From contig JAUNMP010000007.1 in the NCBI GenBank assembly GCA_030537465.1, positions 1 to 53,306 on the forward strand: 53,306 nt of DNA, read 5' to 3'. Below the pieces are notes generated by a model. That model saw only the letters and a list, made by a program, of their open reading frames with translations. It searched no databases and was not told where the DNA came from. This document shows, one piece after another, positions 1-53,306 of the stretch; the stretch's first letter is position 1, and every line of letters begins with the position of its first letter. The translations under genes were made by a program, and so were the position numbers. The stretch comes from a bacterium. GTDB taxonomy: Bacteria; Verrucomicrobiota; Kiritimatiellia; RFP12; UBA1067.

Positions 1-742
1 CGATCTGGATCGTGAGACGGTTCTGGCGAAGGCCGAAGCCCTCGATCACGCCACGGGAGAGGGCTTCCCAATCCACATCCGGATAGGCGGAAAGATGCGC
101 GTTGAAGTTGCCCACGGCACCGTTCATCTTGGCGGGGAGCACAATGCGGTCGATCTCGTCCTGCTGGCGGCGGAGACGCGCCACGACCACCGCGAGTTCC
201 TTGCCGAGCGTTGTCGGGGAGGCGGGCTGGCCGTGCGTATGGGCGAGCATCGGCACCGTCGCGAATGCGTGCGCCAGCTCGGCGATCTTGTCCGTCACCT
301 CGTTCTGCGCAGCGCGCAGCACTTTGAGACCATCGCGGAGCATAAGCGCGTGGGACATGTTGTTGATGTCCTCGCTCGTGCAGGAGAAGTGCACGAACTC
401 ACCACGCTTCTCGAGGGAAGTTCCCTTAATTTTCTCCTTGATGAAGTACTCGACCGCCTTGACATCGTGGTTCGTCGTCTTCTCGATGTCCTTCACGCGC
501 TGGGCATCCGCCACGGAGAACTCGTCCGCAATCTTCTGGAGCAGAACCGCCTCTTCCGCCGTCAGCGCCGGACATTCCGGCAGCTCGGGATTCGCGCAGA
601 GTGCGGCCAACCAGGCGCATTCCACCGCAACACGACGCTTCACCAGCCCGTATTCCGAAAAAACCTCGCGAAATTCCTCCACTTTGGATCCATAACGTCC
701 ATCCAACGGCGAAATCGCGCACAGCATGTCAAGTGTAGCCAT
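1..742 (-). CDS. purB: Adenylosuccinate lyase, C-terminus cut off by window edge
   Basis: Purine biosynthesis enzyme that removes fumarate from SAICAR and from adenylosuccinate in the cytoplasm. The minus strand reads without a stop from an ATG at 742 to the left edge, giving 247 codons of the usual roughly 455. The N-terminus contains ISPLDGRYGSKV, followed by IEKTTNHDVKAVEYF, FVHFSCTSEDINNMSHALM, a HTHGQPASPTTLGKE segment and KMNGAVGNFNAH. These are the conserved lyase blocks of the E. coli-type PurB, including the SEDINN and THGQPA catalytic regions. AAGGAG lies about 8 bases before the ATG. It follows the MFS gene by 39 bases and has its own -10 there. Identification is firm; only the C-terminus is unseen. 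Confidence 0.95.
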   Translation of the reverse strand, partial: MATLDMLCAISPLDGRYGSKVEEFREVFSEYGLVKRRVAVECAWLAALCANPELPECPALTAEEAVLLQKIADEFSVADAQRVKDIEKTTNHDVKAVEYFIKEKIKGTSLEKRGEFVHFSCTSEDINNMSHALMLRDGLKVLRAAQNEVTDKIAELAHAFATVPMLAHTHGQPASPTTLGKELAVVVARLRRQQDEIDRIVLPAKMNGAVGNFNAHLSAYPDVDWEALSRGVIEGFGLRQNRLTIQI

Positions 743-769
743 CGTTCTGTTTTCTCCTTGAAGGGCGAT

Positions 770-775
770 AGTATA
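770..775 (-). promoter_or_regulatory. Candidate -10 box for purB
   Basis: TATACT on the minus strand, directly after the stop codon of the MFS gene and 27 bases before the purB ATG. No good -35 is seen at 16-18 bases upstream, which would fall inside the MFS coding sequence. The predicted leader would carry the AAGGAG ribosome-binding site. Confidence 0.4.
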
Positions 776-781
776 TCACAT

Positions 782-2224
782 TCAGTGGGACTCGTAGCTG
801 TTCGCCCGCACGTTCCAGAGGAGCAGAAAGAGGAAGCTCCCCACCGCAGCCACCCCCGTGATCACAAGAACAGGCGTCTGCCAGCCCTGCTGCGCCAACG
901 ACCCGCAGACCTTACCGCTCACGGACACGCCGATATACGAAAAAAGCGAGATGAAACCAATCGATGTGCCCGCATACGCCTTCGTGGACGTGTTCGTGGC
1001 CGTCACGCCCGTGAGCGCCTGTGGACCATACAAGCAGAACCCCGCCAGGCAAAGCGCCGCCGATCCAAGCATCCCTGTCGCGCCTCCCACAGGAAGAAAC
1101 CAGAACGCCGCGATCAACCCGCCCGTCAGCGCCATCAAAAAGACGCAGAGTCGCGGCGCCCGTCCGCCGAAAAGCCGATCCGTCGCCCAACCGGAAAACA
1201 ACATCCCCGCAATGCCCGCGAACTCGAACCACATGATCACCGTGCCCGCCTCGCTCGACGTCAACCCCTTCGCCTCCTGGAGCATCGTCGGCCCCCAGTC
1301 CGCTACCAACGCCCGCGCCGCGTTGATCATGAAGTTGCAGAGCCCCAGCATCCAAATCACCGGATTGAGGAAGACGGACTGGAGCATCGTGCGATTGTCC
1401 GAGGCGAAGGAATGAGGCTCCGAAGTTTTTTCCCTTGAACCTTCAACCTGCGACTTGGAACCCGGAACTTTGAACTTGGAACCCGGAACCTGTGCCTTTG
1501 AACCCGTCCCCGGCAGGTCGGGCAGACCCTCCTCGGCGGGAGTTCCCGGCAGGAAGACCAGCATGAGCAGCAGTCCAAGTGCACCGAGCGCGGCCATGGC
1601 CCAGAAGCACCACTTCCACATTCCCACGCCCTGGTTGGCCGCGCCGATTACGCCGAGGCCCATGATCACGCCGCACACCTTCGCGACGAGCCCTCCTCCG
1701 ATCGAGTGCGATGTGTTCCACACGCTCATCTTCGTCGCAAGCTCGTTCGGCGGAATCCAATGGGCGATTAGTTTCGCACAGGGAGGGAACCCCGTTCCCT
1801 GGAAGAACTGGTTCAGCACCAGCAGGACGCCAAAGACCCACGCGAGCGCCGTCACGTCCGCCGAGACGCCATCCGCACCCGTGGCACCGCCAAACCAGGA
1901 TGCGATCTGCGGACCAAACCCGAAAGCCAGGTTCACCAGCGTGCACGCCCCGAGGCCAAAGCAGAGCATCAGCTTCGGACGGCACTTGTCGCCGACGATA
2001 CCGTTCACGAACTTCGAAACGCCGTAGACGATACCGCCCCAGAAGAGGAAGTTGCCCAGCATCGACTTCGTGATGCCGCAGTCCTGCTGGAGCCCCGGCA
2101 TCGCGAAGGAGAAGTTCTTCCGCATGAAGTAGAAGAGCGTATAGCCGATCATCGTGGCGAACAGCATCCGCCACTGCATCCGTCCGAACTTCCGGTCCGT
2201 CTCGGGATTGTCGAAGAGTTTCAT
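782..2224 (-). CDS. MFS transporter, organophosphate:phosphate antiporter (UhpC/GlpT-like) family
   Basis: Twelve-helix inner-membrane transporter of about 480 residues. The segment GYTLFYFMRKNFSFAMPGL near the N-terminus is the OPA-family signature after the first helix, and FFQGTGFPPCAKLIAHW and GWATDRLFGGRAP are further family motifs. Likely substrates are sugar phosphates or glycerol-3-phosphate exchanged for phosphate, but the substrate cannot be read from sequence. The start at 2224 is preceded by GGAAGGA 4-5 bases upstream; a second ATG at 2236 gives MEGN before it. The central cytoplasmic loop, residues about 241-264, is a degenerate heptapeptide repeat (VPGSKFK, VPGSKSQ, VEGSREK) encoded by a 7-bp tandem DNA repeat. 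The gene starts 13 bases after the higA stop and may be co-transcribed with it. Confidence 0.9.
   Translation of the reverse strand: MKLFDNPETDRKFGRMQWRMLFATMIGYTLFYFMRKNFSFAMPGLQQDCGITKSMLGNFLFWGGIVYGVSKFVNGIVGDKCRPKLMLCFGLGACTLVNLAFGFGPQIASWFGGATGADGVSADVTALAWVFGVLLVLNQFFQGTGFPPCAKLIAHWIPPNELATKMSVWNTSHSIGGGLVAKVCGVIMGLGVIGAANQGVGMWKWCFWAMAALGALGLLLMLVFLPGTPAEEGLPDLPGTGSKAQVPGSKFKVPGSKSQVEGSREKTSEPHSFASDNRTMLQSVFLNPVIWMLGLCNFMINAARALVADWGPTMLQEAKGLTSSEAGTVIMWFEFAGIAGMLFSGWATDRLFGGRAPRLCVFLMALTGGLIAAFWFLPVGGATGMLGSAALCLAGFCLYGPQALTGVTATNTSTKAYAGTSIGFISLFSYIGVSVSGKVCGSLAQQGWQTPVLVITGVAAVGSFLFLLLWNVRANSYESH
1434..1503. repeat. Ten-unit heptanucleotide tandem repeat inside the MFS gene
   Basis: Ten consecutive 7-bp units on the plus strand of the general form YYNGAAC (for example CTTGAAC, CCGGAAC, TTTGAAC, TTGGAAC). 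Read on the coding minus strand they are GTTCNNN units. Three units make 21 bp, so the protein shows a 7-residue period. The same repeat occurs between genes at 36957-37005. Confidence 0.85.
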
Positions 2225-2237
2225 GTTTCCTTCCATG

Positions 2238-2684
2238 CTAGAGAACCGCCGCGACGCGGCGAACGCTGGAGCGGGACGGTGCCGACCCCATGAGGTCCTC
2301 ATAGGGAATGCCCAACCCGTCGTGCAGACGCATCATCATCGTCTTGGAGAGCCCACGCGTACCGTTCAGCACCGCGGAAACCAGCTGTTCCGAGCCGATG
2401 TAGGGGCACAGATCCTTCTGTCGGAGGCCATGCCGGTCCAGCGCCCACTGAATGGCCTCAACCGGCGTCACGGGCCGACGGACGAAGGCGTCAATCTCGG
2501 GATGCGCCGCGTGCTCGTAGTCCGACAGCAGCGTCCCCAGCAGCTCCATGTAGTCCGCCTCGTCCTCGGTCAGCGACTCGCCCTTGTCCATCAGCGCCGA
2601 GAACACCGCCATGCGGGCGGTGTACTCCTCGTCCGTCTTGATCTTCCGCCGGAACGGCTGCAGCAGTTTCTTCAGAATCCGCAT
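2238..2684 (-). CDS. higA: HigA-type antitoxin with HTH domain
   Basis: Antitoxin and autorepressor of a type II HigBA module, about 148 residues. The N-terminal part (KTDEEYTARMAVFSALMDKG) and acidic middle match the HigA/COG5499 family. The C-terminal helix-turn-helix spans roughly residues 75-130 with VEAIQWALDRHGLRQKDL and a GSEQLVSAVLNGTRGLSKTM recognition region. The chosen ATG at 2684 has GGAGG 8 bases upstream and lies 4 bases after the higB stop, the usual toxin-first higBA order. A longer reading to 2747 would overlap higB and is not favoured. The protein would bind the toxin and the promoter region upstream of higB. Confidence 0.88.
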   Translation of the reverse strand: MRILKKLLQPFRRKIKTDEEYTARMAVFSALMDKGESLTEDEADYMELLGTLLSDYEHAAHPEIDAFVRRPVTPVEAIQWALDRHGLRQKDLCPYIGSEQLVSAVLNGTRGLSKTMMMRLHDGLGIPYEDLMGSAPSRSSVRRVAAVL

Positions 2685-2688
2685 TCGT

Positions 2689-2994
2689 TCATTCCTCCAC
2701 TTCCACGGTCCGCACATCCACGCGGTCGTAGTCCGCATGCGTGCCAATGAACTTCACCAGGACAAACCCCGTCCGGAAGCAGATCGCCACCACCAGCCGG
2801 TACTTGTTGCCTCCGATGTTGAACACCCATCTCTGGTTACCGACGTAGTCCGCGCTCCGGGCATAGGCCTTCACGTCGGCCACACTCCGCCACGTCGCGG
2901 CCCGGCAGTCCCGCATCCACTGCGCCAGAGCCGACGCGGCATCGGCGTGGGACACGCCGAAATTCCGCAGATACAGCTCCTTGATGATGCGCAT
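2689..2994 (-). CDS. higB: HigB-type mRNA interferase toxin
   Basis: RelE-superfamily toxin of about 101 residues that would cleave ribosome-associated mRNA. MRIIKELYLRNF at the start, then WRSVADVKAYARSADYVG, the core RWVFNIGGNKYRLVV, and FVLVKFIGTHADYDRVDV at the end match the HigB_toxin (COG4680) pattern closely. The start at 2994 is favoured because the family begins with MRII or MRVI. A longer open frame to 3243 runs through the promoter and part of a hairpin and is not believed. No Shine-Dalgarno is present; the -10 box ends 6 bases before the ATG, so the mRNA is probably leaderless. Followed by higA after 4 bases. Confidence 0.9.
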   Translation of the reverse strand: MRIIKELYLRNFGVSHADAASALAQWMRDCRAATWRSVADVKAYARSADYVGNQRWVFNIGGNKYRLVVAICFRTGFVLVKFIGTHADYDRVDVRTVEVEE

Positions 2995-3000
2995 GAAGGA

Positions 3001-3030
3001 ACTATAGCACAACGCCCCCGCCCCTGACAA
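3001..3030 (-). promoter_or_regulatory. Promoter of higBA (leaderless)
   Basis: TTGTCA at 3030-3025, an 18-base spacer and TATAGT at 3006-3001 on the minus strand. Only 6 bases (TCCTTC) separate the -10 from the higB ATG, so transcription would begin at or very near the start codon. Confidence 0.65.
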
Positions 3031-3038
3031 CACCAAAG

Positions 3039-3055
3039 TTACACATTTTGTGCAA
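3039..3055. promoter_or_regulatory. Candidate HigA operator
   Basis: Seventeen-base imperfect palindrome, TTACACATTTTGTGCAA on the plus strand, arms TTACACA and TGTGCAA. It lies 8 bases upstream of the -35 box of higBA, a plausible site for autorepression by HigA. This is inference from position and symmetry. Confidence 0.4.
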
Positions 3056-3223
3056 CAGACCCCAGTTGAGATTCCCTTCACCAATGGGGGTGAAACCTGA
3101 CTTTTACGAACACTCGACATAACCCTCAAAAATCTCCGCGTCTCTGCGCCTCCGCGAGAGATATCGGCTCGGCGCGAGGGGCCCGCGTTGTGGCAACTGC
3201 TTTTCCCAGGTCCATATCCACAT

Positions 3224-3269
3224 ACATAGTTCTCATTGGTCACACGAGGATGACCAATGAGAACTATGT
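3224..3269. repeat. Conserved hairpin, copy A (solo)
   Basis: Perfect 19-bp inverted repeat with an 8-base loop. Left arm ACATAGTTCTCATTGGTCA, right arm its exact complement. The same stem recurs at 46475-46519, 46611-46653 and 47994-48036. Compared with copy B one stem position is T/A instead of A/T, a compensatory change. No T-tract follows, so it is not a standard terminator. Confidence 0.85.
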
Positions 3270-3365
3270 CAGTGCGAGGGAGCTATACGGCGAAGAGTCT
3301 GGCCCGTCACCTTCTCCGCAATATAGCAGATCAACTACAAGGGATCGCCACGCCGTCTAGCCTGC

Positions 3366-5771
3366 CTACTCACCGCACTCGGCGGCGTAGTCGGGCAGCC
3401 AGGCCTTCACGTCGGACCACTTGAACGGCGGTTCGCCGTAGAGGAAGTGGTTGTGGAACGGCTTGCCGTCCAGCGTCGCCTCAATGACGACGAGCCCCTG
3501 GCCCGCGAACGGGATCTTGCCGAGTTCGAGCTTGCCGTTGGCGGGGATCTCGATGTCCTTCTCCATCCAGACCTTGCCTGTCGCCTTGTCGGAGATCTTC
3601 ACATGCCCCTTCACGGCGCGGCGCTCGTCGTTGATCGCCCAGGCCGTATGGTCGTCGACCACGCAGACCATCTGGTTCTTCTGCGCATTCTTGAGCGCGA
3701 AATACGCCTTCTTCTTGCCGCCATAGTAGTCGACCACGGCGTCCGAGATGATCGGCCACCCGTCGCGCACGTTCCACCAGATGAGTCCGTTGAAGCGCGT
3801 GAACTTGCGGCTGCGGAAGAGTTCGCAGAAGGTCTTCATCGCTTCGGCCTGGACGGTCTGGCTCTGCTCGACGAAGCCCTCGACGTTCTGCGCCACCTCG
3901 CCGAACATGATCTTCGCCTGGTTCGTCATCAGGTTGTTGCGCGTACCATGGCGCATCACGCCGTTCTTGAGCCCGGCGTTGCACGCCTTGAGCTGCCACT
4001 CGTCGTTCCAGTGGAAGTCCTTGTGCGGATTTGCGCCGTTGTTCGTGATCTCCTTCCAGGGGGAGACGCAGCCCGGCGTCATCATCTTCTTCAGGGACTC
4101 GAGGTTCGGGCACCCATGGTAGCCCATCTCGCTCGCGAACCAGCACGGGCTGTTCGTGTAGAACGGCACCTTGTAGTAGGCGCGTGCCCCCCAGAGATGG
4201 TCCTCGCTCGGCTTGGCCTTCCCTGCGGCCACATCCGGCGAGTAGTACGGCGAGGATGGCAGGTACGGACGCGTCAGATCATATTCGAAGAGCACGTCCG
4301 GAATCGTCTTGCGCGAGTTGCGGTCCAGATTCGGATCGCGGTGAAGCGTCCTGCCGACGAACCACGTGAACGCGCCGTCATTCTCGTTGTTGCCGCTCCA
4401 GAGCGCGATCGAGGGGTGGTTGCGGTGGCGGATGACGATGGACTGGATTTCCTCGCGCGTCGCCTGCGCATAGGCATCGTCCTGCGGGAAGACGCCGCAG
4501 CCCGTCATGAAGTCCTGCCACACCATCACGCCGTTCGCGTCGCACCAGTCGAAGAATTCATCCGGCTCGTAGACGCCGCCGCCCCACACGCGGACCATAT
4601 TGCAGTTGAGGTCCTTCCACATCTCGAGGGTCGGAATCAGGTGCTGCTGGTCGCGACCATGGAAGGAATCCAGCGGCACCCAGTTCGAACCGCGGACGTA
4701 GGTGGGCTCGCCGTTGACCTTGAAGAGGAACTGGCCGGGACGGTCCTTGCCGTAGACGTCGTCACGCACGAGTTCGATCGACCGCACGCCGACCTTCCGT
4801 GCGTCGCGGGCAAGCACCGTACCGTCCTGAGCCACGATTTCGGCCACGGCGTCGTAGAGGGCCGGCTCGCCGGAGCCGCGCGGCCACCAGAGGTCGGCGT
4901 TCGTCAGCGTGAAATCGGCGATCGGGTGGTAGGAGTAGACGGGGAAGTCGGCAACCTGACGCGACTGTCCGTTACGGGAGAGCGTCAGACGCAGATTCGC
5001 CTTGTCCATGATCGAGAACGGCGCCTCGAGGCGGGAGCGGAACTTGAAGTCCGCCCGACGCGACTTGACGTCGAGGTTCTTGATCATCCACACGCATTCA
5101 CGCAGACGGACCGGATCCTCGATTTCAAGGGAGACGTTCCGCCAGAGGCCCTGGACGAAAACACGCGGGAAGATGTCCCATCCGCCCATATGCGCGGCTT
5201 TGCGATAGCGCTCGCCGTCGGCGCCGGGCTCGCTCGCGCCCCCCATCTCGCCCACCGTCGCGTACTGGGAGTCGAGGAGAACGGGGCGCAACAGCACCTG
5301 AACGGTATTGGCGCCCTTCTTGAGCTTCTTCGTCACGTCGAAACGGCGCTCGACCAGCATGTTCTCGGATTCGCCGATCTTTTCGCCGTTCAGGAAGATG
5401 TCCGCGAGCGTGTCAATACCGCCAAAGACCAGCGCCGCGCGACTGCCGGACTTCACATCCACCGCCGGTGCGTCGAAGGTCTTCGTGTAGAGCCACTGGT
5501 AGGCTTCGTACGGACGCAGCTGCATCACGTTGAGGCCAATTTCCATCGGCGGCAGTAGCCCCGCGTTCACCAGGTCGAGTTCACAATTCCCGGGCACCGT
5601 CGCCTTCACCGTCTGCGCACCGAGGTCGGCGGCAAGCGGCAACGAGCGTACCGCACCGGCATCCGGCTGCGGGAAATAGTCCAGCTTCCATTCGCCGTCA
5701 AGACTGACGGACGTCGCACCGAACACCCCAGCCGCACACGCGGCCATCAGTCCCAGAAACGTCTTCTTCAT
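3366..5771 (-). CDS. GH2 family glycosidase, probable exported beta-mannosidase
   Basis: About 801 residues with a Sec signal peptide (MKKTFLGLMAACAAGVFGA). Order: N-terminal sugar-binding sandwich (LDGEWKLDYFPQPD, ALVFGGIDTLADIFLNGEKIG), immunoglobulin-like domain, then a TIM barrel from roughly residue 330. The barrel has YVRGSNWVPLDSF, VWGGGVYEPDEFFDWCD and IVIRHRNHPSIALWSGNNEND. The NNEN motif carries the family acid/base Glu and is typical of beta-mannosidases. FASEMGYHG contains the probable nucleophile Glu. It would release mannose from mannooligosaccharides in the periplasm or outside. The start at 5771 is 4 bases after the symporter stop, with AAGGGC upstream, so it is co-transcribed with it. 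Other GH2 specificities are not excluded. Confidence 0.88.
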   Translation of the reverse strand: MKKTFLGLMAACAAGVFGATSVSLDGEWKLDYFPQPDAGAVRSLPLAADLGAQTVKATVPGNCELDLVNAGLLPPMEIGLNVMQLRPYEAYQWLYTKTFDAPAVDVKSGSRAALVFGGIDTLADIFLNGEKIGESENMLVERRFDVTKKLKKGANTVQVLLRPVLLDSQYATVGEMGGASEPGADGERYRKAAHMGGWDIFPRVFVQGLWRNVSLEIEDPVRLRECVWMIKNLDVKSRRADFKFRSRLEAPFSIMDKANLRLTLSRNGQSRQVADFPVYSYHPIADFTLTNADLWWPRGSGEPALYDAVAEIVAQDGTVLARDARKVGVRSIELVRDDVYGKDRPGQFLFKVNGEPTYVRGSNWVPLDSFHGRDQQHLIPTLEMWKDLNCNMVRVWGGGVYEPDEFFDWCDANGVMVWQDFMTGCGVFPQDDAYAQATREEIQSIVIRHRNHPSIALWSGNNENDGAFTWFVGRTLHRDPNLDRNSRKTIPDVLFEYDLTRPYLPSSPYYSPDVAAGKAKPSEDHLWGARAYYKVPFYTNSPCWFASEMGYHGCPNLESLKKMMTPGCVSPWKEITNNGANPHKDFHWNDEWQLKACNAGLKNGVMRHGTRNNLMTNQAKIMFGEVAQNVEGFVEQSQTVQAEAMKTFCELFRSRKFTRFNGLIWWNVRDGWPIISDAVVDYYGGKKKAYFALKNAQKNQMVCVVDDHTAWAINDERRAVKGHVKISDKATGKVWMEKDIEIPANGKLELGKIPFAGQGLVVIEATLDGKPFHNHFLYGEPPFKWSDVKAWLPDYAAECGE

Positions 5772-5775
5772 TGGA

Positions 5776-7347
5776 TTAGCCCTTGATTTCGGCATCGACC
5801 TTGTCGAACTCGGCGATGATCTCGTCCGACGGCTTCTTCGTGATCAGCGAGAAGACGACCGTGACGACCAGCGCGAAGAGGAAGCCCGGCGCCAGCTCGT
5901 AGAGGCCGAAGATCGGGAAGCTTTCGGCGTAGTTGGCCGCCAGCACGAACTTCCACACGAAGCACGTCACGGCGCCTGTCACCATGCCGGCCACGGCGCC
6001 CGCGAGGTTGACCCGCTTCCAGAAGAGCGCGAGGAGAATCAGCGGACCGAACGACGCGCCGAAGCCCGCCCACGCGAAGGAGACCATCTTCATCACCACC
6101 TTGAAGAAGTCCGACTCCGTGTTCATCGCCATCAGTGCCGCCACGATCGCGACCGCCGCCACCGCGAGGCGGGAGACGAGGACGAGTTCGTTGTTGCCCG
6201 CGTTCTTCTTCACGCGCTTGTAGAGGTCGTTCGTGAAGGACGAGGCCGAGACAAGCAGCTGCGAGTCGGCCGTGGACATGATCGCCGCCATGATCGCGGA
6301 AAGCAGAATGCCCGCGAAGAGGCGCGCACCGATCCCGCCCGAGAAGATGCCGTTGATCATCACCATGAAGCACTTCTCAGGGTCATTGCCCACCGCCTCG
6401 AGCGTGAGGTTATGCTGCTTCAGGTAGAGGTGGAAAACGAGGCCGAGCACCGTCGCGGCGGCGAGCGAGATGAACACCCAGGTCATCGCGATGCGGCGGG
6501 AACCCTTCACCTCCGCCGGATTGTCGATGGACATGAAGCGCACCAGGATGTGCGGCATGCCGAAGTATCCGAGGCCCCACGCCATGCAGCTCGCGAGGCC
6601 GATGAAGCCGCACGCCTTGCCCGTCGACGCGGACGTGAACAGGTTCAGGAGATTCCCGTTGATCACGTTCAGCTGGTCGACCGTCTCGGCGAAGCCGCCC
6701 GCGTTGCAGATCACCACGGCCGGCACGAGCACGATCGCCACGAACATCAGCGTCCCCTGGATGAAGTCCGTCCAGCACACGGCCATGTAGCCGCCCAGCA
6801 GCGTGTAGCTCACCACCACGACCGCGCCGATCCACAGCGCCGTCGTGTACTGAATCGAGAACATCGTCGAGAACAGCTTCGCGGCCGAGACGAACCCGGA
6901 GGCCGTGTAGAAGGTGAAGAAGACGAGGATGATCAGCGCCGCCACCACGCGGGACGCGCCCGTTCTGTCGCGGAAGCGGTTGGAGATGAAGTCCGGAATC
7001 GTGATCGAGTCACCGCAGAGCTGCGAATACTTGCGCAGACGATGCGCGACGATCTTCCAGTTCAGATAGGTGCCGATGCCGAGACCGACACCGATCCACG
7101 CCTCGGAAAAGCCGCCCACGTAGAGCGCGCCGGGCAGACCCATCAACAGCCAGCCGCTCATGTCGGACGCCTGGGCGGAGAGCGCCACTACCCACTTGTT
7201 CATCTTGCGTCCACCCAGGAAGTAGTCGCCCATGTCGGACTGCTTTTTCGAGAAGACGAACCCGATGCCCAGCATCAGAATCAGATAGAGGACGAACGAA
7301 CTCAGCACACACCAATCGATGGCGCCGGAGAGGGCTTGTGCAAACAT
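5776..7347 (-). CDS. Sodium:solute symporter (SSS/PutP-like)
   Basis: Integral membrane protein of 523 residues with about 13 helices. MGDYFLGGRKMNKWVVALSA, SDMSGWLLMGLPGALYVGG, YSQLCGDSITIPDFISNRF, YTLLGGYMAVCWTDFIQG and LAAIMSTADSQLLV-type segments match the Na+/proline symporter branch of the SSS family. Because it is the first gene of a two-gene operon with a GH2 glycosidase, it could import a sugar or sugar acid rather than proline; the substrate is not readable. The ATG at 7347 has only a weak AGG upstream. A good promoter lies at 7388-7416. Confidence 0.9.
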   Translation of the reverse strand: MFAQALSGAIDWCVLSSFVLYLILMLGIGFVFSKKQSDMGDYFLGGRKMNKWVVALSAQASDMSGWLLMGLPGALYVGGFSEAWIGVGLGIGTYLNWKIVAHRLRKYSQLCGDSITIPDFISNRFRDRTGASRVVAALIILVFFTFYTASGFVSAAKLFSTMFSIQYTTALWIGAVVVVSYTLLGGYMAVCWTDFIQGTLMFVAIVLVPAVVICNAGGFAETVDQLNVINGNLLNLFTSASTGKACGFIGLASCMAWGLGYFGMPHILVRFMSIDNPAEVKGSRRIAMTWVFISLAAATVLGLVFHLYLKQHNLTLEAVGNDPEKCFMVMINGIFSGGIGARLFAGILLSAIMAAIMSTADSQLLVSASSFTNDLYKRVKKNAGNNELVLVSRLAVAAVAIVAALMAMNTESDFFKVVMKMVSFAWAGFGASFGPLILLALFWKRVNLAGAVAGMVTGAVTCFVWKFVLAANYAESFPIFGLYELAPGFLFALVVTVVFSLITKKPSDEIIAEFDKVDAEIKG

Positions 7348-7387
7348 TTGATAGACCTAACTGTTATTTGTTGTTAAAAGAATTGAC

Positions 7388-7416
7388 ATTTTACGATAAT
7401 GCCGTGTCTCCGTCAA
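7388..7416 (-). promoter_or_regulatory. Promoter of the symporter-GH2 operon
   Basis: TTGACG at 7416-7411, a 17-base spacer, TAAAAT at 7393-7388 on the minus strand, about 40 bases before the symporter ATG. TTGACG also serves as the -35 of the promoters near 13120, 25423 and 30458, suggesting it is a common housekeeping -35 here. Confidence 0.7.
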
Positions 7417-7424
7417 GGGCGGCG

Positions 7425-7718
7425 TCATTCCCGCAGCTTCGGATAGTCGGCTACGGCGGTCCGCAGGGACCGCAACGCCTTCCGCTTGCCATACTGGAAC
7501 GCCTCGGCGACCTTGGCGCGCACAGCGGCAGACTCCTCTTCGGCCGCCGAACCATCGACGCACCGCTTCGCGAGGTCGAAGTCGATGCCCAGCTGCAGTG
7601 CAATGACCCAGGCATCCTGTTCCGCCGGATCAAGGTCCCCAAACCCCTCCTCGGCAATCTTGGCGTCGACCGCCTCCTTACGCGCCCAGATCATTCGCCT
7701 GATCTCTGATTCGTCCAT
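7425..7718 (-). CDS. Small acidic protein of unknown function
   Basis: About 97 residues, rich in Glu, Asp and Ala, starting MDESEIRRMIWARKEAVDAK. It has no signal peptide or membrane segment and looks mostly helical. GGAGG sits 7 bases before the ATG at 7718, and the gene begins 14 bases after the stop of the phosphoesterase, so it is probably translated as the second gene of that operon. I do not recognise the family. The good ribosome-binding site and protein-like composition favour a real gene. Confidence 0.6.
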   Translation of the reverse strand: MDESEIRRMIWARKEAVDAKIAEEGFGDLDPAEQDAWVIALQLGIDFDLAKRCVDGSAAEEESAAVRAKVAEAFQYGKRKALRSLRTAVADYPKLRE

Positions 7719-7732
7719 CTCCAATCCTCCAC

Positions 7733-8668
7733 TCACATTTTATAGAAGTTACCGATTTTTTCGTAGTAGAACGTGATCTTGGCGTTCTTGTGCGCCTCGA
7801 CGCGGGCGAGCCAGTTCTTCGGCCGCGGACGCTTCCATTCCCTGTTGAAGAAGAAATCGTCCTGGTGCAGCGTCAACTCGGCACGGTCGGCGAAGGTTCG
7901 AAAGACCGCATAGCCCAAATCTCCATAGAATCCGCTGGAGGGCAGCGTCGCCGTCTGGACCGTCTGCGAATTGCCATAGGTCCCATCATGGACGAAGTTG
8001 TCCGCCCAGATGTGCTCGTGCCCGAAGACGTAGCCGCACACGGTCGGTCCGCAGGTCACCTCCCTGCGGATACCGCTCTCCCGCGGACAGTGGTGCGCGC
8101 CCAGGAAGAGCGGACGCTTCGCCGCCGCGATCTTCCGCCGCAGCCAGGCGAGTTGTTCCCCCTCGACCTTGCCGTCCACAAAGTTTCCCTGGTCGCCCTC
8201 CTTCTCGCGGAGGGTGTCCAGCATGATGAAGTCACAGTACGGCAATTCGAGCTTCGAGACGATGCGGTCCTTCACCAGGAGGCGGTCCACATACTCGGGA
8301 AACACGGCAAGGAAGTTTCGTCGCTTGTCGTGATTGCCCATCCCGCAGGTCAGCTTGATGCCGGCATCGAGGAGCGGACTCAGGATCTCCCGCGCCAGCT
8401 TGAAGTCCTCCACCCATCCGGCCGACGCCGAGAAGTCGCCAAAGACAAGGACATTCGCCGGCAACGGACGCATGGCCAGAATTTCGGCGACGTATCTCTT
8501 CAGAATCGCATGCTGGTGCTCCAGCCAGCGGCCCGGATATTTGCCATTGCAGTGGATGTCGGAGAGAAAGACCGCCAAATTGGGGTCAAGTTCAGATTTT
8601 ATGTCGGTGGCCAGCACCGATGCCGACGACAGCGCCGCCAGCCCTCCCATGAATTCTCGTCTCGTCAT
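7733..8668 (-). CDS. Tat-exported calcineurin-like metallophosphoesterase
   Basis: About 311 residues. The N-terminus MTRREFMGGLAALSSASVLA is a twin-arginine-type signal. The dinuclear metal motifs follow in order: SDIHCN (D-x-H), VFGDFSAS (GD), MGNHDKRR (GNHD), LGAHHCPRES and GYVFGHEHIW (GHxH). These are the calcineurin-like phosphoesterase signatures, so it hydrolyses a phosphoester outside the cytoplasm; the substrate is unknown. The start at 8668 lies after GGAGACAGGGAT. Two more Tat-type phosphoesterases lie at 20169-21650 and 32101-33006. The divergent eamA promoter lies about 80 bases upstream. Confidence 0.88.
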   Translation of the reverse strand: MTRREFMGGLAALSSASVLATDIKSELDPNLAVFLSDIHCNGKYPGRWLEHQHAILKRYVAEILAMRPLPANVLVFGDFSASAGWVEDFKLAREILSPLLDAGIKLTCGMGNHDKRRNFLAVFPEYVDRLLVKDRIVSKLELPYCDFIMLDTLREKEGDQGNFVDGKVEGEQLAWLRRKIAAAKRPLFLGAHHCPRESGIRREVTCGPTVCGYVFGHEHIWADNFVHDGTYGNSQTVQTATLPSSGFYGDLGYAVFRTFADRAELTLHQDDFFFNREWKRPRPKNWLARVEAHKNAKITFYYEKIGNFYKM

Positions 8669-8747
8669 ATCCCTGTCTCCTGTCATTGCGCAAGCGGAAT
8701 TCTAGCATAAAGGCATCCCCACTTCTACCACGGAAAGTCGGTTTCGG

Positions 8748-8756
8748 TGGTATAAT
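8748..8756 (+). promoter_or_regulatory. Extended -10 promoter of eamA-like gene
   Basis: TGGTATAAT, an extended -10 box with perfect TATAAT at 8751-8756. No convincing -35. The ATG at 8767 is only 10 bases downstream and has no Shine-Dalgarno, so the mRNA would be leaderless or nearly so. Confidence 0.6.
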
Positions 8757-8766
8757 ACGCGGCTCC

Positions 8767-9606
8767 ATGAAAATCAACCGCCAGATCGCCTGGCTCGCGG
8801 CCATTGGCGCGATGATCAGCTGCCAGGTCGGCGCCACGCAGGCTAAAGCCCTTTTCGCCGTCATCGACACGGCGGGGGCGACTTTCCTGCGCGTCGGCAT
8901 CTCCGCGCTGCTCATGCTCATCCTGTTCCGTCCCAGGATCGGACAGATCACCCGCGAACAGTGGAAGCGGATCGTCCTCTACGGACTCTCCGTCGCCGCG
9001 ATGAACTTCATCTTCTACTGCGCCCTACGGACGACGCCCCTCGGCATCTGCGTCACCGTTGAATTCGTCGGCCCCCTGTCGCTGGCCCTGATCTTCTCCC
9101 GAAAACCGCTCGATTTCCTCTGGACCGCGCTCGCCGTCGCGGGCATCGCCCTTATCGTCCCCTGGACGGAACAGACAGGCGACGTCCCATTGACCGGCGT
9201 TCTCCTCGCCGCCACCGCCGGCGTGGGCTGGGCATTCTACATCCTGGCGACGAACCACGTGACCCAGATCACCCGCGCCACCGACGCCGCGGCCCTCGGC
9301 ATGTCGGTCGCCGCCCTGGCGACGCTTCCCCTGGCACTCTTCGCCGGCGGTGTCCTTCACCTCACGCCTGCCGCCACAGTTCCCGCGCTCGTCGTTGCAG
9401 TCTTCTCGAGCGCCCTGCCCTTCACGCTTGAACTCGTCGCGCTGAAGGGACTGCCCGAGAAAACCTTCAGCATCACCCTCAGCGTCGAACCCGCCATCGC
9501 CGCGCTCTGCGGATTCCTCATTCTCGGCGAGACACTGACCTCCCTCCAGCTCCTCGCCATGCTCTGTGTCATCATCGCCTCAATCGGCTCAACCCGAACG
9601 AAGTAG
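8767..9606 (+). CDS. EamA-family (RhtA-like) drug/metabolite exporter
   Basis: Inner-membrane protein of about 279 residues with ten predicted helices in two EamA repeats (roughly 1-140 and 145-279). ATQAKALFAVIDTAGATFLRVG, ALRTTPLGICVTVEFVGPLSLAL and SVEPAIAALCGFLILGETLT match the RhtA threonine/homoserine exporter branch. It would export amino acids or related small metabolites. The ATG at 8767 is chosen over upstream codons because an extended -10 box ends 10 bases before it. It is one of only three plus-strand genes in the window. The substrate is inferred from family only. Confidence 0.88.
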   Translation: MKINRQIAWLAAIGAMISCQVGATQAKALFAVIDTAGATFLRVGISALLMLILFRPRIGQITREQWKRIVLYGLSVAAMNFIFYCALRTTPLGICVTVEFVGPLSLALIFSRKPLDFLWTALAVAGIALIVPWTEQTGDVPLTGVLLAATAGVGWAFYILATNHVTQITRATDAAALGMSVAALATLPLALFAGGVLHLTPAATVPALVVAVFSSALPFTLELVALKGLPEKTFSITLSVEPAIAALCGFLILGETLTSLQLLAMLCVIIASIGSTRTK

Positions 9607-9834
9607 CCTCCACCACGGAAGGCCTGTCCGACCAGAGACGGAAGCCCCAATCCGACAAACATTCGGCGACCAGACAACAGGCTAAAACTCCACAATTTGA
9701 GAAACGGGGCGGGGATGGTTCATTACATCATCCCAAAACAATCGGCGTATACGTTTGTACATACCAGGTTAGGCAAGTCGAGTACGTGGCGCCAGCCACA
9801 CACTCGGCCAACCTATTACTGCTATTTGAAACTT

Positions 9835-9848
9835 CTACTTGCAAGTAG
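9835..9848. promoter_or_regulatory. Perfect 14-bp palindrome over the -35 box (candidate operator)
   Basis: CTACTTGCAAGTAG is its own reverse complement. Its centre forms the TTGCAA -35 box at 9839-9844. A dimeric repressor bound here would block RNA polymerase. Confidence 0.5.
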
Positions 9849-9868
9849 CATAAAAGGAGTGGTATACT
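9839..9868 (+). promoter_or_regulatory. Promoter of the DUF4143 ATPase gene
   Basis: TTGCAA at 9839-9844, an 18-base spacer and TATACT at 9863-9868 with an extended TGG before it. The ATG follows 25 bases later. Confidence 0.6.
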
Positions 9869-9893
9869 TCTCTCCTGGAAAGGTAGGCAAGAG

Positions 9894-11045
9894 ATGATTG
9901 ATCGCGAAATGTCCCAGATCTTATGCCAACGCGCAAGCGAATTCCCCGTCCTCACGATAACAGGCCCACGGCAATCTGGCAAGACGACTCTCGTCAGATC
10001 ATGCTTCCCCAAATTCGCTTATGTGAATCTAGAGGATCCAGAGACGAGAGAACTTGCAGAAACCGATTACCACAGATTCTTCGCGCTACATCCGACTCCT
10101 GTCATCATCGACGAAATCCAGAGAATCCCCAAGCTCGCTTCGGCAATCCAGACAATCGTTGACGAACACCGGAGCGAATACGGTCAGTTCATCTTGACAG
10201 GGTCACATCAGCCGCTTCTCAAGGAGACCGTCACACAATCCCTCGCCGGACGAAGCGCATTTCTCAAGCTTCTTCCCTTGAACTTCGCCGAACTCAAGAG
10301 CGCTCCAGATGTCCGGCTCTCGCAGGACGCACTCATTCTTCGCGGCGGAATGCCAGAGCTCGCAACATCCTCTCTCGACGCCAACGTCTACTACAAGAAC
10401 TATCTGCAGACCTACCTTGAACGCGATGTCCGCCAGATCGCCAACATCAAGAACGCCTCGGCTTTCAATCGATTTCTCGTCCTGCTCGCAGGCCGTGTCG
10501 GACAGCTTATCAACCTCAACACACTCTCTGGCGAAGTCGGCGTGAGCCACACGACTCTGTCCGAATGGCTCAATGTCCTCGAAGCGTCGTTTATCGTCTT
10601 CCGTCTTCAACCCTTTTATGCGAACATCGGCAAGCGGCTCACGAAGACCCCAAAGCTCTACTTCGCCGAGACCGGTCTCGCCGCCTGCCTCCTCGGGCTT
10701 AAAACCGAGGAACAAGTTTCCCGGGATCCGCTCAGAGGGAGTCTCTTCGAGAACCTCGTTGTCAGCAACATCCTCAAGCACAACCTCAACCGCGACGAAG
10801 AGGGCGAACTTTTCTTCTTCCGCACAAATGACGGACTTGAGGTCGATCTTCTCAGGCGCACCCAAGACGGTGTACAGCCCATCGAGATCAAGTCATCAAC
10901 GACCTGGTCGAAGTCGCTGACGGATGGCCTTGAGAAATACAAAAGGCTTTTCCCTGACGCGATCAGACCGACTCTCGTTTACGGCGGCAAGAACATCCCG
11001 TCCGCCACCAACGAAATCGCCGCCGTGAACTACCTCGATTTTTGA
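9894..11045 (+). CDS. AAA ATPase with DUF4143 (AAA_14 type)
   Basis: Cytoplasmic P-loop ATPase of 383 residues. The Walker A motif GPRQSGKT is at residues 24-31 and Walker B VIIDEIQ at about 70-76, followed by the sensor segment FILTGSHQPLL. The C-terminal half contains the DUF4143 nuclease-like region: NYLQTYLERDVRQIANIKN, a winged-helix part (LINLNTLSGEVGVSHTTLSEWLNVL) and a final FRTNDGLEVDLLRR with QPIEIKSS, which resembles a PD-(D/E)xK core. The family is common and often multicopy in anaerobes, but its role is not established. AGGCAAG lies before the ATG. The promoter carries a perfect palindrome over its -35. Confidence 0.9.
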   Translation: MIDREMSQILCQRASEFPVLTITGPRQSGKTTLVRSCFPKFAYVNLEDPETRELAETDYHRFFALHPTPVIIDEIQRIPKLASAIQTIVDEHRSEYGQFILTGSHQPLLKETVTQSLAGRSAFLKLLPLNFAELKSAPDVRLSQDALILRGGMPELATSSLDANVYYKNYLQTYLERDVRQIANIKNASAFNRFLVLLAGRVGQLINLNTLSGEVGVSHTTLSEWLNVLEASFIVFRLQPFYANIGKRLTKTPKLYFAETGLAACLLGLKTEEQVSRDPLRGSLFENLVVSNILKHNLNRDEEGELFFFRTNDGLEVDLLRRTQDGVQPIEIKSSTTWSKSLTDGLEKYKRLFPDAIRPTLVYGGKNIPSATNEIAAVNYLDF

Positions 11046-11071
11046 TAATGTGGCAAAGTCCGAGACGGCGA

Positions 11072-11144
11072 TTCGGGCAGCGTACGCAGCATCACCGAGT
11101 ACTGGATCTCGCCGAACATCGTGGAGAGGACGAACCGCGCCGCC
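11072..11144 (-). pseudogene. Fragment duplicated from the GH36 gene
   Basis: These 73 bases match 15419-15491 with only two mismatches and no gaps; the match then slips by one base. The source is the segment of the alpha-galactosidase coding around QYSVMLRTLPE, so this copy is an isolated remnant in the same orientation as the parent. It cannot encode a product. Confidence 0.85.
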
Positions 11145-11147
11145 CTG

Positions 11148-11594
11148 CTACCGCATCAGCAGGGCGGGCAAGCCCAGCCAACCTCCTGGACAAGATTTTT
11201 CCCATTGCGTCACCGATGCGAAAACTCCTCTCCCGTCACACGGTCGAAGGCAATCACGCGCCATGCGGCAAAGCCCCTTGCGAACGGGATTGTTGCAGAT
11301 ATAGGCAGACTTCTCGGCAGAATGCGCCTCGGTCAAAATCATTTTCGCCGCATCCGCCAACGACACCACACGGCATGTCGCGTCGCGGGGCGCACGGGGT
11401 GCGCCCCCTACCGTCCACGGTTGGTGACCCTCCGCGCAAATCGTGATGAAATACCACGCGACCGAAACGTCAATCGACAAGGGCCCGCGATGATTCAAGA
11501 CCCTTCGTTGCGGCAATACCGCACCCTCCCCCGGTAGGGGGCGCACCCCGTGCACCTCGCCCTCAAACTTGATGACTTGTTCGTACGCCGCCAT
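11148..11594 (-). pseudogene. Remnant of a REP-associated tyrosine transposase (RAYT)
   Basis: The frame keeps the two ends of a RAYT/IS200-like Y1 transposase. WYFITICAEGHQPW, about residues 47-60, resembles the first beta-strand block. YICNNPVRKGL, about residues 98-108, matches the conserved C-terminal Y-I-x-N-P-V-R-x-G-L motif. The middle, which should hold the HUH metal site and catalytic Tyr, is missing: only about 35 residues separate the motifs instead of roughly 100. A GC-rich hairpin sequence interrupts it after GHQPW. Identification rests on the two motifs recognised by eye. Confidence 0.55.
11387..11553. repeat. Inverted pair of GC-rich REP-like hairpins
   Basis: Positions 11392-11413 and 11532-11553 are perfect inverted copies (22 bp) separated by 118 bp. 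Each copy is also close to a hairpin itself: GGGGCGCA, loop CGGGG, TGCGCCCC at 11387-11407, and a wobble-paired version in the right copy. Two hairpins in inverted orientation resemble a REPIN, and they sit in and beside the RAYT remnant. Confidence 0.65.
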
Positions 11595-11611
11595 TCTTCT
11601 CCGCCTCTACC

Positions 11612-11656
11612 CTCTCAACTCTCTCAACATTCTCAACACTCTCAACGTTCTTAATA
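11612..11656. repeat. Five-unit 9-bp tandem repeat
   Basis: Units CTCTCAACT, CTCTCAACA, TTCTCAACA, CTCTCAACG and the decayed TTCTTAATA follow without gaps. Similar CTCAAC units occur between genes at 45145-45178. It lies about 45 bases beyond the stop codon of the FISUMP gene. Confidence 0.75.
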
Positions 11657-11701
11657 AATTAAATCAATCGGAATGAATCGAATGCGCGGGCAATGCGCCC
11701 G

Positions 11702-13033
11702 CTATTTGGCAAATCCTCGAAGAGGCCGGACAGACTGCCCGATGTAGCGGCTGAGGTCGTCCCGGTAGAAATCGCCCGAATTGAAGGCGAGGCGCCACGC
11801 GTAGTCGGAACCGCCCGAATACGGCGTAGAAGACCAGTAGTAGCCGTACGAGCCGGGGTAGAAGAGGCTGGAGTCGAGGCCGCCGCCGGCAGCGGGAAGG
11901 AAGATGCTTTTCGAGGCATACGCGCCCTTGCCGGTCACGAGCCGTCCGTACACGCCGTTGCGTGTCGTCCACGTAGTCGTGCAATTGTTGATAAGTGCAT
12001 TAATTTCCGCACTTGTCGGCATCCGCCACGGGGCGCCAAGATGCGCCGTCGCCGCATCGTATTTCGCCACAAGATTGCCCGTCGAATCGATGTAGCCCTG
12101 CGACTGAAGCGTGGAATTGCTCTTGTTGTAGGTCGGGCAGGTGGAATAATCAAACGGGCTGCTGCCCATGCGCGTTCCCGTGCTCGACACCCACGTCACA
12201 TCAGTATAACGAGGCCAAGAGCTGTCGTAGGTTCCGCCTTCTCGTGTGTACCCCACCGTGTCGCCCCACCAGAAGTAGTAGCCGTACTCTTCGGGCTTCG
12301 TGGCGCCCACGTTGCACTCGGCCCAATAGGGACCGTTCTCCCAGAGCTGCACGCCGCCGAGCTCGGGTTCTGGCTGCGGCACGAACCCTTCGCCGGCCAC
12401 CGCCGACCGTTCGCCTGCCGCTCCCGTCGGCATGGTAACCGTCACCTTGAAGAAGCGATGCCATGGCTTTACTGGTGTCTCCCACTCGCCCTTGTCGAGA
12501 TCGGTTCGACCGAGAACCGCATAGATGCGGTTCACCGCGCCCGTGTTGAGATTTGGCGTCCAGGAGATCCGCACTTCGCCGTCGACCATTTCGATTTCCG
12601 CGCGGAAGGTCTGGTCCCGCGCCGTCAACCCCGCTACAAACGCCTCCCAGCCCGTCAAACCGTCTGCATACGGCGCCGCGAGTTTCGCATCGAGTCCCGC
12701 CGTCGACTCGCCCGCCGTCGCAAGCCCCGCCGCCATCAGCCAATCATGGGGAATGGAATGGCTCGTCGAACTTCCGGACGGCACATAGACGGACGAGCCG
12801 CCCGCCGTCACGATTCCGCCGACATCGGCCGCGTCCTCCGGCGAATTGCCGCTGAACGTCGTCTCGGACAGGCTGGCAGGCTCATACGCGCCGCCGAGCG
12901 TGTAGTCGACCGTGATCGTGCTCCACGGTTCGCCCGTCTTCACGGCGCCGACCGTCACCGACGGCGCCGCCGACGCCATCAACCCCGCGGCCGCAACCGC
13001 ACCGAGCAGAAAAGACCTGAACGACATCATCAT
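11702..13033 (-). CDS. Secreted FISUMP-domain protein
   Basis: About 443 residues with a Sec signal (MMMSFRSFLLGAVAAAGLMASAAP). Residues about 20-210 hold a beta-rich region ending WTPNLNTGAVNRIYAVLGRTDL and RFFKVTVTMP, a pattern frequent in secreted proteins of this group. The C-terminal 200 residues carry the Fibrobacter succinogenes major paralogous (FISUMP) domain: GPYWAECNVGATKPEEYGYYFWWGD, PWRMPTSAEINALI and the closing GYYWSSTPYSGGSDYAWRLA with SVRPLRG. The function is unknown; such domains are found on surface or secreted proteins. AAGGGA precedes the first ATG of three. A good promoter is at 13091-13120. Confidence 0.85.
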   Translation of the reverse strand: MMMSFRSFLLGAVAAAGLMASAAPSVTVGAVKTGEPWSTITVDYTLGGAYEPASLSETTFSGNSPEDAADVGGIVTAGGSSVYVPSGSSTSHSIPHDWLMAAGLATAGESTAGLDAKLAAPYADGLTGWEAFVAGLTARDQTFRAEIEMVDGEVRISWTPNLNTGAVNRIYAVLGRTDLDKGEWETPVKPWHRFFKVTVTMPTGAAGERSAVAGEGFVPQPEPELGGVQLWENGPYWAECNVGATKPEEYGYYFWWGDTVGYTREGGTYDSSWPRYTDVTWVSSTGTRMGSSPFDYSTCPTYNKSNSTLQSQGYIDSTGNLVAKYDAATAHLGAPWRMPTSAEINALINNCTTTWTTRNGVYGRLVTGKGAYASKSIFLPAAGGGLDSSLFYPGSYGYYWSSTPYSGGSDYAWRLAFNSGDFYRDDLSRYIGQSVRPLRGFAK

Positions 13034-13090
13034 TTTCCCTTCTCCTCCATTCCTTCCCACACGGCAAACCATTCGACGCGAAACATGGAT

Positions 13091-13120
13091 ATTCTATCAC
13101 ACACGGATCCAAATCGTCAA
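13091..13120 (-). promoter_or_regulatory. Promoter of the FISUMP gene
   Basis: TTGACG at 13120-13115, an 18-base spacer and TAGAAT at 13096-13091 on the minus strand, about 60 bases before the start codon. Confidence 0.65.
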
Positions 13121-13238
13121 TTTTTGCTCCGGTGGCGCGGTTTGTCATAATAATGTGTACCCATTTTCATCCGTTCTCGCATCTCCACCCTGGCATAGGT
13201 CGCGAAAGGATCGGGATCTCCGGCCTGCCGGCGGCGAA

Positions 13239-13420
13239 AACGCAGAGGGAACAGAGGCCGAGAGACACAGAGGGCGTAGGCGTAAGAGGGTTTTCATGAC
13301 GAACACGCACATCTATCCGACAGTTCTCAATTCCAGAAAATCGGGAGACATCCGCCGTTGTATCGTGCAAAGCACCCTCTTCAACGCTCTGAGCCTCTCG
13401 GCCTCTGTTCCCTCTGCGTT
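13239..13420. repeat. Exact 26-bp inverted repeat, 130-bp spacer
   Basis: Positions 13239-13264 and 13395-13420 are exact reverse complements. The arms are built of roughly 8-bp purine-rich units (CGCAGAGG, ACAGAGG, CGAGAG). On the left the pattern continues as ACACAGAGGG. The 3129-3158 stretch upstream of higBA has a similar composition. Confidence 0.85.
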
Positions 13421-13551
13421 GACGCCCGCGGCAGCGTCCCGCCCTGGCTGCGAGAGAGGAGAGTACGCATTGTCGTCACCCCAGGTCTGAGCCCGAAATT
13501 CCGTTTCCACTCCTCAACCGCCATTACAGTTCCAGAAACGTCTACCGCCCT

Positions 13552-13716
13552 TTATCTATTGGGTCCAATAACGACACCCTGCAAATACTCGATCTTACAA
13601 ATGACCGATGTCGCAATATAGTCTGCCTCTTCCAACATCTGCCGCAGACCACCATGACCGTTGCCCAAAGCAACGAGAGCGTTTGTGTCAAGGAAGTAGC
13701 GCCTTTCACCACTCAT
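13552..13716 (-). pseudogene. Truncated PIN-domain (VapC-like) toxin
   Basis: Only 54 residues from the ATG at 13716: RRYFLDTNALVALGNGHGG at the start is the N-terminal PIN motif with the first catalytic Asp, and YIATSVICKIEYLQG contains the next Glu-bearing strand. It stops at GPNR instead of continuing to the usual 130 or so residues, so the remaining acidic residues are lost. It starts inside the end of the antitoxin frame (11-base overlap), the normal vapBC arrangement. Probably inactive. Confidence 0.7.
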
Positions 13717-13921
13717 CGCGCAGCCTCCGCTGATAAGCTACGCCATCTTCACTGAATTCCACTTTCCCAGCAAACCCCGAAAGGTCAAACCGCTTTGGCT
13801 TCTGCTCAATCACCGGAACGAGAATAACCTCAAAGGAATATCCATCGTATTCACGAGGGATATTTACCGTAACCTGTCAATTCGTCGGTCTAGCAAATGT
13901 CTGAATAGTCGGCATAAACAT
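13706..13921 (-). pseudogene. Antitoxin partner with an in-frame stop
   Basis: The reading frame starts at an ATG at 13921 after AAGGAAA, runs 14 codons (MFMPTIQTFARPTN), meets TGA at 13879-13877, and then continues open in the same frame for 56 codons (QVTVNIPREYDGYSFEV ... RRLRDEW) to 13706. A single C-to-T change of CGA would explain the stop. The post-stop part resembles an AbrB/Phd-sized antitoxin. Coupled with the truncated PIN gene this looks like a decayed module. Stop recoding is not excluded but unlikely. Confidence 0.6.
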
Positions 13922-13976
13922 TTTCCTTGAGATGAAGCAATCTGCGGGAACATCAAACTCTCATCTTGAGACTTGC

Positions 13977-13982
13977 AGTATA
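13977..13982 (-). promoter_or_regulatory. Extended -10 for the decayed vapBC-like pair
   Basis: TGC TATACT on the minus strand (TATACT at 13982-13977), about 55 bases before the antitoxin ATG. No clear -35. Confidence 0.4.
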
Positions 13983-14073
13983 GCACAATTTCTGTGTCGG
14001 CGTGTGCAGACACTGCCAGCATGTCCGCTTCCCTTGCCGATTTTTCCGTAGCAGGTGATGCGAGGCCTTTACC

Positions 14074-14304
14074 CTATGCCTCTACTTGTGCGCAGCGCCG
14101 CTTGGAACGGGCGAACGCCTTGACTTTCTCACCAAGTTCACGGACCGATTCACCCGTATCGAAATGCCGCTGATGCCATGACGTATAGTCCATCGGCGAC
14201 TTGCTCATCATCGCAATAAAGCGCTCGGTATCGAGATAGCCAAATTTGTCGACGAGCACCTGGAAGCATTCCGTACGAAGTTCGTTATCTGGTATCAAGG
14301 TCAT
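14074..14304 (-). CDS. Small protein paired with PIN toxin, probable antitoxin
   Basis: 76 residues: MTLIPDNELRTECFQVLV, then LDTERFIAMMSKSP and a basic tail (KAFARSKRRC). It overlaps the stop of the upstream PIN gene by 4 bases (ATGA), a sign of translational coupling. The size, charge and pairing suggest the antitoxin of a PIN module, although here the toxin gene comes first, the reverse of usual vapBC. I do not recognise a DNA-binding domain. Confidence 0.6.
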   Translation of the reverse strand: MTLIPDNELRTECFQVLVDKFGYLDTERFIAMMSKSPMDYTSWHQRHFDTGESVRELGEKVKAFARSKRRCAQVEA

Positions 14305-14735
14305 TGCAGTACCTCCATTACAAAATCAATCGGGTTCGCGATACGCATCGGCCCTAACATCCTCACTTTCTTGAGGATGCCTTTATCTGTCGTTAGAAAC
14401 CAATCGCAAGAGGCCGCTTCCGCACTGGCCACATGCAGCGAATCCATTGCCTTAAGGCCAAGTGACGAAATTTCCTCACCTCTCTCAATTAGAGGATCGT
14501 CCGTCTCTACATGCGCTACCGCCCCATCCTGCCAGGGGCTTATCATATCCGGCTCCTGAAAGTTTGGACTACGGCTCAGCTCATAATCCAGAGCATCGCT
14601 CCAAACATATTCAATCTCGCCACTGCGCATAAGAGACTGAACCTTAAGTTTAGCCATTGTCTCGAGACTGATACGCAAGTCCGTTTGGGGATCAAACGGA
14701 CGATTATAGCAACAGTTATCGAGATAAATTCTCAT
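14301..14735 (-). CDS. PIN-domain protein, probable VapC-like ribonuclease
   Basis: About 144 residues. MRIYLDNCCYNRPFD at the start gives the first PIN acidic residue in the LDxCxxNRPFD form seen in a distinct PIN subgroup. LKAMDSLHVASAEAASCDWFLTTDKGILKK near residues 95-125 gives the conserved D-S-L-H-V-A-x-A and the T-T-D-x-x-I-L strand with further metal-binding Asp. It would cleave RNA with Mg2+. The ATG at 14735 is chosen over 14750 to begin at the MRIYLDN motif. It is translationally coupled to the 76-residue partner. Confidence 0.8.
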   Translation of the reverse strand: MRIYLDNCCYNRPFDPQTDLRISLETMAKLKVQSLMRSGEIEYVWSDALDYELSRSPNFQEPDMISPWQDGAVAHVETDDPLIERGEEISSLGLKAMDSLHVASAEAASCDWFLTTDKGILKKVRMLGPMRIANPIDFVMEVLQ

Positions 14736-15046
14736 GAATGCACGGATCAATTTTCTAGTGATGCCAGATACACAGATACGCAGATCACCTTGTTTTCACA
14801 AGGATTTTAGGGCAGGGGGCATCAGCTTCACCCCCGCCGTGTCAAAGAGCGATGTCCCGGCAGCCAACTCGCCGACTGCGGTCAGAACGCCAAAAATGAT
14901 AGCAAAACCGCCGCGCAGGTGTCAAATTCCACGCGGCGGCGATTTGGTTCGACTGAGCCTGCCGCGCCAATGTGTTTCATGGCCGAAGCCATACCCTCGC
15001 GCAAACGAGACGCGACTGCCGCGTCCGCCGCCACACCTACAACGAT
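14736..15046. other. Intergenic stretch upstream of the PIN module
   Basis: Contains a good minus-strand promoter (14896-14925). Between it and the PIN gene, one minus-strand frame stays open for about 33 codons but lacks a standard start codon, so it is not called. Short repeats of GTATCTG occur near 14765-14785. No other feature was seen. Confidence 0.5.
14896..14925 (-). promoter_or_regulatory. Promoter upstream of the PIN module
   Basis: TTGACA at 14925-14920, an 18-base spacer, TATCAT at 14901-14896 on the minus strand. The first annotated gene downstream is the PIN gene, which would have a leader of about 155 bases. Confidence 0.55.
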
Positions 15047-16894
15047 TCAGGGTTTGAAGCTGATTTTCAGATAGCCGGAAATGGGAAGCGCGACATCCTG
15101 CAATCCTGCGTTGAGGGCGGGTGCGGGAACGGAATTGCCGAACGTGTCGAACGCCTCGACCTTCGCGGGCTTCGCCGCGAGGCGCACGGCGAGCACCCCC
15201 TTCCCCGTCGCGTTGAGCACGTAGACGTCACGGTCGGCCGCACCGCAGTCCGCCACACAGGCATCGTTGTAGACGCCGACGATGCGCTCCTGCGCGTTCT
15301 CCGCCTCGATGACGGGATAGAACGCCTCGTAGTGGCGCGGACGGAACGTCCCCTTCAAGAGCGCGTCTCGATGCTTCTGGGAGAAGTCGAGCCAATGGGC
15401 GATCATCTTCTTGTGGCTTTCGGGCAGCGTACGCAGCATCACCGAGTACTGGATCACGCCGAACATCGTGGAGAGGACGAAACGCGCCGCCTGCTCGGGC
15501 GTCTCCTTCACGTTCCACTCCAGCATGTCCGCATGCACAGCGGTGTCGCCGGAGGTGAGGCGCAGGTTCGCGATGCGGCAGCGGTTCGCAAGCAGGTCGC
15601 CGGGACAGTCCGCCGCCCGCATCATGTTGCCGTACTGACGGATGCCGGGGCCAATGTAGCCCTGGCGGAATTCGACGAGCGCATCCGGCTTGACCTTCGT
15701 GAGCGTTGCGTAGACGTCCTTCATCAGCTGGTCGACGGCCTCGGAGAGCGATCGGATGTCGCGCCCCGCATAGTTCTCCTTCACGGCTGGATCCGCGCCG
15801 CGGAAACCAATGGCGTCAATGAAGTCGAGCTTGAGTCCGTCGAGATTCCACTCCCGCATCGCCTTCTCGTAGATGCCGCAGAGGAACTGGCGCACCTCGG
15901 GGAAGCGCGGATCGAGGCAGGAATAGCCGCTCCAGCGGTCGTTCTGCGTCCAGAGGTACTTGCCCTTGAAGCGTTCGTAGTTGGCGCTTTTGAGGCCGAT
16001 CATCGGCACGCCGTACCAGATCATGTACTTCATGCCAAGCGCATGCACCTTCGCGACGTGGGTCGCCATGTCGGGGAAGCGGTTCTTCGAGATCTGCCAG
16101 TCGCCGCAGTAGGAATAGCCGCGGTTGTTATCGTCCGTCTGCCAGCCGTCGTCGACGATGAGCACCTTCATGCCCAGTTTCGCGGCCTCGGCGCACTCGG
16201 CTTCGATCTCGGTGTCGTGGACGTTCTGATGGAACGAATACCACGCGGAGTAGAGCGGCTCGAACGCGGCATCGGGGGTCGGCGCGGGTTTGAGTCCGGC
16301 CGTCTCGGAAATCCATTTCGAACCTGCGGCGATCGCATCGCCGAAGAAGACGTCGCGGCGGTCGAAGCGAATCTGCGTGCGATAGGTCGTGAGCGGCGCC
16401 TCGGCCTCCCCGAAGAAGTCCAGTTTCCAAACGAGATGGCAGTCTTCCTCACGCAGACCCGCATCGATGCCAACGGTCCGCTTCGCCTCGGAACAGGAGA
16501 CCGCGATCCGGTTGCGGTCGTTGTCGTTGAGGAATGCGACGAGCGGCATGCCGCTGCAGAGGCGAGAGGCCGTGTGGCAGCCCCAGTTCGGCGGCATCGT
16601 CACGTTCTCCGTCCGCGTCGTCCACTTGTGATGGGCGTCCACCTGGTCGAAGTCGAAGCTCACCGAGAACTTCGGCGGCGGCGACGGCCGGGATGCCGTC
16701 AGCGCGATCTCCATCGTCTCGACGCCATCGGCAGCCGTTCCGCGCGTCGCTGCGAAGGACCAATTGCCGGCCTCAGGGCAGGAGACCTTCACCGGTCCCA
16801 CGCCGAATCCGCCACACGTCGTCTCAAACGGTGCCGAAAACCCACGGAACGACAACAGAGATACACCCAGACCCACCAACGTCAATGTACGCAT
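15047..16894 (-). CDS. GH36-like exported alpha-galactosidase
   Basis: About 615 residues with a Sec signal (MRTLTLVGLGVSLLSFRGFSA). After an N-terminal beta-sandwich, the TIM barrel shows LYSAWYSFHQNV, then VLIVDDGWQTDD, a YMIWYGVPMIG strand and WNLDGLKLDFIDAIGF. In GH36/melibiases the K-x-D motif carries the nucleophile Asp and a later Asp is the acid/base, here probably within the GPGIRQYGNMMRAADCPGD segment. It would release terminal alpha-galactose in the periplasm or outside. The ATG at 16894 has AAGGA 7 bases upstream. It is the last gene of an operon beginning at 22420. Part of its sequence is copied at 11072-11144. Confidence 0.85.
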   Translation of the reverse strand: MRTLTLVGLGVSLLSFRGFSAPFETTCGGFGVGPVKVSCPEAGNWSFAATRGTAADGVETMEIALTASRPSPPPKFSVSFDFDQVDAHHKWTTRTENVTMPPNWGCHTASRLCSGMPLVAFLNDNDRNRIAVSCSEAKRTVGIDAGLREEDCHLVWKLDFFGEAEAPLTTYRTQIRFDRRDVFFGDAIAAGSKWISETAGLKPAPTPDAAFEPLYSAWYSFHQNVHDTEIEAECAEAAKLGMKVLIVDDGWQTDDNNRGYSYCGDWQISKNRFPDMATHVAKVHALGMKYMIWYGVPMIGLKSANYERFKGKYLWTQNDRWSGYSCLDPRFPEVRQFLCGIYEKAMREWNLDGLKLDFIDAIGFRGADPAVKENYAGRDIRSLSEAVDQLMKDVYATLTKVKPDALVEFRQGYIGPGIRQYGNMMRAADCPGDLLANRCRIANLRLTSGDTAVHADMLEWNVKETPEQAARFVLSTMFGVIQYSVMLRTLPESHKKMIAHWLDFSQKHRDALLKGTFRPRHYEAFYPVIEAENAQERIVGVYNDACVADCGAADRDVYVLNATGKGVLAVRLAAKPAKVEAFDTFGNSVPAPALNAGLQDVALPISGYLKISFKP

Positions 16895-16933
16895 ACACAA
16901 TTCCTTTCATCGCAAGACTTCAGCACTGTCGCG

Positions 16934-19900
16934 TCACTTCAGAATCAAGAGCGTTCCAACGACCGCCGTCAGCTTCAGCTGTTTCGCTTCGGCATCGTAG
17001 ACAAGGCTCATGGCATTTCTGCCGTTGCGAATGGCAAACGTCGTACCCTCGGCCGGATCGTCGTCGAACATCAGGATCGGCATGACGGAGTGGTGGACGC
17101 TCTGCGCAACCGCGGCCATGTCCAGGACGACGGCACCCGACGCCGCTTTCACGGACATCGGAAACACGTCGAGCGACGTCGGCTTGACCACCGCGCCATC
17201 ACGCAGATCGAGCGCGAAAGCCGGAGTCGTCGCGGGCAGGACAACCGTCGCATTCGTTGCAGCGACAAGGCCCGTCACTTCGGAAAGGTCACCGGCCGCC
17301 GTCGTGTTTGAGAAGAGCACGCATCCCGGTCCGACATAACGACCCGAAAACGCCGCGCCATTCTCGACCTTCAGCGTGGCCCCCGATTCAAGCGACACGG
17401 TCCCTGTACCCTTCAAAGGAGCGGCCAGCACATGTGCGCCCCGCACGCGAAGTGTCGCGCCATCCGCGAGGGTCGTCTCGGACGCCGCAGGCAGCACCGG
17501 TCCCTGCGCGCCGTCGAAGAAGGATTCCTCGATCACCCGGACCTCGTTCGCCGTCAGGGCGCGATTGTAGATGCGGACGTCGTCGATCCAGCCCTTCCAC
17601 AACTTGGCCGGCATATCGCACCGACCGCCGATCAACAGATTCGCGGCGTCAAGGGACAGAACACTCGTGCAGCGCGTCTGCAGAAGCACGCCGTTCATGT
17701 AGAACGAGACCGTCTTCATCGCCGAATTGTACGTCACCGTGATCGTCGACCAGCGCAGTACGTTTGCGACAAGACCATAGGCTGTCTCGTTTCCACTCGT
17801 CATCGTATTGCTGTTTCCAGTTGATTCGAAAAGCGCGCTCCAGTATCGGTTGTAGCTGTTGGCGCCCAGCTCGAACAGATGCTTCGCCGATGCCGTTCCC
17901 CAGGAAACGACAGGCGACTGTTCGGCACACGCATTCGCCATCGCGCGGATGAACACGGTAAACGATTCGTCGCCACGCGGAAACGCAGACGGGAATGTCG
18001 GCGTCGTCTGCTTCAGCAGGCCGTTCGCATCGATGTAGATCGCACCGCCCTTGAACGGCCCCGCCGCCGCAGATGCCGCCGAGACCGTTCCCGAGACAGA
18101 GAGATGCATTCCATAAGGCCCCGAATCCTGTCCAAGATTTTCCGAATCGTCGAAGGTCCAATGCGCAACAGGCTCCGGCAATGCGGCAACCGCGTCGGCG
18201 TCGGGATCCACACAGGGGCGTTTCCGTGCATATTCGGCGGCCACGTCCTCGGGCGTCCAGACGGTATCGAAAACCATCAGCTCGTCGATATCGCCCTGGT
18301 ACGACTTCGAATCCTGCCAGAGATTGCCCCAGCCAATCGCGAAACGCCCCACACCCAGCCAGTGAACAGGAGCGGATGCGACGGTGAACACCTTGTTGGT
18401 CCAACGCTGGCTGCCATCGATATACAAATTGAACTGTCCATTCGTCTGCGAGACGGCAATATGATGCCAGGCTCCGTCCCCAAAGTCAAACCCGGTCGAA
18501 CACGAAGCGGCCACATCCTTCGTGCAAACGTAGACGGACTTCTCCGAATTGAGACGGATTGAAAATGCGCCGTTCGACTTGCTCGCAGCCGAGCCGAACT
18601 GGACGACGTTCGCGTTCGTCGTCAGCTTGCCCGGACGAACCCACACGCTCACGGTGTAGACGGGGTTCGTGCCACCCGGGAACTTGCCGGACACGCCCGG
18701 CACGCCCGTGTAGTTCACACCCGTACTGGACCCTAGCGGCGTTTCAAGACGCATCTCGCTGCCATCGTTCTCGAAATGCGCGGCCCGCCCGAAGACACCA
18801 TCGGCGACCGACGTGACCGAGCTTCCCTTCTGCGTCGTCACGTACTGCGGCAAATGGCAGCGGCCTTCGGACGAATCCCAGCCGAGGTTGTCCGGATCGT
18901 CGAAGGCGTAGTACGCCACCAGACCCTTGCGCAGATACGGACGCTCCAGCGTCACCGTGCCGGCGTTGATCGCAGTCGTTCCCGTGTAGCCGTTCTCGCC
19001 CGACAGATTGATGTCATACCCGGCGCCGTTCTTCACGATGTTCACCGCGCCCGTGATGGCGGACTGGAAATGCGTCGTCACCGGCACGTCGCCTTTGCCC
19101 GCAAGGGTAATCGTCTTCCCATCCGGCAAGACGGGAGATCCTGTCACGCCCGCACCATCGAGCGTCGCAAACGTCACGTTGTCCCGGAACCAGGCGCGTG
19201 CGCCCATGTTGATCGTAAAGTCAAACGGATCGAGCGGATGCGTCGGCGATCCCGTCGAGCCAAACTGGAACTCGCCCTGTCCTGCAACATAGGCGACGTC
19301 CGCCGGCATCGGCGAGAGAAACTTCTGGCGGATCCCGCCCTGCACGATGATCGTGCCAGGGCCGGTGACAAGGCCGTAGTATTGCGTCATGGCCTCCGTG
19401 GGATTGCTGCCGCCGTGGTTGAGACGGAGTGTATGACCGTTCAAGACGACTTGCGACGCCGTCACCGTGGACGCGGATGAATGGAGTCCGACGATCTTCG
19501 TATCACACGCCAGTTCAAAACGCGCATCGTCCGTCTTGAACACAACACGCTGGAACTGGAGCGCGCTCGCATGCGCAATCACCAGTTTCGTTCCTTCAAG
19601 GATGAAATCCGAATTGTAGTACTGCGGGCCATAGGATGCGGGCTGGCACATCCGCACCGTCCCGCCGCCGTGGATCGTCAGGGCATTGCTGTCCCCGCTC
19701 CAGTTGATGAAGTTCATCGCCGCGAGGTTCAGCGTACCGCCGGAGACCTCAATGGCAGGCGACGTATTGCGAAAACAGAACCGCTGGTTTGACGATGCGG
19801 ACGCCAATGTCCAGGTGCGATTCCCGTCACCCTTGACGATCAATCCCGTGAGAAAGAAACTGGCCTTCGCCTTGTTCGTGAGACACGTGCCGTCCGCTAG

Positions 19901-20116
19901 TTCGCCAAGATCGTAGAATACGCGATCGCTCGCGCAGTTGTTGGCGAGAATCGTCGCGGCGCTGACCCCGTCGTGCAGCGACTCCCAGTTCGCCGCATCG
20001 TCGAACAGACAATTCCCCGCCGCACCCGTCCAACGGTTCGTATAGACGGCGCCGAACGCCGATCCGGCGAAAAGTCCAAGGGAAACAAGACACGACGCAA
20101 ACGACTTGCCAAGCAT
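16934..20116 (-). CDS. Secreted LamG/PATR beta-helix surface protein
   Basis: About 1060 residues with a Sec signal (MLGKSFASCLVSLGLFAG). The N-terminal ~390 residues are a right-handed beta-helix-like region ending in the autotransporter-associated repeat NGYTGTTAINAGTVTLE. Two LamG/concanavalin-type jellyroll domains follow at about residues 395-630 (LVAYYAFDDPDNLGWDSSEG ... ITVSQTNG-type strands) and 645-880 (VAHWTFDDSENLGQDSGPYG). A second helical stretch closes the protein. No autotransporter barrel is seen. It may bind glycans at the cell surface for the enzymes encoded beside it. AAGGAG lies 8 bases before the ATG at 20116. Confidence 0.82.
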   Translation of the reverse strand: MLGKSFASCLVSLGLFAGSAFGAVYTNRWTGAAGNCLFDDAANWESLHDGVSAATILANNCASDRVFYDLGELADGTCLTNKAKASFFLTGLIVKGDGNRTWTLASASSNQRFCFRNTSPAIEVSGGTLNLAAMNFINWSGDSNALTIHGGGTVRMCQPASYGPQYYNSDFILEGTKLVIAHASALQFQRVVFKTDDARFELACDTKIVGLHSSASTVTASQVVLNGHTLRLNHGGSNPTEAMTQYYGLVTGPGTIIVQGGIRQKFLSPMPADVAYVAGQGEFQFGSTGSPTHPLDPFDFTINMGARAWFRDNVTFATLDGAGVTGSPVLPDGKTITLAGKGDVPVTTHFQSAITGAVNIVKNGAGYDINLSGENGYTGTTAINAGTVTLERPYLRKGLVAYYAFDDPDNLGWDSSEGRCHLPQYVTTQKGSSVTSVADGVFGRAAHFENDGSEMRLETPLGSSTGVNYTGVPGVSGKFPGGTNPVYTVSVWVRPGKLTTNANVVQFGSAASKSNGAFSIRLNSEKSVYVCTKDVAASCSTGFDFGDGAWHHIAVSQTNGQFNLYIDGSQRWTNKVFTVASAPVHWLGVGRFAIGWGNLWQDSKSYQGDIDELMVFDTVWTPEDVAAEYARKRPCVDPDADAVAALPEPVAHWTFDDSENLGQDSGPYGMHLSVSGTVSAASAAAGPFKGGAIYIDANGLLKQTTPTFPSAFPRGDESFTVFIRAMANACAEQSPVVSWGTASAKHLFELGANSYNRYWSALFESTGNSNTMTSGNETAYGLVANVLRWSTITVTYNSAMKTVSFYMNGVLLQTRCTSVLSLDAANLLIGGRCDMPAKLWKGWIDDVRIYNRALTANEVRVIEESFFDGAQGPVLPAASETTLADGATLRVRGAHVLAAPLKGTGTVSLESGATLKVENGAAFSGRYVGPGCVLFSNTTAAGDLSEVTGLVAATNATVVLPATTPAFALDLRDGAVVKPTSLDVFPMSVKAASGAVVLDMAAVAQSVHHSVMPILMFDDDPAEGTTFAIRNGRNAMSLVYDAEAKQLKLTAVVGTLLILK

Positions 20117-20168
20117 CTCACAAACTCCTTTTATTGTCATCAACAACACGAGTGGTCTACGGTGCCAC

Positions 20169-21650
20169 CTACTCCTGCCAGTCGGTGTAGATGGCTTCGC
20201 CCTTCTTCCCCCAGCAATTGCAGGGTCGCACGGCGAAACGGTACTTCATGCCGGCCTGTCCGATTACCTTGGCGCCTTTGCCCCATCCCGGCAGATAGGC
20301 CGGCGGAAGTTCCGATTTCGCGAACACGCAGGACACGGTCGGAACGTCCTTCGCCGGCGCGTTGAAGAAGCCCGGCGAATAGACGCGCTTCGTCATCCAC
20401 ACCTTCTCGACGTCGACGTCGATCGCCTCGACCATGACTTCAAAGTCAAAGGCCCGCACGCCCTCGCGCACGTTCGGGAACGTGACCGTCACCTGGTCCG
20501 TCTCTCGCTTCGCACGATCCAGTCCCCGACCTTCGGAGAACGCAACCTTCGCGCCCGTCGCAAACTGCGGCACCGCGGCCTTCGCGGCACGCGCGGCAAA
20601 GGCCAACGAGCCGTCATAGGCAAGCGGCACGACCCAGTCCGCCCCCACGGGGAGGTCGTGCGTGAAGTCGCGACGCTCGATCGTGATGCAGTCGTCGTAG
20701 ACCGTCACGAACTCGCCGTGCTGACCGGGCAGTCCACCCAGATTCGCCATCTGCTTCTTCTGCAGGTCCTTGACTCCAAACGGCGACGAGTTCTCGCGTC
20801 CGCCCAGTGAAATCAGATAGCGCAGCGACGCCGTCCCCACGCTGGTGAATCCGCCCTGCCAGATCACGCGATCGTCCGCAAGCGACACGTGGGAATGGCC
20901 CGAGAACGCCACCGCGTTCGGGAACTTCGACAGCGCCTTCGTCGAATGGCCGCGGTCCTGTCCCCAGGTCCAGGGCGCAGACGTCGTCCCGCGCGGATGA
21001 TAGTGCTGCGTGTAGAAGAACGGCTTCGTTCCCTCGAGTTCCGCACGATGCCGCTCCAGGAAGTCCGCGTAGGCCCCCTTCCCCGGATACTCCAGTTCCT
21101 GGCAGAGCACGAACTTGTAGCCCTTGACCTCCTTGATCATCACCGGCTCCCAGGGTTCGCCGAAGACGCGCGTCCAGACGCCACCTGGGTCGCTGGAGAT
21201 CCGCCGTTCGGGGGCGAACATGGCCTCCGGCAGCTTGTAGCGCTTCTGATAGCCATACTGTCCGTCGCGGTCGTGGTTGCCGTAGACGAACAGCTTCTCG
21301 ACATGCTTGCCGTTCAGTCCCTTGTTCCCGGGGAAGACCTTGTTCCAGGTCTCGGCCACGAGCTCGAGCTGTTCGATGAGCCCCCAGTCCGCCATGTCGC
21401 CGGCGATCATCACCGCGTCCGCGTCCTGGTCGCGGAAATAGCGGAACGCCTTCTCCAGGAGCGCCGTGTCGCCGCACCCCGACGACTTCACGCCCGCGGC
21501 GGAGAGATGGACATCGCTCACCACGCCGAAGCGAAGTTTCGCCGCGCCCTGCGCCAAGCCAACGGCCTTCGCCGCCCGGAGCCCAGAAAATCCCAGAGCC
21601 GCCGCAAACGCGGCACCGCGGGAGAGAAACGATCTACGGTTCAATTCCAT
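20169..21650 (-). CDS. Tat-exported metallophosphoesterase with C-terminal extension
   Basis: About 493 residues. MELNRRSFLSRGAAFAAALGFSG is a clear twin-arginine signal. The calcineurin-like core has VVSDVHLSAAG (D-x-H), IAGDMADWG (GD), VYGNHDRDG (GNHD), YTQHYHPRG and AFSGHSHVS (GHxH). A beta-rich extension follows from about residue 340. It resembles the product at 32101-33006 (shared FPGN, VEKL/M and GNHD spacing), so the two are paralogues. The substrate is unknown; a phosphoester released during glycan use is possible. Situated between the CE12 and LamG genes of one operon. AAAGGA precedes the ATG at 21650. Confidence 0.88.
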   Translation of the reverse strand: MELNRRSFLSRGAAFAAALGFSGLRAAKAVGLAQGAAKLRFGVVSDVHLSAAGVKSSGCGDTALLEKAFRYFRDQDADAVMIAGDMADWGLIEQLELVAETWNKVFPGNKGLNGKHVEKLFVYGNHDRDGQYGYQKRYKLPEAMFAPERRISSDPGGVWTRVFGEPWEPVMIKEVKGYKFVLCQELEYPGKGAYADFLERHRAELEGTKPFFYTQHYHPRGTTSAPWTWGQDRGHSTKALSKFPNAVAFSGHSHVSLADDRVIWQGGFTSVGTASLRYLISLGGRENSSPFGVKDLQKKQMANLGGLPGQHGEFVTVYDDCITIERRDFTHDLPVGADWVVPLAYDGSLAFAARAAKAAVPQFATGAKVAFSEGRGLDRAKRETDQVTVTFPNVREGVRAFDFEVMVEAIDVDVEKVWMTKRVYSPGFFNAPAKDVPTVSCVFAKSELPPAYLPGWGKGAKVIGQAGMKYRFAVRPCNCWGKKGEAIYTDWQE

Positions 21651-21694
21651 TTTGACACATCCTTTCAGACTGCGCGTCCAATCTGACCCCAAAC

Positions 21695-22420
21695 TCACTT
21701 GAACAGTTCGCCGACGGCGAGCTTGCGTGCCTTGACGTCCGCCAGGAAGATCTCGGCGAAACGCTTCGCCCCCGCCTTGTTCGGGTGCGTCATATCCCAA
21801 TGCGGCTTCATCTCGCCCGTCTTCTTGTCCTTGCGCTGCGAATCGCCCACGAAGCAGGCCACCGTGCCGTCACGCCCGAGCTTCTCGAACTCGGCGGCCG
21901 TCAGGCGCGCCATGTCCACGAAGTCGACCTTCTTCTCGGCGGCGACCGTCTTCGCATAGTCGCCGTAGCGCGTGCGCGCCTCGGCCGGACGGTATTTGGC
22001 GTCCACCTTGTCCTTCTTCGAGAAGCTGCCACTCGCCAGCGGACTCGCGAAGAACGGCGTCGCGCCATGCGCCCGGCAGTAGTCGACGAACTCGCCCATC
22101 GTTTTCTTGAATTCGGCCTCGTCGACGAATTTCGCCTTCACCGCGTCGTTGATGCCGAACTGGAAAATGACGTAGTCGCCCTTCTTGATCTGCTCGCGTT
22201 CCTTGAGCCAGTGCTTCTGGATCGTACGCACGGTCAGACCGCTGTGGGCGATGTTGACGATGCCATTCCCTTCCTTGAGCGACGGCTTGAGCATATCACC
22301 CCAGCTGCCATTCTTCACCTTCTCCGTACGCGGTGCCAGCGTCGAATCGCCCACCAAGACGAGATTGGCGGCGAACAGCCCAAACGACGACAACACACAA
22401 GCCAACACGATTGACGATTT
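21695..22420 (-). CDS. SGNH esterase, CE12 rhamnogalacturonan acetylesterase-like
   Basis: About 241 residues with a Sec signal (MKSSIVLACVLSSFGLFAA). SGNH blocks: LVLVGDSTLAPR (nucleophile Ser), NIAHSGLTVRT (Gly), VIFQFGINDA (Asn) and WDMTHPNKAGA (catalytic Asp and His). The GDST form and short length fit CE12, which removes acetyl groups from rhamnogalacturonan. It would help pectin degradation outside the cytoplasm. It is the first gene of the operon running to the GH36 gene; AAAGG lies 8 bases before the ATG. Xylan acetylesterase activity is also known in CE12. Confidence 0.85.
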   Translation of the reverse strand, partial: KSSIVLACVLSSFGLFAANLVLVGDSTLAPRTEKVKNGSWGDMLKPSLKEGNGIVNIAHSGLTVRTIQKHWLKEREQIKKGDYVIFQFGINDAVKAKFVDEAEFKKTMGEFVDYCRAHGATPFFASPLASGSFSKKDKVDAKYRPAEARTRYGDYAKTVAAEKKVDFVDMARLTAAEFEKLGRDGTVACFVGDSQRKDKKTGEMKPHWDMTHPNKAGAKRFAEIFLADVKARKLAVGELFK

Positions 22421-22453
22421 CATCACGATTACCTTTCCATTGGATTGACACAT

Positions 22454-22481
22454 AGTCTAGCAAAACACGGAATTTCTGCAA
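22454..22481 (-). promoter_or_regulatory. Promoter of the CE12-to-GH36 operon
   Basis: TTGCAG at 22481-22476, a 16-base spacer, TAGACT at 22459-22454 on the minus strand, 33 bases before the CE12 ATG. Confidence 0.5.
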
Positions 22482-22608
22482 CTTACCTGAAAATCACGAG
22501 GCTCTCCCGAAGACCATGCTCGACGGCATTGGTGATAAAGTCGAAACCATCCATCTCCACGCTCTTTGTGACAGCCTCCGACTATAGTCCAGATGATCGG
22601 TCAGACCA

Positions 22609-25356
22609 TCAACGGAATAGAATCGTCGTGCCGCGCTCGGGGGACGCAAGACGGCCCGTGCCGACAATCCAGTCGACCTCATGAGCCGCGCCACTCCCCA
22701 TCGCGCCATAGACGCCACCCCGCAGCCACCGACCCGCACGCTGGATCCGCTCGCAGGGAATCGTGCCATCAAAATCCAATTCCAATATGCCGCCGTCAAC
22801 CGTCCAGACCGTCTCCTCGTTGAATGGCACCGCATTCTGGATCTTCAGTTTGCCCCCCGTGACATTCACGCCCGAGCAGTTCGGCCACAAGCCCGCCGCC
22901 GTGAAGGTGAGGACGCCCTGTTTGACTGTCACCGTACCAGACGCCGGCGACTCCGCCGCAATCACAAAGGGCAGACTCCCCTGCTTGACCAGGCTGACAG
23001 GCCCCTGGAAAATGGCTCGGACCAGACGGTTGGTTCCATTGAAGTCCTCGCTGTCCTGCGTGGCGGAGCATCCCATCGTGAGCGTGGCCGGCTCGTCCGT
23101 GCGAATCACAGGCTTGTTCGCGCTCGTCGCAAGCGTGTCTAAACGCTGGTTCTTTCCGCAGAGGTCGAGCGTTCCCTGGTTCATGTAGATCTTCTGTCCC
23201 GTGGCCAGTGCGTTCTCGGCAGTCATGAGAATCTTGCCGTTGCCCTGGAATTCGGCCCAGCGCGGAGCAATCTTGTTGTTCGCCACGCGCAGATCCCAAG
23301 TCGCCGTGCTCGACGAGACGACATAGAGACCCCATCCTACATTGAGCGGCGTCCCCGAGACGACGATCGTGCCGCTTCCATACGTGTAGACATGCCCATA
23401 GACCGCGCTGAGCGTAGTCGAGAGTCCGCCCTTGAAGGTGGCGACGGCGTTCTGCGCGAGTTCAATGCGCCCATTGGAAAGCCAGGAGACGAGTCCGTTG
23501 AAGGTCGCCGTCGCGTCCTTCGCAAGCGAAATGAACGGTACGGCGGGCGTCGTATTCACGAACGTACCGCTCTTCAAGGGCGCGTCGACCTGCGTCGTGC
23601 CGCTGAACGCCAACTTGACCGCATTGTGGTTGACCTGGACGGTACGCCCCGCTGGGCCGAGACCGGTGCCATCGGTGATGTTGAATGTGCCCGTATTGAG
23701 CGTGAGCCCCCCAGTCTGCGTACTCGGCGCGGCGATTTCCACCGTTCCCGCACTGTTGATCTCCAGCGCCTTCTCGCCCGAAAAACCGCCCGTGAGACGA
23801 AGCGTGTTGTTTGCACCCACATTCCAGACCTGATTCTCGGACAAAACGAGTGGCCAGCCCATCGTCCACGTCGTTGCCGCCGCCGCATCTGCAAGCGCAA
23901 GTCCGTTTTTTCCCAGCGACGCCGATGCACCGGTCCCTGCCGTGAACGCAAAGGCGTTGCCGCCAAAACCGCCGTCCAGCACGAGACCGTCGAAGGCCGC
24001 CGTCTCGTTTGCCGCGAGTGCCGCGGAAGCGCCCCCCGTCGCAAACGTCGCGAGCAGATCGCCCGCCGTGAAATCAGGGGCCGTACCGCCCGTCCAGTTC
24101 GCGTCCGTCGCCATGTTCGCGTCGACGCCCGCGCCAGTCCACGTGGCCGAGTTCGCCGGCCCCGTCAGAACCACAACCTTGCCTGCGCCTGCTATCCAGG
24201 CAGCCTGGCGTTCGCCCACACCCGGCTCTGCCGCATAAGTGCCCGGAGGAAGCGCCGCACCCGCAAGCGTCGCACCCGTGAATTCCAACAAGACACCCTC
24301 GGCGAGGTCAAGCGCAGCCGTGGCGTCGGACAGGGTCAGCACGTCGGCGTGGAAATCCGCGCCCGAAGCCGTCGCAACCTGCACCTTCGCACCGCCGGAC
24401 ACGGCGAGCTCGGAAAGCGACGTAAACGACGCGCCTTCCACGAGGCGCAATGTACCCTTCTCCACCACCATGCGGCCCTTGGTGGCGGACACGGCCTTGG
24501 CGCATTCGAACACGTAATCCGGCGAGGAGGGCTTCCAGGTGAGACCCGCCTGCGTGTAGAACGTGCCCGTGAACCGCATTGGATTCGCCTTCGGCGTACC
24601 GCCCAGCACAAGCTGGGCCGCGTAGGTCGCCGAAATGCCATGCCCCGTGTTGTTCACGTCTGCGGATTCACTGATCAAGCCGTTGTTCAACACAAGATCG
24701 ACATCGTGAATTGTTGAAGAGTCCTTGGTTGTATAGTCCAGACGCTGGCTCGTCTCGTCGCCATCGAATATGAACGTGTTGCCCGACATCGCCGTCTTGG
24801 TCGTAATGTTGAGTACGCCCTTGCGGATCTTCGTGGTCGGGAACTTGTACTCACGGCTGCCCGACTGGTAGAAGCAGGTCAGTTTCCAGGCGCCGTCCTT
24901 CACGAAAGTCGGCAAACCCGAACCCTTGATCGTAAAACTTTTCTGGAAATTGATGTCGACGCCGCTCGTTGAAACGACTTCGACCTCACCGTCGCCTTCC
25001 AGGCAGAGTCCAGCCGTACCGGTAACATTTTTGTAGAAATGGATCTTGTGTCCACCCAAAAGACAGATGATCGCCTGGTTGAAGCTATTGCCCGTCACGT
25101 AGGTGTCGCCCCAGGAGTTCTGATTGCTCTGGTTGTTCGTCGACACTTTGGTACCCGAATTGGCCGGAATGCGCACGGTGTCGCCCTTTGCCGGCACGCC
25201 CGCCGCCCCCGAGGCGTCCTTCCAGTTCGTCGACTTGGTGACGAGGCCGCCATAGTTGCAATCATTCGCCGCACCATACCATGTCCATTCCGCCGCGGAA
25301 ACAGGTATGGCGGCAGCCAGTCCGCCGAGCAACGCCCACCACTTCACTACTTTCAC
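22609..25356 (-). CDS. Secreted PATR beta-helix protein
   Basis: 915 residues starting with GTG, preceded by GGAGG at a 6-base spacing. Sec signal MKVVKWWALLGGLAAAIPVSA. The rest is a long beta-helix rich in Gly, Ala, Thr and Ser. A second ATWTGAGVDANMATDANWTGG-type unit near residue 395 opens a new passenger-like region with turns of the autotransporter-associated repeat type (GTVEIAAPSTQTGGLTLNTG, SGTVTVKQGVLTFTAAG). It ends GRLASPERGTTILFR with no barrel or recognised sorting signal. Its role is probably structural or adhesive at the surface. A poly-G-bearing promoter precedes it. It ends about 190 bases from the CE12 gene. Confidence 0.75.
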   Translation of the reverse strand: MKVVKWWALLGGLAAAIPVSAAEWTWYGAANDCNYGGLVTKSTNWKDASGAAGVPAKGDTVRIPANSGTKVSTNNQSNQNSWGDTYVTGNSFNQAIICLLGGHKIHFYKNVTGTAGLCLEGDGEVEVVSTSGVDINFQKSFTIKGSGLPTFVKDGAWKLTCFYQSGSREYKFPTTKIRKGVLNITTKTAMSGNTFIFDGDETSQRLDYTTKDSSTIHDVDLVLNNGLISESADVNNTGHGISATYAAQLVLGGTPKANPMRFTGTFYTQAGLTWKPSSPDYVFECAKAVSATKGRMVVEKGTLRLVEGASFTSLSELAVSGGAKVQVATASGADFHADVLTLSDATAALDLAEGVLLEFTGATLAGAALPPGTYAAEPGVGERQAAWIAGAGKVVVLTGPANSATWTGAGVDANMATDANWTGGTAPDFTAGDLLATFATGGASAALAANETAAFDGLVLDGGFGGNAFAFTAGTGASASLGKNGLALADAAAATTWTMGWPLVLSENQVWNVGANNTLRLTGGFSGEKALEINSAGTVEIAAPSTQTGGLTLNTGTFNITDGTGLGPAGRTVQVNHNAVKLAFSGTTQVDAPLKSGTFVNTTPAVPFISLAKDATATFNGLVSWLSNGRIELAQNAVATFKGGLSTTLSAVYGHVYTYGSGTIVVSGTPLNVGWGLYVVSSSTATWDLRVANNKIAPRWAEFQGNGKILMTAENALATGQKIYMNQGTLDLCGKNQRLDTLATSANKPVIRTDEPATLTMGCSATQDSEDFNGTNRLVRAIFQGPVSLVKQGSLPFVIAAESPASGTVTVKQGVLTFTAAGLWPNCSGVNVTGGKLKIQNAVPFNEETVWTVDGGILELDFDGTIPCERIQRAGRWLRGGVYGAMGSGAAHEVDWIVGTGRLASPERGTTILFR

Positions 25357-25395
25357 TTCGAGCCTCCTCTGTATCGCTTGAAATTCAACATCAGC

Positions 25396-25423
25396 CTACC
25401 ATAACTCCCCCCCACATCGTCAA
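25396..25423 (-). promoter_or_regulatory. Promoter with 7-G tract in the spacer
   Basis: TTGACG at 25423-25418 and TGGTAG at 25401-25396 (or TATGGT at 25403-25398) on the minus strand, spacer 16 (or 14). A run of seven G lies in the spacer (plus-strand C at 25407-25413). Very similar to the promoter at 30430-30458. Confidence 0.6.
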
Positions 25424-25522
25424 GATGAGACTTTGCGAAGTTTAGAATTGCCGCAAATCCATTCTCTCCATGTCCTCTCGGAGCTCCCCGTCTGATCCAA
25501 CATTCCCGCCCCTTTTGGGGTC

Positions 25523-25539
25523 GAGGCAATTGCAAAACC
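25523..25539. repeat. 17-base motif shared with 53255-53271
   Basis: GAGGCAATTGCAAAACC; the copy upstream of the HzsA-like gene differs by one base (GAGGTAATTGCAAAACC). Both are intergenic and in the same orientation. The role is unknown. Confidence 0.5.
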
Positions 25540-25667
25540 TGAACGCAACGGACACGCGTTCCTTCCAAAATAATCGATTTTGGCAGGGTCCCGCGTCCCG
25601 CGTGACCGTGGTTTTGAAATCGCCACTGATTCCTTTTGGAAGATTGGGAGACGACCCGACGGTCGAG

Positions 25668-26924
25668 CTATTTCCGATCCCGGACAGCGGGCAAAGGACG
25701 AACGGGGACCTTCAATCCAACCGCCTCGAGATAGGCCGCGTCCGTGCGACAGGATGCGAAGCGGCAGTTCGCGGCGTACTGCAGAAGAGCGGCGGCGGCG
25801 GCCTCCTTGTCGGGACGGTTCTCCCGAATGGCCTTGTAGGAGGAGCGGTCGCCGTCGACGAAATTCACGACGGCATCCCAGCCCTCGGGAAGATCGAACA
25901 CGAGCCAAGATCCATCCCGGGGCTTCTTCACGGGCCAGTAGGTCCAGCCGATGTTCGCCTTCTCCATCGTCTGCGTGAAGGCCCGGTACCATTCATATTT
26001 GTTGTGGCCCGTCTCGCCCATGTACATCGGACGGTTCACCTTGTCGCGGAAGGCGACAAAGTCCTGGATGAAGTCCGGCTTCGTCCAGTAGCGGTGGCAG
26101 GTGTACATGAGGTTGTCGTCGCAGGGCGTCGTGGAGAGCGGCGCGAAGTTGCCGTTCCACTGCGCCCCGGCGAACATCACGACGTGGCGGTGGTCGACGG
26201 ATCGAATCGCGGCGAGCGCCTTCTTCTGGACGGGCTCGAGCAGCTTGTTGAGCGCGTCCTTGTCCGGGACGTGGTGGGCGATCGGCTCATTCATGAGATC
26301 GTATCCGAGGATGGTCGGATCCTTCGCGTAGTGCTGGGCGATGCGCTTCCAGACCTCGCAGTAGACTGCCTGCTCGTGCTCGCTCGTGAAAAGCCAAGGA
26401 TAGCCATAGCTGTCGTCGATGTTATCCCCTGTCTGTCCGCCAGGACAGCAGTGCATGTCAAGAATGACGCGGAGGCCGTACGTCCGACACCAGCCGACGA
26501 CAGGGTCGATCAGGTCGAAACCATCCTTCGACGACCGTCCGCCCAGCCAGGTGTCGTTCGTGAAGAGCTTGTAGTGGAACGGAATGCGGATCGAATTTGA
26601 ACCTGTCGCCGCGATGAACCGGATATCATCTTCCGTCACGTAGTTCGCCCGGAAAGCACGCCAGAAGGCATCCGTCTGCTCGGGGCCGACCAGCTGACGG
26701 AAGGCCTCGTCGATGAAATGGGCGGACGTGGTCTTCTTGAATCCGAACATGTACCCTTCTGGATTCAGCCAGTTGCCGAGGTTCGTCCCGCGGATGAAGA
26801 ACTTCGCGCCAGATTCATCTACGAGATCGGGTCCCTTCACACGAAGGAACCCGACAGCCGGCGCAGCCTGAACCGCACCGACCAGGATGAGCAAGGCTCC
26901 AAACAGACGGAGCCTAGCGGACAT
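25668..26924 (-). CDS. GH5 endoglucanase-like glycosidase
   Basis: About 418 residues with a Sec signal (MSARLRLFGALLILVGAVQAAP). The TIM barrel begins FFIRGTNLGNWLNPEGYMFG. NSIRIPFHYKL, VILDMHCCPGGQTGDN, ILGYDLMNEPIAHH (acid/base Glu in NEP) and NRPMYMGETGHNKYEW (nucleophile Glu) are the GH5 catalytic strands. It would cut beta-1,4-glucan, mannan or a related glycan outside the cytoplasm; the subfamily cannot be fixed. The ATG at 26924 overlaps the end of the upstream PATR gene by 11 bases and has a poor ribosome-binding site, so it is probably translationally coupled. A longer frame to 27107 lies wholly within the PATR gene and is rejected. Confidence 0.88.
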   Translation of the reverse strand: MSARLRLFGALLILVGAVQAAPAVGFLRVKGPDLVDESGAKFFIRGTNLGNWLNPEGYMFGFKKTTSAHFIDEAFRQLVGPEQTDAFWRAFRANYVTEDDIRFIAATGSNSIRIPFHYKLFTNDTWLGGRSSKDGFDLIDPVVGWCRTYGLRVILDMHCCPGGQTGDNIDDSYGYPWLFTSEHEQAVYCEVWKRIAQHYAKDPTILGYDLMNEPIAHHVPDKDALNKLLEPVQKKALAAIRSVDHRHVVMFAGAQWNGNFAPLSTTPCDDNLMYTCHRYWTKPDFIQDFVAFRDKVNRPMYMGETGHNKYEWYRAFTQTMEKANIGWTYWPVKKPRDGSWLVFDLPEGWDAVVNFVDGDRSSYKAIRENRPDKEAAAAALLQYAANCRFASCRTDAAYLEAVGLKVPVRPLPAVRDRK

Positions 26925-29900
26925 AGAACACCAGTCCGCCGCGGGCGATCGAGATGGAGGTCGGACCCGTGGCAAGGGAGTAGTTCCCCGGAAGGTTCGT
27001 GATCGTCGGGCGTCCGGTGATCGCCGTCGCCTCGCAGACGCGAATGAGCTTCGTCTTCTCAAGCGCCGTGACGTCGGCAATCTCGAATTTGAGCTTGGAC
27101 GCGTCAAGTGTCCCGTTCACGACGAGCTTGTCGCATGCGCCCGTCTGGGCATCCACATCGATCACGACGCGCCCCGTCGGCACCACATCGGTGAACGTGA
27201 GCGTGCCAACCGTACCGACACCCGCCGGGTAGATGGCCTCGGTCACCGTGAGCGAGCCCGACTTCACCGTGCCCGTGCCGAGGACCGCCGAGACCGTCTG
27301 GCTCGCGTTGCCGAGATTCAGCACGGCGTCCGCCGCGACACGAATGAACTGGTCGCTCGGCAGCGAGGCCCCGCTCTGAAGCGCAAGCGTGCCGGCCTTC
27401 ACGTCCGTGCCGCACGCATACGTGTTCGCGCCCACGAGCGTCAGTGTGCTCGAACCGCTCTTCGCCAGCGCCTTCGCCGTATTGAGCGCCGCACCCGTCG
27501 CCACGACCTTCGTCTGGTTCGTGAGCGCCGTCAGCGCGCCGCCCATCGTGACATTGACCGTGCCCGAATCGATCTCACCGCCGTTCACGCCGACACGGCG
27601 ACTGGTCATACCGCTAAAGAGCGTCGTGCTGGACGCATTGACAAACGTCACCTTGCCGCCGTCGATGTCGATGTCCGCCTTGCCACGGGTCGCGTTACCA
27701 TAGATCTTGCGCGCCTTGACTTCACCGCCCAGGAAGCGGATCAGGCCGCCCGGCGTCTTCTTGTAGGTCGCCTCTTCGGCCTTCCAGGTCGGCAGCACCG
27801 CAACGCCGTCCGCCCCCGACACGTCAACGAGACCACCCGCGACCTCGAGCGTGCCGTTGCCGGCGCTGCCCACGGCCAGCGATTTGGCACTCGCGAGCTT
27901 GATTGAACCGCCCTCGAAGCGCAGGAGACCCACCGAGCCTGAACAGTAGCCGACGCGGACGTCGTCCGTCGGTTCGATCCGCCCGCCCGAGACCAGGATC
28001 TTGCCCGGACCGCTCGCGCTCGAAGCCGTGTCGGATTCGCCCTGCCAGAGTCCCGCCAGCTTGATCTTCGTCTCGTCGCCGGAGATCTCCACGTCGCCGC
28101 TCATCGCGACAAGGTTTCCCATCGTCATCTGGGCCCCGTTGCGGATGACCACCTTCGACGACGGATGATTGGCGGCAGACGAACGGCCCGCATTGACCTG
28201 CGGCTTGATCTCGGCCGTGCAGCCGTCGAAGATCAGCTCGCCCGCATCTTGCACCTGCATCCAGCCCCCGCCCGTGTTCTTGAACGTGCCGCCCTTGATG
28301 AGGACGCTGCCACCGTTCGGATAGTCGGCACTCGTCGAATCCCGATTGAGAGTGACGTCGCCCCCCGTTACCGTCCAGACCGCATTCGAGAAGACCGCCG
28401 TACTCGAGCTGGAGAACGTTCCCCCGGCAGAGGTCGTTACCTCGCAGCCTTCGTTCACGATCAGGCTGCCGGCCGTAGACGTCATGAGATTGTCGAGCGT
28501 CACCTTGGCGCCTGCGGCGAATTCGGTCTGCGCGCCCTTGCCATTCGTCTGGATGCGCCAGAACTCGTAGCTGCCGGCTGGAAACGCAAGGAGCCCGCCC
28601 TGGCTGTAGACGTAGTTGAACTTCGATGTCGCCGGCATGTGCAACGTACCGGACCCCTTCTTCGCCATCGCGCCGGCAGAAGTCGAGGGCGTTCCGTTGA
28701 CGAGTCCGTCGATGCCGCCGTCCAGATACGCCTCGCCGCCCTGCACCGTGATGTCGATGTTCGCGGGGCTTCCGTTGAGGTCGATCGGATTCTCGAAGTG
28801 GACGGTGTTCGTCACCGCCGTCGTATTGAAAACGAGTTTGCGCGGCAGCTCCTGATTGACCTTCAGGACGCGCGTCGCGTCATTGAAGAGGCGCACCGTC
28901 GTCGGCACGACGCCCGCGAAGCCGGCTTCCGTGTGGTAGTAAGTACCGTTCGTACCGAAGGAAATCTCGCCGCCGCCCGCACCGAGATTGCACGTGACGA
29001 GTCCGTTCAGCGGCGCGAAGAGGCCCGGCGTGTAGTTGTTGAAGCCGTTATCCGCACCAAGCGTCAGGTGGTCGGTCGTTGCCAGGCCCTGACCGAAATC
29101 GGCCGCGAGCACGCCCGAATTGACGCGGAACTCGCCGCCCAGATCGTTGTGGCCCGTGAGCGTCAGCATCGCCCCGCCCGTCATTGGGGTTGCAAGCTTG
29201 CCGTCCGCCGAGACGTCGGCTGGCGTGAGATCGTCCGCAATCGTCGCGTCCTCGTCAATCGCGCGATTGTGCGTCACCGTGCCGAGTACCGTCGGCAGCG
29301 CCTTGATCGCCGCGACCTGCTCAACCGACCACGCGCCGCCCAGTTCGAGTTCCGCATCGACCGCGAGCTTGAAGTCGTACGTCGCAGAACCCGGGAGCGC
29401 GTTCGGTGCACGGGCGATGACCTTACCCGCCTGGATGTCGACGGGCCCCGGCAGATAAGTGTTGCCGCGCGAGAGCGTCAGCGTGCCCGTCCCCTTCTTG
29501 ACGAGTCCGCCCGCCGTCGCGCCGTCCGCCGCGAGCATCGGCTTGTTCAAGCTGACGGCGAAACCCTGCGTGTCGACCGTGATGCCGCCGTTGCCGACAT
29601 GAAGCGCACCGCTGCCCGTGAAGAGGTTGCCGGCCTTCGTGCAGACGAGCACGCCGCCGTTGCAGATGAACGCACTCTCGGCCCCGTCGACTTCGATGTA
29701 GCCCATGCCGTTCAAGGTCGCGCCGTCGGCAAGCGTGAACGTGCCGCGGCCGCTCGTCATCTTGTCCCAGCTGTAGCCGGCGGCGAGATACAGGTAGGCG
29801 CCGTTGAAGTTGATCACGCTACCGCTGCCCGAGACGACGGCCGAGGCGACGCCCTGGCGCGGCACGGCGAAGCTCTTGCCCGACTTCATGTTGATCGTGC

Positions 29901-30393
29901 CGCCCGTCATCTCGAACGTGCCCGTGGCGGAAGAAACCGCGTTGAGGATGATATCGCCGCCGACGCCCAGCGTGCCGCCCGTCATCTTGAACAAGCCGCC
30001 CGAGTTCGCGCCCTGGCCGACATAGAGAATGTTGGCGACGGAAATCGTGCCGCCGTTCAGGGTGAACGTGCCGCCCGACCCCTGATAATTGCCGATCGAG
30101 AAATCGCCCGTCGTCGTGAGCGTGCCGCCGTTCATCGTGACGGCGTTGTCCATGAGCGACTTGTTGGCGCCGAGCGTGAAGTGTTTGCAGACGAGTTCCG
30201 TCCCGGTCGAGATGGTCATCGGATGCGTCGTGCCGTCATTGACGCAGGCGCGGTCAGCCGTCGTCGGGACGCCGCCATACCAGCTCGTGGACACCATCGG
30301 ATCAGAACTCGCGTTTCCGACCCACCAGCAATCGCCGGCGAAGACGCTCACCGACAACAACGAAAACAGCACGACACTATGAATATTCTTCAT
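26914..30393 (-). CDS. Secreted PATR beta-helix protein, large
   Basis: 1159 residues. Sec signal MKNIHSVVLFSLLSVSVFAG, then DCWWVGNASSDPMVSTSWYGG, a motif common at the start of such passengers. Many short repeats of the NGGTI/TGGTL type stack between residues 85 and 200 (FTLNGGTISVANILYVG, FKMTGGTLGVGGDIIL, FEMTGGTINMKSGKSF). A true PATR motif follows (KKGTGTLTLSRGNTYLPG), and another near residue 1030 (SGSSTLTLVGANTYACG). It ends SISIARGGLVFYVR with no beta-barrel. Probably a surface-exposed scaffold or adhesin expressed with the GH5 enzyme, whose gene overlaps its last 11 bases. AAGGAG lies 7 bases before the ATG. Confidence 0.78.
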   Translation of the reverse strand: MKNIHSVVLFSLLSVSVFAGDCWWVGNASSDPMVSTSWYGGVPTTADRACVNDGTTHPMTISTGTELVCKHFTLGANKSLMDNAVTMNGGTLTTTGDFSIGNYQGSGGTFTLNGGTISVANILYVGQGANSGGLFKMTGGTLGVGGDIILNAVSSATGTFEMTGGTINMKSGKSFAVPRQGVASAVVSGSGSVINFNGAYLYLAAGYSWDKMTSGRGTFTLADGATLNGMGYIEVDGAESAFICNGGVLVCTKAGNLFTGSGALHVGNGGITVDTQGFAVSLNKPMLAADGATAGGLVKKGTGTLTLSRGNTYLPGPVDIQAGKVIARAPNALPGSATYDFKLAVDAELELGGAWSVEQVAAIKALPTVLGTVTHNRAIDEDATIADDLTPADVSADGKLATPMTGGAMLTLTGHNDLGGEFRVNSGVLAADFGQGLATTDHLTLGADNGFNNYTPGLFAPLNGLVTCNLGAGGGEISFGTNGTYYHTEAGFAGVVPTTVRLFNDATRVLKVNQELPRKLVFNTTAVTNTVHFENPIDLNGSPANIDITVQGGEAYLDGGIDGLVNGTPSTSAGAMAKKGSGTLHMPATSKFNYVYSQGGLLAFPAGSYEFWRIQTNGKGAQTEFAAGAKVTLDNLMTSTAGSLIVNEGCEVTTSAGGTFSSSSTAVFSNAVWTVTGGDVTLNRDSTSADYPNGGSVLIKGGTFKNTGGGWMQVQDAGELIFDGCTAEIKPQVNAGRSSAANHPSSKVVIRNGAQMTMGNLVAMSGDVEISGDETKIKLAGLWQGESDTASSASGPGKILVSGGRIEPTDDVRVGYCSGSVGLLRFEGGSIKLASAKSLAVGSAGNGTLEVAGGLVDVSGADGVAVLPTWKAEEATYKKTPGGLIRFLGGEVKARKIYGNATRGKADIDIDGGKVTFVNASSTTLFSGMTSRRVGVNGGEIDSGTVNVTMGGALTALTNQTKVVATGAALNTAKALAKSGSSTLTLVGANTYACGTDVKAGTLALQSGASLPSDQFIRVAADAVLNLGNASQTVSAVLGTGTVKSGSLTVTEAIYPAGVGTVGTLTFTDVVPTGRVVIDVDAQTGACDKLVVNGTLDASKLKFEIADVTALEKTKLIRVCEATAITGRPTITNLPGNYSLATGPTSISIARGGLVFYVR

Positions 30394-30429
30394 CCGAGTA
30401 CTCCTTGACCTTCAAAAGTACCCGTTATC

Positions 30430-30458
30430 CTATCATAACTCCCCCCCCCCATCGTCAA
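30430..30458 (-). promoter_or_regulatory. Promoter with 10-G tract in the spacer
   Basis: TTGACG at 30458-30453 and TGATAG at 30435-30430 (or TATGAT at 30437-30432) on the minus strand, spacer 17 (or 15). Ten consecutive G (plus-strand C at 30441-30450) form most of the spacer, so slippage would change promoter spacing. Confidence 0.65.
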
Positions 30459-30490
30459 GACGGCGCTTTTGGAAGTTTTACCTTCCAAAC

Positions 30491-31915
30491 TCAAGCCAAA
30501 CGCGCGGCGGGGATGATGAAATCAAGCTGCCGATCGGTTCGAATCGTCGGTTCGAGGTCCCCTTCGTAGACAAGAGCCGTCCGAATCGATGAGGAGAAGC
30601 CCAGACGCCGGACTTTCTCTTCAATCTCAGTTACGATGTCTTTGCCGATATGCTGCCGCCGTTTGATTTCCACAAGATAGGCCGAATTCGCCGTTTGAAT
30701 CAGGAGATCGACCTGAACGCCGCGTGAGGATCCGATCTTGGCACGTCGAAAAGGCGCTGCGGACAGAATTGTCGCCCCATCGATGCCGAGAATCGGCAGA
30801 AGCGATCGGTAGTTGTTGACGACAAGGTTCTCGAACTGGAGCCCAAGAACGGTTTCCCAGCCCTTGAGGGACGAAAGCCCCGGATATTGGAAGTTGCCGG
30901 CCTGTATTTGATTGAACATCGGTTCGATATGGTGCAGGTAGAACCGCAGATAGTTGTCCTTGAGACGATAGCGCGCAATCCGCCCAATAGTCCCGCTCTT
31001 GGGATTGACGTTCTCCTCCTTCGCAAGAAATCCCGCCAGAACCAGATCTTCAAGATGCTCAAGAAGATGTCCATTTCTCTCTTTGCCCAGCGCCTCGGCG
31101 ATTTCGGCCGGCGACCTGGATCCATACATGACAGCTTTGAGGATCTTCTTCCGGTCTTCGTATTTGGAACCGAACATCTTGCTGAAAATCTGTTCGAAAT
31201 CGCGGAAGAGGAGTCCTCCAGGTGTGAAGCAGAGATTGCGGATGTTCTCATCGGCAGTCAGCCCGGGATCCAATTCTTCAAGGTACTTGGGGACGCCTCC
31301 AGTCACCGAGAGGAAATCCAGTTTTTCCGCGAATGACACCCGTTCACCCGCTTCGCCCCAGAAACTCACGGCCTCGCCGATCGGTAGCTCCTCCAGTACC
31401 AGATCGAGCGAATCGCGTCCTGCAAATCCCGTTCCTTTCAGAATATTCTCGGCAATCCAGCTCGAAACGCTTCCGCACAGAACCATGACGAGGTTGTCAT
31501 GCTTTCTGAAATACTTGTCCCACATGATTTTGAGCGTTCCCGGGAAGCCTTTGTCATAACCGCCCATCCACGAAATCTCATCCAGCAGGACAACCGTCCG
31601 TCCCTCCTGCGGCAACGCGTTGTCCAGCAGACGAAACGCCTGCAACCATGTCTCGACCTTCACATTCGGCGCCGAGGTCTGCGACGAGAGCTGCTCGACA
31701 AACGAGCGGAGCTGGAGCGCATTGTCCACTCCAGCCCCAGGAGCTTGCCCATCCAACGAAATCAGATGATCCGCCGTCCGACGGGCGAATTCTTCAATCA
31801 AAGTTGATTTGCCGATTCGCCGACGTCCACGACATGTCACCAACGACGAGGTCCGCTTGCGCCAAAGCGCCTCTAACCTCAACAAATCGCTAGATCTTCC
31901 AACAAAGTGAAACAT
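30491..31915 (-). CDS. AAA ATPase with DUF234-like C-terminal domain
   Basis: 474 residues. FVGRSSDLLRLEALW opens the ATPase; Walker A GRRRIGKS is at residues 30-37 and Walker B VVLLDEISWM near 110, followed by MVLCGSVSSW. A winged-helix segment (ILKAVMYGSRSPAEIAEALGKE, LEDLVLAGFLAKEE) leads to a nuclease-like end with VQVDLLIQT and AYLVEIKRRQHIGKD, resembling a PD-(D/E)xK core. It belongs to the archaeal-type ATPases (DUF234 group), related to but distinct from the ATPase at 9894. AAAGGAG precedes the ATG by 7 bases. The function is not established. Two conserved hairpins lie over and upstream of its promoter. Confidence 0.87.
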   Translation of the reverse strand: MFHFVGRSSDLLRLEALWRKRTSSLVTCRGRRRIGKSTLIEEFARRTADHLISLDGQAPGAGVDNALQLRSFVEQLSSQTSAPNVKVETWLQAFRLLDNALPQEGRTVVLLDEISWMGGYDKGFPGTLKIMWDKYFRKHDNLVMVLCGSVSSWIAENILKGTGFAGRDSLDLVLEELPIGEAVSFWGEAGERVSFAEKLDFLSVTGGVPKYLEELDPGLTADENIRNLCFTPGGLLFRDFEQIFSKMFGSKYEDRKKILKAVMYGSRSPAEIAEALGKERNGHLLEHLEDLVLAGFLAKEENVNPKSGTIGRIARYRLKDNYLRFYLHHIEPMFNQIQAGNFQYPGLSSLKGWETVLGLQFENLVVNNYRSLLPILGIDGATILSAAPFRRAKIGSSRGVQVDLLIQTANSAYLVEIKRRQHIGKDIVTEIEEKVRRLGFSSSIRTALVYEGDLEPTIRTDRQLDFIIPAARLA

Positions 31916-31946
31916 ATCGCCACTCCTTTCCTATGCGGCGATATGA

Positions 31947-31975
31947 AGCATATCAAATCACGGGCACGAAATCAA
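31947..31975 (-). promoter_or_regulatory. Promoter of the DUF234-type ATPase gene
   Basis: TTGATT at 31975-31970, a 17-base spacer and TATGCT at 31952-31947 on the minus strand, 31 bases before the ATG. The -35 and spacer overlap one arm of the first hairpin. Confidence 0.5.
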
Positions 31976-32053
31976 CCATCTCAACAATTTCGTGCCCGAA
32001 ACACGCCTCTCATATACGGGCACGAAATCTTATAAACCGATTATTTCGTGCCC
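31961..32053. repeat. Two tandem hairpins with the same 11-12 bp arms
   Basis: First: CGGGCACGAAAT at 31961-31972 and ATTTCGTGCCCG at 31987-31998, loop 14. Second: GGGCACGAAAT at 32018-32028 and ATTTCGTGCCC at 32043-32053, loop again 14. The loops differ in sequence while stems and loop length are kept. Centre-to-centre distance is 56 bp. Likely operator sites for a regulator of the adjacent ATPase gene, or a dispersed hairpin element. Confidence 0.8.
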
Positions 32054-32100
32054 AGATATTGGCCGTGCCCCCTCGTTCGCCCAATGCGTTGTTCCCCGCA

Positions 32101-33006
32101 TCAAACCGAACGTGCGGCGACAGGCTTGAGAGGGCGCGGAAGCACCCAGTCGGAGAGCAGTGCGCCGTCTGGTTTCATGTTCAGGCGCTCGATCACGACG
32201 CGGTCGGGATACACGTTGAATACCGCCACCTGCTGCCCCGGAACCGATCCCGTCATGGCGACGAACGGACCCTGCCAAAGCGCCTTCGGATCCTCGATCG
32301 ACAGATGGCTGTGCCCCGAAAGGGAGATGCATTCGGGGAAGGTCGCGAGATATTTGCGTACGCCTCTGGGACCGTCTTTTCTGCCGTAGACGGTATCCGC
32401 CGGATGCGGGTGCTCCACGTGGAAGAACAGCTTCGACGTGTCGATTTCGTCTGCATGCGCCTTCATCCACGCCTCCGTCTCCTCCTCGTGCCCCCAATGC
32501 GCACCCACGAAGGAGAAGCCGCGAATCTTCCGATGGAAGACCTCTCCGGGGAAGGGTTCGCCCGTCAGCCGGCGCCACCAGTAGTCTTTTTCGGACACCA
32601 TCGTGCGCGGGAACGCGGCTTTCAGCTGTTCCGGCGTCATCCGCCGCATGTAGGAGGCCGCCATATAGTCGTGGTTTCCCCAGGCAATCATCTTCTCCAC
32701 GGGCCGTCCGTCGCGGGCCCGATTTCCGGGGAAGGCCTTCTCCCAGAGCCGCAGGAACATTTCCATCTCCTCGGCCGTGCCCATATCGCACAGGTCGCCG
32801 GAAATGACGACGGCATCCACGTTCCGACGCGCAAATTCGCGCAGGGCCTTTCCCAGAGCCTTTTCGGTCGGCGGCGTCATCAGACAGAGATGGGGATCGC
32901 TCGTGAATCCGAACCGAAGCAATGGTTCGCCCTGTGGTTCACCAAACACGCGATTGAAGGCCGCCGCGGCGACCAGTCCTCCCAGAAAATTCCGTCTATT
33001 CAGCAT
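32101..33006 (-). CDS. Tat-exported metallophosphoesterase
   Basis: About 301 residues. MLNRRNFLGGLVAAAAFNRVFG is a twin-arginine signal. Metal motifs in order: FTSDPHLCL (D-x-H), ISGDLCDMG (GD), AWGNHDYMA (GNHD), FFHVEHPHP and SLSGHSHLS (GHxH). It is a paralogue of the protein at 20169-21650 but lacks the long C-terminal extension. The ATG at 33006 follows AAAGGA and lies 11 bases after the stop of the phosphatase gene, so it is the last gene of the operon that starts at 41612. The substrate is unknown. Confidence 0.87.
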   Translation of the reverse strand: MLNRRNFLGGLVAAAAFNRVFGEPQGEPLLRFGFTSDPHLCLMTPPTEKALGKALREFARRNVDAVVISGDLCDMGTAEEMEMFLRLWEKAFPGNRARDGRPVEKMIAWGNHDYMAASYMRRMTPEQLKAAFPRTMVSEKDYWWRRLTGEPFPGEVFHRKIRGFSFVGAHWGHEEETEAWMKAHADEIDTSKLFFHVEHPHPADTVYGRKDGPRGVRKYLATFPECISLSGHSHLSIEDPKALWQGPFVAMTGSVPGQQVAVFNVYPDRVVIERLNMKPDGALLSDWVLPRPLKPVAARSV

Positions 33007-33017
33007 ATCCATTCCTT

Positions 33018-35261
33018 TCAATCCTCAAGCAGAATCTGGCGAAGACGGGCGACATCCGCATCCGTAAAGCCAAGTTCCTTCACATACGCTTCGCAGCGGG
33101 CGCGCGGCGTGTCGCCCGGATAGTCCGCCAGGACCTTCAGGAATTTGTCGTAGCGGTACTTATGCCCGAAATTCTGGTCTTCATATTCGTAGCAGGTAAT
33201 CTCCCAGTCCTTGTCGAGATCGTCCTGCGCCACGCCGAGCAGCGCATTGATGATGAAACATGCGCAGCCCGTGCGGTCCGCGCCGCCAATGCAATGAATG
33301 TCGATTGGATAGTTCGCTTCGTCGAGAAACACGCGAAAGACATCCGCAAAGGCCTTCTTGCCGGACTCCTTCCCGAGTCCGCCGTAGGACGTGCTCGGAA
33401 TGTTGACCCAGCGAACGGACGGCCCCAGCGGCGATTCCGTCATGCCCCACACCTCTTCGGCGCGACGCAGATCAAGATCCGTGCGGATGCCCAACGTCTC
33501 CGTGCACAGCCGACGGCCCGCAGCGTCCAAACGCTCCTTGGCCTTCCGTGGCTGGTCGCGCTTGAGCATTTTGCGGAGATAGGGCGCTTTCTCGTCGAAG
33601 GCCAGCTGCCCCTTCTCCCGGTCGATGCGCTCCTTCATTTTGCGCCCGTCCTCTCCGTACCGTGCCTCCAGTTCCCCCTTCGCGTACAGGTCAAGCGTCT
33701 CATGCGTCGAAAGAAAGAAGTCGGCGTTGTTGTTCAGGCCACCGGAGCGATAGACCATCCCCTGCCGCACACGCCGTCCGTCAACAGTCTTCCATCCACC
33801 TAGGTCGCGGAAATTCGGTACGCCCGGCACGTAGATGTCGCGCGGCGCGAGATCCGCCGTGCGGAACGCGCCGCACACCTCGCGCGCGCCATCGGAAACG
33901 GACCACCGGTACATGCGTGCAATCTCCAGATTCCAGATTTCGAGCGCGTTCGTCTTCACGCACGCCTCGACAAAGGGCTTCTCGGTCCCCTCCTTCGTCA
34001 CGCGCACGCGGAAACCCTTCTGCGGGATCTCGCCCGACCACCGCAGGACCACGGGTAGCGGACGCGACTTCACCTCGTTCGCGGCGACGCGCCGCCAGGC
34101 CTTGTCCTTGAAGACGGCCCGTCGATGTTTCGAATCCATCGCGAGAAACTCCCGCCGTCCGGAATTCGTCAGTTGGACGATCTCGCCTTTCGACGGCGCC
34201 GTCAACGCCAGTCCGGCGCCCTTCGCCGAAACGGGCTCCAGCATCCGGTCGCGCCAGAGGGCGATTTCAGCATCCGTAATTCCGCATGCCCGCGCATAGT
34301 CCACGACCTTGTCCGTAAACGTCGCGCCAGCTCGTTTCTCGATCAAGTTCACCAGACCATTGTAGCGCGTGCGGTGCTTGAAGAGCGGATTCGAGTTCCA
34401 CGCATGCGTGATCTCCCAGTCGTACCGGAGATCCGCCTCCGCAACGCCGAGCAGGCCGTTCAGCAGAAAAGCCCAGCTACCCGTGCGGTCCGCGCCCTTC
34501 GCGCAATGCATCGCCACAGGGAACTTGGCCTCATGGAGCAGCCAGCGGAACGTCGAGGCGAATTCCTTCATCCCGTCCTTCGAGCCGAAGCCCCCGTACG
34601 CGGTCGCGCTCCGATTGACGAGCGCGACCTCCTTCCCGAGCGGCGAACGCCCCTTCAGCGGCTCGAGCTTGTCGGGCGTGCGGAAATCGAGGTCCGTCTT
34701 CACGCCCAGCTTGCGGACCAGGACGTCGCGGCCCTTCTCGCTCACACGCTCGAACTGCGCGCTGCGGAAGACGAGACCCGTCCGCACCTTCCGTCCGTCC
34801 AGCCCCGGCCAGCCGCCAAGATCCCGCAGATTGCCCACGCCCTCGGCCGCATACCAGACAGGAAGCCCGCGGCCGTCCACATGCGGCTTCTTCGGATTCC
34901 GCGCGGACGCCCCTTCCGTGAAGAAGCGCGCCCCGTTGATCTTCTTGCCGCACCAGACCGTCCAGGTATATTCCGTTCCTGGCTCGATCCCCACCAGCTC
35001 GACGGCGTTCGTCGCCAGGTTCTCCACCGCCAGCAGACACTTCCCGTCATGCCGGCGCATCACCTCGACGGCGTAGCGCCCGGCGCACGACGCGCCCTTC
35101 GCATGCTCGCACCGCCACGAAAGGACGACCGGCGCCGCCGGCACCTTCGCGTCCGCCGCCGGTGCCAGCAAGTGGATGTCAGTCGCCGCCTTCTCGCCCG
35201 CGAGCGCGCACAGAGAAAGGGAGAGAAAGAGAGAAACAGAAAGAAAATGACGTGTATTCAT
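33018..35261 (-). CDS. Exported double tyrosine-phosphatase-like protein
   Basis: 747 residues with signal MNTRHFLSVSLFLSLSLCALAG. Two copies of the same architecture follow: a fibronectin-III-like sandwich (VVLSWRCEHAKG; VVLRWSGEIPQKG) then a Y_phosphatase3 domain. Copy 1 has GNLRDLGGWPGLDGRKVRTG, VFRSAQFE and the P-loop HCAKGADRTGS near residue 262. Copy 2 has PNFRDLGGWKTVDGRRVRQG, VYRSGGLN and HCIGGADRTGC near residue 650. Both keep Cys and Arg of C-x5-R, so both could be active. Members act on phosphotyrosine or inositol phosphates; in an exported enzyme, phytate-like substrates are conceivable. Likely arose by internal duplication. Confidence 0.85.
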   Translation of the reverse strand: MNTRHFLSVSLFLSLSLCALAGEKAATDIHLLAPAADAKVPAAPVVLSWRCEHAKGASCAGRYAVEVMRRHDGKCLLAVENLATNAVELVGIEPGTEYTWTVWCGKKINGARFFTEGASARNPKKPHVDGRGLPVWYAAEGVGNLRDLGGWPGLDGRKVRTGLVFRSAQFERVSEKGRDVLVRKLGVKTDLDFRTPDKLEPLKGRSPLGKEVALVNRSATAYGGFGSKDGMKEFASTFRWLLHEAKFPVAMHCAKGADRTGSWAFLLNGLLGVAEADLRYDWEITHAWNSNPLFKHRTRYNGLVNLIEKRAGATFTDKVVDYARACGITDAEIALWRDRMLEPVSAKGAGLALTAPSKGEIVQLTNSGRREFLAMDSKHRRAVFKDKAWRRVAANEVKSRPLPVVLRWSGEIPQKGFRVRVTKEGTEKPFVEACVKTNALEIWNLEIARMYRWSVSDGAREVCGAFRTADLAPRDIYVPGVPNFRDLGGWKTVDGRRVRQGMVYRSGGLNNNADFFLSTHETLDLYAKGELEARYGEDGRKMKERIDREKGQLAFDEKAPYLRKMLKRDQPRKAKERLDAAGRRLCTETLGIRTDLDLRRAEEVWGMTESPLGPSVRWVNIPSTSYGGLGKESGKKAFADVFRVFLDEANYPIDIHCIGGADRTGCACFIINALLGVAQDDLDKDWEITCYEYEDQNFGHKYRYDKFLKVLADYPGDTPRARCEAYVKELGFTDADVARLRQILLED

Positions 35262-35352
35262 GACGGATCACCTTTCATCCGCGGTCTCCGGAAGCACATC
35301 CCCAGCCACCATCGCCCTGCACCGCACGGAATCAATCAGAGACGTCATCCAT

Positions 35353-36948
35353 TCACCAGACCATGAACGGATACGAATAGGACGAAAGCGGGACGCCCTG
35401 CGCGTCGTAGAGCCAGACGTCCGGCTTGTCCCAGCCCTTCCACAGATAGTGCACCGCCTCCGGGCGTCCCCTACCCGCCGGCGAGGCGACGAACACCGTC
35501 CCGTCCGCCCGCAGTTCCGGAACGGCGTCGACCCACTCGTCCCCGAACTTCAGCTGGAAACCGCGCGGCGCGCCGCGCCCCTCGAGCTTCGTCTCGGACG
35601 TCACCTTCAGCACCGCGCCCTGCTCCGTGAACTCCGCGCCCGCGAATTCCGGCGGCGGCGCCACAGTCGTGTCGCCATACACCATCCGGCGTGCCACGCG
35701 GGCGAGCCGTTCGCCGACGACCGTCTTGTCGTGCGGATGGACGTCGTGCTCCCAGCCCGAATCGAGGATTGGCGCCGCGCCGACGTTCGGAAGCTCATGC
35801 GTCAGCTGGCGCTGGCGGCAGCGGACGACTGGCCACCCGTGATTTCGCCTGTCGTTCGAGGCCATGGATGGCAGCTGCGCCACGACGAAAGGAATCTCCT
35901 CGCCCCACGCCGCGCGCCAGCCCTTGATGAGCGTGCCCAGCATCTCGGCGAATTTGCTCGCGGGGTCGTGGATGTTGTAGGCCCAGCTCTCCGTCTCGCC
36001 CTGGTACCACAACACGCCGGCGACGGCGAGCCCCGCAAGCGGCGCGATCTTCGCGTTGTAGTGGACGCAGGGCGCGCGATTGCCTTTCCAGTTCGTCGTG
36101 AAGAGCGGCGGCGCCGGACGCGGCCACGGGTACTTGCCCTTCTTCTGGTAGAAGCTGTGCAGGTCTTCGGCCCACTTCCGGATCGCCTCGCCATGCGCGG
36201 CGCAGGCATCCGCATAGCCGTTCGTCGCCACCCACTCGGCGCTCTCACGCTCGTAGCGTTCCAATACCGCCTTCTGCGAGGGATCCTTCGCCATCCAGTC
36301 CCGCGGCGTCCAGTTCGCCATCGACGTGCCGCCGCACGCCGTCATGATCAAGCCCACCGGCACGTCGAGGTCGAGCATCAGCCGCTCGCCGAAATAGAAG
36401 CCCGACGCACTGTACGAACCAACCTCATTCGTCGTGGTCACGACCCATCTCGCGGCAGAGGGAAGTTGCCGCGTCGGCTGCGCGGCGATGGCGCCCTCGT
36501 TGTTCTGCATATAGCGGAGAAGCGGATAGTTCGCCCGCTTCAGGACTTTCGGATAGTCATCCGTGGCGTTCACCTTCCACTGCATGTTCGACTGCCCCGA
36601 AAGCACCCACACCTCGCCCACGAGGACGTTGCGGATGGTCACGGCGCTCGCCGGCTTCTTCTGCTTTGGCAGGGTCTCGGTCACGACGAGCTCCCGACCG
36701 TCCTTGCAGATCGCCAGGGCATCCAGCGTCACGCGCCAGGCGCCATCCGCGCTGGCAACGACCGTCTTCGTCTGTCCGGCGAAGGACACGCTCACCGTCG
36801 CGCCCTTCTTCGCCCACCCCCACACGGGAACGGGCTTTCCGCGCTGCAGCACCATATTGTCCGAAAACACGCGTGACAGCGAGATCTCCGCCTGCAGTCC
36901 CCACACCGCGCCAACGAGCGCCCCGACAAGAACCAGCCCCTTGTTCAT
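35353..36948 (-). CDS. Exported sialate O-acetylesterase-like SGNH esterase
   Basis: 531 residues with signal MNKGLVLVGALVGAVWGLQA. The N-terminal sandwich (RVFSDNMVLQRGKPVPVWGW) is typical of the family. VLSGQSNMQW carries the catalytic Ser (GQSNM), GGTSMANW the oxyanion Gly, GVLWYQGETES the Asn/Gln block, and a VHPHDK segment the Asp-His pair. Bacterial members often remove acetyl groups from xylan or pectin rather than sialic acid. The ATG follows AAGGAG, whose first bases belong to the last unit of a heptanucleotide repeat. Part of the operon from 41612 to 32101. Confidence 0.88.
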   Translation of the reverse strand: MNKGLVLVGALVGAVWGLQAEISLSRVFSDNMVLQRGKPVPVWGWAKKGATVSVSFAGQTKTVVASADGAWRVTLDALAICKDGRELVVTETLPKQKKPASAVTIRNVLVGEVWVLSGQSNMQWKVNATDDYPKVLKRANYPLLRYMQNNEGAIAAQPTRQLPSAARWVVTTTNEVGSYSASGFYFGERLMLDLDVPVGLIMTACGGTSMANWTPRDWMAKDPSQKAVLERYERESAEWVATNGYADACAAHGEAIRKWAEDLHSFYQKKGKYPWPRPAPPLFTTNWKGNRAPCVHYNAKIAPLAGLAVAGVLWYQGETESWAYNIHDPASKFAEMLGTLIKGWRAAWGEEIPFVVAQLPSMASNDRRNHGWPVVRCRQRQLTHELPNVGAAPILDSGWEHDVHPHDKTVVGERLARVARRMVYGDTTVAPPPEFAGAEFTEQGAVLKVTSETKLEGRGAPRGFQLKFGDEWVDAVPELRADGTVFVASPAGRGRPEAVHYLWKGWDKPDVWLYDAQGVPLSSYSYPFMVW

Positions 36949-36956
36949 CCAATCTC

Positions 36957-37005
36957 CTTCAACTTGGACCCCGGAACCTGAAACCTAGAACTTTGAACCT
37001 TGAAC
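36957..37005. repeat. Seven-unit heptanucleotide repeat between two genes
   Basis: Seven gapless 7-bp units on the plus strand (CTTCAAC, TTGGACC, CCGGAAC, CTGAAAC, CTAGAAC, TTTGAAC, CTTGAAC). It fills the gap from the stop codon of the CE15-like gene at 37006 to the ribosome-binding site of the next gene. Same family as 1434-1503. Confidence 0.85.
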
Positions 37006-38082
37006 TCACTTCCCAGTCATATACTTGTCGGCGAAGTCCATGTACTTGTTCCAGTCGAAGGGTTCAAGCTTGTGCTTGCCGTCGCGGATGTGGTAGCCCA
37101 TGCGCTCGGGATGTCCGTAGGCCTCCCAAAGATCGTGCGCACGGTTCCAGGCCTCCTTCTCGGCGGGCGGGCCCGCCCACGGATCCTGCGTCGCGCTTGC
37201 CACGTAGCAGAGACGCGGCGCGATGAGGCGCAGCAGGTTGTCCGAGTCGAGCGTAATCTCCTTGTCGTGGTCGATCCACTGCGCGTAGTTGAGGCAGAAC
37301 CAATTCGGGAAGTTGTGGAGAATCTGCCCAATGTGCTCGCTCTTGGGGCAGTCGAAGTTGTTGAGCTTCGCCCCGCCGCAGCCGGAGTTGTTCGAGATGC
37401 CCATGGCGAAGCGCTCGTCCCGCGCCGCTGCCCAGAGCGCGGTCTTTCCGCCGCGCGAGTGACCGAGCACGGCGACGCGCTTCGCGTCGAGCTCGGGGCG
37501 CGTCTCGATCCAGTCCATCACGCGGCTGAATCCCCACGCCCACGCGCCGATCGTCCCCCAGCTGGTGGGCGTGCGCTTGACGTCGCGTCCCTTCGGATCA
37601 CCCGTCGCCTGCCAGGCGATCACGCCGTCCGCCCACCGGTCGAGATCCTTCGTGTAGCGCGCCGCGTTCGGACAGACGTCGTTGAAGTTCCAGGTCACGT
37701 ACGCATACCCGCGCGCAGTGATGGAATTGGTGGGGATGCCCTCGTAGACCGTCTTCTCGAAAGGCGGCTTGTTGGCGCACTTGTGATCGCCGAAGATGAA
37801 CACCGGCACAGGGTGGTCCTTCGACGCCCCCTCCGGGAGCGCGACCGTGATGTCGATCTTGATCTTCCCTCCCGCGAAGGCTACACTGCGTTCGCCGATT
37901 ACCTCGTCGGCGGGACGCCCGATCGGCGTCGTGCCGAACTGGTGTTCCTGGTACCACTTGAGCACCTCGGCGCGGCCGCCCTTCTCCCAGGCGGACACCT
38001 TCGGATTCACCATCTTCTCCGTCCCGCATCCGGCCACCGCCATCAGCGCAACCAATCCCATCGCGGTCATCGTCGTCTTCAT
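37006..38082 (-). CDS. CE15-like glucuronoyl esterase, lipoprotein
   Basis: About 358 residues. The N-terminus MKTTMTAMGLVALMAVAGCG has a lipobox-like LMAVAGC, suggesting a lipoprotein. The alpha/beta-hydrolase core shows AWAWGFSRVMDWIET, then VAVLGHSRGGKTALWAAA with the nucleophile Ser in the G-x-S-R-x-G-K form typical of glucuronoyl esterases, and ISNNSGCGGAKL after it. A catalytic His is likely in the final HKLEPFDW region. It would cleave ester bonds of glucuronic acid side chains of xylan. The ATG at 38082 is preferred to a GTG at 38088 on ribosome-binding site spacing. Other hydrolase substrates are possible. Confidence 0.8.
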   Translation of the reverse strand: MKTTMTAMGLVALMAVAGCGTEKMVNPKVSAWEKGGRAEVLKWYQEHQFGTTPIGRPADEVIGERSVAFAGGKIKIDITVALPEGASKDHPVPVFIFGDHKCANKPPFEKTVYEGIPTNSITARGYAYVTWNFNDVCPNAARYTKDLDRWADGVIAWQATGDPKGRDVKRTPTSWGTIGAWAWGFSRVMDWIETRPELDAKRVAVLGHSRGGKTALWAAARDERFAMGISNNSGCGGAKLNNFDCPKSEHIGQILHNFPNWFCLNYAQWIDHDKEITLDSDNLLRLIAPRLCYVASATQDPWAGPPAEKEAWNRAHDLWEAYGHPERMGYHIRDGKHKLEPFDWNKYMDFADKYMTGK

Positions 38083-38114
38083 ATCCACTATCCTATTTTA
38101 GAGTCGTTGAGGCG

Positions 38115-41100
38115 TCACAGATCAAACATCACGAGGAACGCCGCCGAGTTCCGGTCCTTGCGCGGCAGCTCGAGGCGCCCGTCTTTCCATTTCACCACAA
38201 CAGGTTCAAGATCGCGCGTGTAGTCAAGCACCACGGCACGGACATTCTTCGGTTTGTCGACACCCACCACATCGACGGTCAGGCGCCCCTGTCCCCGATA
38301 GTCGCTCACGAGGATGAATCCCTCCTTTCCATCCGCCGAGAGGCCCGCGAAGGTCGTCGTGGAGGCGGCACCCGCCGTGACGGCGACCTTCTCCGTGTAC
38401 TGCGAGACGATCTCGCCGAACATCTTGAGCGAATAGTAGCTCTTGTTGTACTGCCCCAGGCCGTCCTTCCAGCCCCAGTTCCCCCTCGCCCCGGATCCAT
38501 AGTAGTAGGACTGGTCGAGGCAGGTGTCCTGGAATCCCGCGAGCACGGCGAGGTTGAAAGCGGCGGAGTCGATGCCGTTGTGGGCAGACGGCCCCGAATG
38601 GGCTTTCTTGATCTTCTCGACCGACGAGGCGCCGTGGATGCCATCCCACGAAACGATGTAGTGCCACTCGTTGATGATGGTCTTGCATTTCGGAAAACCC
38701 ATCTCGTCCAGCAGCGCGCGAACTTTCGCCGGCTGGGCGATCAGATCCTTTGGATTCTGTCCGTAATAGTGCCAGCTCAGAAAGTCCGGCGCCACGCCCG
38801 CCTTTTTGCACGCCGCCAGGAGGTCCTTCATGTAGTCCATCGGACACCCCGCGAAGGCGGGACCACCGAAGTTGAACTCCGGGAACTCGCCCTTCAGGCG
38901 CCGCAGGCAGGTGATGAAGAGATCGAGGAACTCCTCCTTCGTGCCGCGCCAGCAGGGTATGATGTTCGGCTCGTTGTAGATTTCCCAGTTCTGGATGTCC
39001 CACGAGTAGCCATTGCCCCAGCCTTTCGTGTAGTGGCGCACGATGCCCGCAAGCGCCTCGGCGTACTGCTCGTGGTTCGTGGGGTTATTCGCATTGAAGC
39101 TCCAGCTGCCCGTATGCTCGATCGAGGTGCCAAGGCGGTAGAAGATCTTCAGACCGATGTTCTGCGCGAGGTCGAGCACGTGGTCCGTCGGCGCGAAGAC
39201 GTAGTTCGCTGGATCCTTGGGGTCCTGATGCAGCAACGGGAACAGGTACTGCGTGTCGACGACACGCTGTCCGTCATTCCAGAGCGCCCAGTCATGCGTC
39301 CGTCCGGCCGTGAGGTGCAGCGCCTTGAGATCATTGTCGTCATTCTCAAGCGAACGCGGATATGAGCGCGGGCCATACCCCGCACAGTGCAGCCACTTGT
39401 TGATGGATCCGGTCTTCACGCCGAAGTCGACCTTCGCGCCCGTGGGCTCCACCGCGCTCCCCGTGATCGTCTGCCCCGCGGCAACGCCCGTCGCCGTCTT
39501 GTAGTCGCAGACGAAGACCGTCTTCCATTCGGACGCGCCCGGCGCCTGCCATTCAAGTTTGAGGTTGTCCACGCCGCCGGCGTTGGCCGCCTTGAAATCG
39601 TCGCCGAGCCCGCTCGCCATGCCGTGCCCCGCCACCGTCACCGCGCCAATCGGATTCTTCTTCAGGTCCATTGCACGGGCGAACGGCGAAGAAGCGAACG
39701 TCCCGGCGGGCTTGCCTGTCGCCGCCTCGCACACCTGGCCTGAATAGGTTCCCTTTGCAAGATCGAACGTCGCGACGTAGCGGTACCAGGTGTTCGGCAG
39801 GCACTTGTCCATCACGCGGCCCGTGTGATGGCCGCGCTTCAGGTCGCGCGAAAGCGCGAAACACTTCGTCGTACCATCGCGGGACTGGAAGTCCGGACCG
39901 AACTCGCCGATCGTGTTCACGTAGCTGTTCTTCTTCCCGTAGTCGTCCTTGACCGCATCTGCCGGCGCCAGACCGACACGCAGCGAGGTGCCGGGTCCCG
40001 GCTCGCCCGCCCATGTCGCCGGCGCAAGGATATCCGCCGTCAGGCGCAACTGTCCTTCGGCATAGGTACGATCCAGCTTCTGCACCGAGACTGGACGCGC
40101 CGCCGCGCTTTCGACGGCGACACCGAGGTAGGCCTTCCCATCCGGATCCAGAACCCGCCAGCCCGGCCGGTCGTCGGCCGTCTCGTCCCGGAACTTCACG
40201 AGGAACGCCGCCGAGTTCTCGTCCGCCTTCTCGAGCTTCAGCACGCCGTCCTGCAGATCGGCCGCACACTCCTCGACGTCGCGCGAGTCGTCGAGCACCT
40301 TCGCCACGACCTTCTTGCCGTCGACGCCCTTCACGTTCACCGTCAAGGTGCGTCCCTTGCCCCTGTAGTCGACCACGAGCAGCGCGCTCTTCTTCCCGTC
40401 GGCGGACTTCACCGCGAACGTGACGGGATCCCCCTTCACGCCCCCCGTCACGGAGCAGATCGTCGGATAGTTCTTCACCAGGTCGCCGAAGAGCCTCAGC
40501 GCATGGTAGGTCTTGTACTTCTGGGCCTGGTAGTCCTTGTAGCCCCAGCTGCCGTTGTGGCGGCAGCCATAGTAGTAGGCCTGGTTGTACTTGGACGACT
40601 GGAACTTCGCGAGCGTCGCCAGCACGAAGGCCGCGGAGTCGATGCCGTTGTGCGCCCCGGGACCGGAGAGCACGCGTTCCTGAATCTTCGGGTCGGGGCT
40701 CCGCAGATCCCCCCACGTGTAGTTGCCGAAGAAATGCCACTCGTTGATGATCAGTTCGCATTTCGTGAAGCCGAACGAGTCGCAGATCTTCCGCGCGTCG
40801 TCCGCCATCCGCATGATGGCGTCGGGGTCGCGGCTGTAGCTGTGCCAGGAGATGAAGTCCGGCGCCACCCCCGCCTCCTGGCACCCCTTCAGCAGGGCCT
40901 TGAAGTAGTCGGCGTTCATCCAGCAGAGCGCAGGCCCGCCGATCTTGGTGTCGGGGAATTCGCTCTTGAGGCGCTTCAGGCAGGTGACGAAGAACTTCAC
41001 GAACTTGTCGCGGCGCTGCGCGGCGTTCTTCGGCGTGTCGCCCTCCGGTTCGCACCACATGTTGTTTGTGCCGTCCGGCTCGTTCCAGAGTTCCCAGTAC

Positions 41101-41612
41101 TTGATGTTCCAGTTGTAGCCGTTCGCCCATCCCTTGTTGTAGTGGCGGATCGTGCCGGCGAAGATCTCCGCGACCTTGTCGAAGTCCTCTGGGATCAGCG
41201 AGTTGAAGTGGACCTTCGTCCCCGAATGCTCGATGGACGTGCCCAGACGATAGAAGATGTCAAGACCCGTCTCCTCGCGCGTCCGTTTGAGGAGATAGTC
41301 CGTCGGTCCGAAATGATAGTTCTTCGGGTCCTTCGCGTCGAGATGCATCAACGGGAAGATGTGGTAGTAGTCGCACACGCGCTCAGCAGGATTGATGAGC
41401 GCCCAGTCGTGCGTGCGGGCGAACGAGAAGCCCATCGACTTGATGTCGTCGATCGTCTCCTGCGGACACGAACAGACCATCGGACCGAAGCCCGAGGAAT
41501 GGAGTTCGGGACGGATCTTGCCCGTCTCCTGGGTGAAATCCGCCGTCGGAACGGCAAACACGGACGATGCGAGCGCAAAAGCACCCGCAAACACATTCAT
41601 TTTCACGTTCAT
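38115..41612 (-). CDS. Exported enzyme with two tandem GH39-like catalytic modules
   Basis: About 1165 residues, signal MNVFAGAFALASSVFAVP. Module 1 (residues about 20-480): FGPMVCSCPQETIDDIKSMG, RTHDWALINPAERVCDYYHI, KYWELWNEPDGT with acid/base Glu near 178, CELIINEWHFFG with the nucleophile Glu. A beta-sandwich linker of about 280 residues follows. Module 2 (about 770-1165) repeats the pattern: RTHDWALWNDGQRVVDTQYL, QNWEIYNEPNII and CKTIINEWHYIV. Both modules share SGPGAHNGIDSAAF/SGPSAHNGIDSAAF. Each keeps its two catalytic Glu, so both may be active. The specificity (xylosidase or another) is not readable. First gene of a six-gene operon; a TATAAT ends 6 bases before the ATG at 41612. Confidence 0.83.
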   Translation of the reverse strand: MNVKMNVFAGAFALASSVFAVPTADFTQETGKIRPELHSSGFGPMVCSCPQETIDDIKSMGFSFARTHDWALINPAERVCDYYHIFPLMHLDAKDPKNYHFGPTDYLLKRTREETGLDIFYRLGTSIEHSGTKVHFNSLIPEDFDKVAEIFAGTIRHYNKGWANGYNWNIKYWELWNEPDGTNNMWCEPEGDTPKNAAQRRDKFVKFFVTCLKRLKSEFPDTKIGGPALCWMNADYFKALLKGCQEAGVAPDFISWHSYSRDPDAIMRMADDARKICDSFGFTKCELIINEWHFFGNYTWGDLRSPDPKIQERVLSGPGAHNGIDSAAFVLATLAKFQSSKYNQAYYYGCRHNGSWGYKDYQAQKYKTYHALRLFGDLVKNYPTICSVTGGVKGDPVTFAVKSADGKKSALLVVDYRGKGRTLTVNVKGVDGKKVVAKVLDDSRDVEECAADLQDGVLKLEKADENSAAFLVKFRDETADDRPGWRVLDPDGKAYLGVAVESAAARPVSVQKLDRTYAEGQLRLTADILAPATWAGEPGPGTSLRVGLAPADAVKDDYGKKNSYVNTIGEFGPDFQSRDGTTKCFALSRDLKRGHHTGRVMDKCLPNTWYRYVATFDLAKGTYSGQVCEAATGKPAGTFASSPFARAMDLKKNPIGAVTVAGHGMASGLGDDFKAANAGGVDNLKLEWQAPGASEWKTVFVCDYKTATGVAAGQTITGSAVEPTGAKVDFGVKTGSINKWLHCAGYGPRSYPRSLENDDNDLKALHLTAGRTHDWALWNDGQRVVDTQYLFPLLHQDPKDPANYVFAPTDHVLDLAQNIGLKIFYRLGTSIEHTGSWSFNANNPTNHEQYAEALAGIVRHYTKGWGNGYSWDIQNWEIYNEPNIIPCWRGTKEEFLDLFITCLRRLKGEFPEFNFGGPAFAGCPMDYMKDLLAACKKAGVAPDFLSWHYYGQNPKDLIAQPAKVRALLDEMGFPKCKTIINEWHYIVSWDGIHGASSVEKIKKAHSGPSAHNGIDSAAFNLAVLAGFQDTCLDQSYYYGSGARGNWGWKDGLGQYNKSYYSLKMFGEIVSQYTEKVAVTAGAASTTTFAGLSADGKEGFILVSDYRGQGRLTVDVVGVDKPKNVRAVVLDYTRDLEPVVVKWKDGRLELPRKDRNSAAFLVMFDL

Positions 41613-41618
41613 GTGGGA

Positions 41619-41627
41619 ATTATAGCA
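41619..41627 (-). promoter_or_regulatory. Extended -10 promoter of tandem-GH39 operon
   Basis: TGCTATAAT on the minus strand, with TATAAT at 41624-41619. Only TCCCAC separates it from the ATG at 41612, and there is no Shine-Dalgarno, so a leaderless mRNA is predicted. Confidence 0.6.
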
Positions 41628-41654
41628 AATCCCCACCCGTCCGTGCGACACAAC

Positions 41655-41915
41655 TCAGGTTCGCGGCAGAACGAATTTGACGACGAGGCCAAGCGTCTCC
41701 GCCATCGCATCCTCACAGACCTCGCGGACACCCTGCGGAGGCGTGCCGCGGAAGACCAGTGTCCAGGAAGCACCGAACTCCGTGAGGACATCGTAAAGCG
41801 CGTCGAGATTGTCGCCGTAGGAGTCGGGTAGCGGCAGGGTCGCGCGGAGACGGGAATGGAATGCGGCGGCGTCACTGACGCCCGAGAGATCGATTGTGTA
41901 ACGAGTTCTCTTCAT
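41655..41915 (-). CDS. Barstar-family ribonuclease inhibitor
   Basis: About 86 residues: KRTRYTIDLSGVSDAAAFHS, then LPLPDSYGDNLDALYDVL with the conserved Y-G-x-N-L-D-A-L-x-D segment that blocks the barnase active site, and ending GLVVKFVL. No signal peptide, so it stays in the cytoplasm and would neutralise barnase before export. It starts 11 bases after the barnase stop, the usual immunity arrangement. Frame and size match the barstar family closely. Confidence 0.9.
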   Translation of the reverse strand: MKRTRYTIDLSGVSDAAAFHSRLRATLPLPDSYGDNLDALYDVLTEFGASWTLVFRGTPPQGVREVCEDAMAETLGLVVKFVLPRT

Positions 41916-41926
41916 GGTTCCACCTC

Positions 41927-42409
41927 TCAGCGAATGCGCTTGAACGTGCGGTAGTGATCGTCGGAATAGTACACGTGGCGGTCTGTCGTGTAGACGATCC
42001 GCTTGGCGCCCCGCGGACGCCCCCGCGTGTCGACGTCGCATTCGCGGTAGCTTCCCTGCGGCAGTACGCGCTCGTAGTTTCCAAAGCGATCGCCGCCAAT
42101 CGATTTCCCTGGTGCGTAGGGTTCAAGCGGACCTCCCTGCCACCCCAGCTTCCGCGCCTCGCCTTTCGTGATGAAGTTTCGCGGGAGTTTCCCGAACAGA
42201 ACGATATAGGAGGCGATGCCCTCCTTGTCGGTGTACTCGCCCTCGGCGGTGACTTTCTGAGATTGAGACTGAACCGTCGCCGATGGAGACCGTGCCGACG
42301 GCGTCCTGCTCCACCAGCCTGCCTGGGCGGAGAAAATCCCGCCCATAACGCAACCCGCCAACAGCAAGGGGGTCAAGAATGAACGAACACGATTCAGAAG
42401 AAGAGTCAT
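41927..42409 (-). CDS. Exported barnase-like guanyl ribonuclease
   Basis: 160 residues: a signal or lipoprotein-like N-terminus (VRSFLTPLLLAGCVMGGIFSAQA), a Ser-rich linker of about 35 residues, then the barnase fold. IASYIVLFGKLPRNFITKGEA, LGWQGG, APGKSIGGDRFGNYERVLP, YRECDVDTRGRPRGAKRIVY and a terminal DDHYRTFKRIR. The Glu in REC, the Arg in the GAKRIVY region and the His in DDHYRTF correspond to the barnase catalytic residues. It would digest extracellular RNA or act on competitors. Followed by barstar. GGGAGCGGGAA precedes the ATG. The CVM could alternatively be a lipobox. Confidence 0.88.
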   Translation of the reverse strand: MTLLLNRVRSFLTPLLLAGCVMGGIFSAQAGWWSRTPSARSPSATVQSQSQKVTAEGEYTDKEGIASYIVLFGKLPRNFITKGEARKLGWQGGPLEPYAPGKSIGGDRFGNYERVLPQGSYRECDVDTRGRPRGAKRIVYTTDRHVYYSDDHYRTFKRIR

Positions 42410-42421
42410 TTCCCGCTCCCG

Positions 42422-43861
42422 TCAATTTCCGTAGGGCCAATTCTTGTAGACGGCTTCCGGCCCATGGAGTTCCGCCGCCTTCATCCAGCCGATGTAGGTC
42501 TGCGTGGCATGCATGCAGCAGAGACGCCAGATGAAGTCGAACATGCCCGGCTGACGGGAGAAATCGCGTCCATCGGGGGCGAAGAACCGCACCTCGTCCC
42601 GTGTCGGCTCCTCCTCGCGCTCACTGACCTTCGTGTAGGCTTCGGTAAGATGCTTCACATCACTGCCGAGGGACATCTCTCGCTCCTTTTCGCGGGGATC
42701 GTCCATACTGCGGTAGATGAACGTCTCGAGAATCGAATGGATGCTGGTGAGATTACCCGCGGCGCGCTGCTCAGGGGGAACGAAATAGAGGTCCTTCACC
42801 GTGGGCGACACCGCACCAAGAAGCGACGGAAGAACCTGTGTGGAGTTCGTCCCCAGCGGTGTATGCCACCACTCGTAACCCGTCATTCGCCGAAACTCGT
42901 CCTTCATCGCATTGTAGGAAGGATCCGTCCAGACCTCCCACGTCGTGAGCTCATCGTAGTTCTTGAGAAACAGGTCTGTGCCATAACGACGGGCGTGCCA
43001 ACGGGCAATGGGCACCAGTGGAACCATATCCTCTGGATTCAGAATGTTGAAGATATTGCCGTACTGCACGACGCCGCATTCCACTTCAGAACCGAACACT
43101 GTGTTCGGCGTCGCGAATGTATAGACGAAGGCATTTCCGGGGCGAACGCCCGAGAGCATCGTGCCGTCATCGATGCGGGCACCGAGGATGTTCGCGAGAG
43201 CCGCCCCTCGGCTATGCCCGGTCACAACAACCTTTGCCGATGCGAGTTCGATATGATTCGATGCCGCATAGGCCTCCACCGCCTCCTGGACGGCATCCGC
43301 GGCGCGGTTGAATCCCTCGTGCAATTCGGGCATCCGAGCAGGATCAGGTGACGTCTCCCGTCCCCACGAGTTGCACATGTTCATGTTCGAGATCCATTCG
43401 TCCCGGCCAAACGTCCCCCGCACCAGGATCAGCAGGACATCACGAACCGTTCCATCCAGCATCACCCGCTTCGTCGCCAACGTGAAGCCGACCTGGTCCT
43501 TTCCGTATCGGGGATGGGCATAGTCGAGATCCGCCCCATAGCGACGATAGAGTGTCGCGGCGTTGAAGCCAAGCCGGACCAGAGAATGGCGATCCATGTC
43601 TCCACGATAGCCGTAGACACAGGCCGCAAGCGCGGAAAGCGGACCTGCCAGTCGCTGCGAATAGACGAACGAACTCTGTGCGAGATAATCGTCCCTCCAG
43701 GTGAACGTGGCTCTGTTCACGACCTCATAGTCGAGCAGGTACGGCAATTCAAAGGTCTTCGTCTCCCAGTCCCGCGAAGAGGAGGGGGAGACGCATCCCG
43801 CCGTCAACAGCAGCGCCCCCACCAGGAGTGCGCCAACGGTACGAAGACGAAAGGCCGCCAT
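42422..43861 (-). CDS. Lipase class 3-like lipoprotein
   Basis: 479 residues. MAAFRLRTVGALLVGALLLTAGCVS has a clear lipobox (LTAGC). The alpha/beta-hydrolase core has VLLILVRGTFGRDEWISNMNM (oxyanion strand), ELHEGFNRAADAVQEAVEAY, KVVVTGHSRGAALANILGARI with the Ser nucleophile in GHSRG, and FATPNTVFG. ILNPEDMVPLVPI carries a probable catalytic Asp. It would hydrolyse lipids or other esters at the cell envelope. It begins 3 bases after the upstream stop and ends 12 bases before barnase, in one operon. Confidence 0.82.
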   Translation of the reverse strand: MAAFRLRTVGALLVGALLLTAGCVSPSSSRDWETKTFELPYLLDYEVVNRATFTWRDDYLAQSSFVYSQRLAGPLSALAACVYGYRGDMDRHSLVRLGFNAATLYRRYGADLDYAHPRYGKDQVGFTLATKRVMLDGTVRDVLLILVRGTFGRDEWISNMNMCNSWGRETSPDPARMPELHEGFNRAADAVQEAVEAYAASNHIELASAKVVVTGHSRGAALANILGARIDDGTMLSGVRPGNAFVYTFATPNTVFGSEVECGVVQYGNIFNILNPEDMVPLVPIARWHARRYGTDLFLKNYDELTTWEVWTDPSYNAMKDEFRRMTGYEWWHTPLGTNSTQVLPSLLGAVSPTVKDLYFVPPEQRAAGNLTSIHSILETFIYRSMDDPREKEREMSLGSDVKHLTEAYTKVSEREEEPTRDEVRFFAPDGRDFSRQPGMFDFIWRLCCMHATQTYIGWMKAAELHGPEAVYKNWPYGN

Positions 43862-43864
43862 GCC

Positions 43865-45142
43865 TCACTCCCCGAAAACGTAGAACGTATTGATGCGGGT
43901 GGACGTTGCCTTCAGAATCGGCGTCAGATCCGCCACCGGTGTGGATTTCGGCGCGAAGAGGAAGAGCACGTTGATCTTCTCCCCCTGTTCGCCCGTCTTC
44001 GCGATCAACCCCGGCAGCTCGTTCCAGTCCTTGAAGGGCGTCCTCTTCGGTTTCAGCACGGGGTCAATGCCTTCGCCGCTCCAGTCCTCCTCGCAGAAAA
44101 CGAAGGTGCGCGCGCCATCGGCGGCGATATGGACTTCAAACGGCTGGAAGATGCGTCCGGCGCGTTCGCGCCAGGCCGGGTCCGGAAGGAACGCCCGGAA
44201 GAAGAACTGCCCCTCCGCCTGGCCATTCATCTTCAGTCCCTTGCCATCCAGGGACGCGAAGGCCTCGGCATAGGTTGCCGCCCGCGCCACAGTCACGCTC
44301 GCATCGAACGCCAGGCGAACATGGACATCCAGCCGCTTTGCGGTCTCCTGCAGCGCGGCGATTCGCGCGACCGCATTCGATTCCGAAAGCTTCAGTTCGA
44401 CGTCCTTCACGTGCGGCTTGCCATCCCACGTCGCCGTCACCTCGAAGAGTTCACCGGCCTTCTGCGTCGTCGCCGCGACATAGCGGCCGTAGGTGGACGT
44501 CTGGTCAAAGAGCCCATCCAGCTGCAGCAGCGAAGGGGCGTGATTGTAGAGCGCGAAGACGGCGCACGGCATATTCGTCGCGGCGATGGGTATGTCGCGT
44601 CCGTCGCGGGCACCAGCCGTCCAGACCACCGGCGCGGAAAGGGAATCTCCCTCCTCCTTCGTCCGAACGTCCTTCAGCAGCAGGGCGAGTCCCGATCCGG
44701 CATCCGCGGCAGGAACGCCCCCCAACGGCTTCACGGCAATCGACACCTTCTCGCCATACGGCCAGAGACGCGCCTGCAGGGGATTGGCGCCAACACCACG
44801 CGGCAAGCTAATCTTGTCGAAGGCGGCGGCAATCGCCGTCGGCGACGCCACCGTCACGAGAAGCGATTCATAGGCACGGTCGGAGAGAGGACCGATGGCG
44901 AAGAACTCGACCGTCTCGCCCGCGCCGGTCCCCGTCGCCTCGGCGAGAAAACGCACCGACCGCGCCGCCACGTCGGCGACAACGCCGTCCGGTGCCTTGT
45001 TCTCCGCCTTCCAGCGCGCGATTCCATTGGTCTGCACCGGATGCCAGTCCATCGGAGCCCGCGCGTTTTCCGCAAAGGACAGAATGGGCATGAGCGCCGC
45101 CAGCAGCGAAGAACCGACTTTCGATCTCTTGACGATGCCCAT
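43865..45142 (-). CDS. Secreted protein of unknown function
   Basis: 425 residues with a Sec-like signal (KRSKVGSSLLAALMPILSFA). I do not recognise the family. The first half is a beta-rich sandwich (RFLAEATGTGAGETVEFFAI). A central segment VFALYNHAPSLLQLDGLFDQ is unusually well ordered and could be a conserved core. The C-terminal half is alpha/beta (VHVRLAFDASVTVARAATYA, INVLFLFAPKS). No metal or catalytic motif is evident. The leader is a run of 8-9 bp repeats. Its place between an aminotransferase and a lipase lipoprotein gives little functional hint. Confidence 0.6.
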   Translation of the reverse strand: MGIVKRSKVGSSLLAALMPILSFAENARAPMDWHPVQTNGIARWKAENKAPDGVVADVAARSVRFLAEATGTGAGETVEFFAIGPLSDRAYESLLVTVASPTAIAAAFDKISLPRGVGANPLQARLWPYGEKVSIAVKPLGGVPAADAGSGLALLLKDVRTKEEGDSLSAPVVWTAGARDGRDIPIAATNMPCAVFALYNHAPSLLQLDGLFDQTSTYGRYVAATTQKAGELFEVTATWDGKPHVKDVELKLSESNAVARIAALQETAKRLDVHVRLAFDASVTVARAATYAEAFASLDGKGLKMNGQAEGQFFFRAFLPDPAWRERAGRIFQPFEVHIAADGARTFVFCEEDWSGEGIDPVLKPKRTPFKDWNELPGLIAKTGEQGEKINVLFLFAPKSTPVADLTPILKATSTRINTFYVFGE

Positions 45143-45144
45143 AC

Positions 45145-45178
45145 CTTCTCAACCTCTCAACTTCACAACCGTCTCAAC
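45145..45178. repeat. CTCAAC-type short tandem repeat between genes
   Basis: Four units of 8-9 bp on the plus strand (CTTCTCAAC, CTCTCAAC, TTCACAAC, CGTCTCAAC). The stop codon of the aminotransferase gene (45174-45176) lies inside the last unit, and the next gene starts 2 bases beyond the first. Same family as 11612-11656. Confidence 0.7.
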
Positions 45179-46391
45179 CACGCATCTTCGCGACAGCGCG
45201 CTTGAAGCCCTCCGCGGAGCGGGCGATGATCTTCTCGTCCACGCTGCAGGAGAGACGGATGTGTCCGGCCATGCCGAAGCCGCGTCCCGGAACCGCGAGG
45301 ATGAGCTCCTCCTGGAGTGCGTCCACGAACTTGAGGTCGTCTCCGCCCGGCGCCTTCGGGAAGAAGTAGAAGGCCCCCTTCGGCTCCACGAACTCGACGC
45401 CCGCGTCGGAGAGCACCTTCGCCATCAGCTTGCGACGACGGTCGTAGATCTCGAGGTCGACGGTCTGGTCGAGGAGCTGCGCCGCGAGGCGCTGGCCGAT
45501 CACCGGCGCGTTCACGAAACCGAGCGTGCGGTTCGTCAGCGTGACGGCGTTGACGAGCGTCGTTCCATCCGGCATCTCGGGGTGGATCGCGACATAGCCG
45601 ATGCGCTCGCCCGCGAGCGAGAGCGTCTTGGAGAAGGATCCAAGCACGACCGCGTAGGGCGTGAGCGGCATCACCGGCGGCACCACGGCGCCGTCATAGG
45701 CGAAGGCACGATAGGGTTCGTCGCTGAGGAGGTAGAGCGGACGCGCCGCATCGCCGAATTCGGCCTGACGATCGGCGTTCACATTGTTCACGATCTCCGC
45801 AAGGCGCTTGAGGTCCTCTTCGGCGTAGATGCAGCCCGTCGGATTGTTCGGCGAGTTGATGAGAAAAGCACGCGTCTTCGGCGTCACCGCTGCGGCCATC
45901 GCGTCGAAGTCGGGACGGAAGCCCTCGTCGGGCTTCGAGGCGATTGCCTTCAGCACGCCGCCGAAGTGTCCGCAGTAGCTGCCGTATTCCACGAAGTAGG
46001 GTGCCGGACAGATCACCTCGTCGCCGGGTTCGATCACTGCACGGAAGAAGCTCACGAGCGCACCGGCCGCGCCAACCGTCATGATGACGTTACCGGCCTT
46101 GACCTCAGTCGCCTGCTGCTTCGCGAGATAGCCGGCGATCGCCTCGCGCACAGGCGGAAGCCCCGCGTTCGGACAGTAACCGAGTCCGAGCGGTTCGATC
46201 GCCTTTGCGGCGATGGCCTCGAGGACCTCCTTGGTCTTCGCCGGCGGCGGCACGTCCGGATTGCCGAGCGAGAAGTCGCAGACCGCATCCGCGCCATGCT
46301 GTTTCTTGAGTTCGATGCCCTTTTCGAACATCTTACGGATCCAAGACGATCCCGCCATGGACTGTTTAATCTGATTGGTAACCGTTTGCAT
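45174..46391 (-). CDS. Class I/II pyridoxal-phosphate aminotransferase
   Basis: 405 residues, cytoplasmic. CDFSLGNPDVPPP, GYCPNAGLPPVREAIAGYL, VGAAGALVSFFRAVIEPGDEV, FLINSPNNPTGCIY, YLLSDEPYRAFAYDG and GSFSKTLSLAGERIGY (Schiff-base Lys in SFSK) are the fold-type I aspartate aminotransferase blocks, closing with IRLSCSVDE that carries the carboxylate-binding Arg. It transfers amino groups between an amino acid and a 2-oxo acid; the exact substrate is not readable. It has no Shine-Dalgarno; TATAAT ends 6 bases before the ATG. First gene of the five-gene run down to barstar. Confidence 0.92.
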   Translation of the reverse strand: MQTVTNQIKQSMAGSSWIRKMFEKGIELKKQHGADAVCDFSLGNPDVPPPAKTKEVLEAIAAKAIEPLGLGYCPNAGLPPVREAIAGYLAKQQATEVKAGNVIMTVGAAGALVSFFRAVIEPGDEVICPAPYFVEYGSYCGHFGGVLKAIASKPDEGFRPDFDAMAAAVTPKTRAFLINSPNNPTGCIYAEEDLKRLAEIVNNVNADRQAEFGDAARPLYLLSDEPYRAFAYDGAVVPPVMPLTPYAVVLGSFSKTLSLAGERIGYVAIHPEMPDGTTLVNAVTLTNRTLGFVNAPVIGQRLAAQLLDQTVDLEIYDRRRKLMAKVLSDAGVEFVEPKGAFYFFPKAPGGDDLKFVDALQEELILAVPGRGFGMAGHIRLSCSVDEKIIARSAEGFKRAVAKMRG

Positions 46392-46397
46392 GCCCTA

Positions 46398-46406
46398 ATT
46401 ATACCA
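46398..46406 (-). promoter_or_regulatory. Extended -10 promoter of aminotransferase gene
   Basis: TGGTATAAT on the minus strand, TATAAT at 46403-46398. TAGGGC alone separates it from the ATG at 46391. A leaderless mRNA is predicted. Confidence 0.6.
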
Positions 46407-46474
46407 CAAATTGACGCATATAGAGCATAATTCGCGAGTTGGACCGCCTCTTCTCGTCTTAAAAAATCCCTGTA

Positions 46475-46519
46475 CATAGTTCTCAATGGTCATTCCTGAT
46501 GTGACCATTGAGAACTATG
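46475..46519. repeat. Conserved hairpin, copy B
   Basis: Perfect 18-bp stem, loop 9. Left arm CATAGTTCTCAATGGTCA, right arm its exact complement at 46502-46519. Confidence 0.85.
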
Positions 46520-46530
46520 GAAGACCAATT

Positions 46531-46562
46531 ATGACAAATTGTCATTTTCTCGTCATTTTCTC
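46531..46562. repeat. Palindrome followed by an 11-bp direct repeat
   Basis: ATGACAA-A-TTGTCAT at 46531-46545, then GTCATTTTCTC twice in tandem at 46541-46551 and 46552-46562. This could be a binding site for a regulator or for the product of the downstream gene. Confidence 0.6.
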
Positions 46563-46588
46563 GTAAGGATCTTTTCCGGGTAACGTGC

Positions 46589-46594
46589 TTTAAT
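46589..46594 (+). promoter_or_regulatory. Weak -10 candidate for the hairpin-bracketed gene
   Basis: TTTAAT preceded by TGC (extended -10 form). Transcription would begin a few bases before hairpin C, placing that hairpin at the 5' end of the mRNA. No clear -35. Confidence 0.3.
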
Positions 46595-46610
46595 CTCCCG
46601 CGTCCAGGCT

Positions 46611-46653
46611 ATAGTTCTCAATGGCCACGCCGGACGCGACCATTGAGAACTAT
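46611..46653. repeat. Conserved hairpin, copy C
   Basis: Perfect 14-bp stem (ATAGTTCTCAATGG with its complement at 46640-46653), loop 15. The inner stem positions seen in copies A and B have decayed. Confidence 0.8.
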
Positions 46654-46684
46654 GCGCACGGTGGACGGGGGAAAGGAGAGCACG

Positions 46685-47980
46685 ATGGAGAGAAACGCGA
46701 CAAAGGACGAAGCGGCGCCCAAGAGTCGGGCGGAGAGAGAGACCGAGCTCAGGAAAATGCTCGACGGGGGCGGGTGCGTCCTCGTGGGGGAGAAGTGGTT
46801 CGGGCCCGAAGCGACGGAGGAGGAGAGGAGGAGGTACGCCCAGGCACTCGATCGGCGCCAGAGACGGAACGCCCGACGACGGGCGCGTCGGATGGCGCAC
46901 GCGTCGCTCAAGGCCCTCGAGAGGCGGCTCGAGGCCCTGCCGGCGTGGGCGCAGACCCGCCTGACGGGGCGAACCGCCATAGTGGAGACCTTGGGCGGCG
47001 TCCGGCGGCGCGTGGACTACTCCACGGCGTACGGCCAGAGGCGGGATCCGTTCGAATACCCGTTCCCGGACGGGAGAACGCCCCTGGAACTTGCCGTCGA
47101 CGGGGGAATTGCCGCCTGGACGTTCGTCCGACGCGCGCATCGGCTTCTCGCAGGGCCACGGCGGGGCGGAGGCGGAACGGCAGACGGGAGAAGGTCGGGA
47201 CGACTGCGGTGCGAGCGCCGGAAGCTCTGCGCGCGCTCGACGCTTGCGAATCGCCCCACAGCGACGGACGTGCGCGTGGCATGGGCGTTCGCACGGGAGT
47301 CCCACGAGGGCATGCTCCGTCTCGGAGGGCTGCTGCACGACCTCGAGTGCCATCTCGCCAATGGCCTTGAGGTAATCCACGTGGGGCGCCGCCCGAAGAT
47401 CGTCGGCCGCGCGGGCGGCGTCCGCGGGTGGATCCGGCAGAACTGCCCCGAGCTTTCCGGGAAATACAAGACCCTCATGCGCTACAAGGCGCTCGCCCTG
47501 CGCCTCCGCCAGGCCGCCGAGATCGCGGACCCCGTGCCGACGTCGGCCGCGCTCGAAGGCGGCGCGGACGCGGGGGAGCTCCTCGCGCGCTCCGCGAAGA
47601 TCCAGCCCCGCGCGGGCGGCGGACGCGTGGAGCGCTTCGCGTGGGAGCGCGGCAGATGGAGCGTCGACGCCAACGGGAGGCCCTTTCGGGCCAACGGGAA
47701 CTACTCGAGCGCGTCGTTGACGGTCTCCCTCGCCCTCGCGGCCGCCGAGGGCCATGCCGCCACCAAGGCCGACAAGGCCGATGCAGACGCACTCGGACGC
47801 CTCCGCACCCTGCTGGGGAACGCCCGAGAGACCGTGCGCGGGATCCTCGCCGCAGCCGCGGAGGCCGACGACCGGCGCGGAAGGCGCACGGCGACTCTGC
47901 AGGTGCTCCAGGAACAGGTCGACCGGGCCCTCATCGTACGCGAGAGATGGTGGGAGGACGCGATGGTGGCGCTGCGGTGA
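46685..47980 (+). CDS. Unknown basic protein with DUF3102-like C-terminal half
   Basis: About 431 residues from the ATG at 46685, with AAGGAG 6-8 bases upstream. An N-terminal Lys/Arg/Glu-rich helical region (SRAERETELRKMLDGGGC, QALDRRQRRNARRRARRM) could be a coiled coil that binds nucleic acid. A central part has LTGRTAIVETLGGVRRRVDY. From about residue 200, LRLGGLLHDLECHLANGLEV, then GWIRQNCPELSGKYKTLMRY with KALALRLRQAAEI, loosely resemble DUF3102/plasmid-type proteins; this match is weak. Residues about 145-185 are poorly ordered, and a compensated frameshift there is possible. The gene is GC-rich, uses AGG/CGG Arg codons, and is bracketed by conserved hairpins. No Y1, DDE or recombinase motif seen. 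Confidence 0.65.
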   Translation: MERNATKDEAAPKSRAERETELRKMLDGGGCVLVGEKWFGPEATEEERRRYAQALDRRQRRNARRRARRMAHASLKALERRLEALPAWAQTRLTGRTAIVETLGGVRRRVDYSTAYGQRRDPFEYPFPDGRTPLELAVDGGIAAWTFVRRAHRLLAGPRRGGGGTADGRRSGRLRCERRKLCARSTLANRPTATDVRVAWAFARESHEGMLRLGGLLHDLECHLANGLEVIHVGRRPKIVGRAGGVRGWIRQNCPELSGKYKTLMRYKALALRLRQAAEIADPVPTSAALEGGADAGELLARSAKIQPRAGGGRVERFAWERGRWSVDANGRPFRANGNYSSASLTVSLALAAAEGHAATKADKADADALGRLRTLLGNARETVRGILAAAAEADDRRGRRTATLQVLQEQVDRALIVRERWWEDAMVALR

Positions 47981-47993
47981 GCCCGACGCACGC

Positions 47994-48036
47994 ATAATTC
48001 TCAATGGTACACCCAGGTGTGACCAATGAGAATTAT
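47994..48036. repeat. Conserved hairpin, copy D
   Basis: Fifteen-bp stem with one A-A mismatch: left ATAATTCTCAATGGT at 47994-48008, right arm 48022-48036. An inner ACACC/GGTGT pairing can extend it. The left arm is of the B type at the variable position and the right arm of the A type. Confidence 0.75.
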
Positions 48037-48105
48037 TCAGAAAGGATACAGGAGGCAGAAGAAAAACTTCTGTTTTAGATCAATCCAGAACAGGACAGAT
48101 AGAGC

Positions 48106-49371
48106 TTAGTGCCCCTGGAGAGGCCGGACGATGATCGCCACCGGGTCACCGGGGCACGCGCCTTCGCATGCACCGCAACCACGGCACTTGTCGGGGTCGA
48201 TGATCGGACAGTTCACGCCGTTCCGCTCTTCGAGCTTCACGGCCTTGTACGGACAGTATTCGTCGCACACGGCGCAGTACTCGCCCTTCGCCCAGGCGAG
48301 GCACTTGTCCTTCAGAACCTCCGCACGCCCGATCGGCATCGCGTGCTTCTGTTCAACTGTGATTGGTCTGAGCGCACCCGTCGGGCAGACCTGCGTGCAC
48401 TTCACACAGTCCTGGAAGCAGTAACGGTCCTCGTCCGGATCCCAGTTCGGAATCTTGCTGCGGAAATGGATCACCGGCGAGAGGAATCCGTCAAATCCCG
48501 TCTCGCCCAGGTCCGGATGGATGAGCTCGTACGGACACGCCTTCATGCAGTTGCCGCAGCGGGCGCAGAGCGCGTTGATCCGCTCCACGTCCGCACTTGG
48601 CGGACGCAGCGCCCGCGCGCCCCCCTTCGCTCCCTTGAGGGCGAGGCCCACACCGCCCAGGGTGATCGATGTTCCAATCGAGATGCCAACATTCCCCAGG
48701 AACGAGCGCCGCGAAGTCGACGCGGCCGTCAACACCTGCGGACCACCCTCGTTCCATGCACCCGTATTCTTCGGACGCCGCAGCCACCGCGCGAACTCCA
48801 TCACCGCCTGCTGCAGCCCTCCCAGCGGACACAGCTTGTGGCACCACACGTTCGGCACAACCACCGCCAGAGCCATCACCACTACGAACATCGTTCCAAT
48901 CGACGCCGATGCCACCGTCAATGGTGCACGCCATGCGACGAAGAATCCGTTGAAGATGCAAAGGGGATCAAGCCAGAGGAACAGCGGATACCCGAATGCG
49001 GCCGTCACCACGATGAAAAGCGCGAACACTTCGTTGAGCGCAGGCACGCACTGTACCCAGCCCTTCCCCCACGGGTTCAGTTTTCCCGCCAGCTCCGCAA
49101 GGAACCCCATCGGACACAACCGCCAGCAGAAGACACGCCCCCAGAAGAACGGTACCACCAGGAGCGGCACGCCGAGCACAATCGTCCAGCCCACCCATTC
49201 CCGTGCCGCCAACGCCCCGAAGAGGTTGAGCAGAGGGCTCAACCGCGGCAGCGCGGCGGCTCCCGCCGCGCGCCACGACTCCGGCGCCAGCCCAAGGGCG
49301 AGCAGCGCGAAGACAACCACCGCCACAACACGAAGCCCATGGCGTCGGACCCAGCGGAGAATCGTGGCCAT
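48106..49371 (-). CDS. NapH-type membrane polyferredoxin
   Basis: 421 residues. The N-terminal half has about five transmembrane helices with two NapH-like cysteine motifs (FCWRLCPMG, VWCHKLCPLG). A twin-arginine-like TSRRSFLGNVGIS follows near residue 220 before a helix, as in NapG, so the protein looks like a NapH-NapG type fusion. The C-terminal half has four cysteine clusters: CARCGNCMKACP, CVKCTQVCP, CAVCDEYCP with its upstream Cys, and CRGCGACEGACP. It would pass electrons from the quinol pool or membrane to a partner outside. It begins 3 bases after the DUF362 gene; third gene of the operon. Confidence 0.88.
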   Translation of the reverse strand: MATILRWVRRHGLRVVAVVVFALLALGLAPESWRAAGAAALPRLSPLLNLFGALAAREWVGWTIVLGVPLLVVPFFWGRVFCWRLCPMGFLAELAGKLNPWGKGWVQCVPALNEVFALFIVVTAAFGYPLFLWLDPLCIFNGFFVAWRAPLTVASASIGTMFVVVMALAVVVPNVWCHKLCPLGGLQQAVMEFARWLRRPKNTGAWNEGGPQVLTAASTSRRSFLGNVGISIGTSITLGGVGLALKGAKGGARALRPPSADVERINALCARCGNCMKACPYELIHPDLGETGFDGFLSPVIHFRSKIPNWDPDEDRYCFQDCVKCTQVCPTGALRPITVEQKHAMPIGRAEVLKDKCLAWAKGEYCAVCDEYCPYKAVKLEERNGVNCPIIDPDKCRGCGACEGACPGDPVAIIVRPLQGH

Positions 49372-49374
49372 GGA

Positions 49375-50268
49375 CTAGACCTCGACGCGTTCGATCTTGA
49401 TCTTCGCGAGATCGATGCAGCCCACGCCCAGTTCCCCCGCGAGCTTGATGTGCGGCACGTCCTGCGGCGTCTTGTTGAAGAGCGACGCCGCATAGGCATC
49501 CGCCGCCGCGGGATCCGTCGAGAAGATGATCTCGTGCGGATGCGCCAGCTTGCCGGGTCCCTGGGGACCGTGGTCCAGCATGATGCGCGTCGCGTCGACG
49601 ATCACCAGATGGGGCTTCAGATAGGTGCTGAAGTCGGCGATGCACTGATGGAGGCCGTCGCGGTGCCACGACCGGCGCGTGTTGTTGTCCACGGCGCCCA
49701 TCCAGTTCTTCATGGAGATCGTCAGCGTCGCGCCGCCATGGTGCTTGGCGACCGGCATGTTGATCAGGCAGTCCGCCTCGATCAGGTCACGCGAAACCTT
49801 CGCCTTCCTGCAGATCTTTCCTTTCGGGACATCGACTTCGACATAATCCGCGCGCTTCGGACGGTAAAGCTTCGCCTTCGTGCCCTTCAGCGCCTCGAGG
49901 ATGCCGCTCGTCGGGAAGGTCTCCTTCTCCGGCTGGCAGGTGTTCTCGGGGATCAGGACCTGCTTCGCCTTCGCGGCCTCCGCCGCCAGCACGACCTCGC
50001 GCACAATCGCGGGATGCGTATTGCCGCCCTGCTCGGGCGTCGACTTCCACGCCAGGTTCGGCTTGAGCGCCACCTTTGCGCCTGGCTTGACGAACTTCTC
50101 CCAGCCACCCATCTTCGCGATGCCGGCCGCGATCATCTTCGGGATGTCCTCGCCATGCACGACCACCACGGTCGACACGGGTTCCGCCGCCTGGACCGGC
50201 ACCACCGCCGCAGCCATCGCCGCTGTGGCACCCACCTTCAGAAATACCCTCCGCTTGATACTCTTCAT
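49375..50268 (-). CDS. Tat-exported DUF362 protein
   Basis: About 297 residues. MKSIKRRVFLKVGATAAMAAAVVPVQA is a twin-arginine signal. The DUF362 core has VALKPNLAWKSTPEQGGNTH, VLIPENTCQPEK, DCLINMPVAKHHGGATLTIS, MKNWMGAVDNNTRR and VIVDATRIMLDHGPQGPG. The family is often found fused to or beside ferredoxin domains; its chemistry is not established. Its location between an HzsA-like cytochrome and a polyferredoxin suggests a periplasmic redox complex. GGAGGAGACAAGC lies before the ATG at 50268. Confidence 0.87.
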   Translation of the reverse strand: MKSIKRRVFLKVGATAAMAAAVVPVQAAEPVSTVVVVHGEDIPKMIAAGIAKMGGWEKFVKPGAKVALKPNLAWKSTPEQGGNTHPAIVREVVLAAEAAKAKQVLIPENTCQPEKETFPTSGILEALKGTKAKLYRPKRADYVEVDVPKGKICRKAKVSRDLIEADCLINMPVAKHHGGATLTISMKNWMGAVDNNTRRSWHRDGLHQCIADFSTYLKPHLVIVDATRIMLDHGPQGPGKLAHPHEIIFSTDPAAADAYAASLFNKTPQDVPHIKLAGELGVGCIDLAKIKIERVEV

Positions 50269-50300
50269 GCTTGTCTCCTCTCCTTTGAAATGAAACCATC

Positions 50301-53186
50301 CTATGGCCGATATTCGCACTGACCACGCGAACGCGGAACGAACCCCGGCATATCAGCTTCCGGCGTCTTGTGGGCCTCGACCGCCGCCTCGCGGGCGATG
50401 GACGCCAGCTCCTGCCAGCGCGGATCGTCCTTGCCTGTAAACGCGAACTTCTCCGCCGCGACGCCCCGTCCGCCCGCCGTCTTCGGCAGATGGGCGTTCA
50501 GCGCCGGGCTCCACTCCGGACGCGTGAGATCGAACCACCACCACTGCGGCTCGATCGCGTTCGTGAGGTTCGGCTTGAGATTGATCGCCCCGTGGCATTT
50601 CGCGCAGGTCTGGTCGTGGAGCGGGAGGAAACGTTTCGTGAACCAGGGCTTCAACGCCGGCCCATCCGCCTCGCCCCACTTGTCGCGTCCGCTCTTGCCG
50701 CCCACATGCGCATGATCGCTCGTCGCGTAGTAGGGAATCTGCGCGTCGATCCACTCGTGGACGATCCGCCGGTCGGCAGCGGAGACGTCGACGCCGCAGT
50801 GCGCCTTCTTCAGGTAGTCCGGCAGACGGCTCGCGAACGATCCGCTCTCCTTGATCTCATAGGGTTCCGTGATGCCCCAGAGCAGATGGAGCCCCTGTAC
50901 GAGCGGCTTCTCGGAGGAGCGTCCCGTGAAATATGCGCGGCTCCGGGCATCGCTCTTCGAGCGCAGGACGAGATTGTCGTAGGACATGTTGAAGAAGCGC
51001 GTATAGCCCCCCGCGAGGGACAGACCCTTCGGCGGCGTCGGTCCCGAATGGCAGGACACGCAGTTGCGGTCCCAGACCGGCTGGACGACCTTCACGTAGT
51101 CAAGCACGCCCGCATTCCCCCAGGCCGGCGGGGTGATCGGCGACGGAGCCCGCCGCGCGGCGGACGTCGCGAGCGGCAGCGCGGCCGTGCGGCGCCCTTC
51201 GTGGCACCCCGTGCAGCTCTGCGTCTCGCCCGGCATGAGGTTGATCGCGTCCGTCATCCGCCGGATCTCGCGCCCCTCGGCGTCCACCAGCTGGAGGTAG
51301 ATTTCCTTCAATGCCGGCGCCTCGAAGTGGGCGCTGCCGTCCGGCGCCACGGGCGCGTAGGACCAGATGCGCTTCGCATAGTAGGACGAGGCGCCGAGCA
51401 GCGGACCCTGATCGAGGACGCCATTCCACGAGCGATTGACCGTCTTGGGCAGCTGTTCCATCACGCGGACGTGCGTGACGGTTCCCTTTGGAACCTTGCC
51501 GTCCAACCCCCGGTAGACATCGGAAATGACGATGCGTCCGACGCCCACCGTCTCGCGTTCCGGCTGCCCGGGCGGCGCGGCTTCGACGGTATAGGTCTTC
51601 GGCAGCGGATCGACGAACGGCGCGATTTCCCGCGGTTTCCGCCGTGCGACGAGCGGCCGTGCGCGGAAGCAGCTGGTCGAGGGATCTTCGTAGACGGTCG
51701 CGCGGCGACCATCGTCTGCGAGCAGCATGATCTTGAAGCGCTTCGTGGTTTCGTTGCCGCGCGACGCCAGCACCCGGTTCGCGTTCACCGGCGACGGCCA
51801 GCACCAGGACCAGAAGTTGCAGCGGTCGTAGATGCACGGGTATTCCGGCGTCCACAACCTGACCGCGTCGGGACCGTTGCCCTCAGGTCCGTTCTGAGCG
51901 GAGAGGCTTCCAATCGCACCGTAGACGCTGTTGTGGTGCGGGGCAAAGGTGCACACGACCCCGGAACCATCGGGAAACTCCTGGGCCTGGACGAACGACG
52001 CCGGATCGACGGACTGGTTTCCGAACCAGAGAGACATCTGGCGGCCGTCCGGATACTGCGTCCAGAGCGACTGGCGATAGGTCAGATTCCAGTCCACATA
52101 ACTCCAGCGCGAGTAGAGAATGCGCCCGTCGGACAGCGGGAAGAGATTGAAGTCGGACAGCGTATTGGAGCTCAGGCGACGCACGTTCCCGCCATCTGCG
52201 TCCATCACGTGCAGATGCGTGCAGGGCCCCGACTGGCAGACCGTGTGGTAGCCCGGCGTGCGGGAGGAGACGAAAGCGATTCGGCCATCGGCAAGGTAGA
52301 CCGGGCTCGCGTTGTGCGCATCCGGCGTGTTCGTCAGCGGCCGCAGATTGCGTCCATCGACATCCATCTCGTAGATCTGCCAAGTGCGCGCCCGGTTGCG
52401 GCGCATCGTGAAGAGCATCTTCTTCGCGTCGAAAGAGAGCGACAGATCGTAGAGGATCGAATTGGTTTCAGCAAAGATCGTCTCCACGCCCTGCCCGGGA
52501 CGCCAAATACGAATCGAACATCCCCATGTTCCATCGTATGGCAGGGACTGCCAGACGGCATTGGGAATCGCCCCGCTCTTGAGCGGCGATCCCGTGAAGA
52601 AGACCACGGGCGGCAGCTGACCGACTTCAGCCGCCAGCTTGGGATCCTCCTTCGAATAGTCAATCGGCGCAGGTTGCGGACGGTCCGCCACGAAGCCGCG
52701 CAGGACAACGCGCGCGGGCAGCCCGTCACGTCCCCGATTGACGAGCCTCAGAACGTGGCGCCCGTCCGGAAGATTCTGGGCCACGTCGACACGGTCGCCG
52801 GTCATCGTGTCGTAGATTCCGACGGATGTCCCGTCGACAAAGGCCTCGAGCCGTCCGCTCGGTCGCGCCTCGTCACGATGGACGAGCCCCCATACGCCAT
52901 ATCGCGCCCCTGGACGATAGAGGAAGCCCACCGACGTCCCTTCGAAGGCGAATTCAACCGAATCCCCCAGCACGGCGGACGACCAGGCATAGTTCCCCGT
53001 CGCCAGCTGCGGCGCAGCCTTGTCGAACTCGGCACGCCACACGCCCGAAGCCTTCACGTTCGGACACGTCCAGGGAACGGACACCATTGTCGCATGCGCA
53101 AACTTGCACAAAGCGAACATCGTCAAGAGCACCATCGAAATCTTCGCCGCAGATCCCTTCGCGCGACCAATTAAAAGATTGGACAT
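50301..53186 (-). CDS. HzsA-like exported three-haem c-type cytochrome
   Basis: About 961 residues with a Sec signal ending near CKFAHA. The N-terminal sandwich (about 30-160) is followed by a beta-propeller with WD40/PD40-like blades (WQIYEMDVDGRNLRPLTNTP, LHVMDADGGNVRRLSSNTL). The C-terminal half carries three haem-binding C-x-x-C-H motifs: CTGCH at residue 658, CVSCH at 709, CAKCH at 861. This layout resembles hydrazine synthase alpha-subunit (HzsA)-related proteins, found also outside anammox bacteria with unknown role. It would need c-type cytochrome maturation, not encoded here. First gene of the operon with DUF362 and polyferredoxin genes. The ATG at 53186 is preferred over GTG at 53198 because AGGAG overlaps the latter. 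Confidence 0.82.
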   Translation of the reverse strand: MSNLLIGRAKGSAAKISMVLLTMFALCKFAHATMVSVPWTCPNVKASGVWRAEFDKAAPQLATGNYAWSSAVLGDSVEFAFEGTSVGFLYRPGARYGVWGLVHRDEARPSGRLEAFVDGTSVGIYDTMTGDRVDVAQNLPDGRHVLRLVNRGRDGLPARVVLRGFVADRPQPAPIDYSKEDPKLAAEVGQLPPVVFFTGSPLKSGAIPNAVWQSLPYDGTWGCSIRIWRPGQGVETIFAETNSILYDLSLSFDAKKMLFTMRRNRARTWQIYEMDVDGRNLRPLTNTPDAHNASPVYLADGRIAFVSSRTPGYHTVCQSGPCTHLHVMDADGGNVRRLSSNTLSDFNLFPLSDGRILYSRWSYVDWNLTYRQSLWTQYPDGRQMSLWFGNQSVDPASFVQAQEFPDGSGVVCTFAPHHNSVYGAIGSLSAQNGPEGNGPDAVRLWTPEYPCIYDRCNFWSWCWPSPVNANRVLASRGNETTKRFKIMLLADDGRRATVYEDPSTSCFRARPLVARRKPREIAPFVDPLPKTYTVEAAPPGQPERETVGVGRIVISDVYRGLDGKVPKGTVTHVRVMEQLPKTVNRSWNGVLDQGPLLGASSYYAKRIWSYAPVAPDGSAHFEAPALKEIYLQLVDAEGREIRRMTDAINLMPGETQSCTGCHEGRRTAALPLATSAARRAPSPITPPAWGNAGVLDYVKVVQPVWDRNCVSCHSGPTPPKGLSLAGGYTRFFNMSYDNLVLRSKSDARSRAYFTGRSSEKPLVQGLHLLWGITEPYEIKESGSFASRLPDYLKKAHCGVDVSAADRRIVHEWIDAQIPYYATSDHAHVGGKSGRDKWGEADGPALKPWFTKRFLPLHDQTCAKCHGAINLKPNLTNAIEPQWWWFDLTRPEWSPALNAHLPKTAGGRGVAAEKFAFTGKDDPRWQELASIAREAAVEAHKTPEADMPGFVPRSRGQCEYRP

Positions 53187-53254
53187 TCTAGGGGTCACTC
53201 CTACGTAGAAGGAAGTCGACGGCGCAAATACATTTCACGTTTGCACATATGCTT

Positions 53255-53271
53255 GAGGTAATTGCAAAACC
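53255..53271. repeat. 17-base motif shared with 25523-25539
   Basis: GAGGTAATTGCAAAACC in the leader region upstream of the HzsA-like gene; one mismatch to the other copy. Confidence 0.5.
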
Positions 53272-53306
53272 CCTCGGACACCCTGTCGCCGGCCCTGCCA
53301 CCCGAC

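Follow-up and report, generated by a model that had tools for sequence, protein, structure and literature searches.

A hairpin-bracketed orphan gene of Kiritimatiellia as a candidate RAYT/REPIN-like mobile element built on an unrelated protein

REP-type palindromes for which a cognate protein has been identified all depend, as far as we know, on Y1/HUH enzymes. Rickettsia palindromic elements exhibit a palindrome-related motif in frame within coding sequences, an arrangement that is also present in the gene family described herein, although the motif in the current case keeps to a single family of genes and to the ends of its members. In RAYT/REPIN systems, inverted REPs flank a gene, singlets and doublets are dispersed, and co-evolution is evident (PMC2817692, PMC3116915). 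Elements of the IS200/IS605 group carry no terminal inverted repeats (PMC2817692).

In a window of 53,306 nucleotides (the whole stretch of DNA analysed) from a bacterium of the class Kiritimatiellia, we judged the unit at positions 46475-48037 to be a single-gene element, mobile now or in the recent past, that is RAYT/REPIN-like and built on an unrelated protein, a reading to which we assign a probability of somewhat under 60%. Given that the anatomy of the unit is close to that published for RAYT/REPIN systems and that a Y1 domain is absent, we propose that the product of its single gene, here called X, recognises and mobilises the motif. The X protein would bind the motif on either side of the gene that encodes it, and would move the unit with its gene as well as, in trans, the solo hairpins, which are short derivatives consisting of the motif only. 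Its mode of working would be like that of a RAYT with its REPINs, with X bearing no relation to Y1 transposases, and movement of the unit may be continuing today. A preliminary description of this DNA had pointed to a hairpin-associated element with RAYT/REP-like logic and neither a Y1 nor a DDE signature, and this suggestion is supported by family-wide bracketing, subfamily-specific motifs and solo derivatives.

Three of the four copies of one hairpin in the window surround gene X, as originally noted, and the positions of hairpins and gene were verified. Gene X (46685..47980, plus strand) codes for an orphan protein of 431 amino acids. Upstream are an outer copy, hairpin B (46475..46519), which forms an 18-bp perfect stem with a 9-nt loop, and, 91 bases further on, an inner copy, hairpin C (46611..46654), which ends 30 nt before the ATG. 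Hairpin D (47994..48037) begins 13 nt after the stop codon, and hairpin A (3224..3269) carries the motif on its own, away from any X gene; none of the four is assigned a strand. The sequence ATARTTCTCAATGG, allowing up to two mismatches, has eight matches in the window where 0.2 would be expected (100 shuffles never gave as many as eight), and every match is part of an inverted pair. When folded as single-stranded DNA, hairpins A, B, C and D yield z values of -9.4, -10.0, -6.0 and -5.7 relative to shuffles, and both ends of the unit in this genome are full palindromes. The gene also differs from its surroundings in the ways first described: it is opposite in strand to both neighbours, an aminotransferase gene (45174-46391) and a gene for an Fe-S protein (48106-49371) that are each on the minus strand, its GC content of 71.5% exceeds that of the neighbours (64%) and of the window (61.6%), and its product is 16.2% Arg.

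The window genome (G000) is represented by a 5.19-Mb assembly in which at least 24 hairpins were counted among the matches listed, with the reversed control pattern giving 3-4 single matches. Six of these hairpins flank two X genes (binomial P = 2e-14), and they are thus strongly enriched at the X gene. These two X genes are the only close copies in the genome. The second copy, on contig C216, is 61% identical and likewise has two hairpins upstream, with the position equivalent to that of hairpin B filled, and one at its 3' end; dN/dS between the two genes is 0.16. The remaining paralogues in this genome have the core alone in common and are without this hairpin, and the exact window hairpin was not found in the 97 related genomes searched. 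Covariation among the hairpins of the window genome shows no excess over shuffles because most pairs never vary.

The hairpins might instead be terminators or mRNA-stabilising structures that adjoin the gene by chance. Strong stems next to gene ends are consistent with such a role, as is the location of the solo hairpins of the window genome, since most of those that were checked reside outside the main ORFs. We nevertheless consider this highly unlikely, and already disfavoured given the recurrence of the arrangement across the class. Two genes account for six of the 24 hairpins (P ~2e-14), an Rfam search gave no match, and no T-run is present 3' of hairpin D.

Of 98 genomes searched, among them that of the window, 37 contain the X family, frequently in multiple copies and at unrelated sites; all the genomes are assemblies of uncultured organisms, many of them fragmented. 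An alignment-based scan of the genome contigs returned 80 loci, and a scan with a single protein returned no match. Among 388 genomes sampled across the phylum, the 19 positives all belong to the class Kiritimatiellia. Named homologues are likewise all from uncultured Kiritimatiellae, of which some retain the label Lentisphaerae or Verrucomicrobia, and derive mostly from ruminant gut or faeces. Searches of viral contigs, phages and plasmids uncovered no homologues, an anti-phage defence library (PADLOC) gave chance-level matches only, and we found no earlier description of the family or the element in the literature searched.

An alignment of 38 members reveals a conserved core of ~130 residues; in the window protein, residues 193-278 (47261..47518, plus strand) are assigned to the core. 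Invariant positions in the core include R242, Y261, Y267, K268 and R275. The core is modelled with confidence by AlphaFold as helix-helix-beta hairpin-helix-helix, and we propose it as a candidate DNA-binding domain that may recognise the motif. Orthologues and paralogues exhibit dN/dS values of 0.10-0.26, which indicates purifying selection. The preliminary description could name no protein family firmly, and searches of Pfam, NCBIfam and PHROG are indeed all empty, with no transposase match among the 38 members. Its statement that HUH/Y1 and DDE signatures are lacking is supported by the same members: none matches PF01797, an HUH-like triplet occurs in one of the 38 with no invariant His, and no catalytic signature was found. 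Fold searches (Foldseek) with the full model and the core returned nothing significant, with no match of the core in PDB or BFVD at E <= 0.001, a result that alone proves little and is no sign of a new fold. One other protein of the window genome, of 296 amino acids (L024, 4226-5116), has a weak resemblance to the X core (E 0.044) and by eye is reminiscent of DUF3102-like phage proteins, which we mention as a lead only.

Most X members examined carry a subfamily-specific motif that appears in forward orientation just 5' of the promoter and in inverted orientation after the gene or in the 3' end of its coding region. An inverted 5'/3' match above all shuffles was found at 63 of 101 loci versus 18 for a direct match, where the shuffles keep base composition rather than dinucleotides or codons. 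A single gene between inverted palindromic motifs is thus a likeness to RAYT-REP/REPIN systems that is not universal, given that 38 of the 101 loci have no inverted match, and the motif pair is in direct orientation in part of the family, the window gene's closest relatives among them. A further likeness is that the motif co-evolves with the protein, as its variant tracks the protein cluster and not the host. The unit also resembles IS200/IS605 elements in being small, having one gene and carrying subterminal hairpin-forming motifs, but X is unrelated to TnpA-type Y1 proteins by profile search and its bracketing is mostly inverted. The preliminary description had raised homologues at conserved positions without hairpins as a point to look for; those encountered mostly have their own version of the motif.

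Left motifs mostly follow a skeleton like TCCGCACCGTAATCTCATTT, to which the window motif ACATAGTTCTCAATGG is a rough fit. In most relatives, they are located just upstream of the -35 box, adjoining the promoter, and are therefore outside the gene's own transcript. The right inverted motif resides in the 3' coding region, for example within the codons of KYENEITVR, and this frequent location in coding sequence is a departure from RAYT-REP/REPIN anatomy. With relatives mostly organised in this manner, the earlier suggestion of an mRNA capped by protective hairpins is not supported, and the same positions count against the terminator or stabiliser reading. Sister species share several of the units in synteny, and turnover is therefore slow. 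Short tandem repeats are present right after the X stop codon at three loci (L061, 2966-3100; L074, 2790-2950; L077, 3040-3200), and the repeat at L061 consists of copies of the gene's last codons.

In one genus (genome G062), X units are bounded by terminal repeats, in place of which subterminal motifs are found in other clades. In six of the ten copies fetched from this genome, a 23-25-bp terminal inverted repeat scores clearly, and it was seen separately in a seventh; including flanking bases it reads TTCRATTYCACCGTGCGTGATTTTC. Two loci (L081 and L086) have in common a block that is 92% identical and whose edges both fall within 0-4 bp of the repeats. The genome holds 52 motif matches, and the repeat also occurs in gene-less palindromes of ~68 bp. 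Insertion sequences and MITEs are similar in that terminal inverted repeats bound the duplicated unit and are also carried by short units with no gene. X differs from DDE insertion sequences, however, in having no recognised transposase domain (DDE/DEDD) and no target-site duplication: at 12 units of G062 and G087, only palindromic TCGA or AATT was found, which is part of the repeat itself. The absence of a visible duplication is another likeness to RAYT-REP/REPIN systems. In the relative loci fetched, the aminotransferase gene was not found beside the Fe-S gene, and no empty site for the window copy was seen there; for another unit (L138), the flanks in two relatives are on different contigs. 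The first 44 bp of L138 (1-44) recur at several positions of G099, a related genome, and probably represent another dispersed repeat family.

Two genomes of another order (G182 and G194), with 11 X genes scored in each, had no part in forming the hypothesis. An inverted match above all shuffles was found at nine of 21 loci versus two for direct matches, with shuffles of the composition-preserving kind used above and with some top matches being GC-rich sequence rather than the motif. Most matches have in common a new motif, TCGCGATATCAAGG, which is located about 300-330 bp before the core and again 155-210 bp before the stop codon. With up to one mismatch, G182 contains 114 copies versus none for the reversed control; dispersed extragenic singlets and inverted doublets, as in RAYT-REP/REPIN systems, are thus a feature of this genome as they are of G000 and G062. 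Among 20 further stretches of G182, seven have an inverted pair ~840-856 bp apart with an X gene inside each, an eighth (L300) has a contig end that falls inside the X gene, and the remaining 12 have solo motifs only and no X. Solo copies retain the 5' end of X, with motif and spacer followed in most cases by an ATG at a distance of 57 nt, behind which a gene is often lacking. We considered whether these solos might mark a regulon, given that many keep the ATG 57 nt downstream, but rejected this candidate because the frames are often shorter than 30 codons.

The motif embedded in the 22 X genes of these genomes uses rare codons: ATA in 22 of 22, TTG in 22 of 22 and CGA in 20 of 22, compared with ~5% of Ile, ~6% of Leu and ~3% of Arg codons elsewhere in the same genes, although the 22 genes share ancestry and are not fully independent. 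That rare codons are kept therefore points, from codon usage, to a constraint on the DNA itself within the X coding sequence.

These characteristics bear on whether X might be a DNA-binding autoregulator or chromosome organiser, whose operators are the motifs, whose copies arose by ordinary gene duplication, whose solos are further sites and which in many subfamilies is possibly membrane-anchored. The operator-like placement of the left motif just 5' of the -35 box agrees with this alternative, as do a core that could be a DNA-binding domain according to its model, the synteny of several units under purifying selection and the hydrophobic segment (mean of at least 1.6 over 19 residues on the Kyte-Doolittle scale) carried by 26 of 38 members. 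This N-terminal segment, which precedes a basic region and the core, is absent from the window protein; examples among the A3 members include L196, L199 and L202, and it is odd for a transposase. With respect to a helix-turn-helix domain, the helical core of X is confident in the model and has no profile or fold match. We rate such a regulator as rather unlikely given that it leaves unexplained why inverted motif copies lie within coding sequence, why duplicates are bounded by repeats, and why there are palindromes without a gene and solo units with an ATG but no gene.

Alternatively, the hairpins could be REPs that owe their movement to a Y1 (RAYT-type) transposase whose gene lies elsewhere, with X a passenger captured between them. 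Y1 transposases are present in all nine genomes tested, and the hairpin pairs are similar to REPINs. However, the X motif of the same genome was found at none of 30 Y1 loci, the motif follows the X subfamily, and the Y1 genes of these genomes carry other REPs, so that we regard a passenger origin as improbable. At one locus of the window genome (L233, G000:C409, 545-2584), a Y1 (PF01797) gene lies amid four GC-rich hairpins of a different sequence (CGGGGCGAGACGCCCCG...), in what looks like a conventional RAYT/REP unit. With this Y1 gene having its own REPs, two hairpin systems therefore coexist in the genome.

Returning to X as the mobiliser of its own unit, the protein lacks the defining protein feature of every known class considered, and the layout of the unit in the genome is one already familiar. 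The lack of a catalytic or fold match, of a target-site duplication and of a clean empty site at the loci examined count against this reading, as do the slow turnover, the loci with no inverted match, the direct motif orientation in the closest relatives and the left motif beside the promoter. It is conceivable, though we hold this only tentatively and at less than even odds, that X is the first of a new DNA-mobilising class (not Y1/HUH, DDE, or tyrosine or serine recombinase) that reads subfamily-specific inverted motifs, one of which is often part of the X coding sequence itself, and that disperses the X gene together with REP-like palindromes among Kiritimatiellia genomes. The unit may be a new kind of selfish DNA in gut Kiritimatiellae. 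If X shares this genomic logic, a REP-like lifestyle arose more than once, here on an unrelated protein family, X would be an experimentally accessible candidate for a new DNA-processing activity, and an explanation would be available for two recurrent features of these bacteria, a class of repeats and a family of orphan genes. The nucleotide-level constraint in the coding sequence provides a direct handle for tests.

One intergenic region possibly serves as a shared insertion hotspot. In the window genome, it follows one upstream gene and contains three solo hairpins (L025, 3330-4300); behind that upstream gene, another species has an X gene that belongs to a different subfamily and is accompanied by four left motifs (L198, 2000-4300).
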